From contig ONCG01000020.1 of assembly GCA_900316285.1 (NCBI GenBank), forward strand, positions 1 through 64,000: DNA of 64,000 nt. Direction: 5' to 3'. This DNA is from an uncultured Prevotellaceae bacterium (GTDB lineage: Bacteria > Bacteroidota > Bacteroidia > Bacteroidales > Bacteroidaceae). The notes beneath the pieces were generated by a model, which had not been told where the DNA came from, ran no database searches, and was given only the letters and a program-made list of their open reading frames with translations. Below are positions 1-64,000 of this stretch, one piece after another. Positions within the stretch are counted from its first letter, which is position 1. Each line of letters starts with the position of its first letter. The position numbers and the translations under genes are program-made.

Positions 1-1
1 T

Positions 2-400
2 AAGACTAATCTTACCCCAGAAGACGATGATGCCCTTACGGATGAGCTTTGGCCGATTGTGCGTGAAATGATAAAGACTGCAATAGAGAATCGTCAGAAC
101 CTTATAGTAGAGGGCTGTTACATCCCTTCTGATTGGCGCAACGATTTCAGTGAGCAATATTTGCAGTCAATAAGGTTTATTTGCCTTGCCATGTCGGATG
201 CTTACATTGAAGCTCATATTGATGAGATAAGGAATCACGCCTCTACCATAGAAAAGAGGTTGTACGACACAGATTATACCATAGAATCTTTGAAGTTTGA
301 CAATAAATACTACATTGATGCTTTTACTCAAAGTGGTGAGCAGATTACAATGATTGATACAGATTATTGGCAGACTGTAGAAGAACTCTTAGAACAGTAA
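2..400 (+). CDS. P-loop kinase-like protein, 3' part only
   Basis: The reading frame is open from the first bases of the window, so this is the C-terminal 132 residues of a longer gene; the GTG at 59 is internal. The sequence has the pattern of adenylate kinase/zeta-toxin-like small P-loop NTPases common in gut bacteria: a phrase NLIVEGCYIPSDW, a strand ending in RFICLAMSDAYI, and a helical DEIRNHASTIEKR segment that would act as a lid. The Walker A motif would lie upstream of the window and cannot be checked. The family assignment is from recognition of the C-terminal pattern only, and the substrate is unknown. Confidence 0.5.
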   Translation, partial: KTNLTPEDDDALTDELWPIVREMIKTAIENRQNLIVEGCYIPSDWRNDFSEQYLQSIRFICLAMSDAYIEAHIDEIRNHASTIEKRLYDTDYTIESLKFDNKYYIDAFTQSGEQITMIDTDYWQTVEELLEQ

Positions 401-829
401 ATTCCAATTTATCACTGTCAATAAGCCTTCCATCAGGAAGCCATTCCGCCTGTCTTCAACAAAAGTTCTTCTGTCTCGTCTGTCTTCAAAAAAAGTTCGT
501 CTGTCCTGTCTGTCTTCTTTTATCGTTCGGCGTTTGTTTGTCAAATTAATTCATAAATTGCAAAAAGTTCATTTTGGCAAGTTACAAGCAGATTTATAGC
601 CAAATTTAAGCAATTACGTAAACACTTGTTAACGGATGGGGACCATTTAATCCACATAAATCAACACTTATTAACACGAAATAAACATTTATAAACAGTT
701 ATAACGAGCAATTATTGGGCAAATTTGGGTTATAAACGGGCAAATTTGGGTTATAAACGGGCAAATTTGGGTTATAAACGGGTTAAATTCGGGTTATAAA
801 CGGGTTAAATTGGGTAAAATTTGGCTTGC
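401..829. repeat. Gene-free stretch with 30-bp and 21-bp tandem repeats
   Basis: This gap separates two convergent genes. A 30-bp unit beginning TGTCTTCAA is present twice (451-480, 481-510) with the start of a third at 511. After an AT-rich stretch (about 540-715) come three identical 21-bp units at 717-737, 738-758 and 759-779, a diverged 22-bp unit at 780-801 and a partial unit to about 819. The core is CAAATTTGGGTTATAAAC. No convincing gene is seen in either strand. Confidence 0.85.
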
Positions 830-1351
830 TTATTGTCGAAATTCAAAGAAAAAGAAGTCCATCCAACCAGTGTTCTCTGCATACAGATGCTGCGTGCCGC
901 GATACTCAAAGCCGAGGCGTTCGTAGAGTTTGTGGGCGGGGGTGTTGGAGGCTAGGGCATCGAGGCGAATGGCCTTCATGCCACGACTCTGGGCAAGGCG
1001 GATGGCCTCGCGAATCATCTCTGAGCCAATGCCCGTGCCCTGGCGATCGGGGCTGACGGCAAGGATGTGAATCACGGCCACCTCGTCATCTGCCACTTGC
1101 CGGCTCCACTGTATCGCGTGATAATCCTCACCCTGATACATCGTCAGAGCCACAGCCGCAATGATTTCTCCACCTTCTTGATATATATACATGCTCCCTT
1201 CGTCAATATAGGCGCTGATGCCTTCTTCCGTCGGGTGCTTGCCTTTGCTCCATCGGGCATACGTGGCCATCTCTGGCGTACGTTCCGTCACATCATCGTA
1301 GAAGGCGATGATGGCGTCATAGTCGTTTTGTGTTGCTAATATTAATTTCAT
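830..1351 (-). CDS. GNAT family N-acetyltransferase
   Basis: A 173-residue protein with the GNAT fold: an N-terminal alpha/beta part (MKLILATQNDYDAIIAFYDD), the acetyl-CoA binding motif A around VSPDRQGTGIGSEMIREAI (Q/RxxGxG/A pattern), and the C-terminal motif B ending in ALASNTPAHKLYERLGFEYRG. Such enzymes transfer acetyl from acetyl-CoA to an amine of a small molecule or protein. The ATG at 1351 is chosen because family similarity starts there; a longer reading frame upstream has no family features. It stands alone and its substrate cannot be told. Confidence 0.85.
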   Translation of the reverse strand: MKLILATQNDYDAIIAFYDDVTERTPEMATYARWSKGKHPTEEGISAYIDEGSMYIYQEGGEIIAAVALTMYQGEDYHAIQWSRQVADDEVAVIHILAVSPDRQGTGIGSEMIREAIRLAQSRGMKAIRLDALASNTPAHKLYERLGFEYRGTQHLYAENTGWMDFFFFEFRQ

Positions 1352-1475
1352 AATCATATTTGTTTGACACTGCGAAGGTACGCATATTTGCCGAGACAAT
1401 CAAACATTTGGGATGTTTTTTCGTCTGTTTTTTCATCTTTAACAGGAAAACGGAGAATATATGAAAGAAAATGTT

Positions 1476-1483
1476 TATCTTTG
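1476..1483 (+). promoter_or_regulatory. Bacteroidetes-type -7 element (TATCTTTG)
   Basis: TATCTTTG matches the TAnnTTTG -7 consensus, 44 bp before the start of the secreted protein gene at 1528. No clear TTTG -33 box is seen. Confidence 0.5.
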
Positions 1484-1527
1484 CGTCGAAAGCGATTATC
1501 GAGCATTTATATGCTGGGAGATTATAA

Positions 1528-2748
1528 ATGAAAACGATTAACGACATAAAGAAAATCATCCTGTCAATCATCTTCACCGTCGCTGCACTGACCGCGCCGG
1601 CGCAAGACAAACTTATACACGTGGCCGACAAGTCGATGTCATGGAGAAAGAACAAACCGCAGACGACGCTGTTCGACCGCGAGTTGGCGCGACTGCTGAT
1701 GCCGCAGGGAGCGACGTTCGGCGTAGTGTGTGTGCCGTCGTTCTCGTCGGAGTGGACGCTTACCTACGATTCCGTGGCCCGTACGCTTGTCTATAAGGAG
1801 GCGCAGACGAGCATCTGGCACAGCACGTACCAAGCCACGCACAAGAAAAAGAAGATGGGAGAGAAACGGTACAAATGGGTTCCTCGGAAGCGACCGAAAG
1901 ACTACGTCGCACCTGACGTCAAGACCTTTACGCTCCCCGTCAGCGATGACCAGGCAGCTGTGCTGCGGGCTGTTTGGAAGACCGCTGTATATGGTGCCGA
2001 AGTCCGCGAGGTATTCATTCTCGACGGCGTGAAATGGGAATACTTCATCGACGGTCGTCGAGCGAAGTCACATCGCGACAAGAACATACTTGTAGTATTC
2101 ACCGAAGATATGCGCAAAGCCGTCCGCAACGGCGACACGAACAGCAAGGATTCGCTCATCAGCAACGAGTTCCAGCGCGTCATCGATGGCCTCACCCTCG
2201 TCCCACCCCCCGAAGTACTGCCGCCAGGTACAGTACGTACGCTCATCATCTGGAACGGCTCCGTGCTCAACGACTCGCTTGCCGAATTCCACACTATCGG
2301 GCATGACGACCAGATCTATTTCTACCAACATCACCAGATGGTAAAAAGCATAAAATTCCATTACGACGAAGAGGAGAAACGGGAGTTTGCCGAGAGATAC
2401 GGCATCACGGCTAAGGACCTCGTGATGGAATTTGAAACCGTGCCTGACACGCTCTGCGATGCCTACGTCCACCAGCATCCCGAGTTGATACAGACGCGCC
2501 GATACGTCGAGGGCTACGTCCTGGACGAGGATGGCAAGCCGTTGGCCGATGCCTGGATCTCTTTTTATGACAAGTCGCGGATGTGTACGGGAGCAATTAC
2601 CGACAGCATTGGACATTTTGTGATGTGGCCACCCCGTACCATCACCAAATTGTATGTTCAGCACGTAGGCTATCAAACAATCAATCGTAGTATCCAGCCC
2701 ACAGACACCATCCTGAATTTCCTAATGAAAGATGCGACCAAAAATTAG
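1528..2748 (+). CDS. Secreted protein with C-terminal carboxypeptidase-regulatory-like domain
   Basis: A 406-residue protein with a signal peptide (hydrophobic residues about 9-24, cleavage near APAQ-DK). Residues about 25-325 match no family I recognise. They contain many charged residues and a basic stretch, KKKKMGEKRYKWVPRKRPK. The last 80 residues (RYVEGYVLDEDGKPLADAW onward) have the CarboxypepD_reg-like beta-sandwich pattern seen at the N-terminus of SusC proteins, here at the C-terminus. It is probably periplasmic or attached to the cell surface. Single gene with its own promoter-like element; function unknown. Confidence 0.7.
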   Translation: MKTINDIKKIILSIIFTVAALTAPAQDKLIHVADKSMSWRKNKPQTTLFDRELARLLMPQGATFGVVCVPSFSSEWTLTYDSVARTLVYKEAQTSIWHSTYQATHKKKKMGEKRYKWVPRKRPKDYVAPDVKTFTLPVSDDQAAVLRAVWKTAVYGAEVREVFILDGVKWEYFIDGRRAKSHRDKNILVVFTEDMRKAVRNGDTNSKDSLISNEFQRVIDGLTLVPPPEVLPPGTVRTLIIWNGSVLNDSLAEFHTIGHDDQIYFYQHHQMVKSIKFHYDEEEKREFAERYGITAKDLVMEFETVPDTLCDAYVHQHPELIQTRRYVEGYVLDEDGKPLADAWISFYDKSRMCTGAITDSIGHFVMWPPRTITKLYVQHVGYQTINRSIQPTDTILNFLMKDATKN

Positions 2749-2826
2749 GGGACATAGTTCAAAAAACTTTTGACTCTGTTCTTTCTTCGTTCGTCATTTC
2801 GATTTCATTGTGTAACTGTATTGCAT

Positions 2827-2858
2827 CCTGACCGCCCCAACCATATGGGGCGATCAGG
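2827..2858. terminator. Bidirectional terminator-like hairpin
   Basis: Thirteen-base arms (2827-2839 and 2846-2858) pair with one G-U wobble around a 6-nt loop. It lies between the convergent ends of the secreted-protein gene and the MerR gene. There is no T-run on either side, so factor-independent function is uncertain. Confidence 0.5.
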
Positions 2859-2866
2859 ACGGATGA

Positions 2867-3691
2867 TTACTCTATTGGAATCTGAATCACGGAGAGCCAT
2901 TTCTCTGGGTCTTCCTGATTCCAGGCCCCGTCGATGTAACACGTGCGATGTTGGCCGACAGGCTTCAGGCCGTGTTCGTCGATGTAGCGGAAGGCCTCGG
3001 CGAACGACTCGTAGAAGCGTTCGTAGGGGCCGACATGCTTCATGCAAAGGGCCTTGGGCACGGCGGGAAGGCGCTTGAACTGGATGATGGCGCTGTCTTC
3101 ACCCATCTCCTCCACCTGTTCACAATACTCGATGTCGACATCGGTCGGTTTGTACTCTCTGTCGTGCTCAACGGTGAAGCAGTAGCCCGGCGGCGGACAC
3201 TTGCAGCCGAGGCGCTGCATCTCGGGTGCAATCTTGTTGATGCACATCGGCCCGATGGCGGCATAGTCGGGCAATACTTCGCGATGACTTGCCACGATGA
3301 TTTCGGGCAATGACTGAATGCTGAATTTTTCCATTTTCTTCATTTGTTTGCGAGCGTTCCTCCAGTCGATCAGTTGATTGCGACGGGCTATCAGTTTCCG
3401 CAGCTGCGCTTCCGTTTCCTCAATCTTCTCGGTCAGTTGGCTGATGGTGGGCGTGCATGAATACGATTCACACAATTCCTTGATTTCATCCAGCGAAAAG
3501 CCGAGCCGTTGAAGATCGCGAGTGTTCTGCAACTTCTGCATTTGTTCAATGCTGTAGTAGCGGTAACCCGTCCACTCGTCTACCTCGTCAGGTATCAGTA
3601 GTCTCTTCTGCTCGTAATGACGCAAAGTCTTCACAGTGACTTGCATCAACTTTGAGAACTCTCCGATTTTCAACCTTGTTTTCTTATTCAT
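2867..3691 (-). CDS. MerR family regulator with GyrI-like effector-binding domain
   Basis: A 274-residue two-domain regulator. Residues about 6-75 form the MerR winged helix (KIGEFSKLMQVTVKTLRHYE, then GYRYYS), followed by a coiled-coil dimerisation helix (about 80-115). The C-terminal 150 residues (ESLPEIIVASHREVLPDY onward, FKRLPAVPKALCMKHVGPYE) have the GyrI-like/AraC effector-binding pattern found in BltR/BmrR-type multidrug sensors. The ATG at 3691 is chosen because the HTH begins just after it. The ligand is probably a hydrophobic small molecule by family analogy; the target genes are not evident, though a resistance-like operon lies nearby on the same strand. Confidence 0.85.
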   Translation of the reverse strand: MNKKTRLKIGEFSKLMQVTVKTLRHYEQKRLLIPDEVDEWTGYRYYSIEQMQKLQNTRDLQRLGFSLDEIKELCESYSCTPTISQLTEKIEETEAQLRKLIARRNQLIDWRNARKQMKKMEKFSIQSLPEIIVASHREVLPDYAAIGPMCINKIAPEMQRLGCKCPPPGYCFTVEHDREYKPTDVDIEYCEQVEEMGEDSAIIQFKRLPAVPKALCMKHVGPYERFYESFAEAFRYIDEHGLKPVGQHRTCYIDGAWNQEDPEKWLSVIQIPIE

Positions 3692-3802
3692 ATCGCGCGA
3701 TGACTCTGAAGTTAGTTTCAAAATCAGCTACAAAGATAATGCCTGCCCTAAGGGACGAGTCAAGAGAAATGAAGAAATTAACATGGATTTAACATATCAC
3801 TT

Positions 3803-4106
3803 GACCTTCGGTCGAGCCTGCTTACGCTCGGCAGAATTCAAGCATGGCTTGATTCTGCTCTCGCTAAAACGCAGCTGTGACCTTTGGTCGAGCCTGCTTG
3901 CGCTCGGCAGAATTCAAGCATGGTTTGATTCTGCTCTCGCTAAAATGCAGCTGTGACCTTCGGTCGAGCCTGCTTGCGCTCGGCAGAATTCAAGCATGGC
4001 TTGATTCTGCTCTCGCTAAAATGCAGCTGTGACCTTCGGTCGAGCCTGCTTGCGCTCGGCAGAATTCAAGCATGGCTTGATTCTGCTCTCGCTAAAACGC
4101 AGCCTT
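3803..4106. repeat. Four 76-bp tandem repeats carrying a gene's last codons
   Basis: Units start at 3803, 3879, 3955 and 4031 with a period of exactly 76 bp and only a few substitutions between copies. Each contains an imperfect palindrome, GCAGAATTCAAGC paired with GCTTGATTCTGC, and a smaller CGAGC/GCTCG hairpin. The copy at 4031-4106 holds the last codons and stop of the phosphatidyltransferase gene read on the minus strand; the other three are downstream copies. This fills the gap between that gene and the MerR gene. Confidence 0.9.
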
Positions 4107-4566
4107 CATGGATGGCGGCAAACGTGGCAACTGCTGCTACGACTGAAATGGGGATGATGGAAACGAATGTCAATGGGACTGCGATGAAGAGCAGGAATCC
4201 CGTTACCTTGTTTGCGATGGTGTGAGGAAAGCTGCAGTGCCCATACCTCACAAGTGCCGAAAGCTGATTCACAACTTTCACCGCTACAATGACACCTGCC
4301 CACAGCCATAGCCATTGCGGTAGTTCGAGCATCGGCAGAATCTGCCAGGCACAACATGCTACGAAGCAGATGTCTGCCAGGCTATCCAGCAATGCTCCTG
4401 TCTTGGTGCAGCACTTCAGCTTCCGAGCCAGCCACCCATCGGCCATGTCACTGATGCCGCAGAGAGCATAGATGACCCAAAAGGCAGCACCCGTCACATT
4501 GCAGAAAAGCAGACCAAGCGAGCCTGCCATTCGAAGGGAAGAGATGATGTTCGGTATCGGTGTCAT
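4066..4566 (-). CDS. CDP-alcohol phosphatidyltransferase family membrane protein
   Basis: A 166-residue protein with the complete CDP-OH signature D-x2-DG-x2-AR-x8-G-x3-D-x3-D (D40, D43, G44, A47, R48, G57, D61, D65). It is hydrophobic, with about five membrane segments, consistent with an inner-membrane enzyme exchanging CMP of a CDP-alcohol lipid for another alcohol. The exact product cannot be told. The ATG at 4566 is chosen; a GTG at 4614 would add 16 residues with no family features. It follows the beta-lactamase gene by 51 bp and is probably in the same operon. Its C-terminal residues (LARAESSHA) are encoded within the 76-bp repeat. Confidence 0.85.
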   Translation of the reverse strand: MTPIPNIISSLRMAGSLGLLFCNVTGAAFWVIYALCGISDMADGWLARKLKCCTKTGALLDSLADICFVACCAWQILPMLELPQWLWLWAGVIVAVKVVNQLSALVRYGHCSFPHTIANKVTGFLLFIAVPLTFVSIIPISVVAAVATFAAIHEGCVLARAESSHA

Positions 4567-4617
4567 CTTCTTATTCCGGGCCTGTAGCACCATGCAACAA
4601 AGGCAGGAACTCACGGT

Positions 4618-5421
4618 TTATTGTTCAAGTAATTGTTTCGCCACATCAGAAATCCGTGATTGCGGAGAGGGATTGCTGATGAAAACGGCAATAGGAAACG
4701 GCTTGCCATCACCTAATATGACAATACCCACATCGCAGATGCCTGATGGCTGACCAGATGGCAAAGGATAGCCCGTGCCTGTCTTATGAATGACTCTGGC
4801 AGAACTTGGGAATGCGGCAGGTAGGCGGTCCTTACCAGTCTGACATTCCTCCATCAGTGTGCAGATGTAGCGGAGCGCCTCATTGTCGTTGTGGTGCGTG
4901 AGAAACCACTCAAGCAGGGCAGCCATCGCCTTTGGTGTACACCAGTTCTTACTACTTAGCGCAGGCTTGGCATGCATCTGCTTCTCCGTCTTCTGGATTC
5001 GAATAGCCTTGACTCCAAGACTGCGGATGTATTTTTCTACTGCTTTCGGACCTCCGCAGTGTTCGAAGAGAATATCGCAGGCATTGTTGTCGCTCTGTTG
5101 AAGGGATAGGGCCAGCAACTCTGAATAGGTAAAAGACTTTTTGTTCTCAAACGTATTCAGCATCGGCGACCATGTGTCTTGCATCAGGTCAGCTTTCCTG
5201 ACTGTTACCTCTGTGTTCAACGCGATGTTGTTTCTAGTCAAGAAGTCTGCGACATAGAGTGCCTGGGGAAACTTCATGACGCTATACATGGGGAAACGGC
5301 TCGTCGCATTGATGCCATTCTCCGTTCCGCCTTTTTTGACGTAGCCGCCAAGCGCCTCATTCTGTGCATCCACTGAAATTGTGGATAGTATTGCAAACAA
5401 TATGATGATGATACGCAACAT
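4618..5421 (-). CDS. Class A (serine) beta-lactamase, Bacteroidetes subclass
   Basis: A 267-residue exported enzyme that would hydrolyse the beta-lactam ring in the periplasm. Visible motifs are SxxK (S47-V-M-K50), SDN (110-112), E146 in TEKQMH followed by the NWCTP segment typical of the CfxA/CepA subclass, and KTG (213-215). Residues 1-19 form a signal peptide. Compared with the family, the stretch between the signal peptide and the catalytic serine is about 15 residues short, so the first strand or helix of the fold seems reduced. It lies 16 bp after the CAT-like gene, in one operon. It is not close enough to call it CfxA or CepA. Confidence 0.85.
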   Translation of the reverse strand: MLRIIIILFAILSTISVDAQNEALGGYVKKGGTENGINATSRFPMYSVMKFPQALYVADFLTRNNIALNTEVTVRKADLMQDTWSPMLNTFENKKSFTYSELLALSLQQSDNNACDILFEHCGGPKAVEKYIRSLGVKAIRIQKTEKQMHAKPALSSKNWCTPKAMAALLEWFLTHHNDNEALRYICTLMEECQTGKDRLPAAFPSSARVIHKTGTGYPLPSGQPSGICDVGIVILGDGKPFPIAVFISNPSPQSRISDVAKQLLEQ

Positions 5422-5437
5422 GTTTTCATTTCTCGGT

Positions 5438-6055
5438 TCAGATTGTATGGATGGTCTTTTGCAGTTCTTCCAGGAATCGGGCAGCGTGCGAGCCATCCAT
5501 CTGGGCATGATGGAACTGGAAGGAGATGGGGAGCGTCACCTTCAGCCAGCCTTTGCGATAACGGCCCCAGGAGAGGAAGGGGTTGTTGTAGATGCCGCTG
5601 TACTGGTTGACGATGGCGTCGAGCTCAGTGCCGGTCACGGCGGATACGCCGACGATGACGGCCTCATCGTCTAGGATGTCCTGACAGGTCTGGCCGACGG
5701 TCTGTGTGAGATGCAGGTAATGGGCATTGAACTCTTCCAGATCGTCGCTGACGGGAACATCGCAGAAGCTGAGTCCACCCTTTACGTTATCCACAATCAT
5801 GTTGATGGCCATACGGTCGTATTTGTACAGCTTCCCCTGTTGTGGCAACATGTAGAACTCCTCGATGGCAGATGCAGCACGGCCGATGCACCAGCAGAGC
5901 AGCATGTTGAACTTCATGCCGCGCCGACGGCTCACCTTGCAGAGCCGCGTCACGTCGAAGGTCTTCGTGAACGTCACCATGGGCATGGGCGACTTCGTCC
6001 ACAACTCGAAGGCTATGGCCCGATTGGTGTCCTTGGGATTGATTTCTTGTTTCAT
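5438..6055 (-). CDS. Chloramphenicol acetyltransferase-fold O-acetyltransferase
   Basis: A 205-residue protein of normal length for type A CAT proteins. The catalytic motif HHxxxDG is present (H182, H183, D187, G188), with upstream SFQF as in the family, and the N-terminal region FTKTFDVT resembles CAT substrate-pocket strands. Members use acetyl-CoA to acetylate a hydroxyl group, classically of chloramphenicol, but chromosomal homologues may act on other substrates. Its ATG overlaps the stop of the upstream HEAT-like gene in an ATGA, which implies translational coupling. Confidence 0.85.
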   Translation of the reverse strand: MKQEINPKDTNRAIAFELWTKSPMPMVTFTKTFDVTRLCKVSRRRGMKFNMLLCWCIGRAASAIEEFYMLPQQGKLYKYDRMAINMIVDNVKGGLSFCDVPVSDDLEEFNAHYLHLTQTVGQTCQDILDDEAVIVGVSAVTGTELDAIVNQYSGIYNNPFLSWGRYRKGWLKVTLPISFQFHHAQMDGSHAARFLEELQKTIHTI

Positions 6056-6582
6056 ACGTTTATGATTAATTTCCCATTCAGGATTCTCTTACGCAAGCCT
6101 TTCAATGCTGGCTTGTAGTAGTCTATTTCCATCGCCTCAATGGTTCGTTTCAGTTCGTCCATCAGTTCTGGATAAAAACTACACATGCGATAGGCAAGTT
6201 TCATGCAAAGCGTTTGGATGCCAGGTAGTTCTTCGAAGCTAACCATGTGCTCAAAGCAGAAGTCAAGGAAATCCGTCCGCAAGTCGGCCTCTTCCATCTT
6301 CAATCGCTCAATGATGTTCAAGGTTAACCGACAGACAGAAGAATTCTTCGTCTGCATGGCTTGGTCTATCAGTTCATTGAGAATGGCCTGTAATGCTGAC
6401 AGCTCTTCGTCGGTTGCTTTGGTCAGTCCCCACAAGGCACTCCTCGCCACGCGATAGTCATTATCAAAGACATACCGTCGTGCAAAGCCGAGGAAATCGC
6501 CCTCCGCTTTGACGTCTTGGTAAATTTCCTGAGCACCTCCCTCACTGAATGTCTGCCTTAATCTCTCACTCGTTATCGCCAT
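6052..6582 (-). CDS. HEAT-repeat-like alpha-helical protein, unknown function
   Basis: A 176-residue, almost wholly helical protein with repeated amphipathic helices (for example DYRVARSALWGLTKA, SVCRLTLNIIERL, GIQTLCMKLAYRM) of the HEAT/armadillo kind. No catalytic motif and no signal peptide, so it is probably cytosolic. Homologues are hypothetical proteins in related bacteria as far as I recall. It is the gene between the GNAT and the CAT-fold enzyme in the operon, 13 bp after the GNAT stop and overlapping the next start. Confidence 0.65.
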   Translation of the reverse strand: MAITSERLRQTFSEGGAQEIYQDVKAEGDFLGFARRYVFDNDYRVARSALWGLTKATDEELSALQAILNELIDQAMQTKNSSVCRLTLNIIERLKMEEADLRTDFLDFCFEHMVSFEELPGIQTLCMKLAYRMCSFYPELMDELKRTIEAMEIDYYKPALKGLRKRILNGKLIINV

Positions 6583-6595
6583 GCAAGTAGTTCGT

Positions 6596-7120
6596 TTATC
6601 TGTTAAATTCCAATCTCAACACTCTGATGGGACGGTCCTTCCCTTGGTACTGGTTTTCGTCGATGCAGGTTTCGCCTGTAGGAACAAAACCACATTTCTC
6701 CATCACCCGGCCAGAGGCTGGATTATCAACAAAGTGACCACTGATGAGCGATTGGATATCGGTCGATTGGCGGATATGGTCTAACATCAGCCGTAGGGCC
6801 TCCGTGCAGATGCCCTGATTCCAATAGGGTTTCGCCACCCAATAGCCGATGAGTGGCTCACCTTCTCGCGCTGGCAGGTCACACTCGCACGAAGGACCAT
6901 AGCCCATAGCACCTATAGCCTCGCCCGTCTTCTTTAGTTCGATAGCCCAAGTGCAGGTGGCATCGTTGAATACGGTACGAATGATCTCCAGACTCTCCTC
7001 CACGCTTTTGTGCGGCGGCCAGCCTGCACGTGGTCCCACATCTGGGTCGGATGCCCATTTGAACAGTATCTCCGCATCCGATTCGCGCCAAGGACGCAAT
7101 ATGATTCTTTCAGTTTCCAT
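6596..7120 (-). CDS. GNAT acetyltransferase, RimJ/RimL type
   Basis: A 174-residue protein with the Acetyltransf_3 layout: ERIILRPWRESDAEILFKWASDPDV at the N-terminus, acetyl-CoA site around LIGYWVAKPYWNQGICTEALRLML, and NPASGRVMEKCGFVPTGE near the end. The usual Q/RxGxG loop is NQGICTEA here, as in many RimJ-like proteins. Substrate unknown: either a protein N-terminus or a small molecule. Its ATG overlaps the previous stop as TAATG, so it is coupled to the zinc-ribbon gene. Confidence 0.85.
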   Translation of the reverse strand: METERIILRPWRESDAEILFKWASDPDVGPRAGWPPHKSVEESLEIIRTVFNDATCTWAIELKKTGEAIGAMGYGPSCECDLPAREGEPLIGYWVAKPYWNQGICTEALRLMLDHIRQSTDIQSLISGHFVDNPASGRVMEKCGFVPTGETCIDENQYQGKDRPIRVLRLEFNR

Positions 7121-7845
7121 TACTCAATGACAAAGCTACGGGGATAGTAATCGCTGTAGAAACGGCCGTCGGTGGCGGTGAACTTCAACACGCAGTAGTT
7201 GGGGTCGGTGACACCGCCGGGGTAGTACTCTGTGTCACCGTCGCGCCAGATGAGTTCCTTCGAGGCGGCATCGGTGAGCACCTCCATCGTGCCACGAAGC
7301 ATTATGCCCTTGAAACCTTCAGCATCGCAGAAGTAGATGCTCGCCTTGGGATTGGCCTTGTAGTGGGCGACGCGGAGGGAGAACGTGTTGGTGGTGAAAT
7401 AGAACACCTTGATGCCTTCGCGCACTCGCGGCGACAGCATGGCCTTTGTGCAGGGATAGCCCTCTGCATCGACCGACGAGATGAACGTAACGGGCAGTGT
7501 GTCGGCCATCTGGGCAATGAGGTCTTTCACGCCTGCCAATGCAGGATTCTCGGGAGTTGCCTCACCGATGGTCAGCTCCTTGCGCCAACGCTTCAGGTGG
7601 GGGAAGTACTGCTTCATCTGACCGATGTACTCTTCCTTGGTGATGGGTTGAGGCAAGCCTTTGTTTACTTCGTCTACGAACTGCGCACAATGCTCAATCA
7701 TCTCGTCCATTGTGCAATCCTGAAGGAACTTTCCGTCACGATAGCAATAGATGCAATACTCCTCGTTCTTGCTTCCATCGGCGTTTGTGCCGAGTACTTC
7801 TGGGGTGAGCGGCATGCCGCAGCTCTGACAAAACTTTTGTTCCAT
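7120..7845 (-). CDS. Zinc ribbon plus pyridoxamine 5'-phosphate oxidase-like split barrel
   Basis: A 241-residue fusion. Residues about 5-30 form a putative zinc ribbon with two Cys pairs (CQSCGMPL and YCIYCYRDG). A helical linker follows (DEMIEHCAQFVDEVNKG). From about 110 on there is an FMN-binding split beta-barrel of the general-stress/PNPOx-like type (TFISSVDAEGYPCTKAML, FYFTTNTFSLRVAHYKANPKA, GTMEVLTD). Such proteins bind flavin or haem and reduce unidentified substrates. The ATG at 7845 is chosen because the Cys motif starts right after it. First gene of the six-gene operon. Confidence 0.8.
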   Translation of the reverse strand: MEQKFCQSCGMPLTPEVLGTNADGSKNEEYCIYCYRDGKFLQDCTMDEMIEHCAQFVDEVNKGLPQPITKEEYIGQMKQYFPHLKRWRKELTIGEATPENPALAGVKDLIAQMADTLPVTFISSVDAEGYPCTKAMLSPRVREGIKVFYFTTNTFSLRVAHYKANPKASIYFCDAEGFKGIMLRGTMEVLTDAASKELIWRDGDTEYYPGGVTDPNYCVLKFTATDGRFYSDYYPRSFVIE

Positions 7846-7884
7846 ATTATGATGTGTTAAGTTGGTGATGTATGATATTTTGTG

Positions 7885-7892
7885 CAAAGATA
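7885..7892 (-). promoter_or_regulatory. -7 element for the resistance-like operon
   Basis: Read on the minus strand this is TATCTTTG, 40 bp before the zinc-ribbon start. No clear -33 box. Confidence 0.5.
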
Positions 7893-7937
7893 ATTAATTT
7901 CTTCCAGTAACGATGCCCGTCTTTCGGGAAAAGATTG

Positions 7938-7945
7938 TAATTTTG
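7938..7945 (+). promoter_or_regulatory. -7 element for the DUF7010-like gene
   Basis: TAATTTTG, 30 bp before the start at 7976, divergent from the operon promoter at 7885-7892. No clear -33 box. Confidence 0.45.
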
Positions 7946-7975
7946 CAGTTTGGAAACCAAAGCAAACGATAAGTC

Positions 7976-8512
7976 ATGGAACTCAACGAACTCATTAAAG
8001 ACTGCTCGCGCAGACAGAAAAAAGGACTGCATTTCATCTTGACATCCATCCTGATTTGGGGACTGATACTGGCAGTCTTCCTCACCGATTTGAACATCAA
8101 TCAGAAGAACATCGTCACCTTCTGCTGCTCTGCCATCTTGCTTCCTGCGGCTTGGATGCTGTCGAAGGTCTTGCACATCGATTTCGAAGGCAAGGGAAAC
8201 CCACTGACCAAGGCTGGCTTGCTGTTCAGCATTAACCAAATGCTCTACATCCTGATTGCCATGTGGGTGTTCGCAGCGGTTCCCGAGAAGATGCTGATGG
8301 TCTATGCCATGATTTTCGGAGCTCACCTCATGCCGTTCTCCTGGCTCTACGACTCGAAGAGCTATCTGGTCTTCTCCATCGTCATCCCGATTCTCGCACT
8401 TGTCGTCGGACTGCTCTATCCGCCATCTGTCTTAGCGGTTCTGATGGTCGTCGTCGAGGCCGTGTTCGCCTGTTGCCTCTTCAGGGAATGCAAGGGCATA
8501 GGCAAAGAGTAG
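7976..8512 (+). CDS. DUF7010-like integral membrane protein
   Basis: A 178-residue membrane protein. It starts with a conserved-looking polar segment (MELNELIKDCSRRQKKGLHF), followed by about six hydrophobic segments (about 20-38, 46-62, 80-100, 104-120, 125-147, 150-168). The layout resembles the DUF7010 family, which has no known function. Its own divergent promoter sits upstream. It was probably acquired or kept independently of the neighbouring operon. Confidence 0.6.
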   Translation: MELNELIKDCSRRQKKGLHFILTSILIWGLILAVFLTDLNINQKNIVTFCCSAILLPAAWMLSKVLHIDFEGKGNPLTKAGLLFSINQMLYILIAMWVFAAVPEKMLMVYAMIFGAHLMPFSWLYDSKSYLVFSIVIPILALVVGLLYPPSVLAVLMVVVEAVFACCLFRECKGIGKE

Positions 8513-8550
8513 TTTTCAAAGGCTGTTATGGGGATAATAATTGCCCCATC

Positions 8551-8802
8551 AAGCCCCGAAGGGGCGACATAACACAGGCAGGCGGTGAAGCGAAGCGACG
8601 CTCGGCTCTGCCGCTTTCGTAGCGTCGCGGAGAAAGAACCCCTGCTATGAAGACCCACATTTTTAAAAGCGCCGAAGGTGCGGCAGAATTCTTTCACCCC
8701 TTCAGGGTTTGAAATCCCTCTCGTCATTTAGCAGGGGTTTCGTGCTCCGCTGCGCTACGCACTCCACCGCCTGCCTGTAATCTTTACGCCCCTTCGGGGC
8801 TT
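8551..8802. mobile_element. Nested-palindrome intergenic element (252 bp), MITE-like
   Basis: The ends pair with each other: AAGCCCCGAAGGGGCG at 8551 with CGCCCCTTCGGGGCTT at 8787-8802, then AGGCAGGCGGTG at 8576 with CACCGCCTGCCT further in, and AACCCCTGCTA against TAGCAGGGGTT nearer the middle. Each end is itself a small palindrome. No protein is encoded. No target duplication is visible. It occupies most of the gap between the DUF7010-like gene and the S41 peptidase. Confidence 0.75.
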
Positions 8803-8896
8803 ACGTGCCGACTTCCTTCCGTAGGTCGTCCCGACCCACGGTTATTGAGCGGAGACGCTTTCAGCGTCTTGTGTCATCTGCTATATTACTGCCTTT

Positions 8897-10072
8897 TTAA
8901 TTCTTCGCATTCGAGGATGCAACTGAGAAGTGCTGGACGATGAACTGCCAGGCGGCAGCTTTGTCGCTGAGGTCTACTTCGTAGTCGGGGGCCATGAAGG
9001 CATCGTCGACCGTTGCCGCATCGGGGCGGGCGAAGTACTTGCACGAGATGGAGCCGAGGACATCGGTGTTCGGAAGCCTGTAGGGCATGATTTCACCATA
9101 GTGCGACGGTGGGAAGGTGGAGTTGGTGCCGATGATGGTTCCAATGTGGTTGTCGCGGGCAAGCGTCATCAGCATGCCGGCACTGCTGAAGGTTCTCGGC
9201 CCCATGACGAACACCACCTTTCCCTCGTAGAGCTTCGGCTGCTGATAGTCGGCAGGCATCTTCGCTGCGGGCATCTGGTACAGCTCGTCTTTGTGTCCGT
9301 CGTTCTCCCAGTTCTTCTTCACTTGGGCAATCCCAGGATTGTAGCTCGCCATGAGGTCGGAGAAACGCAGATAGGTCGTGAAGTTCTTCAGCTTATCGAT
9401 GGGATAGAGATGTTCAAGCAGCTGGCCGCAAAGCTGGCTACTGCCACCGCCGTTGTACTGCGCATCGACCACCAGCGTCTTGATGTGCTCTTCCTCCATC
9501 TTCGCAAACATATCGTTCAGGAACTTGTTGAAGGGATAGTCTGACGCGCTCATGCACCTGTTGAACTGCAGGTAGCAGATGCTCTCCTCGGGGAAGAATC
9601 GGTAGTCGTAGAACGAGTTGTGGGGACTCATCACCTGCGACCTATCGACGTCTTCCACGGCATCTGCCGCCCCTTTCTCGCTCCCAGTCTTCTTGGCCTC
9701 CTGCATTCGTTTCACCGTAGCAATGTCGGTGTGCTTGTCGCGGAGGGGTCCTAGCGCGGCGATGAGGGCATCGGCAAAGGCTTCGTCGGTCTCCATGTCC
9801 TTGCATTGCTCAAGCAGGGCGGCCTTCTTGGCGAACCATTCCGTGCGGCGTTCGGGCTTGATGTAGTAAGGATGCGTGTCGGCCACCATGTCCATGAAGA
9901 GGATGGCATCCTTCTGATACTTATTGCCCGTCTGGTATTCCGACACAGACTGATAAGCGGAGTCGCTGAGGGACTTGAACTGGTTCAGTGGGAGTTGCCC
10001 GAAGCACTGGCTGGCGCTTGCAAGCAGCAACGTCAGCAACACTCCACAATACTGATAAAATGTAGGTTTCAT
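8897..10072 (-). CDS. S41 family (tail-specific protease-like) peptidase, secreted
   Basis: A 391-residue protein with a signal peptide (about 1-25). The C-terminal half has the S41 fold: strand LVVDAQYNGGGSSQLC and the nucleophile region VFVMGPRTFSSAGMLMTLARDN, where the serine of TFSSAG is the likely catalytic one. There is no PDZ domain, and the N-terminal part (about 40-130) is helical, as in the RDD/C-terminal-processing protease relatives of Bacteroidetes. It probably cleaves peptides in the periplasm or at the surface. It follows the GNAT gene by 15 bp and is likely cotranscribed with it. Confidence 0.8.
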   Translation of the reverse strand: MKPTFYQYCGVLLTLLLASASQCFGQLPLNQFKSLSDSAYQSVSEYQTGNKYQKDAILFMDMVADTHPYYIKPERRTEWFAKKAALLEQCKDMETDEAFADALIAALGPLRDKHTDIATVKRMQEAKKTGSEKGAADAVEDVDRSQVMSPHNSFYDYRFFPEESICYLQFNRCMSASDYPFNKFLNDMFAKMEEEHIKTLVVDAQYNGGGSSQLCGQLLEHLYPIDKLKNFTTYLRFSDLMASYNPGIAQVKKNWENDGHKDELYQMPAAKMPADYQQPKLYEGKVVFVMGPRTFSSAGMLMTLARDNHIGTIIGTNSTFPPSHYGEIMPYRLPNTDVLGSISCKYFARPDAATVDDAFMAPDYEVDLSDKAAAWQFIVQHFSVASSNAKN

Positions 10073-10087
10073 AATGGTTGATGATTT

Positions 10088-10804
10088 TTATTGTTCCGGC
10101 AACTGCCCTGGCAGGCGGAGCTTTACTTTCTTTGGGAATGTGGCTTCGTAGGCTTCAAACGCCTCGGGGTTCTCGTCGGCCACGAAATAGCCCTTAGGAG
10201 GACAGTAGGTCGCCTCCGTGATGCCATTCTCTTTCAGCCATCCGGGGATGAGCTCCTGCGCGAGGAAGAATGGTACCTCGGCATCTTTTGGGAAGTCGTG
10301 ATAATGAATGTTGAACTTGCTGGCGAGGCAGAAACCTGCATGCTTGTAGAAGTCGATGTTCCCCTCCATGCAGATGAAGCCGACACCCATCTCGCGTGCC
10401 TTCTCCAGCGCATACTGCAGCAGCTTCAGTCCGTAGCCCTTGCGCTTGTAGTCGGGATGGATGCTGATGGGGCCGAAAGTCCAAGAAAGGAAAGCCCCAC
10501 CCCCCTGCCCCTCCCGAGGGAGGGGAGTAGTATGCATTTCTTGTTGCGAAGGGTCACCGCTCCCCTCGCCCATGGAAGAGGGGTCGGGGGTGAGGCTTGC
10601 CTTCGAAAACATGACATGACCGATGATGCGGTTATCCTCCTCCATCACAAAGTCCAGCTCTGGGATGAAGTCGGGGTTCGTCCTATATTGATTGAGCACA
10701 AAATGCTCTGTGCATCCGGGACGATAGACGTTCCAGAATGCCTCGCGGGTGAGGTTTTCCACCTCGCGATAGTCTTTGGGTTGTTCCAGTCTGATTTTCA
10801 TCAT
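10088..10804 (-). CDS. GNAT acetyltransferase with an in-frame palindromic insert
   Basis: A 238-residue protein. The N-terminus (MKIRLEQPKDYREVENLTREAFW) and residues from GPISIHPDYKRKGYGLKLLQYALE (acetyl-CoA loop KRKGYG) mark a GNAT of the YhbS-like kind. Between them, residues about 73-110 (from LTPDPSSMGEG to GGGAFLSW) fit no GNAT element and are encoded by a G/C-rich palindromic insert at 10495-10595. Without it the length would be about 200 residues, normal for the family. The insert sits in a surface loop between two strands, so the enzyme may still fold. Substrate unknown. An ATG at 10804 or 10801 can serve as start. Confidence 0.8.
   Translation of the reverse strand: MMKIRLEQPKDYREVENLTREAFWNVYRPGCTEHFVLNQYRTNPDFIPELDFVMEEDNRIIGHVMFSKASLTPDPSSMGEGSGDPSQQEMHTTPLPREGQGGGAFLSWTFGPISIHPDYKRKGYGLKLLQYALEKAREMGVGFICMEGNIDFYKHAGFCLASKFNIHYHDFPKDAEVPFFLAQELIPGWLKENGITEATYCPPKGYFVADENPEAFEAYEATFPKKVKLRLPGQLPEQ
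10495..10595. repeat. Palindromic repeat module inside the GNAT gene
   Basis: Two G/C-rich modules in opposite orientation, one with CCCCTCCC/GGGAGGGG arms near 10510-10530 and one with CTCCCCT...GAGGGG arms near 10560-10583, separated by about 30 bp. The reading frame passes through without a stop. The same style of module occurs at 10959-11091, 24662-24772 and in the Dna2-like gene. Confidence 0.75.
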
Positions 10805-10839
10805 TCGCTGATAAAAGATTTATTCTTTATTCCTTTGTG

Positions 10840-10871
10840 CAAAGATACGGATAATATTCTATTGTTCCAAA
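10840..10871 (-). promoter_or_regulatory. Promoter of the GNAT-S41 operon
   Basis: On the minus strand TTTG (10871-10868) is followed after 20 bp by TATCTTTG (10847-10840), matching the Bacteroidetes -33/-7 pattern. Confidence 0.6.
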
Positions 10872-10958
10872 TCTGCACACTAACTTTTGTTGCGATGTGC
10901 CTTTCGACGTTTCTATTTTGCGGGCAGTTTGCTAAAATAGAGCAAGGAGTCGCTTCGT

Positions 10959-11091
10959 TGTCCCCTCCTTCGGGAAGGAGGGGTTAGGGGTGGTAGCGAC
11001 AAATAAGGTTCGACCAATTTTTTATATAAATAGGTAGGGACCGCTTTTTTCTCTACCACCCCGCACCCCTCCTCCCAAGAGGAGGGGACCA
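10959..11091. mobile_element. Intergenic inverted-repeat element (about 133 bp)
   Basis: Ends of about 38 bp are inverted copies of each other: TGTCCCCTCC...GGGGTGGTAG on the left and CTACCACCCC...GGAGGGGACCA on the right, with a 57-bp AT-rich centre. Each end also folds on itself. It resembles a MITE, but no transposase or target duplication is visible. Same G/C-rich style as the modules found inside genes. Confidence 0.7.
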
Positions 11092-11144
11092 CAGGCAGCG
11101 TCTTTTCATCCATTATTCTCTTTTGATCCCCCGTTGGAGGGTCT

Positions 11145-13532
11145 TTACATCCTCGCCTTCTGCTTCTCGCCGGCACCCGAGCCGCGGTATTTCGAACGTG
11201 CTTCGTTGAACTTCCACGTGAGGTCGAGGGTGAAGGTGCGACGGGCTGGGTTGTGGACTGTCAGATCGCGATAGCCGTAGATGATGGCATCGGTCTTGTT
11301 GGTATTGAAGATGTCGATGCAGCGCAGGTCGGCAGTCAGTGAGCCGAGACGACGCAGATGGAAGTCCTTCTGAACGCCAAAGCTGCCAAAGATGCGTGAC
11401 TTTGTGAGGTGGAAGTTGTTGTACTCTCCCTTCGTTGCCCATTCCACATCGGCACTCAGGCGGAAGTCGTGAGGCAGTTCGATGGTGTTTCGCCATGAAC
11501 CGTTGAACCAAGGCTGCGAGAGGGTAATCACCTCGCCAGTGGCAGTAGGCGACTTGTAGTTCTGGAACATCGCCACGACCGACCATGTGGGATGCCACTT
11601 CAATGGAGAATTGAAAATGGAGAATTGAAAATTAGGCCGTGCCGATGCGACGATGGTGAGACGGTCGTAGTCCTCCTGGCTGTTGATGGGGCGTACGAGG
11701 CTGACAAACGGGTCGGCGGAACCGGGATAGGGCTCGGTGGACATCGTTTCGGCGTCTTTTATGCGGGCATAGTTCAGCGTCAGGTTCATCCATTTGTAAG
11801 CACCGTTAAGAACGAGGCTGTGGGTGTAGGTCGGCTTCAAGTATGGATTGCCACTCTGGTAGGTGTAGCGATTGATATATACCGTTGAACTGGTCAGGTT
11901 GGCATAGTTCGGACGTTCGATATCACGGCGATAGGACAGCGAGAGCTGCACCTTGCCGACAGGAGCGGAGATGACGGCCGTTGGGAACCAGTCGCCGTAA
12001 TCGCGGCACACCTCGTCTTCCTTCTTACCGAAGTTGAAGTAGTCGTTCGTCAGGTGTTCATAGCGCAGACCCACCTGGGCGAATACCTTGCCAAACTGGC
12101 GGCCATACTCAGCGAAGGCTGCAGCTGACTTCTCATTGATCTCTGTGTCGGTAGTCTTCACTGGAACCGCATCGGTAGCCTTGAAGTCGTAGGCATCGGT
12201 TCGGTGGTTGTATGTGTACTCGCCACCGAGTGAGAAGTTGCCTTGCCAGACGGGATAGCCGAAGATGAGTTTCGATGCCCAGAAGTTATTACTGCTGACG
12301 GTAGTGCTTTCGATGCTGCGATTGACGGGACTGCCACCTGTTTCCGTCGTTACCTCTTGCGTGTTGCTTGGCGACTGCGTGTCGTCGAACAGACCGTCGA
12401 CGTTCAGGTCGATGCTCAGCTGCCCCACCTTGCCATTGTAGTATGCATTAAAGATGTGCTTCCTGAACATGTCTTCTTGGATGATATGGCTCTCTGAGCG
12501 CTCTTTGAAAATGCCGTTCTCATAACTGTCGGTATAGAACATGCTGTTGAAGTCACTATTTGGGTGGCGGTCGTATTTGTAGAACGCACCGAAACTGTGG
12601 TTCTCGTCCAACATGTAGTTCACCTGCAGCTGCGGCGACCAGCCTTTCCAGATTTTCTTCGACTCCTGCGTGCTGACACCCTCTATCTTATCCGGTCCGG
12701 CATAGTAGGTCAGGGTGTTTTCCTGCAGCGACTTCGTGTGACCATAGCGGCCGGCCCAGAACGAGGCGGTGATATCAAGACCGCCCTTGCGGTAGTTCAC
12801 ATCAAGGTTGTTGGTCAGCGTATGGTCATACTGATAGATGCCACTGAGGTAATTCTGAAAGCTAAAGCCTTCGCCCTGAGCCTTTTTCAGCGTGATGCGC
12901 ACAACGGCCTTCGTAGAGGCTGCATAGCGGGCTCCGGGATTCTGGACGACGTCCACATGCTGTATCTGGTCGGAACGCAGCCGGGAGAGTTCGCTGTTGT
13001 CCTGCACCCGCCGACCATTGATATACACCTCGGCATCGCCGCGACCCAGCACCTTTACGCCGCCATCGCGCTCTGCCTCCAACGACGGAATCTTCGACAG
13101 GGCATCGTTCACCGTTCCAGCCTTCTCCAGGATGGTGCCTGCAACGGTGGTGCGCATGGCGTCGCCCTTCACGAGTGTTTTCGGCAACTGGCTCTTCACC
13201 ACCACTTCGCCCAGCATCTGGGCATCCTCTTTCATCGTAATAGTCAGGTCGTTGGCGGCCTTGACGAACAGCGTCTCATAGCCCACGCAGGAAAGTTTCA
13301 GCAGTCCGTCGCTGGCATTGGTGACGATGTGGAATGCACCCTGTTCGTCGCTGACGGCGCCTTGCACGAATGCCGAGTCGGGCAATGAGAGCAATACCAC
13401 GTTCACAAATGCAACAGGTTCTCCTTTTTGGTCAATCACTTTTCCACTGTAGTCCTGTGTCTTCGCTGAAGCTGCCATGACCATCATCCATGCAACAGCC
13501 AAAGCAGCGAGTCGGTAACCATTCTTTTTCAT
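11145..13532 (-). CDS. TonB-dependent outer-membrane beta-barrel receptor
   Basis: A 795-residue outer-membrane protein. Signal peptide about 1-25, a CarboxypepD_reg-like domain about 28-105 (YSGKVIDQKGEPVAFVNVVL, SCVGYETL), a plug domain about 110-215 (ILEKAGTVNDALSKIP, VYINGRRV), then a long barrel rich in aromatic alternating strands. It resembles the OMP_b-brl_3/Oar-like group rather than SusC, and has no SusD partner. The ligand is unknown. The ATG at 13532 is chosen for the signal peptide. A 14-bp tandem repeat is embedded in its coding region at 11603-11630. It follows the LiaF-like gene by 47 bp. Confidence 0.85.
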   Translation of the reverse strand: MKKNGYRLAALAVAWMMVMAASAKTQDYSGKVIDQKGEPVAFVNVVLLSLPDSAFVQGAVSDEQGAFHIVTNASDGLLKLSCVGYETLFVKAANDLTITMKEDAQMLGEVVVKSQLPKTLVKGDAMRTTVAGTILEKAGTVNDALSKIPSLEAERDGGVKVLGRGDAEVYINGRRVQDNSELSRLRSDQIQHVDVVQNPGARYAASTKAVVRITLKKAQGEGFSFQNYLSGIYQYDHTLTNNLDVNYRKGGLDITASFWAGRYGHTKSLQENTLTYYAGPDKIEGVSTQESKKIWKGWSPQLQVNYMLDENHSFGAFYKYDRHPNSDFNSMFYTDSYENGIFKERSESHIIQEDMFRKHIFNAYYNGKVGQLSIDLNVDGLFDDTQSPSNTQEVTTETGGSPVNRSIESTTVSSNNFWASKLIFGYPVWQGNFSLGGEYTYNHRTDAYDFKATDAVPVKTTDTEINEKSAAAFAEYGRQFGKVFAQVGLRYEHLTNDYFNFGKKEDEVCRDYGDWFPTAVISAPVGKVQLSLSYRRDIERPNYANLTSSTVYINRYTYQSGNPYLKPTYTHSLVLNGAYKWMNLTLNYARIKDAETMSTEPYPGSADPFVSLVRPINSQEDYDRLTIVASARPNFQFSIFNSPLKWHPTWSVVAMFQNYKSPTATGEVITLSQPWFNGSWRNTIELPHDFRLSADVEWATKGEYNNFHLTKSRIFGSFGVQKDFHLRRLGSLTADLRCIDIFNTNKTDAIIYGYRDLTVHNPARRTFTLDLTWKFNEARSKYRGSGAGEKQKARM
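11603..11630. repeat. 14-bp tandem duplication inside the receptor gene
   Basis: ATGGAGAATTGAAA is present twice in a row. On the coding strand it adds the residues NFQFSIFNSPLK between ARP and WHPTW without breaking the frame. Confidence 0.8.
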
Positions 13533-13579
13533 TATTTTATTTGCTTTTTTGTTATTTATTTGGTTTCTGCCTTTTCCCA

Positions 13580-14137
13580 TTATTTCTCATACTTAATGTT
13601 CACACCTCCGAAGAAGTTGCTGGCAACGATGTGCAGGCAGGGTGCACCGGGAATGGTTTGATGATTGGTGTTGTCGCTGATGCTTCCAAGGAAGTTGTGG
13701 CTCTTCACCTGCAGGTTCACGTTCTTAGGGACCAGCAGTTCAATGCCACCGGCAAAGGTGTGGATATCAATTTCTTCGTCCTCGGTGATGACAGCCTTGC
13801 GAAGGTCCATGCGAATGCCGCCAAAAAGCGCATCGAGTCGTACTCCGTGAAAGGGTTCGCCATCGAACGTGTACTCGTCGGCACCGAAACTTGCCGAGCA
13901 GCACATGCGCTTGCCGCTATCGCCGAGGGGCAACGGACGCTGCAGCCACTGGCCGGAATCGTGCGAGAATCCATAGATGATCAGTTCAACACCGATGTAG
14001 AGGATGAGGAATACTGCGAAATACTCCGGCCAGGGATGCTCCCAGAGCCAGTTCAGTTTGATGATTCCCCACATGTTTGCCAGCTTCAGCAATGCGGCAA
14101 CCACGAAAATAATACCAATGATAGTTCTTCTGTTCAT
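13580..14137 (-). CDS. LiaF-like membrane protein
   Basis: A 185-residue protein with two N-terminal membrane segments (about 5-22 and 38-58) and a C-terminal beta-rich domain with repeated glycine-turn strands (FGGIRMDLRKA, FAGGIELLVPKNVNLQVKS, NFFGGVNIKYEK). This is the LiaF/cell-wall-active antibiotic response pattern, in which a beta-solenoid-like domain sits behind a membrane anchor. In Firmicutes LiaF restrains an envelope-stress kinase; in Bacteroidetes homologues often sit next to LytTR regulators, as here. Probable inner-membrane sensor or modulator. Divergent from the LytTR gene and upstream of the TonB receptor. Confidence 0.75.
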   Translation of the reverse strand: MNRRTIIGIIFVVAALLKLANMWGIIKLNWLWEHPWPEYFAVFLILYIGVELIIYGFSHDSGQWLQRPLPLGDSGKRMCCSASFGADEYTFDGEPFHGVRLDALFGGIRMDLRKAVITEDEEIDIHTFAGGIELLVPKNVNLQVKSHNFLGSISDNTNHQTIPGAPCLHIVASNFFGGVNIKYEK

Positions 14138-14183
14138 AATTTTTTGTTGTTTAAAAATTGCGTTCGTTTTGTTTATTCGACGG

Positions 14184-14191
14184 CAAAGGTA
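14184..14191 (-). promoter_or_regulatory. -7 element for the LiaF-receptor pair
   Basis: Minus-strand TACCTTTG, about 47 bp before the LiaF-like start. Confidence 0.5.
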
Positions 14192-14251
14192 GGGCGTTTT
14201 GTTGCATCTTGCAAGAATTTGGGATATTCTGCAGGGTTTTGTGACGAATGG

Positions 14252-14283
14252 TTTGGCGGTTTACGGAAAATGAACTAATTTTG
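14252..14283 (+). promoter_or_regulatory. Promoter of the LytTR gene
   Basis: TTTG at 14252-14255, 20 bp spacer, TAATTTTG at 14276-14283. The start codon at 14292 is only 8 bp downstream, so the transcript would have almost no leader. Confidence 0.6.
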
Positions 14284-14291
14284 CATGTTGT

Positions 14292-15152
14292 ATGAACAAA
14301 GGACAAAGAGAAACATTCACAACCCGCGTGGTCAGCACCGCCTTCGTGACGCTGGCCTTGGCCGTGTTCAAGCCCTTCGGACTTGATGCATTGCACTGGC
14401 AGGCATACCTCCATCTGGGGATAGTGTTTTTGCTGGGTGTTGTGGTTTGCATGGTGACCGACGTCGTCTTGAAATATGTGGTGAAGATGCCTAGGTCGTA
14501 CGAACATGGAGCCAGCTACATCATTCGTCGTAATCTCTGGTTCCAGCTCATCAACACGCCACTCATCGCCTTCGGCATCTGCCTGTATCGCCATTTTGTG
14601 TTGAGCGACCGCGTGGAAAACAATCACCTGTCGTGGGGCAACTTCTTCGAGACACTCCTCATCATTGCTTTTTGTTCCTTTGCCATCGGACTCTATTGGC
14701 GGTTTAAGTATCGCAGCAAATATCTGGCAATGGAACTGGAGGAGACACGCCAACTGAACGAGCAGCTGATGAAATCGCAGGCAGCGGAGACCACTGAGCA
14801 GCCAGCAGAAGATGTGGTGCTCACTGGAACCACCAATGAATCGGTGGCGCTACAGATTTCACAACTTTTATATATAGAAGCAGTTGGCAACTATGTGAAG
14901 GTTTGCCACCTGCGCGACGAAAAAGCACACACCGACATGCTTCGTGCCACCATGAAGCAGACCGAAGATGCGTTGCAAGCATATCAAATGATTGTGCGCT
15001 GCCATCGTGCCTTCCTCGTCAACCTCGGGCAGGTGGAGCAAATCGTCACTAAGTCGGGCTCCATGCTACTTGTCATGAAGCACACACACGACTCCATCCC
15101 TGTCTCGCGCAGCAACATGGCAGGCGTGAAGGAAGCCATTCAGAAAGTATGA
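14292..15152 (+). CDS. Membrane-anchored LytTR-family transcriptional regulator
   Basis: A 286-residue protein with four predicted membrane segments in the first 145 residues (VSTAFVTLALAVFKPFG, HLGIVFLLGVVVCMVTDVVL, FQLINTPLIAFGICLY, NFFETLLIIAFCSFAIGLYW), a short charged coiled coil, and a C-terminal LytTR DNA-binding domain (QISQLLYIEAVGNYVKV, then RCHRAFLVNLGQVEQI, IPVSRSNMAGVKEA). No receiver domain is present, so it senses through its membrane part or partners. Its divergent placement next to the LiaF-like and TonB-receptor genes suggests it controls them; this is inference. Confidence 0.85.
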   Translation: MNKGQRETFTTRVVSTAFVTLALAVFKPFGLDALHWQAYLHLGIVFLLGVVVCMVTDVVLKYVVKMPRSYEHGASYIIRRNLWFQLINTPLIAFGICLYRHFVLSDRVENNHLSWGNFFETLLIIAFCSFAIGLYWRFKYRSKYLAMELEETRQLNEQLMKSQAAETTEQPAEDVVLTGTTNESVALQISQLLYIEAVGNYVKVCHLRDEKAHTDMLRATMKQTEDALQAYQMIVRCHRAFLVNLGQVEQIVTKSGSMLLVMKHTHDSIPVSRSNMAGVKEAIQKV

Positions 15153-15156
15153 TATT

Positions 15157-15765
15157 TCATCCGTTTGCCAGCTCATCGCTGCGAATGCCAAGGGCAGCCA
15201 TGAGCGAGTAGCCAAGCATCTCTTGTCGGAAGTTTCCACCTTGTAGGGGTTCCATCGTGAAGACGGTGACGCGTTTGTCGTCGGCATCTTGGCGGCGCAG
15301 CGTTTCGCGCAGGTCATCGTAGAGGGTGCCCTCTTCAGCATTGGGAACAATCATCACACGCTTCACTTCTGGCTGTTGCAGGGCGGTGCCCACGATGTCG
15401 AGCAACAGGTCGTCGTGGCAGACGAGCTGGTCTTCGGCCGTGACGGCACTGATCGTGAACTCACCGAGCTGGTCGTCACGGAAGGCTTGCCCGTTGAGCT
15501 CGGTGTCGAACTGCGACGGGGTGAAGTTCTCAAGACGGGAGCGGTCGCGGTTGTGCAGCAGAACCACATGTGTGTCAGAGGCCGTGCGCAAGCCACCATC
15601 GAGTGCGACGCAGACGAGCCATTGTGCCATGTCAGCCTGTGGAATGCGACGGCCGATCATGCGTTCGAAGTTCACGATGAGATTAAAAGCGACGCGGTCG
15701 GCATAGTCGGCGTCGGCAATGATGATGTTCTCGCTCCAGGGCGAGTGTTCAATAGGTTGTTCCAT
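15157..15765 (-). CDS. DUF6621-like conserved protein of Bacteroidales
   Basis: A 202-residue soluble protein. It contains ENIIIADADYADRVAFNLIVNFERMIGR, VVLLHNRD and a C-terminal GYSLMAALGIRSDEL. The pattern matches a conserved Bacteroidales family that I recall as DUF6621; no function is known. No signal peptide from the chosen ATG at 15765. It converges on the LytTR gene with a 4-bp gap. It has its own promoter of standard form. Confidence 0.6.
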   Translation of the reverse strand: MEQPIEHSPWSENIIIADADYADRVAFNLIVNFERMIGRRIPQADMAQWLVCVALDGGLRTASDTHVVLLHNRDRSRLENFTPSQFDTELNGQAFRDDQLGEFTISAVTAEDQLVCHDDLLLDIVGTALQQPEVKRVMIVPNAEEGTLYDDLRETLRRQDADDKRVTVFTMEPLQGGNFRQEMLGYSLMAALGIRSDELANG

Positions 15766-15792
15766 TTGTGAAGAGATACAAATAAGCGAGGC

Positions 15793-15823
15793 CAAAGGTA
15801 CGAATAAAAGTTTAAAGTTCAAA
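15793..15823 (-). promoter_or_regulatory. Promoter of the DUF6621-like gene
   Basis: On the minus strand TTTG (15823-15820), 19-bp spacer, TACCTTTG (15800-15793). The spacer and the sequence beyond consist of AAGTTTAAAGTTCAAAG-type simple repeats. Confidence 0.55.
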
Positions 15824-15849
15824 GTTTAAAGTTTAAAGTTTTTGATTTT

Positions 15850-15881
15850 TTTGGTGTTTTGCACAAATTGCATTATCTTTG
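15850..15881 (+). promoter_or_regulatory. Promoter of rhaD
   Basis: TTTG at 15850-15853, 20-bp spacer, TATCTTTG at 15874-15881, 29 bp before the rhaD start. Confidence 0.6.
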
Positions 15882-15909
15882 CAACCAACAAACAACCATT
15901 TGACAGAAT

Positions 15910-16722
15910 ATGAAGAAGAGTATTTTAGACGGAAGAGACGCCCTGCGCGCCGAAATCCTAAAGACTGCCGAGGTGGCGGGCTATCTGTGGCAAAACGGAT
16001 GGGCCGAGCGCAACGGTGGAAACATAACTGTGAACATCACACATCTGGTCGACGACGAGATCAGACAACTGCCAGCAATGAGCGACGTGAAGTCCATTGG
16101 CGTCACGCTGCCTCAGCTGAATGGCTGCTATTTCTACTGCAAGGGAACAGGCAAGCGCATGCGCGACCTGGCTCGCTGGCCCATGCAAAATGGCTCCATC
16201 ATCCGCATCCTCGACGACTGCGCATCGTATGTCATCATTGCCGATGAGGTGGTGATGCCGACGAGTGAGCTGCCAAGTCATCTCAGCGTGCATGCCCGTC
16301 TCATCGAGACTGGTTCGCCCTATAAAGCCACCGTGCACACGCATCCCATAGAGTTGGTGGCCATGAGTCACAACCGCGCATTCCTGGGCAAGGACGTGCT
16401 GACACGAATCCTTTGGTCTATGATTCCCGAGACAAAGGCCTTCTGCCCGCTGGGTCTGGGCATCGTACCCTACACGTTGCCAGGTTCGAACGAGCTGGCC
16501 GAGGCAACGCTGAAGGAACTGGAAGAATATGATGTGGTGATGTGGGAGAAGCATGGCGTGTTTGCCAAGGGTCTCGACGCCATGGATGCCTTCGACCAAA
16601 TCGACGTGCTGTCGAAGTCGGCCAAAATATACATCGCTGCCCGCCAGATGGGCTTCGAGCCCGAGGGCATGAGCGACGAGCAGATGGCAGAGATGACGCG
16701 CGCTTTCAACCTGCCTCGCTAA
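15910..16722 (+). CDS. rhaD: Rhamnulose-1-phosphate aldolase
   Basis: A 270-residue class II aldolase cleaving L-rhamnulose 1-phosphate to dihydroxyacetone phosphate and L-lactaldehyde in the cytosol. Family marks are ERNGGNIT (33-40), the catalytic glutamate E120 in PTSELPSHL, and the zinc-binding histidines H143 and H145 (VHTHPIE) and H215 (WEKHGVF). The length matches known RhaD. It lies 3.7 kb from the rhaB-rhaA operon on the opposite strand, so the pathway is split in two units here. It is followed by a Lys/Ala-rich small protein of unknown role. Confidence 0.93.
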   Translation: MKKSILDGRDALRAEILKTAEVAGYLWQNGWAERNGGNITVNITHLVDDEIRQLPAMSDVKSIGVTLPQLNGCYFYCKGTGKRMRDLARWPMQNGSIIRILDDCASYVIIADEVVMPTSELPSHLSVHARLIETGSPYKATVHTHPIELVAMSHNRAFLGKDVLTRILWSMIPETKAFCPLGLGIVPYTLPGSNELAEATLKELEEYDVVMWEKHGVFAKGLDAMDAFDQIDVLSKSAKIYIAARQMGFEPEGMSDEQMAEMTRAFNLPR

Positions 16723-16842
16723 GCAACTCTCCTTTTAGCGAAATAGAAAACGGACTACCCGGAAACACCGGAGCATCCAGATGATCCGATATCTCCGGAA
16801 TAAACATAGAAAATAAGTATCAACTCAAAAAACGAAAAGACA

Positions 16843-17301
16843 ATGAAGAAAATGTTAATGAAGATGGCCGCCATCGCAGTGATGGCCGTCATGGGCTCAC
16901 AAGTGGCTCAGGCACAAGCCGTGATCACCGATGCCGTACAGCAAGAAACTCAGAAGGAAGCCCTGAAGGCTCAAAAGGAAGCTAAGAAGGCCGAAAAGGC
17001 ACAGGCCCAGGCTCAGAAGGAAGCTAAAAAGGCTGAAAAGGAAGCTAAGGCTCGCGAGAAGGCAGCCAAGAAGAAGCAGAAGGAATTAGAGAAGCGCGAG
17101 AAAGCCAAGGCTGATGCCAAGAAGGCTGCCCGCAATGTTGAAAAGGCTCAGGCAAAGGCTCAGAAAGCTGCCGAGAAAGCTGCTGCCAATGGCGACGACC
17201 TGAAAGCAAAAGCCAAGGCCCTGAAAGCCGAAGCCGATGCCGTAAAGGCTCAGGACAAAGCTCAGAAGGCTGCTGAGAAAGCTGCCAAGCTGAACCAATA
17301 G
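16843..17301 (+). CDS. Small secreted Lys/Ala/Glu-rich coiled-coil protein
   Basis: A 152-residue protein with a signal peptide (MKKMLMKMAAIAVMAVMGSQVAQAQ). The rest is almost only K, A, E and Q in short repeats (QKEAKKAEKA, KAQKAAEKAA), predicted as one long charged helix or coiled coil. It has no recognisable domain. Periplasmic or surface-exposed location is implied by the signal peptide. No homologous function is known to me. Composition this biased can also reflect expansion of a simple repeat. It lies 120 bp after rhaD and ahead of a large hairpin. Confidence 0.7.
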   Translation: MKKMLMKMAAIAVMAVMGSQVAQAQAVITDAVQQETQKEALKAQKEAKKAEKAQAQAQKEAKKAEKEAKAREKAAKKKQKELEKREKAKADAKKAARNVEKAQAKAQKAAEKAAANGDDLKAKAKALKAEADAVKAQDKAQKAAEKAAKLNQ

Positions 17302-17311
17302 CAATACACTA

Positions 17312-17419
17312 CCTTGCCAGCATAGGGAAAGTGGCAGGAGTAAAAGAGAAAGGAGTCGTGTTGTAGTCGCTTTTCTCCATTATCCCATTTCTACACCCCT
17401 CTATGCTGGCGAGGTTTTT
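17312..17419 (+). terminator. Large stem-loop ending in a T-run
   Basis: CCTTGCCAGCATAG (17312-17325) pairs with CTATGCTGGCGAGG (17401-17414), followed by TTTTT. The 75-nt loop contains a second stem (GAGAAAGGAG region with CTTTTCTCC). It probably terminates the rhaD/coiled-coil transcript, and could also be a structured RNA. Confidence 0.65.
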
Positions 17420-17539
17420 CCTTTTTCTCTCACTCCTACTGGGCGGCTATAGCACAGCGGTGGTTATACGTATGCCTATGACAATGGTTACCTTATGCCT
17501 TTTTGATGTACATTCGTAATCATATAACCTACAAGAAAC

Positions 17540-19498
17540 ATGAAATATAAGCTCATCCTCATCGCTTTACTCTTTTCGGGCCACATGGCCGCACAACCTC
17601 TTTGCATCCCTACTGTTCAAGAGGTAAAGCCGGCTCAGGGCTCAGCGTCATTTAGCCAGTTCAGCCTCATCGCCTACGACAACGCATCCCTGCAACCGGT
17701 GGCCGACTATCTGAGCCAGACGTGGGCAGCGTCTACGTTGCCTTCTTCGCTGCAGAAGAAAGGCTCGGCCAATGCCATCTTCCTTTCCCTTCTTCCCCGA
17801 AAAGGAGCGAAGGCTGCCAAGCTTGGCGACGAAGGCTATCAGCTGACCATCGGCCCGAGGGGCATCACCATTCAAGCTGCCAGCAAGCGAGGAGTCCTAT
17901 GGGGGGTGCAGACCCTGCTTCAAATGCAGGAGACGAGTTCTTCCCTACCCTATGGCATTTTTGTCGATAAGCCCGACTACCCCATTCGTGGCTTCATGCT
18001 CGACTGCGGCCGCAAATTCTTCCCAATGAGCTATCTCTACTCGCTCGTGCAAGTGATGTCGTACTACAAGATGAATACCTTGCAGCTCCACCTGAACGAC
18101 AGCGGCTTTTTTGATCAGTTCAACAACGATTGGGATGAGGCATATGCAGCCTTCCGCATGGAAAGCGACCTCTTTCCTGGTCTCACGGCCATCGACGGCT
18201 CCTACTCGAAGCAAGAGATGCGCGACTTCATCCGCTATGCCGAGTCGATGGGTGTGGAGATTATTCCTGAGTTCGACACTCCTGCACACAGTCTTGCCTT
18301 CTCGCACTACCGTCCTTCACTCGCCAGTAAAGAGTTCAACCCCGATCACCTCGACCTTCGCAACCCAGAAGTCATTCCATTCCTCGACAGCCTCTATGCT
18401 GAATACCTAGGGGGACCTGACCCCGTCTTCTGTTGCCCACGCTTCCATATTGGCACCGATGAATACAACAACAGCGATTCCACCATCGTGGAACGCTTCC
18501 GCGAGCTGATTGTCCACCTTTGCAATACCGTAAAGAGTTATGGGAAACAACCCGTCTTCTGGGGTTCCTTGACGCATGCAAACGGCGTGACACCTGTTCC
18601 CTCCGACGGCGTTCTGATGAGCCTGTGGTACAATGGCTATGCCGATCCCGTAGAGATGCACAAGCAAGGGTTCCACATGATTTCCATCCCCGATGGACTA
18701 GTGTATATCGTGCCGGCTGCGGGCTACTACTACGACTACCTCAACCAGAAGCATCTCTTCCAGCATTGGAAGCCGTCGCTGATTGGCAATATACATTTCC
18801 CACACCAAGACCCGCTCATCGATGGGGGCATGTTTGCCCTGTGGAACGACATGATCAAGAACGGCATTTCCGTTGGCGACTGCCATGATCGAATCCTGCC
18901 GGCCATGCAAGTCATAGCCGAGAAGAGCTGGAACGCCCTACGCGACAGCACTGATACAGCGTGGGAACAGTGGAAAGCGCTCGCCGGAAAGCTCAACGAT
19001 GGTCCGCTCGCCGATGAAATCGGACGAAAAAGCATGGTAGAAGACATTGAGCTAAAGCCCAATTCCAACATACTCACACCTCCCGACAAGGGCTGGAGGG
19101 TTTGCCAGATTGGCTATCCCTACACCATCTCCTTTACCATCGATTGGGCAAAGGAGGCTCCCGGCACAGTGCTCTGCAGGAGTGAGCGCAGCACCTTCTA
19201 TCTCTCTGATCCCATCAGGGGAATGCTTGGCTTCAGCCGCGACGGCTATCTTTTCAATTTCAAGTATTGCGGAAAGCCGGGCAAGCGCGAAACCCTTCGA
19301 CTGGAAGGCGACAGCGAAGGCATCAGCCTCTATGCCGATGGCAAGCTCGTGGAGCGCCTGAAACCCGACGTAGGCTATCGCTCAAACGAAAAGAAAACCA
19401 CCTATAAAATCATGCGAACTCTCGTCTTCCCCTTGCAGCAGACTGGTAACTTCCACAGCAAAATCACCCATTTCAGCGCAAAAAGATCATCCAGATAA
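17540..19498 (+). CDS. GH20 beta-N-acetylhexosaminidase-like, secreted
   Basis: A 652-residue exported enzyme (signal peptide about 1-18). Residues 20-145 resemble the GH20 N-terminal alpha/beta domain (GYQLTIGPRGITIQAASKRG). The catalytic (beta/alpha)8 barrel runs from YPIRGFMLDCGRKFFPM to about 480, with the Asp-Glu pair D307-E308 in RFHIGTDEYN and the upstream EIIPEFDTPAHS. The C-terminal 150 residues look like a beta-sandwich (SISFTIDWAKEAPGTVLC..., GISLYADGKLVERL), possibly carbohydrate binding. It would release terminal GlcNAc or GalNAc from host or food glycans. Single gene ended by a bidirectional terminator. Confidence 0.85.
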   Translation: MKYKLILIALLFSGHMAAQPLCIPTVQEVKPAQGSASFSQFSLIAYDNASLQPVADYLSQTWAASTLPSSLQKKGSANAIFLSLLPRKGAKAAKLGDEGYQLTIGPRGITIQAASKRGVLWGVQTLLQMQETSSSLPYGIFVDKPDYPIRGFMLDCGRKFFPMSYLYSLVQVMSYYKMNTLQLHLNDSGFFDQFNNDWDEAYAAFRMESDLFPGLTAIDGSYSKQEMRDFIRYAESMGVEIIPEFDTPAHSLAFSHYRPSLASKEFNPDHLDLRNPEVIPFLDSLYAEYLGGPDPVFCCPRFHIGTDEYNNSDSTIVERFRELIVHLCNTVKSYGKQPVFWGSLTHANGVTPVPSDGVLMSLWYNGYADPVEMHKQGFHMISIPDGLVYIVPAAGYYYDYLNQKHLFQHWKPSLIGNIHFPHQDPLIDGGMFALWNDMIKNGISVGDCHDRILPAMQVIAEKSWNALRDSTDTAWEQWKALAGKLNDGPLADEIGRKSMVEDIELKPNSNILTPPDKGWRVCQIGYPYTISFTIDWAKEAPGTVLCRSERSTFYLSDPIRGMLGFSRDGYLFNFKYCGKPGKRETLRLEGDSEGISLYADGKLVERLKPDVGYRSNEKKTTYKIMRTLVFPLQQTGNFHSKITHFSAKRSSR

Positions 19499-19527
19499 AT
19501 TAGTTCATTAGAGAGATGACACAAAAC

Positions 19528-19553
19528 AGCCCTGCCACACGTGTGACAGGGCT
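19528..19553. terminator. Bidirectional terminator between GH20 and the MFS gene
   Basis: AGCCCTG (19528-19534) pairs with CAGGGCT (19547-19553), with an inner CACA/TGTG extension and TTTATTTG after it on the plus strand and TTTTGTG on the minus strand. It lies between two converging genes. Confidence 0.8.
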
Positions 19554-19589
19554 TTATTTGTTATCATTGTTTCAAGTGCGAGGAAAGGC

Positions 19590-20921
19590 TTAGATATCCT
19601 CCCCGTACCGCTCACGAGTGATCTGGGCAAGCGACTTGCCACGGGTGTTGGGCATACCAACTAAACCGACTACAAGCGAGATGAGCAGCAGGGCGATCAT
19701 GCAATATGCGGCAATGGTAAATCCTTCGCCGTTCTCGCCATAGATATAGGTGAACACCAATCCCCAAACAGCTGACAAACCACGCACGATGAAGAACATC
19801 AGGCCTTGTGCACCAGCACGGAACCTGGCAGGGAAGAGTTCACTTCCCCACAGCGCATAGAAGATCTGCACGGAGCTTCCGTTGTTGATGCCCCACAGAA
19901 TGGTGAATACCCAGATGCCGGCGATGTTGGTCACACCGCCTCCGATGACGAGTATCCAAGCGCTGAGGGCAGCAACGAGGCCGAAGATGTAGAACAGGCG
20001 GTGGGCTACCTTGTCGACAAAGAACGAGATGATAAACGTCGTGACGACCACGAATACCCAGCTGATGGCACTGAGCATGTTGGCAGCTTCGTTGCTGAGG
20101 CCACCGGCGGTCTCGTAGATATGCGGCATGAAGAATCCCATCACCGATGCCACGAGGTTCCATGTCAGATAGATTGTAGCCAGGAAGGCCACCATCTTGA
20201 CGGCCGTGTGGTTGGTGAAGAGCAGTTTGATGTTGTCCACGATGCCACTCTTCGCATCGGATTTGTTGCTCTCGAACTCGGCACTCTCCTGCAGGCGTCG
20301 CTGGAGGTTCCAAGCGATGAAGGCCACAACGAAGAGTGTGAAGAAGACCACACGGGACGAGAACACCTCTACAGCTGGTTGGGCTGCGTCAGCGCCGATG
20401 AAGGCATGTGCCAACGACTCCACTGGTCCCCAAAGGAAGCCGCCTGGAGCGAAGAGCATGCCGAAGAACAGGATGACCATCGGTCCAAGTCCCCATGACA
20501 TCTGCGAGATACAAATGTTGCGACCACGATTGGTCACCTCGCTCGATTCGCTGATGTAGGTCCATGAGGCTGGCACGCCAATGCCTACAGAGATGCCTGT
20601 GATGAGGAATCCGCACAACAGCATGGGATAGCTGACAGACAACATAACAATGACGACACCCAGCATATAGACCAGCAGGTTGTAGGTGAAGATGAACTTA
20701 CGTCCGAACTTGTCGGCCAGGAATCCACCGATGATGGCACCAATGGCAGCACCCATCGCATTGGCGCTGAGGGCATTCAGCCATCCGAGGTGCATCTCCG
20801 AAAGGCCAAGGTAGTTCTGCCAAAGAGTGATGCCACTCGATCCTGCCACAATGGCTCCTGCATCGAGGTAGTTGTTGAGAGAAACGGCGAGCGTACTCCT
20901 CAAAGAAGAATTCTTTTTCAT
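19590..20921 (-). CDS. MFS sugar transporter, probable L-rhamnose importer
   Basis: A 443-residue inner-membrane transporter with twelve hydrophobic segments and sugar-porter motifs: GGFLADKFGRK after TM2, a central loop with NLQRRLQESAEFE, and PNTRGKSLAQITRERYG at the end. Its ATG overlaps the rhaA stop (ATGA), so it is translated with the rhamnose genes, and import of L-rhamnose is the simplest role. It is an MFS protein and not the DMT-type RhaT of enterobacteria. The substrate is inferred from context. Confidence 0.8.
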   Translation of the reverse strand: MKKNSSLRSTLAVSLNNYLDAGAIVAGSSGITLWQNYLGLSEMHLGWLNALSANAMGAAIGAIIGGFLADKFGRKFIFTYNLLVYMLGVVIVMLSVSYPMLLCGFLITGISVGIGVPASWTYISESSEVTNRGRNICISQMSWGLGPMVILFFGMLFAPGGFLWGPVESLAHAFIGADAAQPAVEVFSSRVVFFTLFVVAFIAWNLQRRLQESAEFESNKSDAKSGIVDNIKLLFTNHTAVKMVAFLATIYLTWNLVASVMGFFMPHIYETAGGLSNEAANMLSAISWVFVVVTTFIISFFVDKVAHRLFYIFGLVAALSAWILVIGGGVTNIAGIWVFTILWGINNGSSVQIFYALWGSELFPARFRAGAQGLMFFIVRGLSAVWGLVFTYIYGENGEGFTIAAYCMIALLLISLVVGLVGMPNTRGKSLAQITRERYGEDI

Positions 20922-22171
20922 AATCTCTTGCTCGTTACGTTACGTTCATACTCTTGTATGCACTGGATGTACTCTTCGCCCACAGGCACATTGTTCTTCA
21001 GGTTGAAGTAGTCGAAGACAGCGCTGAAGGGCAGCGACTTGGCTTCTTCCATCAAGGCGAGGCGCTCGAAATACTGACCGTTGTCCTCGTACTGGCGCAG
21101 CAGTTCCTTCGGCTCGAGCAATGCCTGCAGGATGCACTTCTGCGTGGCACGCGTTCCGATGATATAGGCACCGATGCGATTGATGGAGGCATCGAAGTAG
21201 TCGAGGCCCACATGGGCGCGGTCGAGGGCATCCGAGCGCACGAGTTCTTTGAAGAGGTCGAGCGTCTGGTCGTTCATGATTGTGACGTGGTCGCTATCCC
21301 AGCGCACGGGGCGCGACACATGGAGCATCAGCTCGGGCACATACATCAGCAGCGTGGAGACGAAGTCGCTGACGTTCTCTGTTTGTTCATAATGACCGGT
21401 GTCGAGCGTATACATCTGTTTGCGGGTGGCACAATAGGCAGTGTAGAAGTCGTGCGAGCCCACGGTGTACGACTCCAGTCCGATGCCGAACAGCTTCGCC
21501 TCGAAGCAGTTCTTCACACCGTCGAGACGCTCCTCCATGATTTCATCGAGCGAAGCAGCGAGGATCTCGCGATACTTCTTGCGCTGCACGGGCATATCCT
21601 TCGAACCATCGTGCACCCAGATGTTCATGATGCACGGGTCGCCCTGCGCCTTACCCATGGCGTCGGCGATGCGGCGGCAGCGCTTCGTGTGCTCTATCCA
21701 GAAATCGCGAATCGACTTATCAGGATTCGACAGCGTGAGCTCACCGCTCTTCGGGTGAGAGAACGATGTGGAGTTGAAGTCGAGCATCATCTTGTTCTCG
21801 CGAGCCCACTCTATCCAACTCTGGAAATGCTCGGGACCACACTGGTCTCGGTCGACGAACTTTCCACCGAAGTCACCATAGATCTCGTGCAGATTCAGAC
21901 GGTGGTTACCAGCTAGCAGTGTCTTCACGAACTCGATGTCTTGACGAACCTCATCGATGTTACGGGCACGGCCAGGATAGTTACCCGTGGTCTGAATGCC
22001 ACCTGAGAGGGCATCGTTGCGCTCGAAGCCCACCACGTCGTCGGTCTGCCAGCAGTGCAGCGAGATTTGTTGTTTCTGGAGTTGGTCGAGCACCTTGTCG
22101 GTGTTCACGCCAATGGCAGCATAGCGGTCTTTCGCTACGGCATAGGCTTTTTCAATCAGGTCTGCTTTCAT
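20918..22171 (-). CDS. rhaA: L-rhamnose isomerase
   Basis: A 417-residue cytosolic enzyme converting L-rhamnose to L-rhamnulose with a divalent metal. The family is clear from ISLHCWQTDDVVGFE, GGIQTTGNYPGRARNIDEVRQD, LNLHEIYGDFGGKFVDRD, NIWVHDGSKD, LDTGHYEQTENVSDFVS and LHVSRPVRWDSDHV, which carry the metal-binding Glu, His and Asp residues. Length equals that of E. coli RhaA. The ATG at 22171 (MKADLIEKAY) is chosen over a start six codons upstream. Middle gene of the rhamnose operon, 73 bp after rhaB. Confidence 0.95.
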   Translation of the reverse strand: MKADLIEKAYAVAKDRYAAIGVNTDKVLDQLQKQQISLHCWQTDDVVGFERNDALSGGIQTTGNYPGRARNIDEVRQDIEFVKTLLAGNHRLNLHEIYGDFGGKFVDRDQCGPEHFQSWIEWARENKMMLDFNSTSFSHPKSGELTLSNPDKSIRDFWIEHTKRCRRIADAMGKAQGDPCIMNIWVHDGSKDMPVQRKKYREILAASLDEIMEERLDGVKNCFEAKLFGIGLESYTVGSHDFYTAYCATRKQMYTLDTGHYEQTENVSDFVSTLLMYVPELMLHVSRPVRWDSDHVTIMNDQTLDLFKELVRSDALDRAHVGLDYFDASINRIGAYIIGTRATQKCILQALLEPKELLRQYEDNGQYFERLALMEEAKSLPFSAVFDYFNLKNNVPVGEEYIQCIQEYERNVTSKRL

Positions 22172-22244
22172 AAGAAACGCCTCCCTCATATTCCCCGCCT
22201 GGGGAAGGACCGCTGGCGAAGGCTCGGGTCCGATGTTATTATTG

Positions 22245-23726
22245 TTATTGTATGATCTTCAAATATTTCTCGTAGGCGGCAGCCCATTCGGCACGGTTGC
22301 CGGCAGGTTCGTAGCGCTGCAGCTCGATGGCCGAGGCGATAAGGCGGCGCATCTCCCATATGTCGCTCACCATTCCGCAGGCCTTGGCTTGCATCATCAC
22401 ATTGCCCAGCGCCGTGCATTCCTGCGGTCCGGCCAGCACCGTTACCTCGCAGGCATCGGCCGTCATCTGGTTCAGGTATTTGTTCAGCGAACCGCCACCG
22501 ATGATGTGTAGCACGTCGAGCGACACGGGCGAGAACTCCTTCAGCCAGCCGAACACCTGGCGATAGCGCAAGGCCAGTGAGTCGAAGATGCAACGGCAAA
22601 TCTCCGCTGGCGTCTCAGGAACCGTCTGGCCCGTCTTCTGGCAATACTCGCGGATGGCATCAATCATCGAGGGAGGATTGGCAAACGCGGCATCGTCGGG
22701 GTTGATGATGGAGCGGAATGCATCGACGGTCATCGCCAAGCCCTGCAGCTCCTGATGCGAGAGCTGTCGCACGTCGTCGGGCCACTCCTTTCGGCAACGC
22801 TCGTAAAGCCACATGCCACAGATATTCTTCAAGAAACGCGTGGTGCCTTCTACGCCCCCTTCGTTCGTGAAGTTCAGCTCGTAGCTGCGAGGAGTAATCA
22901 CTGCATCCGGCGTCTCGATGCCCATCAGGCTCCACGTGCCACTCGACAGGTAGGCGAAATGTTCGTCTCTAGCAGGCACGGCGGCAACAGCCGATCCTGT
23001 GTCGTGGCCAGCAACAGCCACCACGGGCACAGCTCCCAGACCCGTCATGCGCTGTACCTCCTCGGTAAGCGTGCCAATAATGGTTCCAGGCTTCACCATC
23101 CGACCGAACTTCTCTCGGCTGAGTCCCACCGATGCCAGCAGCTCGGGTGAGAGATCCTTCGTGCGTGGGTCGAGCATCTGCGATGTGGAGGCGATGGTAT
23201 ATTCGCAAACGGCCTCGCCCGTGAGCATATAGGCCAGCGCGTCGGGCATGAACAATATCTTTTCTGCCTGCTCGAGGGCTACATTGCCTTCACCACGCAT
23301 GGCATGCAGTTGGAACAGCGAGTTGAAGTTCATGAACTGTATGCCCGTGATGCCATACACCTTCTCGCGGTCCAACACATGATTGAAATAGTCGTCCATC
23401 GCCTGGAAGGTGTGGGGATCGCGATAAGCAAGCGGATTGCGAAGCAAGCCACCGTCACGGCCGATGCACACGAAGTCTACACCCCATGTGTCGATGCCGA
23501 TACTTTCGATATTGATACCACGTTGGGCCACCAACTTCAGGCCACCGATCATTTCGTTGTAGAGTGCAAAGATGTCCCAGTAGAAATGACCGCATACCTC
23601 AATGAGCGGATTGCCAAAGCGTGTCAGCTCCTCCATTTGCAACTGCCCGTCGGCGAGCGTTCCCAGAATGGTTCTACCACTTGTGGCACCCAGGTCTACG
23701 GCGAAGAATGTTCGTTGTTTTGTCAT
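22245..23726 (-). CDS. rhaB: Rhamnulokinase
   Basis: A 493-residue FGGY-family kinase phosphorylating L-rhamnulose at O1. Seen are the ATP-domain start FFAVDLGATSGRTILG, the substrate region GIDTWGVDFVCIG, VAVAGHDTGSAVAAVP (phosphate-2 region) and HIIGGGSLNKYLNQMTADA (adenosine motif). It starts at ATG 23726; the GTG one codon upstream is less likely. Only 20 bp separate it from the preceding acyltransferase gene, so it has no room for its own promoter. Confidence 0.94.
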   Translation of the reverse strand: MTKQRTFFAVDLGATSGRTILGTLADGQLQMEELTRFGNPLIEVCGHFYWDIFALYNEMIGGLKLVAQRGINIESIGIDTWGVDFVCIGRDGGLLRNPLAYRDPHTFQAMDDYFNHVLDREKVYGITGIQFMNFNSLFQLHAMRGEGNVALEQAEKILFMPDALAYMLTGEAVCEYTIASTSQMLDPRTKDLSPELLASVGLSREKFGRMVKPGTIIGTLTEEVQRMTGLGAVPVVAVAGHDTGSAVAAVPARDEHFAYLSSGTWSLMGIETPDAVITPRSYELNFTNEGGVEGTTRFLKNICGMWLYERCRKEWPDDVRQLSHQELQGLAMTVDAFRSIINPDDAAFANPPSMIDAIREYCQKTGQTVPETPAEICRCIFDSLALRYRQVFGWLKEFSPVSLDVLHIIGGGSLNKYLNQMTADACEVTVLAGPQECTALGNVMMQAKACGMVSDIWEMRRLIASAIELQRYEPAGNRAEWAAAYEKYLKIIQ

Positions 23727-23746
23727 CACAGATTCAGGTTTTTATG

Positions 23747-24994
23747 TTATGATTGTTTTATTGTCTTTTTAGAAAGCCAGCGACGCAGCGGCAGGTCGTA
23801 GTAGCGGAAGCACAGCCAGCCGAGGGCGATGCAGACAAAGGGGAGTGCAAGAGCTACGGGCCACACGTCGGCAAGCTTTGCGATGGGCACGAGCTCGCCC
23901 TGGAAACCAATGTGGGCATAGAACAGATACATCAGCGGATAGTGTATGGCATAGAGCGGATACGACAGATTGCCGAGGAAGTTGCTCACCCGCTGAGTTG
24001 TTGCCTTCACACTCATCTCCGAAGCACCCACCCACACAAGCAAGGGGAATACGAAAATGACGCACACGGCATCGTAGAGTCCATTTGCAACGGGCGACAG
24101 CTCACCCAACAAGAGAGGGAGCACACCCACCGCCACGATGACCACGCTGCACAGCCAGAAGGCGTTGCGCACCTTCATCGGTCGGAACTCACGAGCCATG
24201 AGCATGCCTATGGTGTAAGGAAACAGCATGCGCACCAAGCCTGTCCAGAAACCATGGTCCACCATCGACCAACCCACACCCAGATAACCATCGTGCAAGG
24301 CGACAGCCGCTAGCAGGCAGGCCAACACCGATGCCAATGCGGCAAGCCAGCGTGTGGGCAGACGGTGCAGCAGCAAGGCATAGAGGATGTTGCCGATGTA
24401 CTCAAAGAATAACGACCAGTTGGGCCCGTTCAACGGAAACATCTCGCCATTGCCACGCACATCGGCAGCGGCGCCGGGCCATAAGGGCACCATGAACATG
24501 CCGAACAACAGAGCCCACATCACCAAATGGAACGGCACCGATGTGCCATCCCACTTCACACTGCCCTGCAATAGGAAGCATACAACTCCAATCACGGCAC
24601 CAGCCACCACCATCGGATGCAGGCGGATCAGGCGGCGGCGGAAGAACGAAAAGGTATTCAGACTCCCCTCCCCTCGGGCGACTGGGGTCTTCAGAGCAGC
24701 CACCGGTGTGGCTGCGACCCCATCAAGGGGAGCGAATCCCTCATTCGCGACGGAGGGAAGGCTGGGGGTGGGTTTCTTCCACCTATCATCGTAGGCATAG
24801 CCGATGACAAATCCCGAGAGCACGAAAAAGAAGTCTACTGCCAAATAGCCGTGGGGTGCCGGCGACCAGTCGAAGCACTCGAAAACATGATACAAGATAA
24901 CCAACAACGCTGCAACACCACGCAGTCCGTCGAGGATAACGTAGTGAGGCTTGGTGTCAGCAAAAACAATACCTGTCGAAGGGGCAGTAGCCAT
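23747..24994 (-). CDS. Acyltransferase 3 family membrane protein with in-frame insert
   Basis: A 415-residue OafA/YrhL-type inner-membrane O-acyltransferase. Conserved parts are YVILDGLRGVAALLVILYHVFE at the start (with the active-site histidine in YHVF), GYLAVDFFFVLSGFVIGYAYDDR, then about ten membrane segments, ending in CFRYYDLPLRRWL. Residues about 92-131 (PTPSLPSVANEGFAP to ARGEGSLNTF) interrupt the family pattern between the FVLSGFVI segment and FRRRLIRLHPM; they come from a G/C-rich repeat insert. It is the likely first gene of the rhamnose operon. It may acetylate a cell-surface sugar, which could be rhamnose-linked, but this is only suggested by position. Confidence 0.8.
   Translation of the reverse strand: MATAPSTGIVFADTKPHYVILDGLRGVAALLVILYHVFECFDWSPAPHGYLAVDFFFVLSGFVIGYAYDDRWKKPTPSLPSVANEGFAPLDGVAATPVAALKTPVARGEGSLNTFSFFRRRLIRLHPMVVAGAVIGVVCFLLQGSVKWDGTSVPFHLVMWALLFGMFMVPLWPGAAADVRGNGEMFPLNGPNWSLFFEYIGNILYALLLHRLPTRWLAALASVLACLLAAVALHDGYLGVGWSMVDHGFWTGLVRMLFPYTIGMLMAREFRPMKVRNAFWLCSVVIVAVGVLPLLLGELSPVANGLYDAVCVIFVFPLLVWVGASEMSVKATTQRVSNFLGNLSYPLYAIHYPLMYLFYAHIGFQGELVPIAKLADVWPVALALPFVCIALGWLCFRYYDLPLRRWLSKKTIKQS
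24662..24772. repeat. G/C-rich palindromic insert inside the acyltransferase gene
   Basis: The segment from CTCCCCTCCCC (24664) to GGGGGTGGG (24772) contains several CCCC/GGGG pairings and CAGCCACCGGTGTGGCTG, an 8-bp perfect inverted repeat near its middle. It adds about 37-40 residues without a stop. Confidence 0.65.
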
Positions 24995-25035
24995 AGCGTC
25001 TGGGTTGTCTGATGGTTTTTGTAAACTATACTTTG

Positions 25036-25043
25036 CAAAGTTA
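25036..25043 (-). promoter_or_regulatory. Candidate -7 element for the acyltransferase-rhaBA operon
   Basis: Minus-strand TAACTTTG, 42 bp before the acyltransferase start. A second candidate, TATCTTTG, lies at 25127-25120. Neither has a clear -33 box, so the operon start is undecided. Confidence 0.4.
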
Positions 25044-25223
25044 CAAAAAATCGAGTGCAGGATAAAAGAAACTGTTTCTTTTTTATGCCGAGATGCAGCA
25101 ACTTCGCGATTTCTAATCGCAAAGATACGAAAAAGTTGAGAGTTAGGCACCGAAAGCAACAACTTTTTTTACTTTTCCCGTTATTTTTCTCGACTTTACT
25201 GCTCGTGTCTCGAAAAAAGTGAG

Positions 25224-25231
25224 TACCTTTG
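25224..25231 (+). promoter_or_regulatory. -7 element for nhaD
   Basis: TACCTTTG, 63 bp before the nhaD start. No clear -33 box. Confidence 0.45.
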
Positions 25232-25293
25232 CAAGCCGAAAAGCCAATGGCAACCTTATGAAAATCAAACAATAATTAATAAAACCAAACAAA

Positions 25294-26643
25294 ATGTCAA
25301 GTCTAACAATTGCCATCGTCGTCGCCTTCGTTATCGGCTATTTCTTCATTGCCATCGAAAGTGTGACGAAAGTGAACAAGGCCGCTATCGCGCTGCTGAT
25401 GTTCGTAGTATGCTGGACCCTCTTCATGATCGATCCGGCACAGTATCTGGCAACAGCCATCGGCGATGCCAAAGCCCTGATCGTCAGCGAGGAGATTGAG
25501 CATCACCTCGGCTCCACCGCCACCACGCTGTTCTTCCTCATGGGCGCGATGACCATCGTTGAACTCGTCGACCAAAACGGCGGCTTCAACTTCGTTCGTG
25601 ACACCCTGCAGACACGCAGCAAGAAAAAACTGCTCTGGCGCATCGCCTTCATGACGTTTGTGCTCTCGGCCATCCTCGACAACCTCACCACGTCGATTGT
25701 GATGATCATGATTCTGCGCAAGCTCGTGAGCGACAAGAAGGACCGCCTCATCTATGCAGCCCTCGTTGTCATCGCAGCCAACTCCGGTGGAGCCTTCTCG
25801 CCCATCGGCGATGTCACCACCATCATGCTTTGGAACAAGGGCGTCATCACGGCTGCCGGTGTCATCTCAGAGATTTTCATCCCGTCGCTGGTGTCGATGG
25901 TCATCCCCGCCTACATCCTCAGCCTCTCGCTGAAAGGCAAACTGACCTTCACCGAGGAACAGGCCTACAGTTTCCAAGCCAGCTCGCTCACCACGAAGCA
26001 GCGCAAGACCATCTTCTTCCTGGGTGTGGGCGGTCTGATCTTCGTTCCTATCTTCAAGAGCATCACCCATCTGCCTCCGTTCATTGGCATCCTGTTGGTG
26101 CTCGGCGTGCTCTGGACCGTTACTGAAGTGTTCTATGCCCGTCTGCAGGAAGAAGAGGAGCAGGGAGCCATGCAGAAGCGCGTCACTGACATGCTGTCAC
26201 GCATCGACATGTCGACCATTTTGTTCTTCCTCGGCATCCTCATGGCCGTGGCTTGTCTGGAGACCATCGGTGTGCTCACCGCTCTTGGCAAGGGCCTCGA
26301 CGTGGCCTTCGCAGGCAATCACTATCTCGTCACGGGCATCATCGGTGTCCTGTCGTCCATCGTCGACAACGTGCCTCTCGTGGCAGGTTGCATGGGTATG
26401 TATCCCGTACAGGCTGTTGGCGACATGGCCGTTGACGGTATATTCTGGCAGCTGCTAGCCTACTGTGCTGGTGTGGGTGGATCGATGCTTATCATCGGCT
26501 CTGCCGCCGGTGTGGTCGTCATGGGCTTGGAGAAGATCACCTTCGGCTGGTATCTGAAGCGTATCACGTGGATTGCCTTCGTGGGATATATCGCCGGTAT
26601 CATCTGCTACTGGGCACTCCGCACCTTCATCTTCGGTGCATAA
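25294..26643 (+). CDS. nhaD: NhaD-type Na+/H+ antiporter
   Basis: A 449-residue inner-membrane antiporter of the ion transporter superfamily. It has about twelve membrane segments and the characteristic regions HHLGSTATTLFFLMGAMTIVELVDQNGGF, VLSAILDNLTTSIVMI and the repeat-related GVLSSIVDNVPLVAG, plus NSGGAFSPIGDVTT. The two S-x-x-D-N sites in opposing halves are the ion pathway of this family. It would extrude sodium in exchange for protons. Single gene with its own promoter-like element and a strong terminator. Confidence 0.9.
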   Translation: MSSLTIAIVVAFVIGYFFIAIESVTKVNKAAIALLMFVVCWTLFMIDPAQYLATAIGDAKALIVSEEIEHHLGSTATTLFFLMGAMTIVELVDQNGGFNFVRDTLQTRSKKKLLWRIAFMTFVLSAILDNLTTSIVMIMILRKLVSDKKDRLIYAALVVIAANSGGAFSPIGDVTTIMLWNKGVITAAGVISEIFIPSLVSMVIPAYILSLSLKGKLTFTEEQAYSFQASSLTTKQRKTIFFLGVGGLIFVPIFKSITHLPPFIGILLVLGVLWTVTEVFYARLQEEEEQGAMQKRVTDMLSRIDMSTILFFLGILMAVACLETIGVLTALGKGLDVAFAGNHYLVTGIIGVLSSIVDNVPLVAGCMGMYPVQAVGDMAVDGIFWQLLAYCAGVGGSMLIIGSAAGVVVMGLEKITFGWYLKRITWIAFVGYIAGIICYWALRTFIFGA

Positions 26644-26672
26644 GGGAGCCTGCAAGATCAATAAACACATAG

Positions 26673-26699
26673 CCCAGGGCAATCGCCCTGGGTTTTTTA
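26673..26699 (+). terminator. Intrinsic terminator of nhaD
   Basis: CCCAGGGC (26673-26680), AATC loop, GCCCTGGG (26685-26692), then TTTTTT. Confidence 0.92.
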
Positions 26700-26762
26700 T
26701 TTATCAAGAATGGAAAGATTTAAATTGTTTTCCCTAATTTCTCCTAATTTGTTTCCATTTAT

Positions 26763-26793
26763 TTTGTCATTCCAGAAAAACATGCTATATTTG
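26763..26793 (+). promoter_or_regulatory. Promoter of the AAA/DUF4435 pair
   Basis: TTTG at 26763-26766, 19-bp spacer, TATATTTG at 26786-26793. The leader that follows (26815-26870) is made of repeated AGAAACT/TTGAAAC words. Confidence 0.65.
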
Positions 26794-26878
26794 CAATGAA
26801 ATCTATCATCATCTAGAAACTTGAAACGAGAAACTAGAAACTCAGAAACTTGAAACTTGAAACGAAACCTATAAGCCT

Positions 26879-27700
26879 ATGGCAAAATATGCAGAATACA
26901 TCACGCAGATAGAAATTGACTCGCTGTGGAGCGGGAGGAAGCATGTGGTGTGGAATCTTGATCGCCACGTAAACATCCTCTCAGGCATTAACGGCGAAGG
27001 CAAGTCCACCATCCTGAACAAGGTGGTGAAGAGTCTGTCGCAGGGCGGTGAGTTCCCCAGCCACCTTCTGAAGGGCGTACACCTGAAGGTGGAGCCCGAG
27101 GATGCACGCTGGATACGCTACGACCTGATGCGGTCGTTCGACATGCCAGTGCTCGATGCCGACACCATTGCACAAATCGACTCGCGCATCTCCTCGGCAC
27201 TCGACTTCCAGCTCTACAACCTCCAGCGCAAGTACCTCGACTACCAAGTGAACATCGGCAACCGACTCATCACCATTCTGCAGAGCGGAGAACCCGATGC
27301 AGCCAAGAAGGCACAGGAGATCTCACAGCGCAAGACACGCTTCCAAGACATGCTCGACGACCTGTTCCAGGAAACCGGTAAGCGCGTCATTCGCACCGAG
27401 AACGAGATTCGTTTCACGCAGATCGGCGAGACACTCGTGCCCTATCAGCTTTCGTCGGGCGAGAAGCAGATGCTTGCCATCCTGCTCACCGTACTTGTTG
27501 AGGACAACGAGCCCACCGTGCTTTTCATGGACGAGCCCGAGGTGTCGCTACACATCGAGTGGCAGAAGCAACTCATCGACCTCATCCTCGAACTCAATCC
27601 CAATGTGCAGATCATCCTTACCACCCACTCTCCTGCCGTGATTATGAATGGTTGGATGGACGCAGTGACGGAGGTGAGCGAGATATTGGTAAAGGAATAA
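26879..27700 (+). CDS. Compact ABC-type AAA ATPase (AAA_15/AAA_21-like)
   Basis: A 273-residue ATPase of the SMC/ABC class: Walker A GINGEGKST (36-44), signature LSSGEKQM (191-198), Walker B VLFMDE (214-219) and the switch histidine H250 in LTTHSP. A helical segment (about 100-175) lies between Walker A and the signature, much shorter than in OLD or AriA proteins. It is followed 37 bp later by a DUF4435 gene. The same two-family pairing defines the PARIS anti-phage system (AriA ATPase plus AriB DUF4435), but this ATPase is smaller, and the pair may instead have a housekeeping role. Confidence 0.85.
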   Translation: MAKYAEYITQIEIDSLWSGRKHVVWNLDRHVNILSGINGEGKSTILNKVVKSLSQGGEFPSHLLKGVHLKVEPEDARWIRYDLMRSFDMPVLDADTIAQIDSRISSALDFQLYNLQRKYLDYQVNIGNRLITILQSGEPDAAKKAQEISQRKTRFQDMLDDLFQETGKRVIRTENEIRFTQIGETLVPYQLSSGEKQMLAILLTVLVEDNEPTVLFMDEPEVSLHIEWQKQLIDLILELNPNVQIILTTHSPAVIMNGWMDAVTEVSEILVKE

Positions 27701-27737
27701 AGGGCATCAAGGGGAGTAAAAGAGCATCAAGGGACAT

Positions 27738-28775
27738 ATGAGGCGACTTAAAGATAATGTTTCTTCTTCATATTTCGAGGCGGCCAACCGACTGAAGCCG
27801 AAGACCGCCCGACGTCGCATCGTGGCCTATGTGGAGGCTTACGACGATGTATTCTTCTGGCGCACGGTGCTCAGCCGTTTCGAAACGCCAGAACGATACT
27901 TCGAGGTGATGCTCCCTTCACGCGTCGGAAAGCTCGAACGAGGCAAGAAGGCAGCAATGATGCGACTGCTCTCAGCGCGGGTAGGACGCTCGATGCTCGC
28001 CTGCGTCGATGCCGACTACGACTTCCTCACACAAGGCGCCAGCGAAACGTCGCGCCAGATGCTGCAGAACCCCTACGTGCTACACACTTACGCTTACGCC
28101 ATCGAAAACTTGCAGTGCTATGCGCCCACGCTACGCGATGTCTGCGTGGCGGTAACGCTCAACGACCATATGGTGTTCAACATCGAAGAGTATTTGCGCG
28201 AGTATTCGCAAGCCATCTTCCCACTGTTCGTATGGAGCATTTGGCACTACCGCCGCGACTGCTACAAGGAGTTCACCATCAGCGATTTCTGCACGGTCAT
28301 CGAAACGGGCAATTTCACCATTCAGAAGGCACCCGAGATACTGCAGCGCGTCAGGCGAAAGGTCGGCACCCGTGTGGCACAGCTACAGCGCGAGCACCCC
28401 GATGCCAAGGAGTCGTATCTCGAAGTGAAGGAGTCGCTGAAGCAGCTCGGTGTCACCGCCGACACCACCTATTTATATATACAGGGCCACCACCTGTTCA
28501 ACAATGTCGTCGTCCCCATGCTCAAGAAGGTATGTAGCCAGCTGGTGAACGAGCGACAGAGCGAGATAACGCGCCAAAGCCTGCACAGTCAGCAACGACA
28601 CAACGAACTGTCGTGCTACACGAAAAGCATCGGCGACATCGAGTCCACCCTGAAGAAAAACCTTGGCTACATGCTCTCCGACCCCTTCCAGCGCATACTC
28701 GCCGACGTCGCGAAAATCTTCCCTACTGCCAACAAGGCGCCAGAAGAAGAAGTAAAAGAAGAGGCCGTCTGGTAA
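27738..28775 (+). CDS. DUF4435 (TOPRIM-like) protein
   Basis: A 345-residue protein with the marks of DUF4435: YVEAYDDVFFW (E33, D36, D37), ACVDADYDFL (D91, D93, D95) and YAIENLQCY (IEN 122-124). These are the acidic positions of a TOPRIM-type metal site, so a nuclease role is possible. The C-terminal half is helical, and the tail is acidic (EEEVKEEAVW). In PARIS the DUF4435 protein is the toxin released by the ATPase partner and cleaves tRNA; whether this one does so cannot be told. It starts 37 bp after the ATPase gene and they form one unit. Confidence 0.75.
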   Translation: MRRLKDNVSSSYFEAANRLKPKTARRRIVAYVEAYDDVFFWRTVLSRFETPERYFEVMLPSRVGKLERGKKAAMMRLLSARVGRSMLACVDADYDFLTQGASETSRQMLQNPYVLHTYAYAIENLQCYAPTLRDVCVAVTLNDHMVFNIEEYLREYSQAIFPLFVWSIWHYRRDCYKEFTISDFCTVIETGNFTIQKAPEILQRVRRKVGTRVAQLQREHPDAKESYLEVKESLKQLGVTADTTYLYIQGHHLFNNVVVPMLKKVCSQLVNERQSEITRQSLHSQQRHNELSCYTKSIGDIESTLKKNLGYMLSDPFQRILADVAKIFPTANKAPEEEVKEEAVW

Positions 28776-28897
28776 ATACTCCCACACTTTTTTATCGGAA
28801 AGAAATCAGAAGAAATGACACCTAGCAATTTCTTCTAACTTGTCATTTTGTTCTTTCCGGTGAAACCCGAATCGGTCAATAGAGAATTGTGTGTTGA

Positions 28898-29008
28898 TGT
28901 AGGGACGCGGCGTGCCGCGTTATTGCAGAGGGAAGGGCAACATCCAGCAACGCGGCACGTTTATTTTGACTGACTTGCTCCAGTAACGCGGCACACCGCG
29001 TCCCTACA
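28898..29008. mobile_element. MITE-like element with 26-bp inverted ends (111 bp)
   Basis: The left end TGTAGGGACGCGGCGTGCCG and the right end, read inverted, agree in 24 of the first 25 positions. A third, internal copy of the AACGCGGCAC word lies near 28949-28958. No gene is encoded. No target-site duplication is evident. It lies between the converging DUF4435 and Dna2-like genes. Confidence 0.8.
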
Positions 29009-29056
29009 TTTTTTGTCAAACAATCGCTTTGGGATGAAGCCCTCGCTCAGAAAGTA

Positions 29057-32000
29057 TTACTGGTGCTGAAGGATATAATCGATGAGGTCGCGATAAAGGG
29101 CGTTCTGGCGGAGTGTGGGCTCGTGGCCAGTGATAATCATACGGCAACGGGCACGGGTGAGGGCAACATTCAATTTACGGTCGATGATGTGGGTGATAGA
29201 TGGGTCTTCAGCATCGGGTTCCTCGAAGGTGTTGGCGCAGAGGAAGTCGAGTTGGTAGTGGCGAGTGACGGTGGTGCTATAGACGATGACATCGCGCTGC
29301 GACCCTTGGTAGCGTTCCACGGTGTCGATGCTAACATTGAGCAGCTCGGGAACGTGCAGGGCTTCGAGCTCGCGGCGTATCATACTAATCTGATTGCGGT
29401 AGGGTACGATGACACCAACTGTCTTATCGGCATCGAAGCGCGGGCCGTATTCCTGATAGACCTTCAGCAGCTCAGCAGCAACAATGCGTGCCTCATCGGG
29501 GTTCACCTTGTCGGAAAGAGCCCCACCCCGACCCTCCCCCGTAGGGAGGGAGAGCGTTCCACACCGATCCTCTTCTGCAGGGAGGGAGGAGGGGATGAAG
29601 CGCAGGCGCGGCTCTAGCGACGGCTCTTCCTGATGAGGAAGGGGCACGGGCAGCAGCTGTTCGCGATGATAGAACATGCGGTTGGGCCAGGCAGCGATGT
29701 CGGGGTGCATGCGTCCCTGTCGGCGCAGAATACCCTTGCACTCTTCCGGACACGACAACAGGAGTCGCTCGAAGAGGGAGTTACGGCAATTGGTGAGGCC
29801 GATGGCCTGCAGCTGCGGGTCGTCGACGGCCGATGCCTGCTCGCTCTGCTGCACAACGGCCGGCAGTTGCTTGTGGTCGCCAATGAGAATGAACTTCGGC
29901 ACTTGGCAGAGCAGTCCGACGATGGCGGGCTCAAGAATCTGACTGGCCTCGTCGACGATGGCGATGGAGAACTTCTTTAGCGTGAACAGGGAGTTCTGCG
30001 ACTGCAGCGAGGTAGTGGTGCCAACAACAATGCGAACGCTGAGGAGCCGTTCGCGGATGGCCTGCAGCTGTGGACGGTCGTCGATGAGTTGGCGTAGCAG
30101 ATGACTGCGATAGCGTGGGTCGCAGGAGTATTCCTTGCCGATGCGCAGATAGTCGAAGCCGGCGGCATTGAGCATCTCGCAGATTTCATCGACGGCCCGA
30201 TTTGTGTAGGCGGTGAGCAGGATGGCTCCGTTGCTTGCCGACAAGTGTTCTTCCACCAGATAGCGCAACGCCATCGACGTCTTGCCTGTGCCGGGAGGGC
30301 CGACAAGGAGGAAGTAGTCGAGAGCCTGACGGGCGCGCAATACGATGTCGTCGTAGTGTGGGTGATAGCTGCGAGAGAGTTGCTGCTTGCCATCGGTGCG
30401 TGGAGACTGCAGGCCCAGCAAGAGCCTGCGGCGCTCAGGTGCGGAGGCAGCGAAGGCTGCAAGAGCCTTGATATTTGTGCTACCACCAAGGTCGCAATGT
30501 TCGAGGGCGTAGAGGAGAGCCCCACCCCGACCCTCCCCCGTAGGGAGGGAGGAGGAAGCGCCACTCTGGTTGCTCTCCCTTCTAGGCTCCAAGAGGTTGG
30601 GATTCTGCTGACCATCGCTGAGGATGACGGTGAGGGTGTCGGAGAGAATCTGGGTGAGCGTGCCTTTATAGAGCAGGCTGCGCCGCGCATCGGGTTCCTC
30701 GCCTTCCTGATAGGCATAGAGATAGACAGAGTCGCCGTTGCGGAAGTTCGACAGGAAGTTCTCGCCTTGGTCGGGGACGCTCAACGTGATGACATCATAG
30801 CCGCGGCCGGGGTCGCTCTTCTGCTTGTCGATAATGGTGAGATCGGTATAGATAGTGCCAATCTCCTTCTTCTCAGCCAACGGCAGGTTCCAAAGGTCGG
30901 CGGTGCTGTTGCCGGGCTTTTCGCGATTACCCAGTCGCGATGCGAGCTGCTCACGATAACTGAACGTGAGCATGCGGCAGACGTAGGCACGTTCGAGGGG
31001 CGACAAACGGTGGAATGGTGCGGTGACGGCTTCCACCTGCGGCTGCACGAAGCTTTCGAAAAACGCCCGCTTTTCTTTTCGTTCCAGCAGCGTTTCGGGT
31101 TGCAACACCTTCAGAATAGGTTCAAAGCCGCGCGTGGCAATAAAATAGTCGGTGGCAACGATACGATTGCGCAGGGCGATGGCCTCGTGGAAGAGCGTCT
31201 GATAAAAGTTCACGGCGACGAGTCCACCCGGCAGCGGGTATTTGGAATAGAGCAGGCGTGCATCGAGTTTTCCTACTGGGAGATGGAAGTTCTGTAACAA
31301 CACACCATAGTAGAGCAGCAGCTGTACGTAGTTGTCTTCCTTCTGAAAGCTGCCAAACTCGTTGGGACACTGTCGCTCGATGTTGTAGTTCTTGCCCGAC
31401 TTCTGCTCGACGAGCAGCCGGAAATCGGTGGTCATCAGGTCGACACGCCCCTGCAAGCCAAGCCGTTCGCAGACAAACGAAGGCTCGAGGATGGCCATGT
31501 CGCGCGAATAGCTGGTGCTTTGCCCTGCCTTCGCTTTTGCTGTAGGGGCTTTGGAAGGGAACAGCTCGGCGACAATCTGCTGGATATTGGCGGCTTGATT
31601 GGCGGCTGCCTGCTTGTAGTCTTCCTGCTGGTTCAAGTCGGGACAGGTGCAATAGTCGAGTGCCTGCTGGCGGAAGTGAGCACGGAAGGTCTGCTGCCAG
31701 TCGTAAGGACCATCGCTATTGATGACGTCGTCGAGCACACGGCCGGCGAAATTACCCAGCAGCAACGCCTGCGAGTTGGCGTTCGGCGACAGGCGGCGAA
31801 CGGTATAGCTCAGTGGATGATGGCCGTAGCTCTGGAAGCAACTGGCGATGGAACTAATATCAATGAGGTAGTCAGGCTCCACGACGACAAGGGAGGGAAG
31901 CAGCGTGGCGACTTCGCCTGACTGTTTCTGCTCGCAGTCGAGCAAGTTGAGCTGCATGCCCTTTTTGACGATTTGCTTCAGATACTGCAGATGAGTAGCA

Positions 32001-32509
32001 CTGCAGTCAACCACAACAGGCCGGCCATCGGCATCATCTTGGTCTACGGTAGCAAAAATGCGGTCGCCGTCGACGTTGTCGACGAGGCATCGCACGTAAC
32101 GATAGTCGATGTGCCGGTGTTCGGCCTGCGGCTTGTTAACACCGGGAATGCGACCCGTGAGCAAGGAGGGAACGGACGTGTGGAAGACGGCGCTGATGAA
32201 GAGTGCCAGCGCACGGCAATCGTAGAGCACATCCTCAGGAGCCAACGGCTTGGAGCGGTTGCTGTCGCGACGCATCTTCTGAATGGTCACCACGTCGGCA
32301 GTCCTGACGTTGTGCTGCTTGCAGAGGTAGTCGACCTGTGAGAAAAGGTTACCAAAGGCGATGTTCGACGTACGCAATGCCTCTTGGCAGCACAACACCA
32401 GCGTCTCATGCATCAGGCGATTGGCAGGTGTGCCGTCGGGAAGGTTCAGAATGTCGGCAACCCTTGCAAACAGGTCGGCGGCAGTGATATGGTCTTCGGT
32501 TCTTTTCAT
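29057..32509 (-). CDS. Dna2-like nuclease-helicase (PD-(D/E)XK plus SF1B)
   Basis: An 1150-residue protein. The N-terminal third has a Cas4/Dna2-type nuclease core: GLQGRVDLM (catalytic D357) and LLVEQKSGK (E368, K370), numbered from ATG 32509. The C-terminal half is an SF1B helicase: Walker A LVGPPGTGKTSMALRYL, AIVDEASQ, LIGDHKQLPAVV, VERYQGSQRDVIVYSTT and NVALTRARCRMIITG. Such enzymes unwind and trim 5' flaps or broken ends. Two short palindromic modules, both reading SLPTGEGRGGAL, are inserted in frame, one before the helicase and one within it. It follows the GH20 gene by 29 bp. It could serve DNA repair or defence; repair is the safer reading. Confidence 0.85.
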   Translation of the reverse strand: MKRTEDHITAADLFARVADILNLPDGTPANRLMHETLVLCCQEALRTSNIAFGNLFSQVDYLCKQHNVRTADVVTIQKMRRDSNRSKPLAPEDVLYDCRALALFISAVFHTSVPSLLTGRIPGVNKPQAEHRHIDYRYVRCLVDNVDGDRIFATVDQDDADGRPVVVDCSATHLQYLKQIVKKGMQLNLLDCEQKQSGEVATLLPSLVVVEPDYLIDISSIASCFQSYGHHPLSYTVRRLSPNANSQALLLGNFAGRVLDDVINSDGPYDWQQTFRAHFRQQALDYCTCPDLNQQEDYKQAAANQAANIQQIVAELFPSKAPTAKAKAGQSTSYSRDMAILEPSFVCERLGLQGRVDLMTTDFRLLVEQKSGKNYNIERQCPNEFGSFQKEDNYVQLLLYYGVLLQNFHLPVGKLDARLLYSKYPLPGGLVAVNFYQTLFHEAIALRNRIVATDYFIATRGFEPILKVLQPETLLERKEKRAFFESFVQPQVEAVTAPFHRLSPLERAYVCRMLTFSYREQLASRLGNREKPGNSTADLWNLPLAEKKEIGTIYTDLTIIDKQKSDPGRGYDVITLSVPDQGENFLSNFRNGDSVYLYAYQEGEEPDARRSLLYKGTLTQILSDTLTVILSDGQQNPNLLEPRRESNQSGASSSLPTGEGRGGALLYALEHCDLGGSTNIKALAAFAASAPERRRLLLGLQSPRTDGKQQLSRSYHPHYDDIVLRARQALDYFLLVGPPGTGKTSMALRYLVEEHLSASNGAILLTAYTNRAVDEICEMLNAAGFDYLRIGKEYSCDPRYRSHLLRQLIDDRPQLQAIRERLLSVRIVVGTTTSLQSQNSLFTLKKFSIAIVDEASQILEPAIVGLLCQVPKFILIGDHKQLPAVVQQSEQASAVDDPQLQAIGLTNCRNSLFERLLLSCPEECKGILRRQGRMHPDIAAWPNRMFYHREQLLPVPLPHQEEPSLEPRLRFIPSSLPAEEDRCGTLSLPTGEGRGGALSDKVNPDEARIVAAELLKVYQEYGPRFDADKTVGVIVPYRNQISMIRRELEALHVPELLNVSIDTVERYQGSQRDVIVYSTTVTRHYQLDFLCANTFEEPDAEDPSITHIIDRKLNVALTRARCRMIITGHEPTLRQNALYRDLIDYILQHQ
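29515..29597. repeat. Palindromic module (copy 1) inside the Dna2-like gene
   Basis: A 36-bp core (29517-29552) with a CCCTCCC-CCGTA-GGGAGGG hairpin, followed by a second, diverged copy up to about 29597. Encodes SLPTGEGRGGAL plus PSSLPAEEDRCGT on the minus strand. Confidence 0.8.
30515..30550. repeat. Palindromic module (copy 2) inside the Dna2-like gene
   Basis: Identical to the 36-bp core at 29517-29552, about 1.0 kb away in the same gene, in the same orientation and the same reading frame. Confidence 0.9.
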
Positions 32510-32538
32510 GGAGGTCAATAGTTTTTAGGAGGCGTTGG

Positions 32539-34452
32539 TCAGGGTTCGTAGTCGAGGTCGAGGGCTCGTCGCCCTTCAAGGTCGGTGAAGACGAAGGTGA
32601 ACATCCATTTGTTCAGTCGGATGCCGGGCGTCGGACCGTAGGGCAGCTGCAGGCGAACGGTGTTCCAGCCTTCCTCCAGATGCAAGATGACGGGCTTGCG
32701 AGCAGCCATGTTCTCATCGGCGAGCGGCGTCTCGCTGAGAACACGCTGCCCGTGGTTCTTCCAAATGGGTGCGAGAATCTCCACGCCGTTCAGCCAGAGG
32801 CGCGAGCCCTTGCAGTCCCAATAGCCATATTCCGGCACGCTGTCTTGCTCCGAGCGACTGTAGTTCTGCAGTTCGATGAGTGCTCCCACCTTTTGGTCTT
32901 GGGGCGAGTACACACGCGTCTCGGCCCAAGCGGTGTCGCCATATTCGGCTGGCGGCAACAAGGCCGGAATGACATTCCGCCACGTGTGGTTCAGGTAGAC
33001 GGCGGCTCCGGTGGCATCGAAAGTGCGATGCCGATAGGTCACCTTCCACCGCACGTGCGACTGGCGGACATAGGCAATGGGCTCGTTGCTGAGCGCATGG
33101 CTCTTATGGAAGAGGAAACGCTCCTCCCAGCCGATGAAATCGGCGTTTTTTGCAGGCGAGACCACACCCGAAGTCTCGATGTAATGCTCTCCCCCACCCT
33201 GCCAAGCACGCGAGGCGAGGGCGATGACGGCAGGATAGAAAGCGTTCTGTCGCAGGATGTCGTCAGGTGTTGGCAACACATGGTCGTTCCACACGCAGGC
33301 GATGGCACCCGCCAATTCCTCTGACCCGCGGCTGACATAGTAGATGTTGCTCAGGTAGAGAGCGGCGACATCGGCAAACGAGTCGAAGTGGTTCAGATAG
33401 GTATAGCGGCAGTCGATGTTCGGACGACCCTTCACCAGTCGGCCCGCCGTGCTCCATAGCTGCACCATATCGGCCTGTGCGGGGTCTGCCTTGGTGGGAT
33501 TCCACACCACGACCTTTCGTCCGAGCGTATGCACCCAGTCGGTCATCGCCGGAATGAAGTTAGGCATGGAGATATTCACCTCATCGGCCCCAAGATGCAG
33601 ATAGGGTGCCAGAGGGAAGGCACCGGCAAGCTCAGAGAGGATGGTCTGCATCTCACGCATGCCCTGAAGGGTCTGCATCGAGTGCCCCATGGCACGCTCG
33701 AAGGCGGCGCTGTGGCCCGGCATGTCGATTTCGGGAATCACCGTGATGCCATACAGACGGGCATAGGCTTCCAGCTCGCGACATTGTTCCTGCGTGTAGA
33801 AGCCACCCTTGTGGCGCGTCATCGCGGCATCGGAGGTGAGCTGCGGATAGCTCTTCACCTCGAAACGCCATGCCTGGTTCTCGGTGAGATGCCAGTGGAA
33901 GGTATTCACTTTGAAGCGCGAGAGCAGTCGGATTTGTCGTTTCAGGTCGTCGAGGGGAATGAACGAGCGGCCCGTGTCGTGCATGAAGCCACGCAGCTTG
34001 AAGGCCGGCCAGTCGGTGATGGTCACGGCCTCAACGCCGGTACGCCCCTGATAACCCTCGGCGAGCTGCTGCAGGGTTTGTGCCGCACGGATGACACCCG
34101 TCGGCGTGACGGTCTCAATGCTAATGCGATTCTCATCCACGTCGAGTCGGTAGGCCTCGTTCTCGTAGCCGTCGAGGCGGTAGTCGTAGCTGCCAGGAAT
34201 CTCGTCGACGAGTCGCACCTCCACCCGGAACTTCGACTTTGCCACCAGCTCGCAACCGTTCTCCTCAAGCACGCTGCGCAACAGCCAGCAGTCGGTGGGG
34301 TCGCTGAGCACTATCTTCCGCCCCAAAGCAAACACCCTGCCACCCTCCTTCACAGCAATTTGCTGCGGCTGGGGCAACAGATGATTGGTGCGAGCTTTCG
34401 CGATGCAGGTGGAAAGCAACACCAGGATGGCAATGAAGACATTTCTCAGCAT
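32539..34452 (-). CDS. GH20 beta-N-acetylhexosaminidase, secreted
   Basis: A 637-residue exported enzyme (signal peptide about 1-20). Residues 22-145 are the GH20b N-terminal domain (LLPQPQQIAVKEGG). The barrel starts at FKLRGFMHDTGRSFIPL and includes FHWHLTENQAWRFEVKSYPQL, VIPEIDMPGHSAAF and the catalytic D290-E291 in YLHLGADEVN. The C-terminal part from about 450 is a beta-rich region (WKVTYRHRTFDATGAAVYL..., VILHLEEGWNTVRLQLPYG), probably a sugar-binding sandwich. It would remove terminal N-acetylhexosamines in the periplasm or at the surface. It lies 26 bp after glnN and 29 bp before the Dna2-like gene, in an apparent operon. Confidence 0.9.
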   Translation of the reverse strand: MLRNVFIAILVLLSTCIAKARTNHLLPQPQQIAVKEGGRVFALGRKIVLSDPTDCWLLRSVLEENGCELVAKSKFRVEVRLVDEIPGSYDYRLDGYENEAYRLDVDENRISIETVTPTGVIRAAQTLQQLAEGYQGRTGVEAVTITDWPAFKLRGFMHDTGRSFIPLDDLKRQIRLLSRFKVNTFHWHLTENQAWRFEVKSYPQLTSDAAMTRHKGGFYTQEQCRELEAYARLYGITVIPEIDMPGHSAAFERAMGHSMQTLQGMREMQTILSELAGAFPLAPYLHLGADEVNISMPNFIPAMTDWVHTLGRKVVVWNPTKADPAQADMVQLWSTAGRLVKGRPNIDCRYTYLNHFDSFADVAALYLSNIYYVSRGSEELAGAIACVWNDHVLPTPDDILRQNAFYPAVIALASRAWQGGGEHYIETSGVVSPAKNADFIGWEERFLFHKSHALSNEPIAYVRQSHVRWKVTYRHRTFDATGAAVYLNHTWRNVIPALLPPAEYGDTAWAETRVYSPQDQKVGALIELQNYSRSEQDSVPEYGYWDCKGSRLWLNGVEILAPIWKNHGQRVLSETPLADENMAARKPVILHLEEGWNTVRLQLPYGPTPGIRLNKWMFTFVFTDLEGRRALDLDYEP

Positions 34453-34478
34453 CTCAACGTCTCAACTTCTTAACGTCT

Positions 34479-36668
34479 CTATCTAATGAACAGCAATTCG
34501 CGATACTTCGGGAGCGTCCAGAGCTCGTCACTAACAATGAGTTCGAGCTTGTCAATCTGGTAGCGAATCTCCTCGAGGCGTGGTGCCACGGTGTCGTGAT
34601 AAGCGATGGCGCGCTCGCGGGCTGAATCGATGCGGTTGGCAACACGACGAGCCTCGACGAGTTCTTCGACACCCGTCTCGATGGCCTGTGTGCGTTCGCC
34701 AATCTCGATAATGATTTTCTTGTTGCGTGCCGTGATCTGATCGGCCTCCTCGCGGCTGAATATCTCGTACATGTTCTGCACGGTCTTTGCCAGCCGACTC
34801 TGATAGTGGGTGGCCACAGGAACGACGTGGTTCATCGTGATATCGCCCAGTACACGGGCCTCAATCTGTATTTTCTTCGTGTAGGTCTCCCACTTCACCT
34901 CGTTGCGAGCTGCGAGCTCGTTGCGGCGCATCACGTTCATGTGCTCGAACATCTTCACGCTGGCGGCATCGAGATAACGGTCGAAGATGCGGGGGCACGA
35001 TGTCTCGGTGTCGAGACCGCGGCGCTGCGCCTCCTGACGCCACTCGTCGCTATAGCCGTTGCCTTCGAAGTGGATGGGGCGCGACAGTCGGATGTCGTCG
35101 CGAACCACCTCGATGATGGCTTCCGTCTGGTCCTTGCCCTCTGCCACGAGAGCGTCGACACGCTGACGGAATTCGGTCAGTGCCTCTGCCACAGCGGTGT
35201 TGAGAACAATCATTGCTGCAGCACAGTTAGCCTCAGAGCCCACAGCACGGAACTCGAAGCGATTACCCGTGAAGGCGAAAGGCGACGTGCGGTTGCGGTC
35301 GGTATTGTCGATGAGCAGTTCGGGAATCTCAGGAATGTCGAGTTTCATGCCCTGCTTGCCGGCAACGGTGAAGAGGTCCTCGGTGTCGGCGGTCTCAATC
35401 TTCCGCAGCAGATCGCTGAGCTGCTTGCCGAGGAACGACGAGATGATGGCTGGCGGAGCCTCATTGGCACCCAGTCGGTGGGCGTTCGTAGCACTCATGA
35501 TAGAAGCCTTCAAGAGTCCGTTGTGGCGCCATACGGCCTTCAGTGTCTCTACGATGAACACCACGAAGCGCAGGTTCTCCTCTGCCGACTTGCCGGGTGC
35601 ATGCAGCAGCACACCCGTATCGGTGGCAAGACTCCAGTTGTTGTGCTTACCAGAGCCGTTGATGCCTGCGAAGGGCTTCTCGTGTAGCAGCACTCGGAAG
35701 CTATGATGGCGGGCGACGCGCTTCATGAGTTGCATGAGCAACATATTATGGTCGATGGCGAGGTTGCACTCCTCATAGATGGGCGCCAGCTCGAACTGGT
35801 TAGGTGCCACCTCGTTGTGACGCGTCTTCACGGGAATGCCCAACTCGAGGGCTTGTATCTCCAAGTCTTTCATGAACGCCTGCACGCGCTCGGGGATAGC
35901 ACCGAAGTAGTGGTCGTCCATCTGTTGGTTCTTCGCCGAGTCGTGGCCCATCAGCGTGCGACCCGTCAACATAAGGTCGGGACGTGCTGAGTAGAGGCTT
36001 TCGTCGACGAGGAAATATTCCTGCTCCCAGCCCAGATTGGCCTGTACCTTGCGCACCTCCGGGTAGAAGTAGTGACAAACCTCCGTGGCTGCGACGTTCA
36101 CGGCATGTAGCGAGCGCAGCAGCGGGGCCTTGTAGTCGAGTGCCTCACCGGTGTAGGAGATGAAGATGGTGGGTATACAAAGCGTGTCGTCGATGATGAA
36201 GACTGGCGACGTGGGGTCCCAGGCCGAGTAGCCTCTCGCCTCGAAGGTGTTGCGAATGCCACCCGAAGGGAAGCTCGACGCATCGGGCTCCTGCTGAACC
36301 AGCAGCTTACCCGAGAAGTCTTCGATCATGCCACCCTTGCCATCGTGCTCGATGAAGGCATCGTGCTTCTCTGCCGTGCCCTCGGTGAGCGGTTGGAACC
36401 AGTGTGTGTAGTGGGTGACGCCTTGCTCGTCGGCCCATTGCTTCATGCCCTTGGCCACGCCGTCGGCGATGCTTCGGTCGAGGCGAGCACCGTTGTCGAT
36501 GACGTCGATGAGCTTCTCATAGACGTCGCGCGGAAGATACTTATACATCTTCTGGCGATTAAACACATACTTTCCGAAATAGTCCGACGGCCGGTCGGCA
36601 GGCGTAGCTACATCCTGAGGCTTCTTGCGAAAAGCCTCTGCTACGACCTCAAAGCGTAAGTTACCCAT
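34479..36668 (-). CDS. glnN: Glutamine synthetase type III
   Basis: A 729-residue enzyme of the large GSIII class typical of Bacteroidales, making glutamine from glutamate, ammonia and ATP. Seen are the N-terminal GSIII region (MGNLRFEVVAEAFRKKPQDV), HDAFIEHDGKGGMIEDFSGKLL, GWEQEYFLVDE, KTRHNEVAPNQFELAPIYEE with NLAIDHNMLLM, FAGINGSGKHNNWSLAT, and the C-terminal helical extension. Length equals that of Bacteroides GlnN. The ATG at 36668 is chosen. Two promoters of the same design lie upstream. Expression may depend on nitrogen, but no regulator site is recognised. Confidence 0.95.
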   Translation of the reverse strand: MGNLRFEVVAEAFRKKPQDVATPADRPSDYFGKYVFNRQKMYKYLPRDVYEKLIDVIDNGARLDRSIADGVAKGMKQWADEQGVTHYTHWFQPLTEGTAEKHDAFIEHDGKGGMIEDFSGKLLVQQEPDASSFPSGGIRNTFEARGYSAWDPTSPVFIIDDTLCIPTIFISYTGEALDYKAPLLRSLHAVNVAATEVCHYFYPEVRKVQANLGWEQEYFLVDESLYSARPDLMLTGRTLMGHDSAKNQQMDDHYFGAIPERVQAFMKDLEIQALELGIPVKTRHNEVAPNQFELAPIYEECNLAIDHNMLLMQLMKRVARHHSFRVLLHEKPFAGINGSGKHNNWSLATDTGVLLHAPGKSAEENLRFVVFIVETLKAVWRHNGLLKASIMSATNAHRLGANEAPPAIISSFLGKQLSDLLRKIETADTEDLFTVAGKQGMKLDIPEIPELLIDNTDRNRTSPFAFTGNRFEFRAVGSEANCAAAMIVLNTAVAEALTEFRQRVDALVAEGKDQTEAIIEVVRDDIRLSRPIHFEGNGYSDEWRQEAQRRGLDTETSCPRIFDRYLDAASVKMFEHMNVMRRNELAARNEVKWETYTKKIQIEARVLGDITMNHVVPVATHYQSRLAKTVQNMYEIFSREEADQITARNKKIIIEIGERTQAIETGVEELVEARRVANRIDSARERAIAYHDTVAPRLEEIRYQIDKLELIVSDELWTLPKYRELLFIR

Positions 36669-36686
36669 AAACAATAATGATATAGT

Positions 36687-36758
36687 TCAATTGCTGCTGT
36701 GCAGCGTTCATAAGTTCAACGTTCAAATGCTGCTTTGCAGCGTTCTAAAGTTCAAATG
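36687..36758. repeat. Short hairpin-bearing direct repeat upstream of glnN
   Basis: Two diverged copies of about 35 bp built around GCTGCTGTGCAGC and GCTGCTTTGCAGC, each a 5-bp stem with a 3-nt loop, flanked by AAGTTCAA words. They lie in the leader of glnN. Confidence 0.7.
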
Positions 36759-36772
36759 TTTGAAATCGAGTG

Positions 36773-36804
36773 CAAAGGTACGAATAAGCGAGCGAAATGC
36801 AAAA
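36773..36804 (-). promoter_or_regulatory. glnN: Proximal glnN promoter
   Basis: On the minus strand TTTTG (36804-36800), 19-bp spacer, TACCTTTG (36780-36773). About 105 bp before the glnN start. Confidence 0.65.
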
Positions 36805-36858
36805 AGAAAATGAATTTTTCTTTTTCATTTCCAAGCGAAAGTACCTAAGACCGAAGGT

Positions 36859-36890
36859 CAAAGGTACGAATAAGTGAGAACAATACAAAA
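36859..36890 (-). promoter_or_regulatory. glnN: Distal glnN promoter, copy of the proximal one
   Basis: On the minus strand TTTTG (36890-36886), 19-bp spacer, TACCTTTG (36866-36859). It shares CAAAGGTACGAATAAG and GAG with the proximal promoter, 86 bp apart. Confidence 0.55.
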
Positions 36891-36934
36891 TAAAACGCAT
36901 TTTATTTTTAGTTGACCGGTTTTCAATATAAAAA

Positions 36935-37157
36935 GACCTCGAAGAGGTCACACAAAGGTAACCGCGGGTCTTGACCCGCGGAGTGTGGATATCTCTAAGT
37001 GCATCGACCCCAAAGGGGTCGCACATCACCACTCATCAAGTAAGCTAATTGTCTTTTCAGGCTGCTGTGCGTCCCCTTTGGGGACAAGGAGCTGGTTTTG
37101 ACCATTCCCTCCGCGGGTCAAGACCCGCGGTTAACATAGTGTGACCTCTCCGAGGTC
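36935..37157. mobile_element. Nested-palindrome element with about 48-bp inverted ends (223 bp)
   Basis: The left end begins GACCTCGAAGAGGTCACAC and carries the perfect hairpin CCGCGGGTC/GACCCGCGG. The right end is an inverted copy of the whole, differing mainly at a 4-5 bp stretch. Inside lie further palindromes, GACCCCAAAGGGGTC near 37008 and GTCCCCTTTGGGGAC near 37070. No coding potential and no target duplication. Confidence 0.8.
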
Positions 37158-37162
37158 TCGTG

Positions 37163-37250
37163 GATGCATGCTTTTGAGCAGCTGGAAGCATGCTTTTGTA
37201 CTGCCAGATGCATGCTTTTATACTGCTATATTTATGCTCCTATAACCCTA
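37163..37250. repeat. 22-bp repeat array 1 (four units)
   Basis: Units start at 37163, 37185, 37207 and 37229, each 22 bp, with core GCATGCTTTT. The fourth is strongly diverged. Confidence 0.8.
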
Positions 37251-37268
37251 GAGCATTGAGTTGGTTCA

Positions 37269-37400
37269 GTAAATTAACTTAATTTGTGTAGTAAATTAAG
37301 TTAATTTGCACGGTAAAATAAGTTAATTTACTGAGTAAAATAAGTTAATTTACTGAACAAATTAAGTTAATTTACTTTTCAAAATAAGTTGATTTGCCAA
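37269..37400. repeat. 22-bp repeat array 2 (six units)
   Basis: Units start at 37269, 37291, 37313, 37335, 37357 and 37379. Each holds the near-palindrome AAATTAAGTTAATTT or AAAATAAGTTAATTT. Confidence 0.9.
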
Positions 37401-37510
37401 TCTACCTCATTACTCCTGCAAAACTATGTCATTGCTTTAGCCACACTATCTCATAGCTTTAGCGGCACTATCTCATTGCTCAAACAACACTACCTCATTG
37501 CCTTAGAGAT
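37401..37510. repeat. 22-bp repeat array 3 (five units)
   Basis: Units start at 37401, 37423, 37445, 37467 and 37489, in phase with array 2 but with another sequence, core ACTATCTCATTGCTTTAG. Confidence 0.85.
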
Positions 37511-37535
37511 GTTGGAGCAATCGTGATAATAACAA

Positions 37536-37568
37536 AAAGCCTCGCAGGGATGCTCCCCACGAGGCTTT
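37536..37568 (-). terminator. Terminator of the first Sus operon
   Basis: AAAGCCTCG (37536-37544) and CGAGGCTTT (37560-37568). Read on the minus strand the stem is followed by TTTTTGTTATTAT, just after the last lipoprotein gene. Confidence 0.85.
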
Positions 37569-37607
37569 CTTATCAGATGGCTGGCATATAGCCAGCATGC
37601 AAGTTGC

Positions 37608-38099
37608 TTAGTCGTTCTCTGCCAGTCCGCTGTAGCGAACACCTTCCAAACGGTAGATGGTGCCAGGATCGTCGCTGTACTCGATATCCATTGTGATATA
37701 GTCAGCAGGCGAGCCATTGTTCTGCGTTCCACCGTTCTTGATGATCTTACCGTTCGTTACATTAACAGTAATATCATCGCCACGCTGGTTCTGGGCCGAG
37801 GAGGCACTGAACGTCAGGCCATTAGCATCAGCAGTTGCCTTTACCTTGAAGTTCCAGAAGTTCTCAATGTCGTCAATCCAAATCTCATTGGCGTTGTTGG
37901 CAGACGTGTTGTAAGTCAAGATAATGAACCTACCGATGCCGTATGGATCCTCAATGACTTGGCCATCTTCAACAACATTTCCCTGAACATACCACTGGCC
38001 GGCAAGGCTCTCTGTGGCTGTTCCACCCATTTCGTCCTTCTCACACGAGGTCAGTGTGATGGCGAAGAGCAAAGCTGCAAAATATAGTACTTTCTTCAT
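37608..38099 (-). CDS. Lipid-binding-like lipoprotein of a Sus locus
   Basis: A 163-residue protein with a lipoprotein signal ending in LTSC (Cys at about 19). The mature part is a small beta-barrel (SLAGQWYVQGNVVEDGQ, FWNFKVKATADANGLTFSAS, ITVNVTNGKIIKNGG) of the kind called lipid-binding putative hydrolase (PF12888) in Bacteroidetes Sus loci. It probably sits on the outer membrane next to the SusCD pair. Function not established. Last gene of the four-gene operon, 14 bp after the Ig-like lipoprotein. Confidence 0.7.
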   Translation of the reverse strand: MKKVLYFAALLFAITLTSCEKDEMGGTATESLAGQWYVQGNVVEDGQVIEDPYGIGRFIILTYNTSANNANEIWIDDIENFWNFKVKATADANGLTFSASSAQNQRGDDITVNVTNGKIIKNGGTQNNGSPADYITMDIEYSDDPGTIYRLEGVRYSGLAEND

Positions 38100-38113
38100 A
38101 TTTGCTTAATTAA

Positions 38114-38836
38114 TTATTTTGTTAACTCAACTTGGAACAACATGTCCGACCAGACGATACCCCATGAAAGAGTGTTCGTCTCCGGATCGTACTTGCCATC
38201 TGCGAATTCTGTGGGCAGATCGTCGCCGAAAGCAGCAGCAGGACCAGCGGTGATCATGACAATCTTGTTGTCAGAAGTCAGCTGAAGGATACCCTCCACG
38301 TCGAAGTCGTAGCCAGGATAGGCAGCACCGTAACCAACGTACTGGCTATAGTAGGCTGCGAGATAGTCCTTAATCTGGAAAATACCCGGGCAGAGATACT
38401 TGATGGTAGTGGTGCAACCGGGATAGAACACCTGCGATGCAGTCTGGCGATAGGTATTAGCTGTCGTGGTCCAGGTGCCACTCAGGTCGGTTGTCACGGT
38501 AGGATCGCAGACAGCCACTGTGCGGGTCTTGCTCCATTCAAATCCGTTAGGGCCTACGGCAGTGTAAGTCACATAATAGAGACCAGGTACGTTGACGTCG
38601 ATGTCGCTAACACCTGTTGTGACAATCTTTGAAGTATAGTCGCTGCCCTGGAAGGTAGCCGTACAACCAGCATCTTTGTAGGGTTCGCCGATGGGCGAGA
38701 TAGTGAACTCGTCGCCCTGAATACTCAGTACGGGATAGTCTATGACAGACGACAGCCCTTCAGTGTCCTTATCGCAGCTGGTGAGAGTAATCACACCCAG
38801 TGCGAGCAACATTGTATAGAATATGTTCTTTTTCAT
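38114..38836 (-). CDS. Surface lipoprotein with Ig-like domain (DUF5012-like)
   Basis: A 240-residue lipoprotein (signal peptide ending LTSC). Residues about 35-110 form an Ig-like domain (YPVLSIQGDEFTISPIGEPYKDAGCTATFQG, VPGLYYVTYTAVGPNGFEWSKTRTV), the DUF5012 pattern found after SusD genes. The rest (TDLSGTWTTTANTY onward) is a beta-rich domain that may bind glycan. It is probably a surface glycan-binding protein (SGBP-like) of the same locus. It lies 46 bp after the SusD gene. Confidence 0.7.
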   Translation of the reverse strand: MKKNIFYTMLLALGVITLTSCDKDTEGLSSVIDYPVLSIQGDEFTISPIGEPYKDAGCTATFQGSDYTSKIVTTGVSDIDVNVPGLYYVTYTAVGPNGFEWSKTRTVAVCDPTVTTDLSGTWTTTANTYRQTASQVFYPGCTTTIKYLCPGIFQIKDYLAAYYSQYVGYGAAYPGYDFDVEGILQLTSDNKIVMITAGPAAAFGDDLPTEFADGKYDPETNTLSWGIVWSDMLFQVELTK

Positions 38837-38882
38837 ATCGTTACTAATTTACGTTGTTACCTTATTACTTTGGTACTTAGTC

Positions 38883-40376
38883 TTACTTACCCCAGAACAC
38901 AGGAGATGCATAGCCGGGGAAGTCGGGGCAGTTGCTGTTGCGGGCCGAAGAGCTTTCGGGATAGGGCCAGCGCTCAAGAATCTTGTTAGCACCAAGCTTG
39001 TCCTCCACCTTGATAGGTGTGTAGAACGTGCCGGGTACATAGAGCTCGGGCTTGTAGCTGTCATCGGTTTGCTCGTTGTACATCTGCGAGCCCTGAACAC
39101 TACCGAATGCGGGGAAGTCAAGGCGGCGAGCCTCGCACCAGCCCTCAAACGTGTTCACGCCAGCCAGTGCAATCCACTTCGAAACGCCGATGCACTTCTT
39201 GTAGTTAGTCTGGTCGTATGGGAACTGCTTGATAGCCTCGGCAGCACCGGGAACGCCAGCTGTTTCGAACGAAGCTTCAATAGCTGCCTCGTAGTGAGCC
39301 TTTGCCTGATTAGCATTGCCAGCCTTGGCATAGTACTCAGCGATGAAGAACTCAATCTCAGCCTTTGTGATGAAATAGACGGGCATGTCGTAGCTGGCCA
39401 CAGGACGGCACCAGTAGCTTGACTTATACTTCGAGGAAGTAGAGAAGTTGCTACCCGAGATACCACCCGTGAAGTTGCCATCACTGTTGGGCTCGAAGAA
39501 AGCAGCCAGACGACCGTCGACATAGCTGGTTTGATTCATGGTGCCGATGATGGCAACATTACCGATGCAGTTAATCTGAGTGGATCCCCATGCGGTAGAG
39601 AATTCCTCAGCAAAGAAGGGGCTAAGAGCACCGCTCTCGTTCGACCAGCATCCCTCCCAAGCGACGTCGCCTTCAGGGAAGTTGTTCTGGCTGACAAGGG
39701 CAGCAATCTGCGAGTTGACATCAGCGACGCCACTCTCGCGGGTGAGCATCTTCAGCTTCACGGCGTTAGCCAGCTTGATCCACTCACCAGCAGTCTTGCC
39801 AGGAAGCAGGAAGTTGGTGGCTACTTGATCGCCCTCGCTGGCCTTTGACAGAGCCTCGTCGAGTTCGGCAAGCACACCAGCGTAGATGTCGGCACCCTGA
39901 TCATACTTCGGGGTAGCATTGCTGGGGTCGAGAGCCTCTGTGTAAGGCACTTCGCCATAAGCATCAACAAGAACCTGGTAGATGAAAGCCTTCAGCGTCT
40001 TGGCTGCAAGGAAGGTTCCCCACTCCTCGCTGGCCTCGGCCAGTTCGGCAGCAGTCTTCAGGTTCTTCAAAGCACGCTGGTTCAGCTGAGTGTAGTCAGT
40101 ACTGGAACGCGTGGCCGACATCGAGAACTTGCTGTAGTCCAGATAGTTTGATGTACCAAAGGCCTGGCTGTAGTACTGTGCAAAGTATCCACCAGTGATG
40201 CGGTAGAAATCACCATAGGAACTGCAAAGGTTCATCTCGGCACCCGGGAACAGGATATTGGTAGTCATGTTCTCCTCAGCCGGTGAATTGGGATTATGGT
40301 TAATATCCATATAGTCATCACACGAGGTCGTGAGCAGTCCCAAAGCTATTGTGAAAATAAATGCAAATTTCTTCAT
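38883..40376 (-). CDS. SusD/RagB-like lipoprotein
   Basis: A 497-residue outer-membrane lipoprotein (signal peptide ending LTTSC, Cys at about 19). It starts DDYMDINHNPNSP, the mark of the SusD-like_2 group, and has the TPR-like helices of the family (ALKNLKTAAELAEASEEWGTFLAAKTLKAFIYQVLVDAYGEVPYTEAL). The lid over the paired SusC barrel would bind the ligand. It follows the SusC gene by 18 bp. The SusD-like_2 subgroup is often linked to peptides or small glycans, so the substrate is uncertain. Confidence 0.9.
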   Translation of the reverse strand: MKKFAFIFTIALGLLTTSCDDYMDINHNPNSPAEENMTTNILFPGAEMNLCSSYGDFYRITGGYFAQYYSQAFGTSNYLDYSKFSMSATRSSTDYTQLNQRALKNLKTAAELAEASEEWGTFLAAKTLKAFIYQVLVDAYGEVPYTEALDPSNATPKYDQGADIYAGVLAELDEALSKASEGDQVATNFLLPGKTAGEWIKLANAVKLKMLTRESGVADVNSQIAALVSQNNFPEGDVAWEGCWSNESGALSPFFAEEFSTAWGSTQINCIGNVAIIGTMNQTSYVDGRLAAFFEPNSDGNFTGGISGSNFSTSSKYKSSYWCRPVASYDMPVYFITKAEIEFFIAEYYAKAGNANQAKAHYEAAIEASFETAGVPGAAEAIKQFPYDQTNYKKCIGVSKWIALAGVNTFEGWCEARRLDFPAFGSVQGSQMYNEQTDDSYKPELYVPGTFYTPIKVEDKLGANKILERWPYPESSSARNSNCPDFPGYASPVFWGK

Positions 40377-40394
40377 ATCTTGTTTCCTCCTTTT

Positions 40395-43300
40395 TTAGAA
40401 TTTGAGTCCAACGTTGAAACCGAAGACGCGGCAAGACGGGTTGCTATAGAGCTCACCGAACATACCGGAAAGGTCGTTACCATCGGCACTGGCCTCAGGA
40501 TCGATGAAGGTGTTCGACTTGTGAGTCCATGTGAACACGTTGTTGGCGAAGAGCGAAAGCGTAATGTCGCTGAGCTGCAGCTTGCGCACGAGCTGACGAG
40601 GCAGCTGGTAGGCCAGCGTCACGTTGCGCAGCTTCACGAACGAACGGTCGAGCAGGTAGGCTTCGCCACCAAGATTGTAACCATAGTTGTTATACCAGTT
40701 CTGGTAGCTGCTGTCGTCGAGGTAGATCGGTGTGGTGTTTTCACCGACAATGGTCAGATTGCCATCGGCATCGTATGCACCAACCACAGAGTTGGGAATG
40801 ATGAACGGACGACGATCGTTGTAAGTCGTGAATTCACCGTTACCAGTGAACTGCATGAGGTTCTTCGTACGCGAGAACATGTAGCCACCCTTACGGATAT
40901 CAAGAGCAGCGCTCAGAGTCAGGCCCTTCCAAGAGAGGGCGGTGGTGATACCGCCTGTCCAGTCGGCGTTGACGTTCTTGCCAGTGTCCTGCACCTCGTC
41001 GGTGAGCAGCGGCTGTCCGCTGGCACCTACAACGATACGGCCCTGCTCGTCGTACTGCGGCAGATAGGTGAAGAGCTCACCCATGGGCAGACCCTCAACG
41101 GCACGCATGTAGACGGCGTCGTTACCGGCCGAGAACGAGTTGATGTTGACCATACCACCTTCAAGGCTTGCGGGCATTGAGATTACCTTATTGTTGTTCT
41201 TCGAGAAGTTGAAGCCCAAATCCCAACGGAAGTCGCGAGTGCGAACAGGTGTGGTGTTCACGAGCAGCTCAACACCGTTATTGCGCACCTCTCCGAAGTT
41301 GGTCACCATGGAGGTGTAACCGGTAGCGGGGTCAACGGGCAGTGTAAAGATCTGGTCGCTAGTGGTACGAGTGTAGTAAGAGAAGTCGACATTGATGCGG
41401 TTGTCTAAGAAGGCGAGGTTCACACCAGCCTCAAACTCAGTCGTCATCTCAGGCTTCAAGCTCGAGCTACCTGCCGTACCGGATGCCTGGAAGGCATTGA
41501 CACCATTGAATGGGAACTTAGTAAGGTCCAAGCCATAGTAACCACGGCTTGACGACTGTGCATAGTTCGGATAGATGCGATAAGGAGCAGCGTCGTTACC
41601 AGTCTTACCATAAGCCAGACGCAGCTTACCGAAGTCGAGAATGTTGTTCTTCGGAATCAGACGTGTGAAAATCCAGCTCAGCGTAGCACCGGGATAGAAG
41701 TAACTGTTCTTCTCCTTAGGCAGCGTTGACGACCAGTCGTTACGTGCGGTAAGGCCAAGGTAGAGCATGTCGTCCCAACCCAGCGTGACGTCACCGAACA
41801 GACCTACGAGACGGCGCTTTGACTGGCTCTCTGAAAGTTCAGTCTTTGTTGCACCATTGCTCAGATCCCAGAAGCCTGTATAGAAGGTCAGACCGTCGGT
41901 CTCACCCTGCAGCCATGTCTGGTAGCGCTCATTCATGTTCACACCAACGTTGATGTTTACATCGAGCTTGTCGTCCAAGTACTTGTCCTGCCAGTTAGCA
42001 AGGAAGTCGTGGTTCAGCTCATAGTTGCGCTGGTACTGTGTGTAGACATAACCGTCCTGGTTCATGCTTGAGGGAGGATAACCATAGTCATCCCAAATAA
42101 GGGCATCATCAAGACCAATCTGCGGATAACCGATCTTAAAGTCGAAGTCGGTGTAGTCGAAACCGAAACGATAGGTAAAGGTGAGCTGCTTCATAGCCTT
42201 GATATCTGCCTGAATCTTACCGAACACCTGCTTACCATCCTGGTGGTTGTAGTTATTCTCGATAGCCCAGTAGGGGTTGGTGATACCATAAGGTGTGTAC
42301 CAAGCCTCGGGAGTGTCGAAAGCGTTGACAAGGTTCTTGCGGTCGACGAGTGAGATGTCGCGCGGGAACTCAAGAATACCATCGATCATCGAAGTACCCT
42401 GATACTGACCCACGGTGTTAGTGTTGTTCTTCGTGAAGTTCACGCTCGAAGAGAGCTTGAACCAGTCAGTAGCCTGGTAGCTGCCACGATAAGCAATGGT
42501 GTTTCGCTTGTAGGTATCCTTGTCCTTCGGGATGATACCATTATCCGAAGTGTACGAATAGCTCAGGTAGTAAGTCATCTTCGAGTCGCTCGACACACCA
42601 CTCAAAGCAACACTGTGATTGGTGGAGATACCGGTATCGAAGAAGTCCTTGATGTTGTTCTCGGCAGCCTCATACTTGTGGATGAGCTGCTGGCCATTCC
42701 AAATAGGACCATACACCTGGTCCGAGCCGTCCATCTCAGGACCCCACGAACCGTTCTCGATGAATGTCTGACGGCCGTTCCAACCCTGTCCAAACTTGTT
42801 CTGGAACTTCGGCAGGTTGGCCACCTGACGGAACTGCACGCTTCCATCATAGCTGATGGAGAAGTTGCGGGCACCATTTTTGGCACCACTCTTGGTGGTA
42901 ATAAGGATGACACCGTTTGCAGCACGCGAACCATAGAGAGCCGTAGCAGCGGCACCCTTCAGCACGGTCATGTTCTCAATGTCGTTCGGGTTCACGTTCG
43001 TGATACCACCGATAGCATTCTGATGCTGCTGAGTCAGACGAGTAGTGCTCTGGAGGGGCACACCGTCGATGACGTACAGCGGCTGGTTGTTACCATTGAT
43101 CGAGCTGATACCACGGATAATCACCGAGTTAGCCTGACCAGGGTCGCCACTGGTGGCGTTGATCTGCACACCTGCCACCTTACCTGCCAGGGCCGAGGTA
43201 ACGTCAGTCACCTTACCTTCGGTCAGCTGGGCATTGTCGATGGTCTGTGCCGAATAGCCGAGCGTCTTCTGTTCACGACTGATACCGAGCGCGGTGACAA

Positions 43301-43610
43301 CCACCTCGTTCAGAATCTTGTTGTCAGAAAGCATCTCGATACGCATCGTACGGGCGGCAGTCACATTGATGGTCTGCATGCCGAGATAAGAGATGCGCAG
43401 CGTGGCACCACTCGACGGAACGGTCAGCTGGAACTCACCGTTGCCATTGGTCACTGTGCCTTGGCTAGTGCCCACAATTTGTACGGCGGCACCCACGATG
43501 GGGAGTCCGTCTTCCTGAGACACTACGGTACCTTTGACTTGCGTCTGGGCCATCGCTCCCACTGCCGTCAGCAGCAGAGCGGCCAAAAACATTGTTAGTT
43601 TTTTTACCAT
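40395..43610 (-). CDS. SusC/RagA TonB-dependent transporter
   Basis: A 1071-residue outer-membrane transporter. Signal peptide about 1-21, CarboxypepD_reg-like domain about 24-100 (VKGTVVSQEDGLPIVGAAVQIVGTSQ), plug about 115-220 with VIRGISSINGNNQPLYVIDGVPL and MTVLKGAAATALYGSRAANGVILITTK, then a 22-strand barrel. It would import oligomers captured by the SusD lid, powered by TonB. First gene of a four-gene operon. Its first 40 codons are closely similar to those of the divergent SusC gene at 44314. Confidence 0.93.
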   Translation of the reverse strand: MVKKLTMFLAALLLTAVGAMAQTQVKGTVVSQEDGLPIVGAAVQIVGTSQGTVTNGNGEFQLTVPSSGATLRISYLGMQTINVTAARTMRIEMLSDNKILNEVVVTALGISREQKTLGYSAQTIDNAQLTEGKVTDVTSALAGKVAGVQINATSGDPGQANSVIIRGISSINGNNQPLYVIDGVPLQSTTRLTQQHQNAIGGITNVNPNDIENMTVLKGAAATALYGSRAANGVILITTKSGAKNGARNFSISYDGSVQFRQVANLPKFQNKFGQGWNGRQTFIENGSWGPEMDGSDQVYGPIWNGQQLIHKYEAAENNIKDFFDTGISTNHSVALSGVSSDSKMTYYLSYSYTSDNGIIPKDKDTYKRNTIAYRGSYQATDWFKLSSSVNFTKNNTNTVGQYQGTSMIDGILEFPRDISLVDRKNLVNAFDTPEAWYTPYGITNPYWAIENNYNHQDGKQVFGKIQADIKAMKQLTFTYRFGFDYTDFDFKIGYPQIGLDDALIWDDYGYPPSSMNQDGYVYTQYQRNYELNHDFLANWQDKYLDDKLDVNINVGVNMNERYQTWLQGETDGLTFYTGFWDLSNGATKTELSESQSKRRLVGLFGDVTLGWDDMLYLGLTARNDWSSTLPKEKNSYFYPGATLSWIFTRLIPKNNILDFGKLRLAYGKTGNDAAPYRIYPNYAQSSSRGYYGLDLTKFPFNGVNAFQASGTAGSSSLKPEMTTEFEAGVNLAFLDNRINVDFSYYTRTTSDQIFTLPVDPATGYTSMVTNFGEVRNNGVELLVNTTPVRTRDFRWDLGFNFSKNNNKVISMPASLEGGMVNINSFSAGNDAVYMRAVEGLPMGELFTYLPQYDEQGRIVVGASGQPLLTDEVQDTGKNVNADWTGGITTALSWKGLTLSAALDIRKGGYMFSRTKNLMQFTGNGEFTTYNDRRPFIIPNSVVGAYDADGNLTIVGENTTPIYLDDSSYQNWYNNYGYNLGGEAYLLDRSFVKLRNVTLAYQLPRQLVRKLQLSDITLSLFANNVFTWTHKSNTFIDPEASADGNDLSGMFGELYSNPSCRVFGFNVGLKF

Positions 43611-43780
43611 AAATTCTCTCTCTTTAATAATTAATAATGTATAAGTGATAAATTGAATATCCTTTTACCTTACCAAAACTTACAACCCTTTTTACCTTGC
43701 CATACCCAAGTATGAATATTAGTATATCATGCTACGAGTCAGTCAGATGCTTTTTAACGAGTTTTTATGTTTGTGGCTGC

Positions 43781-43812
43781 AAAAGTAAACAAAAAATACT
43801 AAACATGCAAAT
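43781..43812 (-). promoter_or_regulatory. Promoter of the first Sus operon
   Basis: On the minus strand TTTG (43812-43809), 20-bp spacer, TACTTTTG (43788-43781). Leader of about 165 bp to the SusC start. Confidence 0.6.
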
Positions 43813-44019
43813 AAAAGTGATAAAATATCAATTTTTATGGCATTATTTTAACAACCCGCACGCTTTTTGTATGGAAAGTGTGCCAAAAAGCAAGTTTATT
43901 CATGTTATTTTAGAAAAGAAACTGCTCCTTTCTTTCTTTATTTTATGAAAACACCCATGGGAAAAGGAAATACGAAAGTGTTAAAAAACGGGGTTTTTCT
44001 TTGAAAATTTACACTTTTT

Positions 44020-44051
44020 TTTGTTTATTAAATAAAAATGTTATATATTTG
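44020..44051 (+). promoter_or_regulatory. Promoter of the second Sus operon
   Basis: TTTG at 44020-44023, 20-bp spacer, TATATTTG at 44044-44051. The leader to the SusC start is about 255 bp. It holds no recognised riboswitch. The region 43611-44313 has no genes. Confidence 0.65.
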
Positions 44052-44313
44052 CACCCAATATTACGATATGATAAGACGATCAACGAAGATGACCAAAGCC
44101 GTAGTAATACATGAACAAACAGCTAATGGCTCATTCCGAGCGCATCTCACCTGCCTGACATAGGCGGATGACGTCGCAGTGTGCTACAAGGGTGGCGCGC
44201 CAAGAACGTCTATCCCCCGCGTCCATGATGTCAAGCAAGAAGAGTTGTCCGTCATTACCCGTCATTGACAAACATTTATTTCATTTTTAGTAACCTTAAA
44301 AGAGAGAGTATTT

Positions 44314-47300
44314 ATGGTAAAAAAGCTAACTATGTTTTTGGCCGCCCTGCTGCTATCAGCAGTGGGTGCAGTGGCCCAGACACAGGTCAACGGTACCGTA
44401 GTGTCTCAAGACGACGGTGAGCCCGTAGTGGGTGCAACCGTAATGGTCGTCGGTACGCAAGTTGGTGCAGTAACCGACATCAACGGTAAGTTCAGCCTTA
44501 CTTGTCCGAAGGGCAAGAGCACGCTGCGCATTACCTATGTGGGTATGGAGCCCATCGAAGTGGGTGCCCGCCCGAACATGCGCATCCTGTTGACTAGTGA
44601 CAAGCAGGCCCTCGACGAGGTGATTGTCGTGGCCTATGGATCGGCAAAGAAGTCATCGTTCACCGGATCGGCCTCAAATGTCAACGCAAAAGACATGGAA
44701 CTTCGTCCTGTGACGAGTGCCGTTAAAGCGCTAGAAGGTAATGTCTCTGGTGTGCAAGTGACTTCCGGCTCTGGTCAGCCAGGTTCATCGCCTGCTATCC
44801 GCGTGCGTGGTTTCGGATCAATCAATGCGTCGAGTGCTCCTTTGTATGTGGTCGACGGTATTCCTTACGACGGCAGTCTGGCCAGCATCAACCCCGCCGA
44901 TATCGAGTCGATGACGGTGCTGAAGGATGCTTCGGCTGGTGCTCTTTATGGTGCACGTGGTGCAAACGGTGTGGTGATGATCACTACCAAACAAGGTAAG
45001 GCCGGTAAGGCCAACGTCAACTGGCGCTCTACCGTTGGTTGGTCGAATCGTGCCATTAAAAAGTACGACAACGTAGACCAAAAGGAGTATGTGCAACTCT
45101 ATTACGAAGCTTTGCGCAACGACTATCAGTTCGCTCAGGGCTATTCGCTGGCTGACGCCGAAGCTGCTGCACGTGCTTCATTGGGCGGTGAGCTTGGTGG
45201 AGAATTCTATAATCCGTTCAAGAACTATACGTGGGACACGATCATCGATCCCGCTACAGGACAGGTGCAGGCTGATGCAAAATCGGCTTGGAACGAGGAC
45301 TGGATGGATGCCGTGCTTCGCAAGAATGCTTTCCGTCACGAGCATCAGTTCTCCATCGACGGAGGTTCGGACAAGACCAAGTACATGCTTTCGCTCGGCT
45401 ATCTGAATGAGGATGGTCTGTTGGAGACCACATCATTCCAGCGCTACACTGCCCGTACGAATGTCGACAGCCAGGTGACAGACTGGTTCAAGGCCAATCT
45501 AAGTACCGCTCTGACTCATTCCGAGTCAAACTTTAGTGACTATGATGGCACCAGTACTTCTAACGTATGGTATACCGCTCAGTTCATCAACCCGTTGTTC
45601 CCTGTCTATCTGAAAGATGCAGAGGGCAAGACCATGTACGACGATCAGGGCCGTATTCTCTACGACTGGGGTGAAGTCCGCGAAGATGGTAAGTCGCGTG
45701 TCGGTTCGATGAGCGACTTCAGCTCGCTGGGCATGCTGATGCTTGATGACGCTTATACAAAGCGCGATGCTGCTAGCGTGCGTACCGGTATCCAGTTTGG
45801 TGGCGACAGCCCCCGCTTCGGATGGCTTCAGGGCTTAAAGCTGGCCATCAACTTCGGTGCTGACTATAGCAGTTCAAACTACATGCGCTACATGAACTCC
45901 GAACATGGTAACCAGAAGAACGCCGGCGGTCTGATTCAGAAGCAAAATGGACGTACGCTGAGCTACACCTTCAACCAGCTGCTCACTTGGAACCGCTCAT
46001 TCGGCATGCACAACGTCGACGTTTTGTTCGGTCATGAGTGGTATGACTACACTTACGAATACCTTGGTGCAGGCAAGACCAGCCTGGTGAATGGTATCAA
46101 GGAATTGCGCCCGGGTACAACCCTCTACGATGCTGACTCCTACACTCAGAAGTATCGCATCCACTCGCTCCTGAGCCGTATTAACTATAACTATGCTGAC
46201 CGCTACTACCTGACTGCTTCAATTCGTCAGGATGCTTCTTCTCGCTTCTATGTGAAGAACAACACCGGTACGTTCTGGTCTCTGGGTGCCAACTGGCGCG
46301 TTTCAAAGGAAAAGTTCCTGCAGGATGTGAAGTGGCTGGACAACCTCTCGTTCAAGATTAGCTATGGTGAGCAGGGTAACGATAACATTCTCGATAGCGA
46401 CGGCTACTCTAACTACTATCTCTGGCAGAGCCTCTACAACCTGAGCTACGCCAACGGCAATGCTCCTGGTGGATTTGTGGAAACACTGGAGAACAAGGAC
46501 GTGACTTGGGAGAAGAACGGCAACCTCAACATCGGTCTTGAGGGAACCTTCTTGAACAACCGTCTGCATGCCAGCATTGAATACTATAACAAGAAGACCA
46601 CTGACATGCTGCTCAACTACCCGCTGCCGCTATCGACAGGTTTCACTGGCTACAGTGCTAACGTCGGTAACATGCGCAACCAGGGTTGGGAGTTCGAGGT
46701 GTCAGGATCTCCCGTGAAGACCAAGGACTTCGAATGGACACTGGGTTGGATGGGTGCACTGCTCAACAACAAGGTGCTGAAACTCACGGCAGAGTCACCA
46801 GAGATCATCAATGGTGCACGTATCATCAAGGAAGGCTATGAGTTGAATACGTTCTACATGGCTAAATCGGCTGGCGTAGACCCGCTCACGGGTCAGCAGC
46901 TCTACTGGGCATACGAAAAGGACGACGAAGGCAATAAGGTCGAGGGTTCTGACTATATCACTTCCGACTACACCAAGGCCAATGCCTCGAAGTACTTCCT
47001 TGGCAGCCGTATCCCCGACCTCTATGGTAGCATCTCCACTGGTCTCAGCTACAAGGGTCTGAGCCTGACCATGCTGACAACCTATTCGCTTGGTGGTAAG
47101 ATCTACGATAGCAGCTATGCATCGTCGATGGACCTCTGGTATCCCAGCTCTACTTGGAACCGTGCCGTGCTTCGCCGTTGGCAGAAACCGGGCGACATCA
47201 CCGATGTTCCTCGTATGGCCATTGCCGATGGTAACCAGCTCGCGACTGATCGCTATCTGATCGATGCTTCCTACTTCGCCATCAAGAACATTACTCTAAG

Positions 47301-47490
47301 CTACATTTTGCCTCAGCTTTGGGTGAAGAAGATTGGTCTCGGCAATGTTCGAGTGTTCACCTCTATGGACAATGTTGCCCTGTTCTCTCACCTCGACGGT
47401 ATGGATCCGCAGTACAACTTCTCGGGTGGTACTGGCTACGACTACGTTCCCAACAAGACCTTCACCATTGGTCTTGAGGTTAAGTTCTAA
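44314..47490 (+). CDS. SusC/RagA TonB-dependent transporter
   Basis: A 1058-residue outer-membrane transporter with signal peptide, CarboxypepD_reg-like domain (NGTVVSQDDGEPVVGATVMVVGTQVGAVTDING), plug with AIRVRGFGSINASSAPLYVVDGIPYDGSLASINPADIESMTVLKDASAGALYGARGANGVVMITT, and barrel ending in FTIGLEVKF. It would import the substrate bound by the SusD protein encoded 58 bp downstream. The GFGS/DGIPYD plug type is close to PUL transporters for host or plant glycans. The substrate cannot be read from sequence alone; the convergent GH3 enzyme suggests a beta-linked glucan or glycoside. Confidence 0.93.
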   Translation: MVKKLTMFLAALLLSAVGAVAQTQVNGTVVSQDDGEPVVGATVMVVGTQVGAVTDINGKFSLTCPKGKSTLRITYVGMEPIEVGARPNMRILLTSDKQALDEVIVVAYGSAKKSSFTGSASNVNAKDMELRPVTSAVKALEGNVSGVQVTSGSGQPGSSPAIRVRGFGSINASSAPLYVVDGIPYDGSLASINPADIESMTVLKDASAGALYGARGANGVVMITTKQGKAGKANVNWRSTVGWSNRAIKKYDNVDQKEYVQLYYEALRNDYQFAQGYSLADAEAAARASLGGELGGEFYNPFKNYTWDTIIDPATGQVQADAKSAWNEDWMDAVLRKNAFRHEHQFSIDGGSDKTKYMLSLGYLNEDGLLETTSFQRYTARTNVDSQVTDWFKANLSTALTHSESNFSDYDGTSTSNVWYTAQFINPLFPVYLKDAEGKTMYDDQGRILYDWGEVREDGKSRVGSMSDFSSLGMLMLDDAYTKRDAASVRTGIQFGGDSPRFGWLQGLKLAINFGADYSSSNYMRYMNSEHGNQKNAGGLIQKQNGRTLSYTFNQLLTWNRSFGMHNVDVLFGHEWYDYTYEYLGAGKTSLVNGIKELRPGTTLYDADSYTQKYRIHSLLSRINYNYADRYYLTASIRQDASSRFYVKNNTGTFWSLGANWRVSKEKFLQDVKWLDNLSFKISYGEQGNDNILDSDGYSNYYLWQSLYNLSYANGNAPGGFVETLENKDVTWEKNGNLNIGLEGTFLNNRLHASIEYYNKKTTDMLLNYPLPLSTGFTGYSANVGNMRNQGWEFEVSGSPVKTKDFEWTLGWMGALLNNKVLKLTAESPEIINGARIIKEGYELNTFYMAKSAGVDPLTGQQLYWAYEKDDEGNKVEGSDYITSDYTKANASKYFLGSRIPDLYGSISTGLSYKGLSLTMLTTYSLGGKIYDSSYASSMDLWYPSSTWNRAVLRRWQKPGDITDVPRMAIADGNQLATDRYLIDASYFAIKNITLSYILPQLWVKKIGLGNVRVFTSMDNVALFSHLDGMDPQYNFSGGTGYDYVPNKTFTIGLEVKF

Positions 47491-47548
47491 TGTAATTGAC
47501 GTGTTGAACAGAAGACAAGTTAAATCATTTTAGAAAGGAAACAATTAT

Positions 47549-49099
47549 ATGAAAAAGATATTTAAGTATAGCTTAGTTCTGATGGGCATCCTCGCCATGG
47601 CCGCTTGCTCAGAAGACAAATTGGAGACTCAGCCTACTGACGCTGTGTCGGGAACGACGCTTTTCAGCGACGCAAAGGCTGCCATGGTACCGCTGAATGG
47701 TCTCTACCGCTCGATGTATACCTCTGGTTGGTCAACAACCGGTAACACGCACCAGTGTTTTGGCGTTTCGGCTTATGCGCTGGCATCGGAAGTGATGGGC
47801 GACGACTTCATCATGGGCGCACAGGGATCAGGTTGGTTCTGGTTCGATGCAGCCTACAACATCAAGGGCCGTGCCCATCTGAGTTCATGGCGTAGCTATG
47901 ACCTCTGGTATGCCCACTACACTTGGATTGCCAATGCTAACTATGTGATTGCTGCAGAGGATGAGATGGGTGGTTCTACCGAGGACATCCATTACGTTGT
48001 AGGTCAGGCCTATGCCGTGCGTGCTTACAGCTACTTCCAGTTGGCACAATGGTTCGCACGTACCTATAAAGGCCATGAAAGTGAGCCTTGTGTTCCTATC
48101 TACACAGAGCCTACCTTCAAGACCACTACAGGTCAGCCCCGTTCTACCGTTGCTGAGGTCTATGCTCAGATTGACAAGGACATTGCTCGTGCACTGGAGT
48201 TGCTCGAAGGAACCACGCTGAAGGACAAAACCCACATGGGCTATGCAACGACACTGGGTCTCGCCTCACGAATTGCCCTTGTCGAAGAAAAATGGGCTGA
48301 TGCCCAGAAGTATGCTGATGCTGCTATCAAGGCTAGCAAATGCTCCATCGCTCCTGCCGCAACCATCAAGGGTATGAATAACGTTGACTACAGCGATGTG
48401 ATGTGGGGTGCTAAGATTGTAAGCGACCAGGCCGGTATGTACGCCAGTCTTTTTGCCCATATGGATCCTGCCGTGTCTTACGCACTACGTGCTCCTAAGC
48501 AGATTTCGAAGTGGCTCTATGCCAAGATGGGTCAAAGCGACACACGTCGTGCATGGTGGAACCCCAACCATGAACTCAACACCTATGACGATGCCGGCAA
48601 TGTCCTCAGTGGCTATCAGCAGGAGAAATTTGCTTTCTCGAATGTTGCTACTTGGGAGGGCGACTACATTTGGATGCGCGTCGAGGAGATGTACTTCAAT
48701 GCTGCAGAGGCTGCTTGCCGTCTGGGCGACGAGGCTGCTGCCAAGAAGTATCTCATGGCTGTGATGAGCCAGCGTGACCCGAGCTACACCTGCAACAAGA
48801 CTGGTACGGCCATGGGTAAGCTCACTACAGATGAGACAGGCTCGCTGCTTGAGGAAATCATCATCCAGAAGCGTATTGAACTGTGGGGTGAATTTGGCCG
48901 TACGTTCGATATCCGCCGTTTGAAGCAGGGCTTCCAGCGTACGGCTGCTCAGGGCTGGCCTAGCGGATTGCTGCTGCCCAAGCGTCCTACAGCAAATCCA
49001 GAGAACTACATGTGGGTTGTCACTATTCCTCAGGCAGAATTCGACGGCAACACTAATATGGATATCAGTAAGGATCAGAATCCTGCTGGCGACGAATAA
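47549..49099 (+). CDS. SusD/RagB-like lipoprotein
   Basis: A 516-residue outer-membrane lipoprotein (signal peptide ending MAACSEDK). It has the SusD start DKLETQPTDAVSGTTLFSDAKAAMVPLNGLYRSMY, the TPR-like helices (YVVGQAYAVRAYSYFQLAQWFARTYKG, PTFKTTTGQPRSTVAEVYAQIDKDI) and the conserved C-terminal LLEEIIIQKRIELWGEFGRTFDIRRLKQGF. It would hold the glycan over the SusC barrel. Middle gene of the operon. Confidence 0.92.
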   Translation: MKKIFKYSLVLMGILAMAACSEDKLETQPTDAVSGTTLFSDAKAAMVPLNGLYRSMYTSGWSTTGNTHQCFGVSAYALASEVMGDDFIMGAQGSGWFWFDAAYNIKGRAHLSSWRSYDLWYAHYTWIANANYVIAAEDEMGGSTEDIHYVVGQAYAVRAYSYFQLAQWFARTYKGHESEPCVPIYTEPTFKTTTGQPRSTVAEVYAQIDKDIARALELLEGTTLKDKTHMGYATTLGLASRIALVEEKWADAQKYADAAIKASKCSIAPAATIKGMNNVDYSDVMWGAKIVSDQAGMYASLFAHMDPAVSYALRAPKQISKWLYAKMGQSDTRRAWWNPNHELNTYDDAGNVLSGYQQEKFAFSNVATWEGDYIWMRVEEMYFNAAEAACRLGDEAAAKKYLMAVMSQRDPSYTCNKTGTAMGKLTTDETGSLLEEIIIQKRIELWGEFGRTFDIRRLKQGFQRTAAQGWPSGLLLPKRPTANPENYMWVVTIPQAEFDGNTNMDISKDQNPAGDE

Positions 49100-49111
49100 C
49101 CATAGGCAAAG

Positions 49112-49147
49112 CCTCCCTCCGTCTTGCCTCGAGCTAGGCGGAGGAAG
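49112..49147 (+). promoter_or_regulatory. Intergenic hairpin between SusD and lipoprotein genes
   Basis: CCTCC...GCCT and AGGC...GGAGG arms can pair across CGAGCT. It may attenuate or stabilise transcripts so that the last gene is expressed at a different level. Confidence 0.4.
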
Positions 49148-49189
49148 GAATCCTCTGAGACATCTAACAATCAATAAAAGAGAATCAAT

Positions 49190-50014
49190 ATGAAGAAATA
49201 TATTTTAGGATTTGCACTTTTGGCAGGCCTCGCCCTAACATCGTGCAACAAAGATAACGAGGGTGCTATCTATCAGCCTAGCTGGCAGAACGTCTCGTTC
49301 GAAATGGAAAGCCCTAATCAGATTCTTACTCAGGATGCTTCTATTACCATCCCCGTCAGACTGATTCGTGCTAATACCGAAGGAGCTTATACTGCTCATT
49401 ACACGCTGGCATCGGAGACGGAAGGTATTTTCACCGATAACAATAGCGGACAGGTTACGTTTGAGGCAGGAAAGAACGAAGCCTTCGTCAACTTAAGCGC
49501 TGCCAACATGAAAAAAGGTAACTTATATGAAGCAGTTCTTACCTTGAGCGATGCCGACGTGGCCCAGAACGATACCATCACTGGGACGGCTGTCAACGAG
49601 ACAAAGATTAGCATTATGTGCGATTACAACTGGGTGAGTGCTGGTACCTGTACGTTTACCGATTTCAATTTCTCGGAATCAGACGACGGCGATAGCGCTA
49701 AGGGCGTAGAAATTCTCAATGGTGAAGGATCGAATGTCTACCGTATTGTTTCCCCGTTGTATACGGTATATGGAGATAAGGCATTCCTTACCAATGCTCC
49801 CAACATCGACTTCTACCTGAATGCCGATGGAAGCATCAGCCTTCCTGAAGGACAGGTCTGCGACATGGCTGGCTACTGGCTCTACATGGATACGAAGAAC
49901 TATGGAGGCTACTGTTTTGTGGAACAGTCTGGTAACACCTATGTGGTACACCATCTGCTGCTCCAAGGCTCCAGCCTCTACATCGGACAATTTATGTTCA
50001 CCTGGAACAGATAA
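49190..50014 (+). CDS. Sus-locus surface lipoprotein, probable glycan-binding
   Basis: A 274-residue lipoprotein (signal peptide ending LALTSC). The first half looks like a Calx-beta-type sandwich (ITIPVRLIRANTEGAYTAHYTLASE, GQVTFEAGKNEAFVNLSAANMKKG). The second half is a beta-rich domain with many aromatic residues (GYWLYMDTKNYGGYCFVEQSGNTYVVHH), which could bind sugar. Position directly after SusD is that of SusE or surface glycan-binding proteins, but no family assignment is certain. Last gene of its operon. Confidence 0.65.
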   Translation: MKKYILGFALLAGLALTSCNKDNEGAIYQPSWQNVSFEMESPNQILTQDASITIPVRLIRANTEGAYTAHYTLASETEGIFTDNNSGQVTFEAGKNEAFVNLSAANMKKGNLYEAVLTLSDADVAQNDTITGTAVNETKISIMCDYNWVSAGTCTFTDFNFSESDDGDSAKGVEILNGEGSNVYRIVSPLYTVYGDKAFLTNAPNIDFYLNADGSISLPEGQVCDMAGYWLYMDTKNYGGYCFVEQSGNTYVVHHLLLQGSSLYIGQFMFTWNR

Positions 50015-50050
50015 TTCGTCTCAACGAAACATATCGTAAACAAACTTAAA

Positions 50051-50081
50051 AGAGCCGCGGCCTGTGAAGGGTCGCGGCTCT
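50051..50081. terminator. Hairpin between converging Sus operon and GH3 gene
   Basis: AGAGCCGCG (50051-50059) pairs with CGCGGCTCT (50073-50081). The plus strand continues CTTGTGG and not a long T-run; on the minus strand TTTTAAG follows. Confidence 0.65.
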
Positions 50082-50112
50082 CTTGTGGTTTATAGTGAAG
50101 GTTGACTCCCCT

Positions 50113-52428
50113 TTACTGTTGCTTCAGCAACTTCAGCTCATGCTTCGGGCGCAGGGCATCGCTGGTCTTTTCGGTGTACTGACCTACCTTCACGGCTACT
50201 GTGTTTCGGATGTCACGGCTAGAGGCACCAATGCGGAAGGTGTAGGTGCCGGCCTCAGTGAGCCACTGGCTGTTGGCCTCGTCGAAGCTGGCGAGGTCGC
50301 GGCGCTTCAGCTGCATGGTGAGCACTTGGCTCTCACCGGGCTTCAACTCGCGTGTCTTGGCGAAGGCTTTCAGTTCCTGAGCAGGCTTCTCCAGCTGTCC
50401 AGCGGGAGCGCTGACGTAGACCTGTGCTATCTCCTTTCCGCTGACGCTACCGGTGTTCTTCACCGTCACGCTAACGGTGATGTTTTCACCGCTCACCTTC
50501 ACGCTGGGCTTCGAGTATTCGAACGTTGTGTAGCTCATGCCATAGCCGAAGGGATAAGAAACGTCCTTGCCGAACGTGTCGAAGTAGCGATAGCCCACGT
50601 AGATGTCTTCCTCGTGGTTGCTAACCTTGTTACGGCTGGGGAAGTGGCGCGACGAAGCGTGATCGTAGACGCTGACGGGCCATGTCATCGTGAGCTTTCC
50701 CGACGGGCAAACCTTACCCGTGAGCACATCGGCGATGGCATTTCCTGCTTCCTCGCCCGGTTCCCAAGCACAAACGATGGCGTCTGCCCGGTCGCGCCAC
50801 GATGATGTTTCGATGACCGAACCGCTGTTGATGACCACTACCACGGGCTTTCCTGCAGCGTGGAAGATCTCGCTGACGTTCTTGATGAGCTGCTGCTCAT
50901 CGCTGTTCAGGAAGAACTCCCGCTCTGCATCACGGTCGCCACCCTCTCCGGCTTGACGTCCAAGGGTGATAATAGCCACATCAGCCTCTTTCACCTCATG
51001 GTTAACCATATTCCTACTCACGGGCATCTCAGGAAGCTTCTGGTCACCCCACGCATCCTGCATGAACCACTCGCCAGTGTGGTTGTCGGCCTGGAACTTC
51101 GCACGCGCGTACGGTACATATTTATTATATACGTCTGTCAGCATCTTCGTCGTACCGATGCCTGCATTCTTCAAGCCTTCTACCATATCGGTGATGTACG
51201 GTGTGTGAACGCGTCCAGAACCAGTACCACCCGACAGCATGTGGTAGCAGCCCACACCAAACAATGCTACGGTCACGTTGCTGCCATCCTTCTTAACGGT
51301 CAGGGGGAGAGTTCCATTATTCTTCATCAGCACGATGCCTTCCGTGGCAGCCTCACGAGCGAGGACTGCATGACCGGTGAGGTCGGGCTTGTCGGTAAAG
51401 GCATAGTGGCGGAAGCTCGGCGTCTTCACGATGTACTCCAGCATGCTACGCACGTTTCGATCCACGTCGGCCATGCTCAGTTCACCTTTCTCCACGGCAG
51501 CGATAATCTGCTCGGCCTGCTCCTTCTGTCCAGGCTCCAGCAGGTCGTTGCCTGCGGCTACCTCATCAGCTGTGCGTAGACCACCACGAATACCAATCCA
51601 GTCGGTCATCACAATGCCTTTGAATCCCCAGTCGTCGCGGAGAATCTTCGTCAGCAAATCGTGGTTACCCATGGAGTACTGGCCGTTCACGGAGTTGTAA
51701 GACGACATCACTGTCCAAGGCTGGCTCTCCCTCACGGCAATCTCGAAGCCACGCAGGTAGAGTTCGCGAGCGGCACGTGCCGACAATCGCTCGTCAACAC
51801 TGGTGCGGTCGGTCTCCTGTGAGTTCACGGCATAGTGCTTTGCCGACGTGCCTACGCCCTTACTCTGCACACCATTGATATAGGCGGCAGCCATCTTTCC
51901 CGTCACCAGCGGGTCCTCCGAGAAGTATTCGAAGTTTCGGCCGCACAGGGGATTGCGGTGCAGGTTCAGGCCGGGGCCGAGGATTACGTCGCAGCCATAC
52001 TCCATCGTTTCCTCACCAATGGCCACACCGACACGGCGTAGCAGCTCTTGGTTCCACGACGATGCCAGACAGGAACCGATGGGGAAGCCGGTGGCATAGA
52101 AGGTTTGCGTTGTGCCCTTGCGGGTAGGATTGATGCGTACGCCGGCAGGGCCGTCGGTAAGCATGGTGGCAGGGATGCCCAAACGTGGAATTGCCGCTGT
52201 CGAACCGGCAGCTCCCGGTACACGGTCAGCGCTACCGCCCACGACAGCTGTCTCGCCAAAGAAATCCCTGGCGCTGCCTACGAGCAGTCGCGCTTTCTCC
52301 TGCAGCGTCATCGCCTGCAGTACTGCGTCGATATTGTCGGCGCTGAGAGTTGGTGTTTGTTGTGCCATTGCGTTTGTTGTGAAAAGACTCGCTACAGCAG
52401 CGAGTACAAAGGTCTTCATTGATTTCAT
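50113..52428 (-). CDS. GH3 beta-glucosidase-like, secreted
   Basis: A 771-residue exported enzyme (signal peptide about 1-22). It has the GH3 TIM barrel (TMLTDGPAGVRINP, EYGCDVILGPGLNLHRNPLCGRNFEYFSEDP, TSAKHYAVNSQETDRTSVDERLS) with the nucleophile D276 in GIVMTDW, the alpha/beta sandwich domain (VALFGVGCYHMLSGGTGSGRV, VVVINSGSVIE) and a C-terminal Fn3-like domain (PSVKVSGENITVSVTVKNTG). Length matches BglX-type periplasmic enzymes. It would remove terminal beta-linked glucose or xylose. It faces the second Sus operon and may act on the same substrate. Confidence 0.92.
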   Translation of the reverse strand: MKSMKTFVLAAVASLFTTNAMAQQTPTLSADNIDAVLQAMTLQEKARLLVGSARDFFGETAVVGGSADRVPGAAGSTAAIPRLGIPATMLTDGPAGVRINPTRKGTTQTFYATGFPIGSCLASSWNQELLRRVGVAIGEETMEYGCDVILGPGLNLHRNPLCGRNFEYFSEDPLVTGKMAAAYINGVQSKGVGTSAKHYAVNSQETDRTSVDERLSARAARELYLRGFEIAVRESQPWTVMSSYNSVNGQYSMGNHDLLTKILRDDWGFKGIVMTDWIGIRGGLRTADEVAAGNDLLEPGQKEQAEQIIAAVEKGELSMADVDRNVRSMLEYIVKTPSFRHYAFTDKPDLTGHAVLAREAATEGIVLMKNNGTLPLTVKKDGSNVTVALFGVGCYHMLSGGTGSGRVHTPYITDMVEGLKNAGIGTTKMLTDVYNKYVPYARAKFQADNHTGEWFMQDAWGDQKLPEMPVSRNMVNHEVKEADVAIITLGRQAGEGGDRDAEREFFLNSDEQQLIKNVSEIFHAAGKPVVVVINSGSVIETSSWRDRADAIVCAWEPGEEAGNAIADVLTGKVCPSGKLTMTWPVSVYDHASSRHFPSRNKVSNHEEDIYVGYRYFDTFGKDVSYPFGYGMSYTTFEYSKPSVKVSGENITVSVTVKNTGSVSGKEIAQVYVSAPAGQLEKPAQELKAFAKTRELKPGESQVLTMQLKRRDLASFDEANSQWLTEAGTYTFRIGASSRDIRNTVAVKVGQYTEKTSDALRPKHELKLLKQQ

Positions 52429-52465
52429 GTTGACAAAAGAATTTAGTTAAAAGTTTTTGTGCCTA

Positions 52466-52473
52466 CAAAGATA
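52466..52473 (-). promoter_or_regulatory. -7 element for the GH3 gene
   Basis: Minus-strand TATCTTTG, 38 bp before the GH3 start. No clear -33 box. Confidence 0.45.
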
Positions 52474-52569
52474 CTAAAAAGTTCTATGCGATATACTCTA
52501 AGAACAGTGATTTTTTATGCTTGCGCCATTTTGTCGCATCTTTCTGACATGTTGTCGCATATTCCGCAA

Positions 52570-52585
52570 TGGCACAAAGGTTGCA
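52570..52585 (+). promoter_or_regulatory. Sigma-54 (RpoN) type promoter of the hsp20 gene
   Basis: TGGCAC (52570-52575), 5 bp, TTGCA (52581-52585): both the -24 GG and -12 GC are present with the 10-bp spacing required. Upstream, TTGTCGCAT occurs twice (52531-52539, 52552-52560) with a TGACA half between, as would suit an enhancer-binding activator. Confidence 0.7.
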
Positions 52586-52655
52586 ATAACGTAGGTGAGT
52601 CCCACAAGGAACTCAAGAGAAAATAAACAAATACATAACAATTAAAATAAACAAA

Positions 52656-53096
52656 ATGGAGGACAAAACTATGAGACAAATGATTCACAGAAATGCTTGG
52701 CTGCCGACAGTGTTCGACGACTTGTTCAACAACGATTTCATGCCGCGTGCAAACGCTACCGCACCGGCCATCAATGTTATCGAGAATGAAGACCAGTACA
52801 TCGTGGAGCTCGCTGCCCCGGGTCTGAAAAAGGAGGACTTCAACGTGAATATCAATGAGGATGGCAACCTCGTGATCAAGATGGAGAAGAAGCAGGAGCA
52901 GACCACCGACGACAAGAAGGCTCACTATCTGCGCCGCGAGTTCAACTACACCAAGTTCGAACAGACGCTCATCCTGCCTGACGATGTAGAGAAGGCAAAG
53001 ATTGCCGCCCGCGTGGAGCATGGTGTGCTGACCGTAGATCTGCCGAAGACTGAGCAGGCTCGCACAAAGGTGGAGCGCCAGATTGAAATCGGGTAA
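52656..53096 (+). CDS. Hsp20/alpha-crystallin small heat-shock chaperone
   Basis: A 146-residue small heat-shock protein with the alpha-crystallin domain (PAINVIENEDQYIVELAAPGLKKEDFNVNINEDGNLVIKMEKK to EHGVLTVDLPK, which contains the GVLT motif) and a short C-terminal tail. It holds unfolding proteins in the cytosol in ATP-independent fashion. The N-terminal arm (MIHRNAWLPTVFDDLFNNDF) is typical of the Bacteroidetes members. ATG 52656 is used; 52671 is possible. The sigma-54-type promoter upstream is an unusual feature for this gene. Confidence 0.92.
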   Translation: MEDKTMRQMIHRNAWLPTVFDDLFNNDFMPRANATAPAINVIENEDQYIVELAAPGLKKEDFNVNINEDGNLVIKMEKKQEQTTDDKKAHYLRREFNYTKFEQTLILPDDVEKAKIAARVEHGVLTVDLPKTEQARTKVERQIEIG

Positions 53097-53167
53097 CACC
53101 CACCCAAGTAAGGGAACCACATATTGCGAAGTGTAGTTTATATAAAAGATTGATTATTGGTGAAAGG

Positions 53168-53229
53168 AGGCTGCCGTGGCAGCCTAACAAAAAGCGCCCT
53201 GTGTCCGATGTTGGATGCAGGGCATTTTC
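53168..53229 (+). terminator. Two hairpins after the hsp20 gene
   Basis: AGGCTGCC/GGCAGCCT (53168-53185) and GCCCTG/CAGGGC (53196-53223) followed by ATTTTC. Likely the transcript end. Confidence 0.6.
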
Positions 53230-53270
53230 GTGTATTCCTCCGACTGAAGCAGCAGCGAGAGATTACTTGA

Positions 53271-53420
53271 CGACTTTGAACTACGTTCGAGTTCGTTCAC
53301 GCTCGGAAGAACTCGAACAAGTTCAGTTATTCACTCACTTAATCACGACTTTGAACTATGTTCGAGCTCGTTCACGTTCGGAAGAACTCGAACAAGTTCA
53401 GTTCTTCACTCACTTAATCA
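53271..53420. repeat. Two 75-bp tandem repeats carrying a protease gene's tail
   Basis: Units start at 53271 and 53346, 75 bp each. The second runs into the end of the C10 protease gene and includes its stop codon and last two or three codons (IK, stop); the first is a copy with a 10-bp stem GTTCGAGTTC/GAACTCGAAC. The two copies differ at few positions. Confidence 0.85.
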
Positions 53421-56400
53421 CGACCTTCTTGCCGTTGATGATGTAGATGCCCTTAGGGAGTTGAGAGGTCTCAACACCTGAACTTCTCAACGTCGCCACT
53501 CGTCGCCCACTCAGGTCGTAGATGACGGTTGCCACTGCCCCACTTCCTTCAGAAATGGGCCGGGGGTAGGCTTCAATTCCATTCGTCTCGTCGTTAAGAA
53601 TGGCGATATCGAGTGTCTTGGAATAGTATGGCGTTTCGCCAATAGCCTTGAAATAGGCATGGAAAGCATCTACTGACTGGGCACCGCTGGTAGAGAACTG
53701 GCTGCCGTCGGCATTGATGCCAAGGATGCCACGGAGTTGCTGCTTATAGGAGGAACCCGCGAACACCATATTCTGACCACTGGTGTAGGCGATGGCATCG
53801 GGCTTCACTGTTGCATTGGTGGCACTCCAGACAATCTTCTTGCCAACAAGGTTCCACTTTGCACCCCATGCATTGTCGGGAACGGCCACGAGATATGGCA
53901 CATTGGCTTGCATCTCGGGTGCATTACGGAAATAAACGGTCTGGCCATCCTCTTCAGCAAAGTCGCAGAGCCAGAACTGCTTACCACTGTCAACGCTGGA
54001 GTGGAACCAGTCTATCTGCTTGCCGTCCGTCTGGTTCGTCACCTTCGTGGGTTGGAAAGGCAGCACGATGGTCGACCATCCCGAGCGCACCTTATTATTA
54101 TGTCCCTGCGTGAACGTGCGCTCATAACTGATTTCCGAGGCAGTGAACGTCTGCGGAGTATAGAAATCGTAGCCGTCCTCGAGGGCGATGGCGCTGGCCA
54201 GTGTGCCTATGACAACATTCCTGCCTTCGAGTCCTGCGGGAGCCGTCTCGCCTTCTCCAAGGAAGTAGAGCGTGTTGGGATTACTATTTGCGGCAATGTT
54301 CTTCAACGTGAGACCTTCAAGCGACACGGCAGCCACATCTTCCGGAATGGCGAAGCCTTCCGCGGGTTTGTATCCCTTGCGTGTGCCGTCGCCCTTCCAA
54401 GTGATGACGCCACGCTCAATCTCGTAGTACTTCGACTTGCCTTTCTCCACGATGTTCTCCACGTGGGCTCCTTCCTCTTCTTGCGGCACGTTATTGCGTG
54501 CATAGATGTTCATGGAATAGGTATAGCCATAGGCGAGATTGTCAAAATCGAAGTAGTAGGTCACCGAGCCGCCTGCGGGAATGGAGACCGTCTGCTGCTT
54601 GTAGGTGACCATTGAACCAGCGCCGATGGTTCCGTCTTCGTTGCGCTTCACGATGAATAGTGGAGCCAGCACATACTTGTTGTATTCGCCTTCGGAATGG
54701 TTGGTGATGGTTGCCTTGAAGCGTGCGCTACTGTCATAGATGCTGCCATGAGTATACTCATCATCGTTCTCAACGGCATTCGTAGCTTCTATGTCGACGC
54801 TTAGATTCATCTCTGTCTCCTGACTCTCGGCAATAGTGACGGAGCCCGACTTGCTGAGATCATAGAAGTCACCATATTGTTTTTCCACAAGTTTTGCCGT
54901 AACAGTCTGTATACCTGCTGATTGAGGTGAAACATTAAATGTTACGACACGTTCCTGTCCTGCAAAAATCTCTGCCTGAACCACGGTGGTATAGTTCGAC
55001 ATGTCGTCAATTTTCTGAGTACCGAAATCGAGATAGATATCATCAAAGAATCGATCCTCGCTGTTGTTCTTGATAGTTGCGTTCACCTGAACCTTCGAAC
55101 CTACTTTCAAGTCGCCAGCAAACGACCAGTTAGTGACTGTGAGGTCGATATTGGGATGGTAGGTGGGGGTGCAGGTTGTACTAGTCATGTTGACTTCAAT
55201 ATAGTAGCGGTCGCTCTCCTTCATCGGTTTCCACTCGCTGCTGCCTTCCACCTGATACATGGGCACGATTCGATAAGTACCTGTCAATCCTGCACCAAAT
55301 TTAATGACGTTAGAGGCATTTGATTCCACTCCTTCGGCAAACTTTGTAGTTTGGCCAAGTGCAGAGGTAGTAACAGCCATGTAGATATTGCTTTCTGAAT
55401 TGGGCAGAATTGTGTAGGTGTCAGCCTCAGGGTCGTAAAGAGCCAGTGCTTCCTTAAACTTCTTGCCTGTGCCAGAGTGGTCAGAAAAACTCACCTTCAC
55501 AATTTTCGACTTATAAATCTTGAATGGGTCACTCAGCCGATCGCGGTCCCAAGCAGTGGGTCCGCTAATATTGGTCGCTGTCAGCACGGGCTCCATCTCC
55601 TCCTCTTCACCGCTGCCACCTTCTGGCGTTGCCGTTCCAGGGATAATATTATAGATGATGTTCTGTTTCATGTTGTAGCCTTCGCTACTGGAGGAGCCGC
55701 CAATGCCGCTGGCCGAAGGATTCAGGATGCTGAGCTGGAAGAAACCATTGCCCATGCCACCCCATCCCCAGTTGATGTGGAAATAGTCACCATACTCAAA
55801 CCCGTCGCAGATGAACGAGTGGCCGCCACCGCTACCAGCCGTGCCGTTATAGATCATCGGGCGTCCAGCAGCCAGTTCGTCATAGACAAGGTCATTCCAT
55901 GACTCTTGGTCATAATCGGTGCGGAAGGCGATCTTCGACCCATAGCCGAACTGCTTGAAACCTTTAGGAATATCATCGGTGAAAGCGCCCGATGCAGATA
56001 AGCCATACTGCATCTTCACAGAGCAACCCACATAGAGCATCAGGTGGGCAACGGCAGAGGTATACACCTCCGGCTCGGCACCGGTATAGGTTTCACGCAT
56101 GTGTTCCCAGTCGAAGGTGGTGGGAGGCTGTGTTTCCATCGTCACCGTGGCATAATCACCCATTTGTTCACCAGCTACCGTGAATGTATAAGAAGGAATC
56201 TCATGATCAATGCTTTCCGGCTGCTTATAGAAATACATGATCTGCGACATCGACGTCGCCACACAACCCGTATAGGCCAGTTCGTAGCCATCGGCCTCAT
56301 CGTCGGAGTTCATGAACTGCGGACACTCGTTCCAATACGGCGTCGCCTGGTCCCACTTCGTTGTGATGAGGGGTGCGATGGAGTTGTGGGTGCCCACCCT

Positions 56401-56835
56401 ATCGCGTCGCGGAGCACGAAGGACACGAGTGGCCTGCGTGTCGTCCATCTCTGCAAGCACGTTGAGTTGCTGGGCATAGCAGTCGAGCCAGTAGCGCATG
56501 TTCGCAGGCATACGGTTGGCGTCGAACGCCCCCTCGTCGCTATAGCCGAGGATGGGGTTTGTGCGGTCGTCGCCCGACACGATGACGAATCCCTGCTGGT
56601 CGCCGATGTTGATGATGTAGAAAGGCGCCTTCTCTCCCATCGGGAGGGTCGCAGAGACGTCCGTGAGCCTGACGGCTTCAGCTGTCTGCGCCTGCCCGTC
56701 GGCCTTGTCGTCAACCGTCAGCGGGTGGTTTTTCAGAAACGCGGCAGCCTCCTGCATGGCCTGCTTCTTGTCGACGGGGCCAGCCATGGCGACGATTGCT
56801 ACAAACAAACTCAGTATTACGAAAAGTCTTCTCAT
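53410..56835 (-). CDS. C10 family cysteine protease (interpain/streptopain type), secreted
   Basis: An 1141-residue exported protease. Signal peptide about 1-18, Spi-type inhibitory propeptide about 20-135 (DKKQAMQEAAAFLKNHP, FYIINIGDQQGFVIVSGDDRTNPILGYSD), peptidase C10 core about 150-375 with C191 in YTGCVATSMSQIMYF and H339 in GGGHSFICDGF, followed by WGWGGMGNGFF. Then come several beta-sandwich repeats (about 400-900) and a C-terminal region like a T9SS sorting tail (IYDLSGRRVATLRS, LPKGIYIINGKKVVIK). It would degrade host or microbial protein outside the cell. Its 3' end is duplicated in tandem. Confidence 0.9.
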   Translation of the reverse strand: MRRLFVILSLFVAIVAMAGPVDKKQAMQEAAAFLKNHPLTVDDKADGQAQTAEAVRLTDVSATLPMGEKAPFYIINIGDQQGFVIVSGDDRTNPILGYSDEGAFDANRMPANMRYWLDCYAQQLNVLAEMDDTQATRVLRAPRRDRVGTHNSIAPLITTKWDQATPYWNECPQFMNSDDEADGYELAYTGCVATSMSQIMYFYKQPESIDHEIPSYTFTVAGEQMGDYATVTMETQPPTTFDWEHMRETYTGAEPEVYTSAVAHLMLYVGCSVKMQYGLSASGAFTDDIPKGFKQFGYGSKIAFRTDYDQESWNDLVYDELAAGRPMIYNGTAGSGGGHSFICDGFEYGDYFHINWGWGGMGNGFFQLSILNPSASGIGGSSSSEGYNMKQNIIYNIIPGTATPEGGSGEEEEMEPVLTATNISGPTAWDRDRLSDPFKIYKSKIVKVSFSDHSGTGKKFKEALALYDPEADTYTILPNSESNIYMAVTTSALGQTTKFAEGVESNASNVIKFGAGLTGTYRIVPMYQVEGSSEWKPMKESDRYYIEVNMTSTTCTPTYHPNIDLTVTNWSFAGDLKVGSKVQVNATIKNNSEDRFFDDIYLDFGTQKIDDMSNYTTVVQAEIFAGQERVVTFNVSPQSAGIQTVTAKLVEKQYGDFYDLSKSGSVTIAESQETEMNLSVDIEATNAVENDDEYTHGSIYDSSARFKATITNHSEGEYNKYVLAPLFIVKRNEDGTIGAGSMVTYKQQTVSIPAGGSVTYYFDFDNLAYGYTYSMNIYARNNVPQEEEGAHVENIVEKGKSKYYEIERGVITWKGDGTRKGYKPAEGFAIPEDVAAVSLEGLTLKNIAANSNPNTLYFLGEGETAPAGLEGRNVVIGTLASAIALEDGYDFYTPQTFTASEISYERTFTQGHNNKVRSGWSTIVLPFQPTKVTNQTDGKQIDWFHSSVDSGKQFWLCDFAEEDGQTVYFRNAPEMQANVPYLVAVPDNAWGAKWNLVGKKIVWSATNATVKPDAIAYTSGQNMVFAGSSYKQQLRGILGINADGSQFSTSGAQSVDAFHAYFKAIGETPYYSKTLDIAILNDETNGIEAYPRPISEGSGAVATVIYDLSGRRVATLRSSGVETSQLPKGIYIINGKKVVIK

Positions 56836-57030
56836 TGCTATGTCTGCTTTTTAATTATTCTTAGTTAGGTCTCCCATACACTCAAGGTACCGAACTTTTA
56901 TCTTCTTTTCTTGAGCTTTATTATATCAGCAAATAAATAGTAGTGATGCTACAGAGTGTGCAAAATTACAAAAAAGAATCGACAATTCGCAGGTTTTCCT
57001 GAAAAAACAACAAATCTGCAGGCCACTTTC

Positions 57031-57060
57031 TTTGTTTCTCGTTTTTTTTGTGTAACTTTG
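57031..57060 (+). promoter_or_regulatory. gpmI: Promoter of gpmI
   Basis: TTTG at 57031-57034, 18-bp spacer, TAACTTTG at 57053-57060; 83 bp before the start. Confidence 0.65.
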
Positions 57061-57143
57061 CATGCTGATATCTTCACGTTGCATCAGTCGACTACAACGT
57101 GTTATCCAGTGTATCAAAAATCAATAAATCAAAATATCACACT

Positions 57144-58676
57144 ATGGCAAAGAAAGCATTATTGATGATTCTCGACGGATGGGGAATCGGTAAGCATGGC
57201 AAGGGCGACGTGATTTTCAACACGCCGACCCCGTATCTCGACTATCTCACAGCCGTGTCGGCTCACTCGCAGCTGCAGGCATCGGGCGAAGATGTTGGTC
57301 TGCCCGACGGACAGATGGGAAACTCTGAGGTGGGTCACCTCAACATTGGTGCCGGACGCATTGTCTATCAGGACCTTGTGAAGATCAACCGCGCCTGCAA
57401 GGATGGCTCCATCATGGAGAACCCACAGGTGAAGGCTGCCTATACCTATGCTAAGGAGCAGGGCAAGAAGCTCCACCTCATGGGCCTCTGCTCCGATGGT
57501 GGCGTGCACTCCAGCCTCGACCACTTGTTCAAGCTCATCGAGGTCGGCAAGGCCTATGGACTGAAGAACCAGACGTTCGTGCATTGCTTCATGGACGGCC
57601 GCGACACCGACCCCCGCTCGGGTAAGGGCTTCATCGAGCAGGTGACGAAGGTTTGCGCCGACAACGACGCCGCCATCGCCTCGATTGTTGGCCGCTTCTA
57701 CGCCATGGACCGCGACAAGCGCTGGGAGCGTGTGAAGGAAGGCTATGACCTCATCGTAAAGGGCACCGGCAAGCAGGCACAAGACATGGTGGTTGCTATG
57801 CAGGAGAGTTATGACGAAGGCGTCACCGACGAGTTCATCAAGCCCATCCACAACGCTACCGTCAATGGTTGCATCGAAGAGGGCGACGTGGTCATCTTCA
57901 TCAACTTCCGCAACGACCGTGCCAAGGAGCTCACCATCGCTCTCACCCAGCAGGACATGCCCGAGGCAGGCATGCAGACCATTCCCGGCCTGCAGTACTA
58001 CTGCATGACGCCCTACGATGCCAACTTCACCGGCGTGCACATCCTCTTCCCGAAAGAGAATGTCGAGGACACACTGGGCGAATATCTCTCGCGCATGGGC
58101 AAGAAGCAGCTGCACACCGCCGAGACTGAGAAGTATGCTCACGTGACGTTCTTCTTCAACGGCGGGCGCGAAGCTCCCTTCGAGGGCGAGGATCGCATCC
58201 TCGTCGCTAGCCCGAAGGTTGCCACCTACGACCTGAAGCCTGAGATGTCGGCCTACGAGGTAAAGGACAAGCTCGTAGCATCCATCAAGACACAACAGTA
58301 CGACTTCATCGTTGTGAACTTCGCCAATGGCGACATGGTCGGTCACACGGGTGTCTACAACGCCATTGCAAAAGCCGTCTGGGCCGTTGACCGCTGCGTG
58401 CGCGACGTCGTCGAGACCGCTAAGAAGAACGACTATGAGGTGATCATCATTGCCGACCACGGCAACGCCGACAACGCTATCAACCCCGATGGCACACCCA
58501 ACACGGCTCACTCGCTGAACCCCGTGCCGTTCATCTACGTCACCGACAACAACTCGGCAACCGTTCGCGACGGACGCCTGGCCGACGTGGCTCCCTCCAT
58601 CCTCCACATCATGGGACTGGAGCAGCCCAAGGACATGACGGGCGAGTGCCTCATCAGCGATAATCTACCTCTGTAA
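57144..58676 (+). CDS. gpmI: 2,3-bisphosphoglycerate-independent phosphoglycerate mutase
   Basis: A 510-residue cytosolic glycolytic enzyme interconverting 3- and 2-phosphoglycerate with two metals. It has [10 protein letters not shown], the catalytic serine in [71 protein letters not shown] and THS-like [11 protein letters not shown]. The length agrees with the family. ATG 57144 is chosen; a frame extension upstream has no family features. The very long open frame on the opposite strand (57159-58607) is a shadow. Confidence 0.96.
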
Positions 58677-58730
58677 AGGATAGTAAAGGATAACCCTTTT
58701 TGTAAAGGATAGCCCTTTAAACCCTTAAAA

Positions 58731-58763
58731 GCAGGCCGAGAGAATCTTCCGGCCTGCTTTTTT
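58731..58763 (+). terminator. Intrinsic terminator of gpmI
   Basis: GCAGGCCG pairs with CGGCCTGC, followed by TTTTTT at 58758-58763. Confidence 0.92.
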
Positions 58764-58827
58764 GTTGGACAATCATCCATCCCCCCGAAAAGAAGATCTT
58801 CTTTCAAAGTCTTCTGTTCGTCTCTCT

Positions 58828-58860
58828 CGTCGTCTTCAAAAAACAACGATTTCATCGGGA
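58828..58860 (+). pseudogene. Remnant of the 3' end of a paralogous TPR-regulator gene
   Basis: CGTCGTCTTCAAAA and ACGATTTCATCGGGA here match the end of the downstream gene (60586-60618) at 29 of 33 positions, and the same spacing (about 51-52 bp) leads to a shared promoter sequence. It would encode SSSKNNDFIGN in place of SSSKFDDFIGS. Confidence 0.55.
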
Positions 58861-58912
58861 ATTATGACGCATTTCTGCCTTTATTTCTCTATGTGGCAAA
58901 ACGGGCGAAATC

Positions 58913-58974
58913 AAAACTGTTAAGTAGTTGTTAAGTGATTTCCTTGGTTTTTTCTTGGTTTATTCGTATATTTG
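58913..58974 (+). promoter_or_regulatory. Promoter and shared upstream box of the TPR regulator
   Basis: AAAACTGTTAAGTAGTTGTT begins a 40-bp box that also precedes the BspA-like gene (60670). It has GTTAAG twice, 11 bp apart. TTGG (58944-58947), 19 bp, TATATTTG (58967-58974) form the -33/-7 elements. The ATG follows the -7 element by only 5 bp. Confidence 0.6.
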
Positions 58975-58979
58975 CCGCC

Positions 58980-60626
58980 ATGAAAAGTAAATGGATTCTG
59001 CTAATACTCATCCTCTTCGCCCTGACGGCATGCACGTCGCCCAGCCATGAGGCGATGCGACAGCGGTTGAAGTACGTCAGCGACTGCAACCGTGCTGACA
59101 CCGTGTTCACAGAACGCTGGCTGCCCACCTTAGACTCGCTCGTGACCTACTTCGACCATCATGGTTCAGCGAACGAACGAATGATGGCTCACTATGTTCA
59201 AGGCCGCGTCTATCATGACATGGGTGAAGCCCCTCAGGCACTCGAGTGCTACCAGAAGGCTGCCGAGCAGGCCGACACTACCCGTAAAGACTGCGATTTT
59301 TATACCCTTACAGCCATTTACGGCCAAATGGCGGTACTCTTCCATTCACAGTACCTACCTACAGATGAGATGTATGCTATCATGCGTTCAGAGCATTTTG
59401 CACTGAAAGACGGTGATACTCTCTCAGCCATAAAGGCCTATGAATTAAGGGAGAGACCATATTATTTGCAAAGCGACACGAATAAAGTCATGGCCATAAA
59501 GGTTGAGGTAAGAAATAGGTATATTAAGCTTGGCGAACAAGAAAAGGCAGCACGCACGTTTCGTGTTCCCATTAGTATATATCTTGATCGTTGTCAGTAT
59601 GAACAAGCACAAAAAGCCATGCGAATATTTGAAAAAGAATCCGGCTGGTTTGATGATAGTGGTAATATAAAAAAAGGCAAGGAACTCTACTACTATGATA
59701 AAGGACGTTATCTGTTGGCTTCTGGCAAACCCGATTCTTCTTTATTCTATTTTACAAAAGTTTTGCAGGCTGGTTATAAAGAAGCAGGATACAAAGGTTT
59801 ACTAATGTACTATCAAAAGAAACACATTGCAGACTCAATAGCAAAGTACGCCACGCTCTTTGCAAATGCAAACGACGATTCTTACTTGAATGTCAACCAG
59901 CAGCAGGTGGGGCAGGTTCGAGCCTCCTACAACTATCAGAAGCACGCAAAGGAGGCTCAAAGGCTGAAGGAGGCAAACACATTGAGGGGTTGGCTGCTAT
60001 GCTTGGGTTTTTTGACGCTTCTGGTTCTGCTGTTCCTGTTGCTTTGGGTTCGTGCCAAAGCCCGTGAACGGAAGCGGCGCCTCCAGGAGTTGCATCGCAT
60101 CAACGAAGAGCTGCAGGCGAAGTACGTCCTGCTGACCGAGGATTACGAACAAAAGCTGGAAGAGATGAAGCTTCAGCAGGAGCAGGCAGCAGACTCCGAG
60201 GACTCGCAAAGCATCTCTCAGAAGATAGAAACTCTGTCTTTTGCCATTCGCAAAGCTAATATCAAGAAAGAGGAAATAGCGATGAACACTGCTCACATAC
60301 AAGAATCGGCGGTGTTCCGTCGTCTGCAAGAAGATCCTACCATTGCCCGCAGCGACGAAGGCATCTGGTCAGAGGTGGAAGCCGTAATCAACGAGGCCTA
60401 TCCTGGTTTCACCGACCGACTGCGACTGCTCCTCCCAAAGATGAGTGGCAAGGAATGGCAGGTGTCGTTGCTGCTGAAGGCCCAGCTGACTCACCAACTC
60501 ATTGCTGAAATCATCTGCGAGACACAGGGCGGCGAGTCGAATATCCGCCGAAGGCTCAGCAAGAAGCTCTTCCCCTCCGAAACGCCGTCGTCTTCAAAAT
60601 TCGACGATTTCATCGGGAGTTTGTAG
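58980..60626 (+). CDS. TPR membrane regulator with C-terminal HTH (lipoprotein-like start)
   Basis: A 548-residue protein of a type common in Bacteroidales. A lipobox-like N-terminus (LFALTACTS), TPR repeats about 30-330 (GSANERMMAHYVQGRVYHDMGEAPQALECYQKAAE), one membrane segment about 340-362 (LLCLGFLTLLVLLFLLLW), a coiled coil about 370-420, and a C-terminal helix-turn-helix-like part (MSGKEWQVSLLLKAQLTHQLIAEIICETQGGESNIRRRLSKKLF). It probably senses outside through TPRs and acts on DNA inside. ATG 58980 is chosen for the signal sequence, so the mRNA would be leaderless. The middle (about 59440-59880) is clearly AT-richer than the ends. Confidence 0.75.
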   Translation: MKSKWILLILILFALTACTSPSHEAMRQRLKYVSDCNRADTVFTERWLPTLDSLVTYFDHHGSANERMMAHYVQGRVYHDMGEAPQALECYQKAAEQADTTRKDCDFYTLTAIYGQMAVLFHSQYLPTDEMYAIMRSEHFALKDGDTLSAIKAYELRERPYYLQSDTNKVMAIKVEVRNRYIKLGEQEKAARTFRVPISIYLDRCQYEQAQKAMRIFEKESGWFDDSGNIKKGKELYYYDKGRYLLASGKPDSSLFYFTKVLQAGYKEAGYKGLLMYYQKKHIADSIAKYATLFANANDDSYLNVNQQQVGQVRASYNYQKHAKEAQRLKEANTLRGWLLCLGFLTLLVLLFLLLWVRAKARERKRRLQELHRINEELQAKYVLLTEDYEQKLEEMKLQQEQAADSEDSQSISQKIETLSFAIRKANIKKEEIAMNTAHIQESAVFRRLQEDPTIARSDEGIWSEVEAVINEAYPGFTDRLRLLLPKMSGKEWQVSLLLKAQLTHQLIAEIICETQGGESNIRRRLSKKLFPSETPSSSKFDDFIGSL

Positions 60627-60669
60627 CTGTTTGTGTACTCTTAGTGAGCCAGACAAAATGTCGTCAACC

Positions 60670-60731
60670 AAAACTGTTAAGTAGTTGTTAAGCGATTTCC
60701 TTGGTTTTTTCATCTTAAATACTTAAATTTG
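60670..60731 (+). promoter_or_regulatory. Promoter of the BspA-like gene with shared upstream box
   Basis: The same box as at 58913 (GTTAAG-TAGTT-GTTAAG), then TTGG (60701-60704), 19 bp, TAAATTTG (60724-60731). Confidence 0.6.
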
Positions 60732-60801
60732 CAGCGAAGAAGTAACAATTCGTTCAACCTAACGATCAAACATTGACAATTATGAAAACAAATGCGCGCT
60801 G

Positions 60802-61866
60802 ATGCCGCTGGCAGCAAGTGCCTATGATTTTGAGGTGGATGGTCTGTATTTCAATAAGACCAACGAGGGTGAGGTCGAAGTAGTGAAGGGCAAGAATAAA
60901 TACTCGGGTGACGTGGTCATTCCTGCCACAATCACGGTCGACGGAGTAGAATATGCCGTGACGGCCATCGGCCAGCAGGCATTCGAATTATGTTCAGTCA
61001 ACTCCATCGTTCTTCCGGAGGGTTTGAAGAAAATCGGTGATCTTGCTTTGGCTTGCTTTGCCAAGGAGGTGACTCTTCCGAGCACGCTTGAGGAGATTGG
61101 CTTTTCTGCATTCAATGGGTGTCTGTTTACAGAAATAGAACTACCTGAGGGCTTGCGTGTGATTGGCGATTATGCATTCATGGGGTTGCTTATCAAGGAA
61201 GTGGTGATTCCCAGCACGGTAACGAAGATTGGCGTAGATGCTTTCGGCGGCTGTGGCTATAGCGAGGCAGAAAGGAAGTCGTATGGCCTCGACCATATCA
61301 GAGTTGCCGAGGGCAATCCCTACTACGACAGCCGTGAAGACTGCAATGCCGTCATCGAGACCGCAACCAACAAGTTGGTAGTCGGCACAAACAACACGCA
61401 GATTCCTTCTGACGTGACAACGCTCGGAGACTGTGCTTTCAGCTATTGCAACCGTATGACAACGATTATAATTCCTGCCAGCGTTGAATATTTAGAGAAA
61501 AACAGCTTGATGCAATGCAATGGGCTCACCGATATCTACGTCTGTCGTCAGGAACCGCCAGATAATCGGTCACCTTTCGGAGCCCCCTATCTCGATGGCT
61601 TCGATTTCGACCATGTTGTACTTCACGTGCCGACAGGCTGCATGAGTGACTATGCCACGGGCAAGACCTGGAAGTATTTCAAGAACATCGTGGAGTTCGA
61701 CCCCAGCAGCATGGGTGACCCCACGGGCATCGGCCTGCAGGCTGAAGAGTCAAAGGGTGAAAACACCTTTTTCTCTGCCGATGGCAAGCAGCTACAGTCG
61801 CTGCAGCGCGGCCTGAACATCGTGCGCCATGCAGACGGCACGACGAAAACGGTTGTAGTGAAGTGA
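60802..61866 (+). CDS. BspA-like leucine-rich repeat (LRR_5) protein with damaged start
   Basis: A 354-residue protein with at least five LRR_5 units (for example AIGQQAFELCSVNSIVLPEGLKKIGDLA, IGFSAFNGCLFTEIELPEGLRVIGDYAF, CAFSYCNRMTTIIIPASVEYLEKNSL), followed by a C-terminal tail like Prevotella sorting tails (FFSADGKQLQSLQRGLNIVRHADGTTKTVVVK). Surface adhesin-like. The most natural ATG (60782, MKTNAR) hits a stop after six codons; the frame of the protein has only MPLAASA left of a signal peptide from ATG 60802. A frameshift or short deletion near 60785-60800 probably destroyed the start, so export is doubtful and it may be a pseudogene in formation. Confidence 0.7.
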   Translation: MPLAASAYDFEVDGLYFNKTNEGEVEVVKGKNKYSGDVVIPATITVDGVEYAVTAIGQQAFELCSVNSIVLPEGLKKIGDLALACFAKEVTLPSTLEEIGFSAFNGCLFTEIELPEGLRVIGDYAFMGLLIKEVVIPSTVTKIGVDAFGGCGYSEAERKSYGLDHIRVAEGNPYYDSREDCNAVIETATNKLVVGTNNTQIPSDVTTLGDCAFSYCNRMTTIIIPASVEYLEKNSLMQCNGLTDIYVCRQEPPDNRSPFGAPYLDGFDFDHVVLHVPTGCMSDYATGKTWKYFKNIVEFDPSSMGDPTGIGLQAEESKGENTFFSADGKQLQSLQRGLNIVRHADGTTKTVVVK

Positions 61867-61867
61867 G

Positions 61868-61930
61868 CGATATCATTTAACTCTCAAAACAATGATATGA
61901 TGACGGGAGGGGCGCAGGCACGCCTGCGTC
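61868..61930 (+). terminator. Hairpins after the BspA-like gene
   Basis: ATATCATT/AATGATAT (61870-61898) and GGCGCAGGC-AC-GCCTGCGTC (61911-61930, one wobble). No long T-run, so terminator function is only likely. Confidence 0.45.
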
Positions 61931-62018
61931 CTTCCTTGATTCCCCTCTTCCCTATCGATATAAAAGATGAAAAACGGAATGAAGGAAAAAGGAGAGCATG
62001 TTAAAAACGTGAAAAGGC

Positions 62019-62049
62019 TTGCAGGACAAGAAGGAAAATGCTAACTTTG
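62019..62049 (+). promoter_or_regulatory. Promoter of the serpin gene
   Basis: TTG at 62019-62021, 20-bp spacer, TAACTTTG at 62042-62049; AAAAGG (62085) precedes the ATG as a possible ribosome site. Confidence 0.5.
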
Positions 62050-62097
62050 CAAATAATAAACAATCATATTAAACGATAATAATAAAAGGTGTTCGCT

Positions 62098-64000
62098 ATG
62101 AAGAAAGTTCTACTATTCGCAATGTTGTTGCTGCCACAGTTCATGACAGCACTAGCAGACAACGGCCGTCGTCCGATGTTGGAACAAAACAAGCGGTGGT
62201 ACTACATCTATCACCACTTCGAGGAGAACCTTGAGGCACCAGACTCCTATGACCATACTACGTGGATGGTATGCTACTATCTGCGAGGTGATACGGTCAT
62301 CGACGACACGAAATACATGAAGATGTATCGTATGGAGTTCTACGAAAGTGGCCAAACAAAAAGCGACAGTTACTTTGCAGCCTACCGTGAGAATGAAGAA
62401 GGAAAAGTGTACGTCCGGAATAAAGAGGAGGGGGCAAATGAATTGTTATGGTTAGACTTGTCGCTGAAGTTTGAGGAAGAAGATTTTGGGTTTAAGCAGG
62501 CAGAGCCCGTAAAGGAGACTATCAAAGTGGATGCCTTTGGCATTCAGGACTTCTGCCGCTACCGCTATCGTAACACACGTCCCGACGGCAGCGAGTACAT
62601 GCTGGGCTATATTGCTGTAGAGGGTGTTGGCTTCGAAGGCTATGGGTTGGTGCATAATCTGTTCGAACCGGAACCAAACTGTGTCTGTGATTATGAAGAA
62701 TTTGAACATGTAGAGAGCAATACGTTCTTTTTTACGAATGCCAACTTCCGGGCTCCCAAATGGATTGAGTTGAGCCAGGAGGAGCGCACACTGGTGGAGA
62801 GCAACAACAACTTCGCCTTGAATCTGTTCCGCACGGCTCGCAAGGAGGAGAACCTGCTGCTGTCGCCACTGAGCATCACACAAGTCCTGGGCATGGTGAA
62901 CAATGGTGCCGCAGGCAAGACACAGGAGGAGATTGCTCAGGTGTTGGGTTTCGGCGAAGCTGGTGCGGATGCCATCAATGGTTTCAATCACAAGATGCTC
63001 AAAGAGAGCGATGTGCCGTTTTCGCAGACTAAAGTGAGCATGGCCAACACCATCTTCGTGAACTCGGGCGAGGGCTATGAGCTACAGCCGCTGTTTGTGG
63101 AAAAGGCGAAGACGTTCTACGATGCCGAGCCAGAAAGTCGCGATTTCAAGGACGGCATGACGAAAGACGTCATCAACCAGTGGGCGAGTGATCACACCGA
63201 GGAGATGATCAAGGAGGTGCTCACCAATGACACCTTCGACCCCTATGCCGTGAGCTATCTGCTGAATGCGCTCTACTTCAAGGGGCAGTGGAAAACACCG
63301 TTTAAAGAAAAGAATACTGCAGAAGAGTCGTTCAATGGCGGCGATAAAATGCCCATTATGTCTATGAAGCACAAAGAGTTTGAATACATGGACAACGACA
63401 CCTATCAGGCACTGAAACTGCCCTATGGCAACGGTGCATATCTGATGACGGTGCTGCTGCCTCGTGAGGGTAAGACCATCAGCGACGTGCTTGAGGTTCT
63501 CGATGGCAAGAACTGGCAGTTCCAAAGCCGAATGCACGAGACCGACTTGAAACTGCCGCGCTTTGAGACAGAAGTGAATATAGATTTGAAGGACATCATG
63601 GAAGAGCTGGGTATGCCACTCGCCTTCGATAAAAGAAAAGCTGAGTTCCCGTATTTCTGTAACTACAGCGTATTTATCGGGCAGATGAAGCAGGTGGCGA
63701 AGATTAAAGTTGACGAGTAGGGCACTGAGGCTGCGGCAGTGACAGTCATCGGCATGGATGCTACCGGCATTCCCCCACAGGCCACCTTCCACGCCACGCG
63801 TCCGTTCCTCTACCTCATCAGCGAACAGAGTACTGGAGCCATCTTCTTCATAGGGCAGTTTATGGGCAAGACATCCGCAGGAGTGAAGGGGATTTCGAGA
63901 GATGGAAAAGGAAAAACGACCGATGCCATCTACGACCTGCAGGGCAGACGAGTCGCAAATAGTTCCGAGTTTCAAGGTTCTAACAAACTTCCAAAGGGGG
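62098..64000 (+). pseudogene. Serpin with N-terminal extension, interrupted by an amber codon in the hinge
   Basis: Signal peptide about 1-20, an N-terminal extension of about 210 residues of unknown family, then a serpin (EESNNNFALNLFRTARKEENLLLSPLSITQVLGMVNNGAAGKT, NALYFKGQWKTPFKEKNT, LKLPRFETEVNIDLKDIMEELGMPLAF, QVAKIKVDE). At 63718-63720 a TAG stands where serpins have the P16 residue. The same frame goes on GTEAAAVTVIGMDATGIPPQATFHATRPFLYLI, the complete hinge, reactive loop and following strand, then a sorting-tail-like IYDLQGRRV...LPKG, to the window end. By alignment P1 is a threonine (T-G-I-P-P). Without readthrough the product (540 residues from 62098) lacks the whole reactive loop and cannot inhibit proteases. 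Confidence 0.85.

Follow-up and report, generated by a model that had tools for sequence, protein, structure and literature searches.

The run of 22-bp repeat units at positions 37157-37508 of the window (the whole 64,000-nucleotide stretch of DNA analysed, which is contig C38 of a 3.89-Mb genome, hereafter the source genome) is probably a series of sites for proteins of the HU-HIG family (PF18291)—that is, a phased operator or architectural array—as judged from comparisons within and between genomes. A phased protein-binding array was among the possibilities named in the initial annotation, and the palindromic core units, the fixed 22-bp pitch, and the candidate DNA-binding family emerging from these comparisons speak for such an array, the binding itself being predicted.

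Structure and surroundings of the array

The array and its neighboring genes are arranged as follows.

34479..36674, minus strand: glnN, type III glutamine synthetase (GSIII), its ORF beginning about 480 bp away from the array
37157..37266, plus strand: upstream flank, five 22-bp units of the GCATGCTTTT / GAGCATTGAG type, sharing the phase of the core
37267..37398, plus strand: core, six 22-bp units, each a 15-bp palindrome (AAATTAASTTAATTT) plus 7 bp, with some units of the form AAAATAAG..
37399..37508, plus strand: downstream flank, five 22-bp units of the ACTATCTCATTGC type
37608..38099, minus strand: Lipid_bd family lipoprotein gene, with the array downstream of the gene

The 16 units keep one continuous phase, with unit centers running from 37168 to 37498 and those of the core at 37278, 37300, 37322, 37344, 37366, and 37388. 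The initial annotation had counted fifteen units; the 22-bp pitch stands, but the supposed 18-bp gap is an in-phase unit (CTAGAGCATTGAGTTGG, center 37256). Its view that spacing is constant while sequence changes was borne out by the one unbroken phase across 37157-37508. Autocorrelation over 37151-37520 likewise preserved the periodicity, with maxima at 22 (0.658) and 44 (0.567), compared with values of at most 0.367 in 1000 simple shuffles. Each of the three blocks taken alone peaked at 22 (0.64, 0.81, and 0.70), and the same period was assigned to all three by TRF. When the 64-kb window was scanned, with no motif given, for runs of three similar palindromes at periods 17-29, the array was the sole match at the stricter threshold; at the lower threshold, one match at 22 (again the array) and one at 21 were obtained. 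No RNA family matched within 34000-40000, and the identical repeats and unique spacers of similar length that mark a CRISPR were not found, the units being 22 bp with 7 bp between palindromes.

The core units have the palindromic form AAATTAA-S-TTAATTT, with six to seven of eight half-positions pairing. The flank units of the window are barely palindromic (one to five of eight, chance being two) and have drifted from the genome-wide flank consensus, in which alone the flank palindrome is visible; because of this drift the flanks look like two families in the window. The three unrelated repeat families of the initial annotation therefore reduce, in the genome-wide consensus, to two: a palindromic core and one outward-facing flank family.

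Other repeats were also observed in the window. At 36934-37158, ending at the array start, lies a 50-nt inverted repeat (92% complementary, copies 125 nt apart) with GC-rich palindromes, which resembles a small element of the MITE or REP kind. Further tandem repeats were detected by TRF at 3802-4103 (76 bp, 4.0 copies, 96%) and 53270-53424 (75 bp, 2.1 copies, 95%), and arrays of 21-bp units (GGGCAAATTTGGGTTATAAAC) and 30-bp units were found close to the window start (717-815 and 446-517).

Dispersed arrays in the source genome and its relatives

A search with the window locus revealed 38 arrays in the source genome (that of the window and L009-L045). A two-unit core pattern with up to three mismatches matched 186 unit pairs, all of them inside these 38 loci, and the reversed control matched none. 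The matches were spaced 22 bp apart, except for some off-register matches at distances of 5, 17, or 18 bp and for L017, where wider gaps occur. By span, 26 of the 38 arrays have a core of six units and 11 a core of four, five, seven, or eight; L017 has 16 degenerate ones. All 38 cores are intergenic, as the initial annotation had supposed for the window array in calling the repeats non-coding; with the ORFs chosen mechanically, the adjoining gene pairs are tandem in 26 cases, divergent in six, and convergent in six.

These orientations bear on a possible role of the arrays in the transcriptional control of neighboring genes, which for the window array would be glnN. The array does lie upstream of glnN, as first annotated, and the gene is a true GSIII; a second source-genome array (L022) lies upstream of a glnA-like gene, and in another genome, G200, an array (L092) is located beside the counterpart of that gene. 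Yet no gene orientation is preferred, and six of the 38 arrays are located between convergent genes. The position next to glnN seems incidental given the mixed orientations, and control of neighboring genes is regarded as unlikely. The glnA-GntR place common to L022 and L092 was also considered as a clue to the binding partner and set aside, being a shared array place rather than a partner.

Outside the core, flank units 2-4 upstream and downstream have consensus sequences that are reverse complementary at 19 of 21 positions (best of five shifts; 37 of the 38 arrays, L017 being left out). In the same 37 arrays, the unit consensus fades after about five units on both sides, and no conserved terminus or leader-tail with terminal inverted repeats appears in it. 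The order of units is alike from array to array, as if whole arrays had been copied or unit order were held by position-specific constraint. A motif-free scan of 237 kb of source-genome stretches yielded two further arrays (L046 and L047), the former made of flank-family units alone; seven other periods gave only two matches in the same scan, both at 18.

The sister genome G172 contains an array in homologous surroundings for 15 of the 38 loci, on comparison with 38 array stretches of G172, whose assembly is in about 120 contigs, such that the other 23 places need not be empty; one locus with two weak matches (L032) was left out of the 15. Core identity across the 15 pairs is 79-95%, compared with 56-83% for up to 330 bp on either side, which is partly coding. 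Unit count differs in six of the 15 pairs, and in two cases, L041 and the glnN locus (six core units in the source genome, five in L099 of G172), the alignment gap is a clean 22 bp. Thus, the spacing claimed for this locus survived comparison with a related genome, the period in G172 still being 22 with one unit fewer.

Pairs of AAATYAANTTRATTT (the first motif) at 22 bp were found in 14 of 398 genomes of the genus, some with only one or two pairs. Related motifs occur in other members: in G006, units resembling AAATYAATTTRATTT form blocks, mostly of four, between flanks like GAAAG..CTTTC, and the complete genome G350 contains blocks of AAATTCASTGAATTT and AAATCAASTTGATTT units, which in seven of the eight stretches seen are parted by one in-phase unit of a different kind. 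Between species, both half-sites change together, with inner triplets TAA, CAA, TCA, TCG, and TAG, and hybrid sites occur. In a motif-free scan of a 200-kb sample of G350, 13 places were detected at period 22, about one per 15 kb (11 of them of the GAAAGTT/AAAAGTG kind), with none at the other periods from 17 to 29 and none in one dinucleotide shuffle.

The searched classes in G350 amount to 74 unit pairs at 30 places, and the distribution of these 30 arrays bears on the replication or segregation site envisaged in the initial annotation. Tens of palindromic sites spread across a chromosome would suit a parS- or matS-like set for segregation or terminus organization; however, with the origin placed from sampled GC skew, neither an ori-ter bias (KS p 0.47) nor even spacing (CV 0.89; random 0.69-1.30) was detected for the 30 arrays, and the first motif class occurs in 14 of the 398 genomes. 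A segregation set is thus not supported and appears very improbable.

Beyond the genus, a three-unit AAAT..ATTT pattern was matched at order level in one of 393 genomes, namely the source genome. A scan of named genomes with a three-unit pattern returned 50 stretches, mostly from Prevotella and many from ruminant guts, with three exceptions, one each from Clostridiales, Kiritimatiellae, and Treponema. In these bins (G789-G791), for which misbinning is possible, AAAT..ATTT units at 22 bp were found and no clade protein (see below) was detected. Palindrome arrays at 22 bp were seen in the Kiritimatiellae bin (AAATCCAATGGATTT, six alike; L177) and the Treponema bin (AAATCCASTGGATTT/AAATCAASTTGATTT; L184).

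HU-HIG genes and the motifs before them

Four arrays were found directly before genes for HU-like proteins, and all four proteins belong to HU-HIG by Pfam membership (PF18291; 69.8-85.6 bits, cut-off 26.2). The NCBIfam model HU_rel (TIGR01201) matched six of six members, the source-genome protein scoring 65.9, under the cut-off of 68.6. HU and IHF chains of solved structure also match the HU-HIG proteins weakly in sequence. Gene neighbors common between genomes were tried as a route to the partner and, besides HU-HIG genes, seemed to reflect mostly chance or paralogy. The source-genome gene of this clade is the following.

G000:C15:172401-172823: HU-HIG gene of the clade (C15 paralog), located behind an array of the same type as that in the window

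An HMM built from the four HU-HIG proteins gave six matches of at least 145 bits over the collected loci, in six genomes and each directly behind an array, although four of the six had built the model and five come from loci chosen for their arrays; the sole unbiased match (L147) comes from G350 stretches sampled at even intervals to measure GC skew. A genus-wide search of whole genomes, in which the best candidates (at most 10 per genome) were scored, yielded at least 47 clade genes in at least 45 genomes, each with at least 146 bits. Upstream regions were compared for 46 of these genes, that of the source genome included and L230 excluded as it has no upstream sequence. In 41 of the 46, 22 was the best of periods 16-30, and in 41 the region beat the best of 30 simple shuffles; a strong three-unit array was present in 34, usually 67-150 bp before the start codon. 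Five regions (L232, L257, L258, L260, and L268) lack a peak at 22, and one cut by a contig end (L233) does not exceed its shuffles. The C15 gene has a moderate score (37) in this test because better units lie beyond 330 bp.

Genomes with the first motif tend to encode the clade protein: 10 of the 14 positive genomes have a clade gene of at least 165 bits, compared with 30 of the 384 others (Fisher p 2.6e-8 over 398 genomes; best candidates, at most 10, per genome). No clade gene was found in the other four positive genomes, namely G172, where all 22 candidates were scored and the assembly is 89% complete, and G047, G316, and G250; the array evidence consists of one array at a contig end in each of G047 and G316 and of one unit pair in G250.

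This association was extended by prediction, the motif being read before the clade gene and then searched for in the whole genome. For the TCA type (TCA or ACA promoter), predicted pairs were found in 13 of 13 genomes (2 to 58 pairs), a count that leaves out G350, searched earlier, and G184; in addition, one TCA-type pair was found in G295, which has a CAA promoter. For the TCG type, predicted pairs were found in seven of seven genomes (2 to 368), the 368 being those of G366, whose promoter sequence, at a contig end, yields a single readable unit. The promoter array provides the only matches in G032, G288, G136, and probably G175, while matches outside the promoter are listed or implied by count in the remaining 10 TCA and six TCG genomes. 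Three clade genomes with another or unreadable motif contained no TCG pairs, and neither the TCA nor the TCG search gave a match in eight genomes provisionally classed as clade-less; the control pattern gave four matches in G012. One genome with a TCG promoter motif, G246, has additionally nine pairs of hybrid TCA/CAA/TAA units, matched to no paralog (with the same coordinates in G793).

Lower-scoring HU-HIG genes were considered as a negative control, and this set was not clean, part of it carrying arrays: of 23 such genes, 15 have 22 as the best period, 16 beat their shuffles, and six are preceded by strong arrays. Other periods, shuffles, and the eight provisionally clade-less genomes served as negative controls instead. 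In a 400-kb sample of one of these genomes (G024), two matches at 22 and two at 25 were obtained at the lower threshold and none and one, respectively, at the stricter, with no clear excess at period 22; the two HU-HIG-like matches in this sample both fall outside the stretches with matches at period 22. Units of the ATTACCCACGTTGGGTAAT type at 22 bp were noted there, at the lower threshold only (L298 and L299).

A further pairing of paralog and motif was observed in the source genome. Units of AATATATSATATATT precede the C25 paralog, as they do similar genes in G200 and G172, and a dispersed 22-bp array on contig C33 (L047, about 2080-2200; four copies of AATATATCATATATT), bordered by core-like and flank-like units in the same phase, matches them. 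Together with C15, these amount to two paralog-motif pairs in one genome. For the flank motif, no matching paralog was found, and several further HU-HIG paralogs inspected have no array before the gene. A paralog of G350 (C1:1431346; L144) is preceded by ACTCGTACGAG-type units spaced by eye at about 22 bp.

Protein sequence varies with motif among the 34 of 46 clade proteins that could be sorted by motif. Asp15 and His111, picked from all columns by mutual information, are present in six of six TCG-type proteins, while the 15 TCA-type proteins have Ser or Asn at position 15 and none has His111; Asp15 is found also in one TAG-type protein (L255). In a FastTree phylogeny, the TCG proteins form two groups of three, the first nesting with ten TCA-type proteins (support 1.0) and the second drawn beside a TCA protein with support not above 0.9. 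Thus, the residue-motif change may have arisen twice or been lost again, and either history would fit a link between residues and motif.

It could be argued that the arrays are operators of another regulator, with HU-HIG genes merely among its targets. The arrays lie just upstream of promoter-like TAnnTTTG sequences of the HU-HIG genes, and such a location is possible for any operator; moreover, G172 carries arrays without a clade gene having been found. Against an independent regulator stand the variation of the motif from paralog to paralog, its change along with the clade gene from one species to another, the two HU-HIG residues that follow it, and the lack of both tested motifs in all eight provisionally clade-less genomes. 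This reading is accordingly considered quite unlikely.

A second argument is that the arrays constitute a dispersed, MITE-like non-autonomous element or minisatellite without function, comparable to BrickBuilt (see below), whose link to HU-HIG is nearness to such genes. The similar unit order gives whole arrays a copied appearance, G172 (a fragmented assembly) provided a match for no more than 15 of the 38 places, and some genomes have matches at the promoter only whereas another has 368 unit pairs. Against this stand the lack of shared termini, the consensus instead fading over about five units on either side; the better conservation of the core than of its surroundings; the phase, held while sequence drifts; and the symmetric motif changes, which match the promoter array of the clade gene. 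A functionless element is thus highly improbable, and sites for HU-HIG proteins remain the preferred reading.

Proposed function and comparison with known systems

HU/IHF superfamily proteins bind DNA as dimers. In the proposed mechanism, one HU-HIG dimer would occupy each palindrome (about 15-17 bp), and the 22-bp pitch, about two helical turns, would place the dimers on one face of the DNA, where cooperative assembly could produce a nucleoprotein filament or bridge. A single paralog would bind the core units; in the source genome this would be the product of the C15 gene, which itself follows an array of the same type and so may be autoregulated. A second protein, perhaps another paralog, may bind the flank units; in mixed arrays such as that in the window, different proteins would then build one co-phased filament. 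For the dispersed sites, our guess is that local nucleoid architecture or silencing is favored over control of neighboring genes. Since some genomes have matches at the promoter only and others have hundreds of pairs, the arrays may have served autoregulation first and been dispersed later, in particular lineages. More tentatively, and with rather less than even confidence, the HU-HIG paralogs could be imagined as a self-coded system of chromosome architecture, in which each protein has its own palindrome and a matching promoter array and coats matching or composite arrays chromosome-wide.

HU-HIG, to which the proposed partner belongs (near HU_rel, TIGR01201), is a large family of Bacteroidetes. 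Open-access literature searches found no paper on the 22-bp arrays or on HU-HIG sites, and no HU-HIG target was found in the literature searched. The present comparison offers a directly testable site code for many members of the family and a natural series of protein-DNA pairs with changed specificity, and the reading would explain the dozens of repeat arrays that certain genomes carry between their genes.

The nearest described system found is BrickBuilt of Porphyromonas gingivalis, a 23-nt minisatellite/MITE at 19 intergenic places (PMC4596501, PMC5771137), with one to 22.8 units and a leader and tail with inverted ends (PMC4596501). The likeness lies in dispersed intergenic tandem arrays, several copies there and 38 between ORFs here, whose units span some two helical turns, in a Bacteroidales genome. 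The systems differ in unit length (23 nt compared with 22 bp), in the inverted ends, no conserved terminus being found here, and in reported symmetry: the terms "palindrom," "histone," "nucleoid," and "binding site" are absent from the PMC4596501 text. One copy, BrickBuilt_14, lies between a membrane protein gene and a gene for a PF00216 DNA-binding protein (PMC4596501, Table 1), and this location beside an HU-family gene is a possible parallel to the HU-HIG arrays.

Dispersed palindromic sites are shared with other systems. ParB-parS, Noc, SlmA, and MatP each involve such sites for one protein, but these are mostly single and biased toward ori or ter, and the proteins have other folds. Plasmid iterons resemble the window family in repeat length, being direct repeats of about 22 bp bound by an autoregulating protein, the Rep initiator; they form one array per replicon, whereas the source genome has 38 arrays of palindromic units.

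IHF, HU, and TF1 belong to the same superfamily as HU-HIG. These proteins are dimers that bend DNA, and IHF is sequence-specific, with single, asymmetric sites in contrast to the phased palindrome arrays here. In textbook bacteria, HU is largely non-specific and IHF acts at single sites. Overall, if HU-HIG proteins do coat the arrays, Prevotella would possess a sequence-specific, HU-based chromosome organization unlike that of textbook bacteria.
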